A stretch of DNA of 14,956 nucleotides, taken from positions 1 to 14,956 of the forward strand of contig JAAZJI010000209.1 in assembly GCA_012800465.1 (NCBI GenBank), given 5' to 3'. Both the position numbers and the translations under genes were made by a program. This DNA comes from Spirochaetales bacterium. GTDB taxonomy: Bacteria; Spirochaetota; Spirochaetia; Sphaerochaetales; Sphaerochaetaceae. A model generated the notes under the pieces. That model saw only the letters and a program-made list of their open reading frames with translations, was not told where the DNA came from and ran no database searches. Shown here piece after piece: positions 1 to 14,956 of this stretch (positions are counted from its first letter, which is position 1; every line of letters starts with the position of its first letter).

Positions 1-291
1 CGCAAGATACTCCTTCAATCCCCGGGTGAAGTGGGCGACCGTATGGACGCCCATGATTCCGGGGGTGACGAAGCTCCAGAGCTCCTCCATCAGTGCGACC
101 GAAGCGGTTTTCGTGCCGCTCTTGTTTCGTTTCCGATTGTAGCGGACCAGGGCGCTTGCGGTCGTCGGCCCGCACCCCGCCCGGCGCTGCCAGAGCTTGG
201 AGTACCACTCCTGGTCGAAGCCGTGACAGGTTCTCCCGTCAGCGACGACCTCCAGCTCTTGGAGGTGTTTGAGGACGATCGACCGCTTCAT
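1..291 (-). CDS. Cysteine-peptidase-like protein with GCGPT motif, partial (3' end off the left edge)
   Basis: The visible 97 codons begin at ATG 291 and stay open to the window edge. The start has a good Shine-Dalgarno: the sequence TAGGAGAAGGCG precedes the ATG, and its first three bases are the rhodanese stop codon, so the two genes are translationally close (9 nt apart). Residues 25-48 contain FDQEWYSKLWQRRAGCGPTT, with Cys40 inside GCGPT. That arrangement resembles the nucleophile region of papain-fold C39-like peptidases (a Cys in a GCGP/DCGP context at the start of a helix). I recall small hypothetical proteins of similar pattern in anaerobic bacteria, but none with a demonstrated activity. 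The catalytic His and Asp would lie beyond the window. There is no signal peptide in the visible part, so it is probably cytoplasmic. The reading frame is supported; the function is tentative. Confidence 0.72.
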   Translation of the reverse strand, partial: MKRSIVLKHLQELEVVADGRTCHGFDQEWYSKLWQRRAGCGPTTASALVRYNRKRNKSGTKTASVALMEELWSFVTPGIMGVHTVAHFTRGLKEYLA

Positions 292-300
292 CGCCTTCTC

Positions 301-678
301 CTACTTCACCAGACCGTAGCGCCAGAACGTCAACCCGCCCATATCGCGGACGTTCGTATATCCCAATGCCTTCAGCTTCCTCCTGGCGATGCCGCTGCGG
401 GCGCCGCTCTGGCAGTAGAGGATGATCGGGGCGTCGAGATCGCTGAGCACCGGAGGTCTCTCCGCTCCGATATCATACAGGGAGAGATGGATCGCTCCGT
501 CGATATGTCCGTTCTGATACTCCGCTTCGGTCCGGACATCCACCAGGACCACCTCTTCATCGCTCGCAAGCAGCGCATGGACATCCTTGGCGGAGATCCG
601 GGCCCCTCCACCGCCGATTCTTTTGACGATGAGGAAAAGAACCGCCAGGATGAGGATGGAGAGCACCATTTTGTTCAT
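301..678 (-). CDS. Membrane-anchored single-domain rhodanese (sulfurtransferase-like)
   Basis: A 125-residue protein. Residues 5-18 form one hydrophobic segment (VLSILILAVLFLIV) followed by K19 R20 and a glycine-rich linker; this fits an N-terminal membrane anchor. Residues 28-125 are a complete rhodanese domain, with the VDVRTEAEY...GHIDGAI signature at 46-63 and the active-site loop CQSGARS at 89-95 (nucleophile Cys89). Rhodaneses of this loop size move sulfane sulfur to thiol or cyanide acceptors; the in vivo acceptor is unknown. The start at 678 is chosen because CAGGAG lies 9 nt upstream. An upstream in-frame ATG at 750 is rejected because the extension would run through a terminator hairpin. 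The gene is followed after 9 nt by the cysteine-peptidase-like gene, so the two probably form an operon. Confidence 0.9.
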   Translation of the reverse strand: MNKMVLSILILAVLFLIVKRIGGGGARISAKDVHALLASDEEVVLVDVRTEAEYQNGHIDGAIHLSLYDIGAERPPVLSDLDAPIILYCQSGARSGIARRKLKALGYTNVRDMGGLTFWRYGLVK

Positions 679-699
679 CGCTGAAAACTCCTGTGTGTA

Positions 700-728
700 A
701 GGATTGCAAAAACCACCACCTGCGTCAA
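700..728 (-). promoter_or_regulatory. Weak candidate promoter for the rhodanese gene
   Basis: The terminator loop contains TTGACG (minus strand 728-723, five of six matches to the -35 consensus). After 17 nt comes AATCCT (705-700), only three of six matches to -10. If used, transcription would begin close to the rhodanese Shine-Dalgarno, and the promoter would be nested in the upstream terminator. The poor -10 keeps confidence low. Confidence 0.22.
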
Positions 729-742
729 CGTTCGGTGGTGGT
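708..742 (-). terminator. Intrinsic terminator of the lipoprotein operon
   Basis: Read on the minus strand, a 9-bp stem (ACCACCACC at 742-734 pairing with GGTGGTGGT at 720-712) closes a 13-nt loop and is followed by a run of T (712-708). It lies 22 nt beyond the stop of the last LPP20 gene and before the rhodanese start. This is a standard rho-independent terminator layout, though the T run is short. Confidence 0.8.
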
Positions 743-763
743 CGATTCATCCGATTCTTACAG

Positions 764-1297
764 CTAGTCCGTCGCCTCGAGCAGGTTCTGCAGGTACTCC
801 TCCAGCACCTCCGCCCTGATCGCGTCGGCCAGCGCTTTTCGCTCCAGCTCCTCGGCTTGAAGCCGATACGCCTCCTTGAGGTGTTTCACCGGATAGGAGG
901 CCAGCACATAGACCGTCCCGTCATCCCTGACCCACCGCTCGACGATCTTCACCCCCCGCAGGGCGATGTCCACCGTCTGAACGGAAAGGTTCTGAAGCAC
1001 CTCCAGGACCTGCCTGGTCCGCAGGGTCTCCCCCGCCTCTTCGATGAAGGTGACTACCGAGGAATCGATCGTGGTCTCCGCCCACCTCCCGATCATGTCC
1101 TTCGCCGCGCTTTCGGCCCGGAGAGTGCTCAACGCCTCCGTCGATTGTTTCGCCGAGGCGACGGCGTAGTAGGTGGTCCGCGTCTTCTTGGGGATGTGGG
1201 TCGTCCAGTAGGGGGATCCATCCTCATTCAGGGCGGGGGTCGTCGCGCATCCGGCGAGGAGGGCGAGCAGGACGAGAAGAAAAGCCGTTCGTTTCAT
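764..1297 (-). CDS. LPP20-family lipoprotein, last gene of the envelope operon
   Basis: A 177-residue lipoprotein precursor. The signal peptide MKRTAFLLVLLALLAGC ends in a lipobox LAGC with lipidated Cys17. The mature part (about 35-150) matches the LPP20 pattern: an Ala/Glu-rich helix, a segment ending in SSVVTFIEEAG, then the RQVLEVLQNLSVQTV helix and a closing strand WVRDDGTVYVLASYP. It aligns along its length with the gene just upstream (shared features: T...VVT, AG near a Leu/Arg-rich turn, W V x x D G x V x V L A S x P), so the pair arose by tandem duplication. The start is set by AAAGGAG 8 nt before the ATG; the gene begins 2 nt after the preceding stop. LPP20-type lipoproteins include H. 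pylori Lpp20 and the Vibrio flagellar protein FlgP, but the role here is unknown. Confidence 0.88.
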   Translation of the reverse strand: MKRTAFLLVLLALLAGCATTPALNEDGSPYWTTHIPKKTRTTYYAVASAKQSTEALSTLRAESAAKDMIGRWAETTIDSSVVTFIEEAGETLRTRQVLEVLQNLSVQTVDIALRGVKIVERWVRDDGTVYVLASYPVKHLKEAYRLQAEELERKALADAIRAEVLEEYLQNLLEATD

Positions 1298-1299
1298 CG

Positions 1300-1890
1300 T
1301 CAATCTCCTTTCAGGAGCTTGGCGAACGCTTCCTTCATCTTGGCGTTCGCCGCTTCGGCGGCCGCGCTGGGAGTGAACGTCTCCACGAGCGCCTCGGAAG
1401 CCGGCTCGAACGCATACTCGATATTGGCCAGGGGAATCGACGCCAGCACCCAGACCCCTCCATCCTTGTCGACCCACATGTCTTCGGTCGTCACTCCGAC
1501 CAGCGTCGCTTCGGCGACCTGCCTGCTGATCACCTCCATCGCATCGAGGGCCTGGCGGTCGCCGATGCTCCCCGCATCGTTGAGGTAGGTCACCACCACC
1601 TCCTCGACGTTGGTGGAGATCCAGCCGGCGATCTTGTTCTTCGCCTCCGTCTCCGCCCGTTTGATCGAGTTCCTGCGGTTGCTCATCAGCCCGTATCCGC
1701 TTTCGAAGTGGCGGTCGTCCGCCGTCGGGGTCTTGTATACCCAATCGGGCTGGATGATCCCTTCAGCTCCGACGACGACCTTGGCCGCCGGGGCGGAGGG
1801 TGAAGAGACCGCCGTTTTTTTGCTCGTGGCGCACGAAGCGCCAAAGACGAGGATTGCCGCGATTCCTGCAAGCAGGACGATTCTTTTCAT
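1300..1890 (-). CDS. LPP20-family lipoprotein, middle gene of the envelope operon
   Basis: A 196-residue lipoprotein precursor with signal peptide residues 1-19 and lipobox GASC (Cys20). A flexible Ser/Ala/Lys/Pro linker (about 21-40) separates the lipid anchor from the LPP20 domain (about 48-155), in which a long Lys/Glu-rich helix (RRNSIKRAETEAKNKIAGW) precedes the VVVTYLNDAG segment and the closing strand WVDKDGGVWVLASIP. The C-terminus (about 160-196) is an Ala/Lys-rich helix that could form a coiled coil. GGAGG lies 9 nt before the ATG. It sits between two other LPP20-type genes, 18 nt after the upstream stop. Location is probably the outer membrane or its periplasmic face. No enzymatic motif is visible, so a structural or assembly role is more likely than catalysis. 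Confidence 0.88.
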   Translation of the reverse strand: MKRIVLLAGIAAILVFGASCATSKKTAVSSPSAPAAKVVVGAEGIIQPDWVYKTPTADDRHFESGYGLMSNRRNSIKRAETEAKNKIAGWISTNVEEVVVTYLNDAGSIGDRQALDAMEVISRQVAEATLVGVTTEDMWVDKDGGVWVLASIPLANIEYAFEPASEALVETFTPSAAAEAANAKMKEAFAKLLKGD

Positions 1891-1908
1891 GATGCTGTAC
1901 CTCCATGA

Positions 1909-2856
1909 TCACTGGCTCAAAACTCCGATGAGTGTCTCGATTCCATCGTGCAGGGCGCTTTGAAGCGCCTTGGCTTCGGCATCCCTCTGCTCGAGGGCGG
2001 CGATCCGCTCGCTCAGGGTGAAGGATCGGACCACCATATCGGATCTCCCCAATGTGACGCTCAGCTGATAGCGTTCATACGCATAGGGGCTTGCTTCAAA
2101 GACGACCGGTTCGGACTCGTAGATGATCGTCAGGGTGTAGTCCCCGCCGTCCTGGGAAAACCCGAGGTTCTGAAGAGCCTCTTCGAACCCGGCTTTCAAC
2201 AGATGAGGATCGGTTTCGCTGTGGACGAGGACCTCCACCGAGATTGAACGGGCGAGGGAGCGCAGCTCCGATCGGAGCGCGGTCAGGAAATCCGGATTCA
2301 GCTCGTCGGTCAGCACCCAGATCCGATCGGAAAGCTGCTGCGCCTCCCGGGCCACCGGATAGGCGCCAAGCAGGAGACGATAGCGTTCCAGCCGGTCGGT
2401 GGAGGATTGCAGGCGGACCTGTTCAAGCTCCTTCGTCAGTTCCGACAGCCGGGTACGGAGGAATCGGGCGCTCTCCTTCCGGTCGACCGCGAGGCGGACA
2501 TACGTCTGCCCCAGCTCGTCGGTATAGGAGGAGACGACCTCCGATCCGACGAGATCCTCCACGCTGGAAGAGACCGTCCCCTGTTCGAACAGTTCATCAA
2601 AGGCCTCTCCGTCGCTCGAATCGATCGTGGTGATCCGCGTGAAGGCCTCCACCCGGGAGGAGAAGACCGCGGCGAGGTTGATCCGGGCGTTATCGACCGC
2701 TTTCTGATGGGAGGATCCGCTTCCGACGACGAGCAGATACTCCTTCTCCGGAAACTTCCCGTCATAGGGTCTGTCGATCCAGGCGGGGCGTCGATGGGAA
2801 ATCGACACACAGGAGACAAGCAGCGGAATGAGAACAAGAAGAACGCCTTTTCTCAT
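1909..2856 (-). CDS. Larger LPP20-like lipoprotein with C-terminal extension
   Basis: A 315-residue lipoprotein precursor. The signal peptide MRKGVLLVLIPLLVSC has its lipobox at LVSC (Cys16). Residues about 24-130 resemble an LPP20 domain: PAWIDRP near the N-terminus, a Gly/Ser segment VVGSGSSHQKAVDNA, then the helix continuing into SSRVEAFT and a closing strand QTYVRLAVDRKES. After it come a helical stretch rich in Leu/Glu/Arg (about 130-205, coiled-coil potential), then an alpha/beta C-terminal part (about 205-315) with strands such as SISVEVLVHS and DYTLTIIYESEPV, which I do not recognise. It is preceded by AGGAAGG 5 nt before the ATG, 12 nt after the LpoB-like stop. Domain order is like other spirochaetal and proteobacterial LPP20/FlgP-associated lipoproteins; the function is not established. 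Confidence 0.8.
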   Translation of the reverse strand: MRKGVLLVLIPLLVSCVSISHRRPAWIDRPYDGKFPEKEYLLVVGSGSSHQKAVDNARINLAAVFSSRVEAFTRITTIDSSDGEAFDELFEQGTVSSSVEDLVGSEVVSSYTDELGQTYVRLAVDRKESARFLRTRLSELTKELEQVRLQSSTDRLERYRLLLGAYPVAREAQQLSDRIWVLTDELNPDFLTALRSELRSLARSISVEVLVHSETDPHLLKAGFEEALQNLGFSQDGGDYTLTIIYESEPVVFEASPYAYERYQLSVTLGRSDMVVRSFTLSERIAALEQRDAEAKALQSALHDGIETLIGVLSQ

Positions 2857-2868
2857 CGGAACCTTCCT

Positions 2869-3483
2869 CTAGAGGGAGTACCGGGCCTGCTGGATCACTT
2901 TCTTGATCGTCTCCTCCCCGAGCCAGACCTTGCGGTTCGTCTCGATATCGATCAGCTCGGCGGACACGTAATAGGTTCGGACCCGAGTGTTCCCTTTCTG
3001 GTCCAGCACGCTCCTCACCGCGCCCTGGAGCAGGAAATCCGCCCCGATCTCCTTCCCCAGCGCTTTCGCGCTCTCTTCGCTGGCGAAGTACTGCTGCTCC
3101 TCCCGCTCCTGACGGACCGAAGCCCGGAAGTTCTGGTCGGCGACCATGTCGACCTTGCCGCTGTTGATCAGCTCCATCTCATACCGCTTGGCGATGATCG
3201 CCGTGTCGATATGTTCGCTGGATCGATTGATGAACGTTCCGACGATGACCACCGGGTTCCGTCCGACGTTCTTCATCCTGAACTGATTGATCCATCCGCC
3301 TTTCAGGGAGGATTGGACCAGCGCCTCGCTGACGAGGCGGATATCCGTGTCGTTCCAGTTCCCGCTGAGATCCAGGTCCTTGTCGCTGCTCACTCTCGAT
3401 ACCGAATAGGAGCTTTGACAGGCGGTGAAAACCACGAGGGAAAGGAGCATGATGATGGTGATGATGATTCCGCTACGGCGCAT
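2869..3483 (-). CDS. LpoB-like (penicillin-binding-protein-activator family) lipoprotein
   Basis: A 204-residue lipoprotein precursor, first gene of the operon. Signal peptide residues 1-21 (MRRSGIIITIIMLLSLVVFTA) with lipobox FTAC (Cys22). The mature part has the LpoB-type fold signature: an Asp-rich lead LDLSGNWNDTDIRLVSEAL, a strand-turn PVVIVGTFINRSSEHIDT, a helix, the strand LINSGKVDMVADQ, and a later LGKEIGADFLLQGAV strand followed by an ELIDIETNRKVW strand pair. The length matches the family. In E. coli LpoB is an outer-membrane lipoprotein that stimulates the peptidoglycan polymerase PBP1B; homologues outside enterobacteria are linked to LPP20 and COG3014 genes and their target is not proven. 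The start at 3483 is preferred over a Met seven codons upstream because AGGAGG sits 5 nt before it. Confidence 0.86.
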   Translation of the reverse strand: MRRSGIIITIIMLLSLVVFTACQSSYSVSRVSSDKDLDLSGNWNDTDIRLVSEALVQSSLKGGWINQFRMKNVGRNPVVIVGTFINRSSEHIDTAIIAKRYEMELINSGKVDMVADQNFRASVRQEREEQQYFASEESAKALGKEIGADFLLQGAVRSVLDQKGNTRVRTYYVSAELIDIETNRKVWLGEETIKKVIQQARYSL

Positions 3484-3503
3484 ACGATCCTCCTGCTTCT
3501 GCA

Positions 3504-3532
3504 AGTGTAGCAGAAGAACGGTAGATTGGATA
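3504..3532 (-). promoter_or_regulatory. Weak candidate promoter for the LpoB-LPP20 operon
   Basis: On the minus strand TACACT (3509-3504, four of six to -10) lies 17 nt after TATCCA (3532-3527, three of six to -35). Transcription would start about 3497, a few bases before the AGGAGG of the LpoB-like gene. The -35 match is poor. Confidence 0.25.
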
Positions 3533-3551
3533 GAATCCCATCATTAAGAAA

Positions 3552-3580
3552 TTGCACCTATCCCGATGCGATGATACAGT
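3552..3580 (+). promoter_or_regulatory. Candidate promoter for the COG3014-type gene
   Basis: TTGCAC (3552-3557) and TACAGT (3575-3580) are separated by exactly 17 nt. The predicted start of transcription (about 3587) coincides with the AAGGAGG ribosome site, so the only canonical in-frame start codon (GTG 3584) would lie at or upstream of the mRNA 5' end. Matches to consensus are moderate (three and four of six). Confidence 0.4.
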
Positions 3581-3583
3581 TGA

Positions 3584-4900
3584 GTGCAAGGAGGAGCGTC
3601 GGATATCCGAAAGATCATACCCGTATTCCTTATCATCATCCTCGCATGCTCTTGCACCTCCTATGTCGACCTCTCGTCGACCGATGCGCACCTCAGGCGC
3701 GGGGAGTACACCAAGGCGTATGATTCGCTCGAACGGTCCCTCGGGCGTCTCGTCGCCGCCCAGGGTCCCCTGATCGCGAGCTACGACCTGGGGATGCTCG
3801 CCAGACTTGCCGGAGACTGGAGACGCTCCAATGAACTGCTCAGCGATGCCGAGCGGCGGATCCAGGAAGCGTACACGAAATCGATCACCGCCTCGATCGC
3901 CTCGTTCATCGTCAACGACAACACCAAGGAGTACGGCGGGGAAAGCTATGAGGACATCTATCTCAATCTCTTCAAAGCCCTGAACTACCTCCACCTCGGT
4001 CAATACGAGTCGAGCCTGGTCGAGATCAGGCGGATGATCGAAAAGCAGAGCGTGCTGCAGGAGCGCTATGAACGGGAGGCAAGCCAGGTCCGTCGCTACG
4101 CCTCGACCAACCATATCCGACAAGCCGACCTGCCCGCCGAGGCGACTTCGTTCACCACCAGCGCGCTGGCCAACTACCTCGGAGTGGTCATCGCCCGTCA
4201 CCTGGATGAACGGTCCACCCTCGATTACTCCTTCAACCAGATCCACCGTGCGTTCGAAACCCAGGCGAAGCTCTATCCCTTCCCCGTCCCCGAAAGCGTC
4301 GAGCGGCTCACCGGCGAAGACCGGGATCCCGTCCACCTGATCGCGTTCAGCGGGCGCTTCCCCGTCAAGGAGGAGCGGATGGATTTCATCCGGGTCTCCC
4401 CGTCCACCTATACCCGGATCGCCTACCCGGTTCTCCAGCCGGTCCCTTCGGCGGTCGCCTCCGTCCGCGTGCGGGTCGACCGGGAGGTCGCCACCACCTT
4501 GGAGAGGATGGAATCGTTCTCCCTCGTCGCCGAGGACGCGTTCCGGTCGAAAAGCGGTCTGATCTACGCCAAGGCGAGCATGCGGGCGGTCTCCAAGGAG
4601 CTGGGCCTCGGCATCTGGGACACCATCTCGAAGGACAAGGATGGAAAGCGGGGCGCCTTCGCCGAGTTCCTGAGCATCGTCTTCCGGGTGGGCAAGGAGC
4701 TCAGCGAATCGGCGGATCTCCGCTCGACCCACTACCTTCCCGCGGAAGCCTGGGTGGGAACGCTCGATCTCGAACCGGGTTCCTACACGATCGAGGTGGA
4801 GTACCTCGATCGGACCGGCCGGGTGCTCCATACCGAGCGTTTCATGAAAACCATCGATTCCGGGACGATCAACCTGCTTGAATCGTACAGTCCCCTCTAG
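3584..4900 (+). CDS. COG3014-type lipoprotein, divergent partner of the LpoB/LPP20 operon
   Basis: A 438-residue frame from GTG 3584 (431 residues if initiated at ATC 3605). The hydrophobic segment IIPVFLIIILACSC followed by TSYVD is a lipoprotein signal peptide; either Cys of ACSC could be lipidated. The mature protein is mostly helical in its first half, with TPR-like phrases (GEYTKAYDSLERSL, YDLGMLARLAGDWRRSNELL, NLFKALNYLHLGQYESSLVE), and beta-rich in the second half, with LIAFSGRFPVKEERMDF and the closing WVGTLDLEPGSYTIEVEYLD. That order is characteristic of COG3014, uncharacterised lipoproteins repeatedly found beside LpoB and LPP20 genes. It is transcribed away from the LpoB operon across a 100-nt shared region. 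The last stop shares a CTAG with the convergent helicase gene. The start codon is the main doubt; the frame itself is secure. Confidence 0.82.
   Translation: MQGGASDIRKIIPVFLIIILACSCTSYVDLSSTDAHLRRGEYTKAYDSLERSLGRLVAAQGPLIASYDLGMLARLAGDWRRSNELLSDAERRIQEAYTKSITASIASFIVNDNTKEYGGESYEDIYLNLFKALNYLHLGQYESSLVEIRRMIEKQSVLQERYEREASQVRRYASTNHIRQADLPAEATSFTTSALANYLGVVIARHLDERSTLDYSFNQIHRAFETQAKLYPFPVPESVERLTGEDRDPVHLIAFSGRFPVKEERMDFIRVSPSTYTRIAYPVLQPVPSAVASVRVRVDREVATTLERMESFSLVAEDAFRSKSGLIYAKASMRAVSKELGLGIWDTISKDKDGKRGAFAEFLSIVFRVGKELSESADLRSTHYLPAEAWVGTLDLEPGSYTIEVEYLDRTGRVLHTERFMKTIDSGTINLLESYSPL
3588..3594 (+). promoter_or_regulatory. Ribosome binding site that argues against the GTG 3584 start
   Basis: AAGGAGG is a near-perfect Shine-Dalgarno that lies inside the codons following GTG 3584. 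A normal spacing places the start at about 3600-3605, where the reading frame holds ATC (3605-3607) rather than ATG, GTG or TTG. From ATC the protein would begin (M)RKIIPVFLIIILAC, a canonical lipoprotein signal peptide. Confidence 0.6.
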
Positions 4901-7842
4901 GCGTCAAGGGCGACCGCCTCGTCCCCCTCGCCGTCGGTGATGTAGTCGTAGAGCGTCTCCTCCACCGGGTTCCGAAGCCGAAACAGGACATTCACCACAT
5001 CCCGCTCGATTCCCTTGTCGTCGACGAGGGTTCCCTGTTCATTGGAAAGAAAGAGGAGCTCGCCGAGGTAGTAGTGCCCCCTCCCCTCATCGTCGTTCTT
5101 CTTGACGAAGAGGAGCTTCTTCATCGCCGGATCGCGGATCGCCCGCATCTCTTTCGATCCCAGTCGAACCCGGGTCCGGCTCTGCCATGCGAAGTGTTCA
5201 TGGTCGATGAAGCGATCATCATAATCGATCGAAGCATCGATCTCCTCATGCTTGTGGTACGTCACGAAGATCGGACACGTATTCGTTTCCCGGTTGACTG
5301 TGTATCCATAGATCGTGTTGCTTTCATCCTGTTCCCAGGCAAGCACTCGGCACGCCTCCCTTCGGGTATACTTCCGTCCTCGCACAAGACCGAATTCATC
5401 GACCTGTCCGGCAAACCCCAGCTGATGGTTCAATGAGCTCAGTGCAAGCAGTTCATCCAGTTCGCTTCGATACTGGTCGTTTTGCAAAAGTTCGGAGAAC
5501 TCCCGTGAAAGGAAATAGCGGCCATCCCTCTCCTCGACATAGCTGATATAACCATAGGACTCCTTGTACCTGTCCTGGACGAATCCGTTGCCAAGGATCC
5601 GCAGGGCGGATGCGAACGAGGCCTCGGTCGGTACAAAGCCATAGTTCGTTTCGAACCGGGCGAACAGCTCCTCTTTCGTCTTCGGACCTTCCGGAAGGAC
5701 CGTCAAGAGATATGTTTCATGGATCCTGATCCCCCGGGGAAGGTAGAGGCTGAGAAACCTCAGGCTCTTGAGATGGATCTCATTCATGGCAAGGGTGAAA
5801 TCGGGATCGATCACGGCCTTGCACTGCGCCCACGTTTTCCCATAGTGGATGAAGAGCTCCGGGTTGATGCCATCGAAGCGGATGAAATCCACGAGGCTCG
5901 GTATCCGGCCCCCCAAGCGGTTCTTTACGCTTTGGTACGCTTCGGCCAGCATCCTTCTGTTGGAGAACGACGCCCTGGTGATCGAGTCGAGGATCCGTTC
6001 CTTCGCGATCCGGTCGAACGAGACCGTCGAAACGCCGGGAATCGGCGCGCCGCCGAAGACCACTCGCCGCAGGATATCCTTGTCGTAGCTGTTCTCCCCG
6101 AAGAGGGCGATCGGGATCATGTAGTTGTTCCGGTGGTTTCCCACGAAATCGATGACGGTGAGAAATTCCTTTCCTGGGTATTTTCTCAAGCCCCTTCCGA
6201 GCTGCTGGGTGAACACGATGACCGATTCGGTCGGCCGGAGCATGATGATCTGGTTGAGCGAGGGGATATCCACCCCCTCGTTGAAGATGTCGACGCTCAC
6301 CAGATATTCGAGGTGGTTCGGATCCTCCTCTTCCGCTTCAAGCCGATCGAACGCTTCTTCCCGCTCTTCCTGGCTGTTTGCCCCACTGAGCTGAAGCGCC
6401 CGGACGCCAAGGTCCCGCAATTCCCGGGCGACAAACGCCGCATCATCGTTCGTCGAGGTGAAGATGAGACCCCTTCTTCGACTCAACCCCAGGGAGTATC
6501 GCCTCAGGATCACGGAAAGATGCTTTATCTGTTCCTCCCTTTCAAGATTGCTGAACGCTTCGACCTCATGCTCTTCACTACCGTCGATGCTGAGGCCGGT
6601 GATGCCGAAGTAATGGAAGGGGGCCAGCAGGTCTTCTTCAAGCGCCTGGGAAAGGGTGATTTCCGCCGCAACCGTATTGCCGAAGAGCCCATGGACATCC
6701 TCCCCGTCCGGTCGGACGGGCGTAGCGGTCATCCCCAGGAGAAACGCCGGGCGAAAATACTCAAGGACTCTCCTATAGCTTGCCGCCGGAGCGTGGTGGG
6801 CTTCATCGACGACGATGTAGTCGAACCAATCACGATCGAAGGAGTGCAGCACTTCGTCCTTGGCAAGCGTCTGGATCGTCGCAAAGAGATAGGGAGCGTC
6901 CAGGTTCCGGTCCGAGCCGGTCAGGAGGGCACATTCCACCGGCTCGTCGAGGTGCCGCATGAAACTCAGCATCGCATCCCGGGCGATCTGTTCCCGATGG
7001 ATGATGAACAGGAACCGCTCAGGCTTCACCTGGTTCACATCGCTTGCCGCGAGGATTGTTTTTCCCGTGCCCGTCGCCGAAACGAGAAGAGCTTTCCTCC
7101 TTCCCTCCGACCGGATCTCATCTAGACGCGCAAGAGCATCCTTCTGCATCGAGTTGAGCTCGAAACCCCGTCTAGCGACGAAAGTCTCTTGGATGGGACG
7201 GCTGTCGACGGGTCGGGGCACGAACGCCCGGGCGGTATTGAAGGTGTCCCACACTCTGGCATAGTGCTCGAGCCATCCCTCCGAGACGATCGTGGCATGC
7301 TCCCACAGGCGTTCGAACTCCGCCTTCGTATCCTGGATCAATTGGCCTTGATTGGTGCCGGCCACCTGGAGATTCCACTCGTGGTTTCTGAGGAGGGCAT
7401 CCTGGGTGATGTTGGACGAACCGATGATCAGGGTCGTCGGGCGACCGGCATGCTCGAAGAGGTAGCCCTTGGTATGGAACGCTTCGGCGGTATACACCCG
7501 CACTTCGATCGTTGGAGCGAGTTCGTGGAAGATGAAGCCGACGGCCCGGGGATCGGTGAAGTTCAGATAGTCGCTGGTGAGAATCCGTCCCTTCACCCTC
7601 CGCCGTCCGCATTCGAGAAGCGCCTGCAGGAGGGTTGCGAGCCCTCCTTTGGTCAGAAACGCGACGCTGAAGGAAAAGGAGGAACACTCACGCAGGTGGG
7701 TGTTCAGGACATCGGCGACCCGTCGCCGACCGAGCCGGTCGTTGAGTACAAGCCTGGGCCTCATCCCCTCGGGACTCGGTATCCGACGATCGAGAAGCCC
7801 TGAATGCAGACCACCGGCCAGCTGCCGTTCAATTTCGTTCAT
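4897..7842 (-). CDS. PLD nuclease - SF2 helicase - DUF3427 protein
   Basis: A 981-residue three-part protein. Residues about 25-205 are a phospholipase-D-like nuclease domain with HTKGYLF (His123, Lys125) followed by LIIGSSN (141-144), the HxKx4 plus GSxN catalytic pattern. Residues about 225-570 are a superfamily 2 helicase: Walker A ATGTGKT (256-262), DEAH at 346-349, TAT (372-374), motif V near SVDIFNEGVDIP, and motif VI QQLGRGLRK (546-554). The C-terminal third (about 690-960) has the DUF3427 signature around GRKYTRREACRVLAWE and ETNTCPIFVTYHKHEE. All key residues are present. Such proteins are ATP-driven DNA or RNA translocases joined to a nuclease; relatives are frequent in accessory and defence islands, but no role is proven for this family as far as I know. 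GGGAG lies 5 nt before the ATG, which overlaps the Nudix stop (ATGA). Confidence 0.93.
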   Translation of the reverse strand: MNEIERQLAGGLHSGLLDRRIPSPEGMRPRLVLNDRLGRRRVADVLNTHLRECSSFSFSVAFLTKGGLATLLQALLECGRRRVKGRILTSDYLNFTDPRAVGFIFHELAPTIEVRVYTAEAFHTKGYLFEHAGRPTTLIIGSSNITQDALLRNHEWNLQVAGTNQGQLIQDTKAEFERLWEHATIVSEGWLEHYARVWDTFNTARAFVPRPVDSRPIQETFVARRGFELNSMQKDALARLDEIRSEGRRKALLVSATGTGKTILAASDVNQVKPERFLFIIHREQIARDAMLSFMRHLDEPVECALLTGSDRNLDAPYLFATIQTLAKDEVLHSFDRDWFDYIVVDEAHHAPAASYRRVLEYFRPAFLLGMTATPVRPDGEDVHGLFGNTVAAEITLSQALEEDLLAPFHYFGITGLSIDGSEEHEVEAFSNLEREEQIKHLSVILRRYSLGLSRRRGLIFTSTNDDAAFVARELRDLGVRALQLSGANSQEEREEAFDRLEAEEEDPNHLEYLVSVDIFNEGVDIPSLNQIIMLRPTESVIVFTQQLGRGLRKYPGKEFLTVIDFVGNHRNNYMIPIALFGENSYDKDILRRVVFGGAPIPGVSTVSFDRIAKERILDSITRASFSNRRMLAEAYQSVKNRLGGRIPSLVDFIRFDGINPELFIHYGKTWAQCKAVIDPDFTLAMNEIHLKSLRFLSLYLPRGIRIHETYLLTVLPEGPKTKEELFARFETNYGFVPTEASFASALRILGNGFVQDRYKESYGYISYVEERDGRYFLSREFSELLQNDQYRSELDELLALSSLNHQLGFAGQVDEFGLVRGRKYTRREACRVLAWEQDESNTIYGYTVNRETNTCPIFVTYHKHEEIDASIDYDDRFIDHEHFAWQSRTRVRLGSKEMRAIRDPAMKKLLFVKKNDDEGRGHYYLGELLFLSNEQGTLVDDKGIERDVVNVLFRLRNPVEETLYDYITDGEGDEAVALDA

Positions 7843-8222
7843 CCCGGCTCCCGTTCAAGATGAGCGACGATCGGAAGATCGGCCTCCGCCCAATCGAGCC
7901 GAACGAGCTCATCAAGAGAGAACCAGCCGCAGTCGAGGTGTTCATTGAGGGTGATCGTCCCCTCCACACATGAGCACCGATAGCTTTCCAAGGTGATCTC
8001 GAAGGTCGGATAGGAGTGCTTGACGGTAAGAAACGGGGAATGGACCTCGATCTCGATTCCCAGTTCTTCCCGAATCTCCCGCTTAAGAGCGGAAGCCGGA
8101 CTCTCGCCTTCCTTGATTTTTCCACCGGGAAACTCCCACTTTCCTGCAAGAGGACCGGACCCGTTTCGCTGAGCGGCGAACACCCGCCCATCCTCGACAA
8201 TGACCGCTGCAACGACTCTCAT
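7839..8222 (-). CDS. MutT-type Nudix hydrolase, (deoxy)nucleoside triphosphate pyrophosphohydrolase
   Basis: A 127-residue single-domain protein, the usual size for MutT-like enzymes. The Nudix box is perfect: Gly34 and Glu40 frame a KIKEG spacer, and REIREELGI (48-56) supplies the metal-binding glutamates. The upstream KWEFPGGK phrase (28-35) is typical of MutT/8-oxo-dGTP or 5-methyl-dCTP pyrophosphohydrolases, which hydrolyse damaged or modified nucleoside triphosphates to the monophosphate and pyrophosphate. The exact substrate cannot be read from sequence. No Shine-Dalgarno is visible before ATG 8222; instead TAAGAT ends 7 nt upstream, suggesting a leaderless mRNA. The stop overlaps the helicase start by 4 nt (ATGA), so the two are translationally coupled and probably act together. 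Confidence 0.93.
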   Translation of the reverse strand: MRVVAAVIVEDGRVFAAQRNGSGPLAGKWEFPGGKIKEGESPASALKREIREELGIEIEVHSPFLTVKHSYPTFEITLESYRCSCVEGTITLNEHLDCGWFSLDELVRLDWAEADLPIVAHLEREPG

Positions 8223-8229
8223 AGATCCG

Positions 8230-8258
8230 ATCTTAGCAGCCGTCCGCTCGTTTGACCA
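8230..8258 (-). promoter_or_regulatory. Candidate leaderless promoter of the Nudix-helicase operon
   Basis: On the minus strand TGGTCA (8258-8253) and TAAGAT (8235-8230) are separated by 17 nt, each matching four of six consensus bases. The -10 ends 7 nt before ATG 8222, so transcription would start at or within a base or two of the start codon. Confidence 0.45.
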
Positions 8259-8263
8259 GGGAA

Positions 8264-8292
8264 TTGAGCAGAATTCCTCTCTCTGCTATGGT
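8264..8292 (+). promoter_or_regulatory. Candidate leaderless promoter of the DMT transporter gene
   Basis: TTGAGC (8264-8269) and TATGGT (8287-8292) have a 17-nt spacer, each four of six to consensus. The -10 ends 7 nt before ATG 8300. It stands back to back with the Nudix promoter: the two -35 elements are 5 bp apart, which would make simultaneous occupancy by RNA polymerase difficult. Confidence 0.42.
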
Positions 8293-8299
8293 TCCTTCC

Positions 8300-9205
8300 A
8301 TGAATCCCCTCCTGCACGGCCAGCTGCTGGCGTTCTTCACCGCCCTCTGCTACGCCCAGAACTCCCTTGCCCACCAGCATATCGGAACGCTGGCCGGCTC
8401 CACCGCGGCGGCCCACATGCGGATGTGGCTCGCCCTTCCGATCGTCCTGCTCATCACCTACGCCGCTCAAGGTTTTCTCATACCGGCAAACCTTTCAACC
8501 CAAGCGATCGTCCTTCTCCTAATCAGCGGCTTCTTGGGATATTTTCTGACCGATCTCCTGCTCTTCCGATCCTTCGTGTTATTGGGATCACGGGAAGCGA
8601 TGGTGCTTCTTACGATCTCTCCGATCCTCGTCGCGATCTTCGGATATTACCTCTTCGACGAGATCCTCGACCCGATTCAGATCCTCGGAATCCTCATCAC
8701 CGTCGGGGGAATCGTCATCATGGTTCTCTTCGGCGAGAAGACCGCCAAAGCGGAAAGCACCCGAAAGCGCCTTGGGTACCTTCTCGCCGTCTCGGCGGCG
8801 TTGACGCAGACCCTTGCCAATCTGCTTGCCCGTTCCGCGGTCATCGAGGCGGGGGCGGTCACCACGAACCTGATCAGAAACCTCGGAGGACTGGCGGCGT
8901 TCATCGTCTATTTCGGAGTGGTCAAACGCCAAATCAAAGCTCATGCCCGGCCCTTCCTCGAAAACCGGAAGCTGCTTGTCCTCCTCTTCGTCGCAACCCT
9001 CTTCGGCCCGGTCTTGGCGACGACCAGTCAGATGAAAGCGTACACCCTCGCTCCGGTGGGAATCGTTTCTACGATCACCCAGGTCTCCCCGATCATCCTC
9101 CTTCCGGTCGATCACTTCATTCTCAAACGCCACGTTTCCAAAGCTTCCTTTTTGGGAACCGTTCTCTCTGTTTTAGGAATCGGATTGCTCTTTTTGGCGA
9201 TCTGA
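8300..9205 (+). CDS. EamA/DMT-family inner-membrane transporter
   Basis: A 301-residue, very hydrophobic protein with about ten membrane segments arranged as two EamA repeats (about 1-135 and 150-300). Recognisable family phrases are DLLLFRSFVLLGSREAMVLL and TISPILVAIFGYYLF in the first half and QMKAYTLAPVGIVSTITQVS with SPIILLPVDHFIL in the second. EamA members are drug/metabolite exporters or permeases; the substrate cannot be predicted. The first segment begins directly after MNPLLHGQ. Alternative in-frame starts are TTG 8252 and ATG 8288, but none has a Shine-Dalgarno, and the ATG at 8288 overlaps the proposed -10, so 8300 is favoured. It is divergent from the Nudix gene. Confidence 0.9.
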   Translation: MNPLLHGQLLAFFTALCYAQNSLAHQHIGTLAGSTAAAHMRMWLALPIVLLITYAAQGFLIPANLSTQAIVLLLISGFLGYFLTDLLLFRSFVLLGSREAMVLLTISPILVAIFGYYLFDEILDPIQILGILITVGGIVIMVLFGEKTAKAESTRKRLGYLLAVSAALTQTLANLLARSAVIEAGAVTTNLIRNLGGLAAFIVYFGVVKRQIKAHARPFLENRKLLVLLFVATLFGPVLATTSQMKAYTLAPVGIVSTITQVSPIILLPVDHFILKRHVSKASFLGTVLSVLGIGLLFLAI

Positions 9206-9268
9206 ACATCCGCTTGCCTTGAGCTTGTCATCCTTCCTGTTTAACAATACCCATGCAGGATGGCTATA
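9206..9268 (+). other. Gap between the DMT gene and the first barrel gene
   Basis: This 63-nt gap has no hairpin with a T run. It holds TTGTCA (9225-9230, five of six to -35) without a good -10 at 16-18 nt, and AGGA (9257-9260) as a ribosome site for ATG 9269. Immediately afterwards TTAACA (9241-9246) and TATAAT (9265-9270) form a promoter-like pair with an 18-nt spacer whose -10 overlaps the start codon. Confidence 0.4.
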
Positions 9269-10615
9269 ATGAACAACCGAAGGACTCTGTCATTCCTTCT
9301 CGTCTTTATGCTGGTTCCCGTGCTTCTCCACGCCCGCGTGTTTGACCGGTTCGCCTTCACCGTCTCCAACGATTGGCATACCCCCAACATCGGATACAAC
9401 GTTGACGACGGGATGACCTGCGGGGCCCATATTCAAGCCGGTTTTGTGTCCGGCTTGACCATGAAGCTGGACGGGGTCTCCTTCACCGACAAACTCACCA
9501 CCGAAACCCGATTCGACCTCATCTCCTTAGGTGCGTTCCATCCCTTCCGATTCTCTCTCCGCTCCCTCGAAGTGACGATGACACCCCATCTCTCCTTCAT
9601 GGTCGCCGGGAATTTCGGATTCAGGACGATCCAGAACAGCTGGCATCTGCTTCGAAGAATCCCGATCCTCCGGATCGACTACCTCGATGCCGATACCCTC
9701 TTCACGGCTCAGGGCGGAGGGGTGCTTTCACTCTTTTTTCCCTTCGGTCACGGTGGCCTCGATGCCCACATCGGCTTCACGATCGCTTTCGAGTGGGTGA
9801 ACCGCTTCGAAGCGACGATCGCCTACCACCCCGATCATGCGACCCGGATCGACCTTTCCTACCGGCATCTCGACCTTGGGGATCTTCATCCGACGCTGGG
9901 TGATTACCTGGATCGCTACCGGGGATTTGAAATCTCTTTTACGCACACAAGCGGACCGCTTGCCGAGTTCTTCCTCATCTACCCCGCACACAACATCTCC
10001 TACGGCTCCTATGCGTTCAACATCCTCGGCTTCAACGAAGAAAAGACATTTATCAAAGCCGACTGGACCTACTCCTTCGGGTTCGCCCTCGACAACCGGC
10101 CGGGGGTGCTTCAGCTCTTCGAGATCTCCTACAGGGGGTTCGGCCTCGAAATATGGAACACCAGCGGCTCGATCAAGAATGACGCCGGCATGGAGATCGC
10201 CCGTCACCAGGGCGGGCTCTATGCCCTCAGCTACCGCTTCGAGCCGTTCGACCACCCTTTGCTCACACCCTACCTGAAACCCTTTGGAGGCATCCAGCGC
10301 TTCGTCTACCTTGAAAACCTCGTTCCCACCATCGAGCACTACCTTCCGGCGATCGGGCTGGAGCTCGGACTCCTCGTCGGAAAAGAGGACGACATCGTCT
10401 TCGGCGGAACGGCGTGGCGGCCCTGCATCGGGGCGACCGCCCACTACCTCTTTTTCCACGACCGGATCGCATCCCTTTTCCCGGAGGTCTACACTCACCC
10501 TAAAAACAGGCTCCAGCTCGGTCTGCTCATCGCGCTGGAGATCGGACACGACATGGACGCCCTCAGAACTCAAAGCAGGCGTCCTGAGCGGGCTCTTGCT
10601 CCCTATCTGCCGTAA
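9269..10615 (+). CDS. Predicted outer-membrane beta-barrel protein, first of a tandem pair
   Basis: A 448-residue secreted protein. The signal peptide is MNNRRTLSFLLVFMLVPVLLHA with probable cleavage after LLHA. The mature chain is made of alternating polar/hydrophobic strands (for example LDAHIGFTIAFEWVNRFEATI and LQLGLLIALEIGHD) with aromatic residues at strand ends, the usual look of an outer-membrane barrel. It is paralogous to the next gene: both share NDW near the mature N-terminus followed by DDG, VxGNxGFxxxQN, SYG...N.L.F, and P Y L K ... G ... R F. Unlike its partner, it carries about 18 residues (Arg/Pro-rich) after the last strand. The start at 9269 is preferred over ATG 9260 because AGGA lies 8 nt upstream. 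An LpxR-like relation is possible but unproven. Confidence 0.78.
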   Translation: MNNRRTLSFLLVFMLVPVLLHARVFDRFAFTVSNDWHTPNIGYNVDDGMTCGAHIQAGFVSGLTMKLDGVSFTDKLTTETRFDLISLGAFHPFRFSLRSLEVTMTPHLSFMVAGNFGFRTIQNSWHLLRRIPILRIDYLDADTLFTAQGGGVLSLFFPFGHGGLDAHIGFTIAFEWVNRFEATIAYHPDHATRIDLSYRHLDLGDLHPTLGDYLDRYRGFEISFTHTSGPLAEFFLIYPAHNISYGSYAFNILGFNEEKTFIKADWTYSFGFALDNRPGVLQLFEISYRGFGLEIWNTSGSIKNDAGMEIARHQGGLYALSYRFEPFDHPLLTPYLKPFGGIQRFVYLENLVPTIEHYLPAIGLELGLLVGKEDDIVFGGTAWRPCIGATAHYLFFHDRIASLFPEVYTHPKNRLQLGLLIALEIGHDMDALRTQSRRPERALAPYLP

Positions 10616-10652
10616 AACATCTCTCTTTGCTGTACCGAAGGGCGATCTTTTG

Positions 10653-10658
10653 TACAAT
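10653..10658 (+). promoter_or_regulatory. Possible -10 element for the second barrel gene
   Basis: TACAAT ends exactly 7 nt before ATG 10666, as in the other genes here that lack a clear Shine-Dalgarno. The hexamer 17 nt upstream (CTGTAC, 10630-10635) is a poor -35. The 50-nt gap contains no terminator-like hairpin, so read-through from the first barrel gene is also possible. Confidence 0.35.
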
Positions 10659-10665
10659 CAAGGTG

Positions 10666-11937
10666 ATGAAACGGATGTGCCTGGTCATGATCCTTCTCCT
10701 TTTCGGTCTTGCAGGCGTCAAAGCGGCGGCGCTTGAAGAGGTGAGCTTGGGCACCGGAAACGATTGGATCACCTTGGGGCTCGGAGACAACCGGGATGAC
10801 GGGCTCAGCTTCGGCCTGCATGCCACGGTGAAGACGGAAAAACAGCTTCTCATATCCCTGGCCCTGAAGGGATATACCGACAAATTCGTCCATCAGGAGC
10901 GCTACGATCTTGCCAAGGTGAAGATCACCTATCCCTTCCTCTTTGATCTTGACCGCTCCTATGTCCGCCTCTCGGCGACCTGCGGAGTGCTCGTCGTTGG
11001 GAATCTGGGGTTCCAGAACGCCCAGAACTTCTTTCATCGGATCCTCAAAAAGGATGAGCTCGCCCTGGCCTATCCCCCATCACACACCTCGGTCCATCTT
11101 CACCTCGGGGGAGAAGCCGCCTACGGCATCCGACTCGGACCGACCCTGCTCGAAGGAGCGGTCGACATCGGATATGACCCGGGATGGGAGGTCCATTGGG
11201 AGGCGGCCCTCCGCCTGAGAATGAAGAAAGGCGCAAGCTTCCTTTCCGCATCATGGCGAACCGCCTATCCTTCCGACCGATATGCCAGCCAGAACCTTCA
11301 AGCCAATCGCTATGAGGGACTGAAGCTCACCTTCCTCCACGACGGAGGGCTCCTTCAAACCTTCTTCTCCACCTACCCCGGATCCGGGTATTCCTATGGA
11401 GGGTGGATGGTCAACCTCCTTGCGTTTGCCAAAAAGCCGACCTTCCAAACAGCCCACATCGCCTACGGAATGGGAATCTTCCTCGATCCGACCGGCTTGC
11501 GGAACCGATCGAACGAGCTCATCTACAAGAACATGAGCTTGGAAGTGCGCTACAAGAACGGACCGATCGAAGACTCCTGGTTCCAGGTCGCCTCCTACCT
11601 TCTCGGCTGGCGCTTCGACCTGCATGAAGGAACCCGGGCCGCCCCCTATCTCAAGGTTCTTGCGGGTCTCGAGCGCTTCAGCCTCAAGCACGAGACCCGG
11701 ACGACGCTGGATGAACGGCTTCATCCGACGATCGCCTTCGAAGCGGGATCGTATTTCGGCAGGCCGAACCAGTGGGTCATCGGAAACCTCGACTATCGGA
11801 TCAGGCTGGCTGGAAGCATCCACTACGTGGCGGGAGATGTGAACCGCCCGGCCCTCCCCCGTGCATATCAACGTCAGACGCCCTCATGGATCTTCCAGAT
11901 CGGAATCGGTCTTGAGATCCGGCATGACCTCACCTAG
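10666..11937 (+). CDS. Predicted outer-membrane beta-barrel protein, second of a tandem pair
   Basis: A 423-residue secreted protein with signal peptide MKRMCLVMILLLFGLAGVKA (cleavage probably after VKA or KAA). The mature part mirrors the upstream paralogue: GNDWITLGLGDNRDDG near the N-terminus, VVGNLGFQNAQNFFH, SYGGWMVNLLAF, APYLKVLAGLERFSL, and the terminal strand WIFQIGIGLEIRHDL. Strand periodicity and aromatic belts support an outer-membrane barrel. The first in-frame starts upstream (TTG 10627) would spoil the signal peptide, and ATG 10675 would remove its positive charges, so 10666 is chosen; AAGG is only 2 nt away, too close for a normal ribosome site. It ends on a CTAG shared with the convergent peptidase gene. 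Function unknown; duplication suggests two versions of one surface activity. Confidence 0.78.
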   Translation: MKRMCLVMILLLFGLAGVKAAALEEVSLGTGNDWITLGLGDNRDDGLSFGLHATVKTEKQLLISLALKGYTDKFVHQERYDLAKVKITYPFLFDLDRSYVRLSATCGVLVVGNLGFQNAQNFFHRILKKDELALAYPPSHTSVHLHLGGEAAYGIRLGPTLLEGAVDIGYDPGWEVHWEAALRLRMKKGASFLSASWRTAYPSDRYASQNLQANRYEGLKLTFLHDGGLLQTFFSTYPGSGYSYGGWMVNLLAFAKKPTFQTAHIAYGMGIFLDPTGLRNRSNELIYKNMSLEVRYKNGPIEDSWFQVASYLLGWRFDLHEGTRAAPYLKVLAGLERFSLKHETRTTLDERLHPTIAFEAGSYFGRPNQWVIGNLDYRIRLAGSIHYVAGDVNRPALPRAYQRQTPSWIFQIGIGLEIRHDLT

Positions 11938-14534
11938 AAGAGGGAGAGCCCGTCGATACCGATCGTATAGTTCCATGCTCCGCTGCCGAGCACGTGGAAT
12001 GCAACGAAGAACTTCAGATCCGCTCCGCTCACCAGAGCATACCGGGCAGAGAGCTTCGCTTCGAAACCGACATCCTCGAAGAACGGATTCCCGCCGGGAT
12101 ACAATACCGTCCGGGCTCCCACTTCCAGCCCGAGACCGGTGAACCCCCCATAGAGAAAGGGGAGATCGAGCAGCGCGAGGGGAATCCGAAGCATCACCCC
12201 GAAGCGAAGCTTCCGATCGTGGAGATATGCCGGTGCGAAACCGTAGATCGGCAACACGATCTCATTCAGGACATGGTTTGAAGAGAAGTAATCGACCGAG
12301 GCATTGAGCATCAGACTCGTCGATCCGAGCCGAGTCTGTCCCTGAAGATTCGCCATTCCCAGGGTGATCACCGGCTCCTGGAGATAGGTCTGGAGCTGAA
12401 CCGTCGATGAGATGAAGGAGGGGCCGTAGAAGTCGCTAATCCGGCCGCCCCGATTTTGGAAGGTCACCCCCATTCCGAGATTCATGAAACCGGAAACCTC
12501 CTCCGCGTTCCGATGCTGCATTTTTCCTCCGCCCAAGAGGTTCAGTTCGGTACGGGCTTTTGAAGAAACAAAGGAGAGCAGGGTCACTCCGCCTTGAAGA
12601 GCGAGCTCCTGATACTCCTTTTCGACGTAGATGCCGGTTTCCGCCACCACTCTTCCCTTCCGGTATTGGTAGGTGAATGCACCATACGGATATTCCTTTT
12701 CCACATCGATTCCCGCCAAGGCGAGGAGGGTGTGCTTGCGTAGCAGGCTGGAGCTATGGATGAAGATCCCGGGGTGCCACTGATTCCCATCCACGAAGGG
12801 ATAGGGCAAAATCAGGTTCAGGCGCAGGGCATCCCGGTAGGGGGTTATTTCAAATGAAGAATCCGGCTTTGGAGGCGATTCCGCCCGTGGCGGTGAAAAA
12901 CTTCCTTCCGTTCCCTCAAGACCTGCGTATTCAAGAGCTCTGACCGCCCTGCCCGAAGCAACCGCGGTCTCATAAAGAAGCAGATCATCCACCACCGAAA
13001 GAGCGAAGATCCCGTTTTCATCCCGAAAGAGCTCCTCGACGATCCCGCTTTCAAGATCGAGGCGGTAGGCGCCGAAGCTCTCCTTCCCTTCCGCGGTGAA
13101 GAGGATCGTCGAATCATCGATGAACACCGGATCGCCAAGCTCATCGGCGGTCGGCCCGATCAGGATGCGTCCACCCCCATCATCGACCAATACCAGACCC
13201 GTGTTCCCGTCTTTGACCTTGACCGTGACGATCTTCGACCCGTCGCTGTTCAGGGCGCTGTCAAGAAAGCTCGCCCCATCTTCCCGGAGAAGAGGTCTTG
13301 CGGATCCGTCAAGGAGATCCACCTCGACCAGATCATGGAAGGAGCCGTTTATCAAACTTGCGACCGCCCGCTTGCCGTCTTTGCTGATGCGGGGATGGAG
13401 CAGGCGTTGCTTGTGCGTGAGCCGCCTGCTCTCCCCGTCTTCGAACCGATGAAGAAACAGGTCGCTGTACCCGTCGGGGGCGAGGGGAAGAGAATCGGAG
13501 CCGGCAGAGTCAGTCCAGCGCGAGCTGAACAGGGCATATTCATCGCCGAGCGAGATGGCTGAAGCCTTGGAGATCGGCAGTGTCGCGATCCTCTTTCCCG
13601 TTTCATGCTCCTTCAGGAACGTCCCTTCCTTCGGTGTCGACACGACGCCCACGATTCCCGCCTGTGTCCGGGTCGGAAGAAACGCGCTTCCTCCTTTGCC
13701 TTCCGCATACGGGAACCCGAGGGAAGACGGCACCGTTCGAATCCGCTCCTCGATCGCCGCTTCAAAAAGCTCCTTGGCGGTGATTCCGATGACCCTTTTG
13801 AAGATCCGGTTCATACCCATGAAGGGGAAGTTGACGAAGGTGCGGTTGATCTCGTTGAACGCCGAGAAGCCGTAGGTGCGGATCAGGTGTTCGATCATGA
13901 TGTATCCGGTGGCATAGATCCGGCCGGAAGGGGGAAAGACACCGCTGTACGCACCCTTGGCCAGGGACCACATCGAATCCTCATCGATCGGCTTTTGGGT
14001 AAGCAGACTGAACTTCAGCGAGTTCCCCCGCCCGCCCTCGCCGTCCATCGATTCGGCATAGGTGGTGATCCCTTCGATCCACCACCCCGGCATGAAGGGT
14101 ACGGGAAGACTCGTCATTCCCGGACCGAAGATCCGCAAGAGCTTATAGACGCCTTCGGCCTTGGTGAGGTGGAGGTAGTGGGTAAGCTCATGGATGTAGA
14201 CAGTTCTCAGCCAGGAGCGGGTCCCGGTTCCCAGAAACCGGTCTTCGTCGCCGGCAAGATAGAGGATGATCGAGGAGGGAAACGGGGCGTACATCCCGTT
14301 GGCCCAGGCGGTCCGCCCGGTGAGGATCACCGGCACCCGCTTGGTCGTCGGGTTTTCCAGCAGTGCGGCAAGCTCTTCGAAGACCTCATCGGCGAAGGAA
14401 GCGATCTCCCTGGCCGCTTCGGCTTCCTCCTCTTCAAAGATGATCCTCGCATGGACCGTCTCGATCTGCTTCCAAGGGGAAGCTAAGAGCAGGGCCGAGG
14501 AGAGAAACAGCACCACGAAGAGAACGCGCTTCAT
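11934..14534 (-). CDS. Secreted zinc metallopeptidase - TolB-like propeller - outer-membrane barrel protein
   Basis: An 866-residue protein with signal peptide MKRVLFVVLFLSSALLLA. Residues about 22-265 are a gluzincin-type metallopeptidase (peptidase MA-like): HELTH at 115-119 (His115, Glu116, His119) and a downstream WWIEG with Glu154 as the probable third zinc ligand. Residues about 290-540 contain repeated WD40-like/PD40 propeller phrases such as DLFLHRFEDGESRRLTHKQR and HPRISKDGKRAVAS. A Pro/Ser-rich linker (about 543-560) leads to a strand-rich domain (585-866) ending in DGLSLF; a C-terminal Phe is the usual signal for barrel insertion by BamA. The peptidase and propeller would therefore face the periplasm or the outside, tethered to the outer membrane. 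All ligands are present, so it is probably active; the substrate is unknown. The start at 14534 follows TATAGT by 7 nt. Confidence 0.87.
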   Translation of the reverse strand: MKRVLFVVLFLSSALLLASPWKQIETVHARIIFEEEEAEAAREIASFADEVFEELAALLENPTTKRVPVILTGRTAWANGMYAPFPSSIILYLAGDEDRFLGTGTRSWLRTVYIHELTHYLHLTKAEGVYKLLRIFGPGMTSLPVPFMPGWWIEGITTYAESMDGEGGRGNSLKFSLLTQKPIDEDSMWSLAKGAYSGVFPPSGRIYATGYIMIEHLIRTYGFSAFNEINRTFVNFPFMGMNRIFKRVIGITAKELFEAAIEERIRTVPSSLGFPYAEGKGGSAFLPTRTQAGIVGVVSTPKEGTFLKEHETGKRIATLPISKASAISLGDEYALFSSRWTDSAGSDSLPLAPDGYSDLFLHRFEDGESRRLTHKQRLLHPRISKDGKRAVASLINGSFHDLVEVDLLDGSARPLLREDGASFLDSALNSDGSKIVTVKVKDGNTGLVLVDDGGGRILIGPTADELGDPVFIDDSTILFTAEGKESFGAYRLDLESGIVEELFRDENGIFALSVVDDLLLYETAVASGRAVRALEYAGLEGTEGSFSPPRAESPPKPDSSFEITPYRDALRLNLILPYPFVDGNQWHPGIFIHSSSLLRKHTLLALAGIDVEKEYPYGAFTYQYRKGRVVAETGIYVEKEYQELALQGGVTLLSFVSSKARTELNLLGGGKMQHRNAEEVSGFMNLGMGVTFQNRGGRISDFYGPSFISSTVQLQTYLQEPVITLGMANLQGQTRLGSTSLMLNASVDYFSSNHVLNEIVLPIYGFAPAYLHDRKLRFGVMLRIPLALLDLPFLYGGFTGLGLEVGARTVLYPGGNPFFEDVGFEAKLSARYALVSGADLKFFVAFHVLGSGAWNYTIGIDGLSLF

Positions 14535-14541
14535 GGTGCTG

Positions 14542-14570
14542 ACTATACCCGCTCTGAGGGCGCTTGTACA
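14542..14570 (-). promoter_or_regulatory. Candidate leaderless promoter of the peptidase-barrel gene
   Basis: On the minus strand TGTACA (14570-14565, four of six) and TATAGT (14547-14542, five of six) have a 17-nt spacer. The -10 ends 7 nt before ATG 14534 and no Shine-Dalgarno is present. The whole promoter fits in the 38-nt gap after the ilvE stop, leaving no space for a terminator. Confidence 0.5.
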
Positions 14571-14572
14571 GA

Positions 14573-14956
14573 TTAGACGATCGTCCGGATCCATCCTTCG
14601 GGCGCTTCGATCGTCCCGTACTGGATCCCGGTGAGGGTGTCGTAGAGCTTCTTGGTGACGGGACCCATCTCCTTCATGCCGCTGGGCAGAAAGATCTCCC
14701 CGTCCCCGGTGGTGACCGATCCGATCGGACTGATCACCGCGGCGGTCCCGCAGAGGCCTCCCTCGACGAACTCGGAAAGCTCGCTCAGTTCGATCTTCCG
14801 CTCTTCGACCTCAAGCCCGAGATACTCGCGGGCCACCGAGATCAGGGAGCGGCGGGTGATCGAGGGAAGGATCGTCGGACTCTTGGGGGTGACGACCGTC
14901 CCGTCCTTCGTCACGAAGATGAAGTTCGCCCCGCCGGTTTCTTCGATATACGTCCG
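14573..14956 (-). CDS. ilvE: Branched-chain amino-acid aminotransferase, C-terminal part (5' end off the right edge)
   Basis: The visible 127 residues are the C-terminal third to half of a class IV (fold type IV) PLP aminotransferase. The frame is open to the window edge and begins YIEETGGANFIFV (from codon 3), the strand in which the conserved Glu contacts the cofactor, followed by SPTILPSITRRSLISVAREY, the GTAAVISPIGSV cofactor loop, and GPVTKKLYDTLTGIQYG close to the end. These are the hallmarks of BCAT enzymes, which interconvert leucine, isoleucine or valine and their 2-oxo acids with 2-oxoglutarate/glutamate. The PLP-binding lysine would be upstream, outside the window. The gene ends in TAA at 14573-14575. 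An independent gene follows on the same strand. Confidence 0.93.
   Translation of the reverse strand, partial: RTYIEETGGANFIFVTKDGTVVTPKSPTILPSITRRSLISVAREYLGLEVEERKIELSELSEFVEGGLCGTAAVISPIGSVTTGDGEIFLPSGMKEMGPVTKKLYDTLTGIQYGTIEAPEGWIRTIV

What the first reader, a model, noticed from the sequence alone, without database searches (positions are those of the whole stretch)
4897..8222. PLD-helicase-DUF3427 protein coupled by ATGA overlap to a MutT-type Nudix hydrolase
Seen: the Nudix stop and helicase start share ATGA (7839-7842), and both proteins keep every catalytic motif (HxK, Walker A, DEAH, motif VI, perfect Nudix box). Known: SF2 helicases with an N-terminal PLD nuclease and a C-terminal DUF3427 occur widely in bacteria, often in accessory DNA, and Nudix enzymes act on damaged or modified nucleotides. 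Inference: the pair may be one functional unit, either repair of oxidised or modified DNA or an anti-phage system in which the Nudix partner depletes or signals with modified nucleotides. Sampled lines in this region look less GC-rich than the lipoprotein gene next door, which would fit acquisition.
Basis: partly seen in the sequence, partly recalled or inferred. Interest (0 to 1): 0.72.

Follow-up and report, generated by a model that had tools for sequence, protein, structure and literature searches.

The report
Restriction enzyme with nucleotide-cleaning partner
This is a bacterial enzyme predicted to shred DNA carrying methyl-type marks on cytosine, encoded with a small enzyme whose closest tested relative destroys the matching marked DNA building blocks; the pairing recurs across bacteria and archaea, including the well-studied Staphylococcus enzyme, and suggests such enzymes need a guard that keeps the marks out of the cell's own DNA.

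Summary
4897-7842(-) is a full-length SauUSI-type Type IV (methylation-dependent) restriction enzyme: 38% identical to SauUSI, with nuclease, motor and 5-methylcytosine pocket kept. 7839-8222(-) is a Nudix hydrolase of PADLOC candidate family PDC-S07. Stop and start overlap by ATGA.

The pairing is general. A Nudix lies within 450 nt in 74 of 80 named loci (seven phyla), with none in the other 931 kb of flanks. In 299 Bacilli genomes, 70 of 72 with the enzyme have the Nudix, against 25 of 227 without; 61 of 72 are adjacent. Related PLD-helicases mostly lack it (Bacilli 0 of 20 and 3 of 14, Actinomycetota 0 of 23). S. aureus SauUSI itself has the gene immediately upstream; its product is PDB 5X1X.

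3GWY, the best PDB match, nests among the paired Nudix enzymes and hydrolyses 5-methyl- and 5-hydroxymethyl-dCTP equally well: the nucleotide forms of the bases SauUSI cuts in DNA.

Best reading: a restriction enzyme with a dedicated pool sanitiser that keeps its trigger bases out of host DNA. Substrate and role here are inferred. In this lineage the locus looks resident, not recently acquired. Both families are known; my searches found no account of their joint function.

The parts
4897..7842 (-). SauUSI-type Type IV (5-methylcytosine-dependent) restriction endonuclease, 981 aa: PLD nuclease, SF2 ATPase motor, coupler, SRA-like DUF3427
   Evidence: Pfam; PADLOC mREase_IV PDLC03658, E 2e-189 over 8-969; PDB 7clg (SauUSI) E 2.9e-190 over 10-969; 347 of 919 aligned residues identical to SauUSI
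7270..7842 (-). PLD-family nuclease domain (about residues 1-191); catalytic H123 and K125
   Evidence: Pfam PLDc_2 70-180; SauUSI H119/K121 align to H123/K125 and are conserved in groups A-D
5992..7179 (-). SF2 translocase/ATPase (about residues 222-617)
   Evidence: ResIII 227-377 and Helicase_C 452-553; invariant Walker A, DExH and motif VI columns
4936..5757 (-). DUF3427 (residues 696-969) holding the SRA-like target-recognition domain; pocket Y845, Y847, F859, V860, D876, W886
   Evidence: Pfam PF11907 E 6e-70; residues aligned to SauUSI Met829/Tyr831/Phe841/Ile842/Asp858/Trp868 named in PMC7913695
7839..8222 (-). Nudix hydrolase of family PDC-S07, 127 aa; predicted 5-methyl/5-hydroxymethyl-dCTP pyrophosphatase
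   Evidence: PADLOC PDC-S07 E 6e-48; best PDB match 3gwy E 2e-27; 3GWY nests in the clade of linked homologues; AlphaFold model pLDDT 96, closest folds MutT2 and 3GWY
8058..8123 (-). Nudix box GGKIKEGESPASALKREIREEL (about residues 34-55)
   Evidence: sequence; core box kept in 159 of 159 linked loci
7839..7842 (-). ATGA stop/start overlap coupling Nudix to endonuclease

Best explanation
The locus is a two-gene modification-directed restriction module. The large protein scans DNA with its SRA-like domain, recognises 5-methylcytosine (and probably 5-hydroxymethylcytosine), translocates with its SF2 motor and shreds the DNA with a dimeric PLD nuclease. Unlike ordinary restriction systems it has no methyltransferase to protect self; safety rests on the host DNA being free of the mark. 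The Nudix partner enforces this at the precursor level. [quoted passage not shown] Depletion of a modifying phage's precursors would be a by-product. Shown here: gene anatomy, family membership, near-obligate pairing, conserved catalytic and pocket residues. Inferred: the window enzymes' substrates, and the self-protection role.
Confidence: 0.55

Rival explanations
1. Two-pronged attack: the Nudix mainly starves phages that make 5-methyl- or 5-hydroxymethyl-dCTP, while the endonuclease cuts DNA already modified. Same enzymology, but the target is the phage, not protection of self.
For: PADLOC lists PDC-S07 among phage-defence candidates (that 'S' means a single-gene candidate is recalled). PMC10742078 cites phage kinases for both monophosphates (passages). 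In Bacteroidales the same Nudix family lies 0-7 nt from Schlafen-type helicase genes, the one scanned being defence candidate PDC-S41.
Against: Lowering phage modification would hide phage DNA from the partner endonuclease (inference). Retention in trans in several genomes looks like a cell-wide need.
Confidence: 0.27
2. Oxidative-damage sanitation and repair: the Nudix removes oxidised dNTPs (8-oxo-dGTP, 5-hydroxy-dCTP) and the helicase-nuclease processes damaged DNA.
Against: The partner is a restriction enzyme, not a repair enzyme. The profile of linked Nudix scores 3GWY 155, NudG 114 and MutT 94 bits, and 3GWY acts 50-fold less on 5-hydroxy-dCTP.
Confidence: 0.08
3. Regulatory or signalling role: the Nudix hydrolyses a nucleotide that controls the endonuclease, or binds it directly.
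For: ATGA coupling and correlated trees, r 0.39.
Against: No fusion seen: the Nudix open frames printed are at most 234 aa. Gene order and strand vary (95 upstream, 32 downstream, 32 convergent); the partner can be elsewhere; SauUSI works alone.
Confidence: 0.05
4. Hitchhiking: the two genes are merely co-inherited neighbours without functional link.
For: In the window's own genus the locus is positionally fairly stable.
Against: The pair is adjacent in several arrangements (at least 17 changes on the helicase tree), in seven phyla and on plasmids; genome-level co-occurrence 70 of 72 against 25 of 227, p about 4e-44, uncorrected for phylogeny.
Confidence: 0.03

Closest known systems
SauUSI (S. 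aureus Type IV restriction endonuclease; PDB 7clg)
   Same: Same domain architecture over the full length, 38% identity, catalytic H/K and 5mC-pocket residues kept; S. aureus also has the Nudix gene immediately upstream
   Different: The S. aureus enzyme was studied as a single protein; the Nudix neighbour is not mentioned where I looked (no 'Nudix' in PMC7913695; no MutT, pyrophosph- or operon in it; the 2011 paper was not held). Target site of the window enzyme unknown
PDC-S07 (PADLOC phage-defence candidate) and the S. suis report PMC12813430
   Same: Window Nudix and all 31 members of the linked alignment match PDC-S07; PMC12813430 found PDC-S07 and RM type IV co-localised in 23 of 23 occurrences (passage)
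   Different: In the passage seen no function is given, and the paper's main text does not contain the word Nudix
Q5LBB1/3GWY of Bacteroides fragilis, 5-methyl-dCTP / 5-hydroxymethyl-dCTP pyrophosphatase (PMC5158307)
   Same: Best PDB match of the window Nudix by sequence and by Foldseek; sits inside the clade of helicase-linked Nudix proteins
   Different: In the passages seen it is characterised only as a nucleotide hydrolase; whether its own gene neighbours a SauUSI homologue could not be checked
M. smegmatis MutT2 (5zro with 5-methyl-dCTP)
   Different: Scores only 95 bits to the profile of linked Nudix proteins; its gene neighbours were not examined
E. coli NudG (Orf135)
   Different: Scores below the linked family (114 bits) and is not close to linked proteins in the tree

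Membership tests
SauUSI-type Type IV restriction enzyme | PLD nuclease + SF2 ATPase + coupler + SRA/DUF3427 in one chain | tested here: met
   full-length match
SauUSI-type Type IV restriction enzyme | Catalytic HxK of PLD and helicase motifs intact | tested here: met
SauUSI-type Type IV restriction enzyme | 5mC pocket residues (Tyr831, Phe841, Ile842, Asp858, Trp868) | tested here: met
   Y847, F859, V860, D876, W886 in the window; Met829 is Tyr845
SauUSI-type Type IV restriction enzyme | ATP-dependent cleavage of 5mC/5hmC DNA, no cleavage of unmodified DNA | not testable with these tools
   needs purified protein
SauUSI-type Type IV restriction enzyme | No cognate methyltransferase; host free of the mark | tested here: inconclusive
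   no PF00145 in the host draft genome, 81% complete; no methyltransferase family among the window proteins scanned
PDC-S07 Nudix | Match to PADLOC model PDLC04899 | tested here: met
   E 6e-48; 31 of 31 A2 members
5-methyl-dCTP pyrophosphatase (3GWY-like) | Closest relatedness to an enzyme with measured activity | tested here: met
5-methyl-dCTP pyrophosphatase (3GWY-like) | Measured preference for 5-substituted dCTP | not testable with these tools
   only 3GWY and NudG values from the literature
MutT (8-oxo-dGTPase equivalog TIGR00586) | Score above the curated cut-off | tested here: not met
   86.1 bits against cut-off 97.9
Recently acquired mobile defence island (this locus) | Odd composition and variable chromosomal place | tested here: not met
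   GC 0.57-0.58 like neighbours, though Nudix GC3 is low (0.625); same lipoprotein cluster nearby in 12 of 20 relatives' loci

The most novel reading that the evidence does not exclude
Type IV restriction of the SauUSI kind is not a lone-enzyme system but a two-component one with its own form of self-immunity: instead of a methyltransferase marking self, a dedicated nucleotide-pool enzyme keeps the trigger base out of self by destroying its triphosphate precursor. It mirrors phages that use a dCTPase to keep unmodified cytosine out of their DNA (that phage parallel is recalled).
Probability: 0.5. Interest if true: 0.85.

Novelty: new variant of a known kind. Interest (0 to 1): 0.72.

Why it matters
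SauUSI was described in 2011 and is called a major barrier to gene transfer in S. aureus (title of PMC7913695), yet the gene directly upstream, whose protein has its own solved NMR structure (5X1X), does not appear in the mechanistic paper that could be searched. Linking the two gives a testable answer to an open question: how a bacterium tolerates an enzyme that shreds DNA carrying a base which salvage or phage metabolism could write into its own chromosome. It also suggests an activity for a common 'phage defence candidate' (1,672 loci in one rumen survey, PMC13356809, passage), and may help to predict which PLD-helicases read modified cytosine.

Tried and rejected
Considered and rejected: (1) recent horizontal acquisition of this locus. 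(2) Non-orthologous replacement of the Nudix by a MazG-type enzyme where it is missing: none recognised by eye beside L311 or L083, though a MazG-like gene does lie beside two Lactobacillaceae plasmid copies. (3) 'Nudix presence follows the Tyr831 methyl pocket': not supported, group B lacks Tyr831 but is paired. (4) Phage-borne pairs as the main vehicle: only 1 of 80 viral contigs with relatives of the helicase had any Nudix hit, 632 nt away; the two best viral matches run to the end of the stored stretch, so their downstream side was not seen. Against this, all three 'phage' records that I fetched of 27 with a match carry an adjacent pair (L345, L352, L353); they are unverified contigs and may be bacterial (my inference). 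Of six plasmid records fetched of 20 with a match, four have the Nudix within 45 nt, one (L351) has it 942 nt from an apparently broken helicase, and one (L350) has none. (5) A defence role for the unlinked Nudix genes in Bacilli: the 22 neighbourhoods fetched of 25 show no recurrent restriction gene (by eye); the other three (G449, G564, G578) lie 169-419 nt from group-D helicases and had been seen. (6) Whether the B. fragilis 3GWY gene itself neighbours a SauUSI homologue: not settled. In 295 Bacteroidales genomes 20 had a match to 3GWY (21 loci). Of the three best-scoring, L363 and L354 neighbour a full-length SauUSI-type gene and L362 a group-D-like one; L374/L420 also neighbours a group-D-like one; in the rest no helicase of this superfamily was found within 1.5 kb.

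Limits of the counts: groups A-D are my split by score, length and aligned range, not by a tree. The 80 named loci are the best 80 of 530 confirmed hits, not a random draw. In one search I examined 36 of 38 group-A and 20 of the other 34 (group B) Bacilli loci, and 20 group-C and 14 group-D loci taken from the list, 30 of 37 Actinomycetota matches, 20 of the relatives with a match (19 of the same genus, 1 of the same family). Flanks were 1.5 kb for genome-search loci, and several group-D loci had only 13-830 nt downstream. The 159 linked loci hold at least one locus fetched twice (L107/L306) and eight whose helicase scores under 700 bits. Trees are FastTree and the co-occurrence test is not corrected for phylogeny. 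'On another contig' does not always mean far away: in G434 and in L051's genome both genes lie near contig ends.

Led nowhere: the structure job for the helicase was never accepted, so only the Nudix was modelled.

Full report
What is there. The window is contig C123 of a draft genome (1.44 Mb, 308 contigs, 81% complete); several of its closest named protein relatives are from Sphaerochaeta. Two minus-strand genes overlap by ATGA: a 127-aa Nudix hydrolase (7839-8222) and a 981-aa PLD-helicase-DUF3427 protein (4897-7842). Facing genes lie on both sides: a lipoprotein ending at 4900 and an EamA transporter starting at 8252.

What the large protein is. It is a full-length homologue of SauUSI, the S. 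aureus Type IV restriction enzyme: PDB 7clg matches residues 10-969 with E 2.9e-190, PADLOC's 'Type IV methyl-directed restriction enzyme' model matches 8-969 with E 2e-189, and 347 of 919 aligned residues are identical to the S. aureus enzyme. PMC7913695 (passages) describes SauUSI as a PLD nuclease, an ATP-driven translocase and an SRA-fold recognition domain. In its model that domain flips 5-methylcytosine into a pocket of Tyr831, Phe841, Ile842 and Trp868, with Asp858 contacting the base; 5-hydroxymethylcytosine is also recognised. The window protein has Tyr847, Phe859, Val860, Trp886 and Asp876 at these places and keeps the PLD His123 and Lys125.

The pairing is general. A scan of named genomes with an 18-sequence alignment confirmed 530 relatives; the best 80 were kept. 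A Nudix HMM built from 120 homologues finds a Nudix within 450 nt in 74 of 80: Bacillota 45 of 49, Bacteroidota 13 of 13, Methanobacteriota 7 of 8, Actinomycetota 3 of 3, Spirochaetota 3 of 3, Pseudomonadota 2 of 2, Bathyarchaeota 1 of 1, unplaced 0 of 1. There is no other Nudix hit of at least 60 bits in the remaining 931,488 bp. Of the six misses, three have the Nudix on another contig (L051, L056, L070) and three have none of this family (L039, L083, and L045 with only an 84-bit hit). All 31 diverse members tested are PDC-S07.

Class- and phylum-wide surveys with controls. In 299 Bacilli genomes drawn evenly from the class, 72 have a SauUSI-type enzyme (groups A and B). 70 of these 72 have the Nudix family (at least 145 bits), against 25 of 227 others, and 61 of 72 have it within 200 nt. 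Of the 11 not adjacent, three have a truncated or split helicase with transposase-like genes nearby as read by eye (G540, G541, G547), two are at 1.0 and 2.6 kb, four are on another contig (in G434 both genes lie near contig ends), and two lack it. Related PLD-helicases act as internal controls. Group C, without DUF3427 in the member scanned, has 0 of 20 Nudix neighbours; group D, with a partial DUF3427 match in the member scanned, has 3 of 14. In Actinomycetota group A is paired in 7 of 7 loci and the group-D-like enzymes in 0 of 23. In the Spirochaetota survey the eight best-matching loci, the window's own among them, are all paired, and 3 of the other 10. So the partner follows the SauUSI-type enzymes much more than the nuclease-helicase chassis in general, with some paired group-D-like exceptions (also in Bacteroidales). 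Group B is a caution: it is paired in 18 of 20 loci but has V, L or I at the Tyr831 position in 20 of 20.

Gene order. Among 159 linked Nudix genes 95 lie upstream on the same strand, 32 downstream on the same strand and 32 downstream on the opposite strand. On a tree of 121 helicases chosen as linked and under 75% identical, at least 17 changes of arrangement are needed, 13 on the Nudix tree; the two trees correlate with r 0.39 against a permutation maximum of 0.11. So adjacency occurs in many arrangements. Together with retention in trans, this points to a shared biochemical purpose rather than a rigid complex.

SauUSI itself. Two public records, one filed as an S. aureus phage contig and one as an S. 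aureus plasmid, carry the same pair. The helicase in L345 matches 7clg over its whole length with 2063.5 bits. The neighbouring Nudix in L349, where the helicase frame is split, matches PDB 5x1x over all 130 residues with 286.5 bits. Thus both S. aureus partners have solved structures. Searches for papers holding 'SauUSI' with 'Nudix', 'DUF3427' with 'pyrophosphohydrolase' and 'Nudix' with 'type IV restriction' found no account of a link; the 2011 SauUSI paper was not held. The nearest prior notice is PMC12813430 (passage): PDC-S07 and RM type IV were co-localised in 23 of 23 occurrences in S. suis; no function is given in the passage.

Placing 3GWY. On a tree of linked and unlinked Nudix proteins, 3GWY sits in a clade of 29 with 26 proteins that neighbour a helicase of this superfamily and 2 that do not (support 91). 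Its nearest rows are the Nudix of a Hymenobacter plasmid pair and L362, whose neighbour is a group-D-like enzyme. The profile of linked proteins scores 5X1X 185, 3GWY 155, NudG 114, MutT2 95 and MutT 94 bits. Unlinked members are scattered over the tree (18 changes), so the family also exists without the restriction enzyme. Sequences are short and the tree is approximate.

Mechanism. SauUSI restricts as a single polypeptide in vitro and in an E. coli clone (PMC3874153, passages), so the Nudix is not a nuclease subunit; E. coli supplies NudG, a 5-methyl-dCTPase, which may have masked the need (inference). A modification-dependent nuclease has no methyltransferase to label self. If 5-methyl- or 5-hydroxymethyl-dCTP forms, from salvage of shredded foreign DNA or from phage enzymes, polymerases can use it: PMC10742078 (passages) shows efficient incorporation by Q5 polymerase and cites phage kinases for both monophosphates. 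The host chromosome would then become a target. A partner that hydrolyses exactly these triphosphates removes the risk. The same activity could also starve modifying phages; which role dominates needs experiment. The host draft genome has no detectable C5-cytosine methyltransferase, as expected but not conclusive at 81% completeness.

This locus. In 12 of 20 relatives' loci the pair lies near the same LpoB/lipoprotein cluster: adjoining in the closest relatives, about 0.3-1.3 kb away in others. Two also share the EamA side (L330, L336). GC is ordinary (0.578 and 0.570), though the Nudix GC3 is low. 17 of 20 are paired; L341 holds only half a helicase, and L325 and L326 have the Nudix in trans. 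It looks like a resident, vertically kept defence locus here, while plasmid-borne pairs exist elsewhere.

Verdict. A new variant of a known kind: a known Type IV restriction family and a known Nudix activity, shown here to be near-obligate partners, with a specific and testable self-protection hypothesis.

Noticed in passing
L414:3457-4455 and L415:3263-4495 (genome G839, Bacteroidales): Two copies of the same Nudix family in one genome each lie 446-486 nt from a divergent C5-cytosine DNA methyltransferase (PF00145), another 5-methylcytosine link.
   Followed up: partly
L416:5375-7468, L417:5388-7460, L373: In three Bacteroidales genomes the Nudix gene directly follows (0-7 nt) a gene that looks like a Schlafen-group-3 helicase; the one scanned (L416) is defence candidate PDC-S41, so the Nudix may partner a second kind of defence protein.
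   Followed up: partly
L346:7898-9978 and L351:6512-6823: Lactobacillaceae plasmid copies carry an extra nucleotide pyrophosphohydrolase gene right after the endonuclease (MazG-like in L346); in L346 a GIY-YIG/Schlafen-type helicase gene follows it.
   Followed up: partly
L093:2342-10949: Two tandem, apparently broken SauUSI-type genes behind one Nudix gene in a Methanobrevibacter contig.
   Followed up: no
L035, L047, L052, L081, L094, L097: Bacteroidota members of the endonuclease family sit in stop-to-stop frames of about 1,130-1,150 aa, some 150-180 residues longer than the aligned part; the extra segment was not identified.
   Followed up: no
L258, L268 and other group-B enzymes: Group-B endonucleases are mostly paired with the Nudix but have V, L or I where SauUSI has the methyl-contacting Tyr831; their target base may differ.
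   Followed up: partly
window 9260-11937: Two tandem genes of about 440-450 aa without a Pfam match; the first weakly matches (27%) the region of the second in relative L330, so they may be paralogues.
   Followed up: no
window 4897-4900: The lipoprotein gene 3584-4900(+) and the endonuclease gene overlap tail to tail by 4 nt.
   Followed up: no
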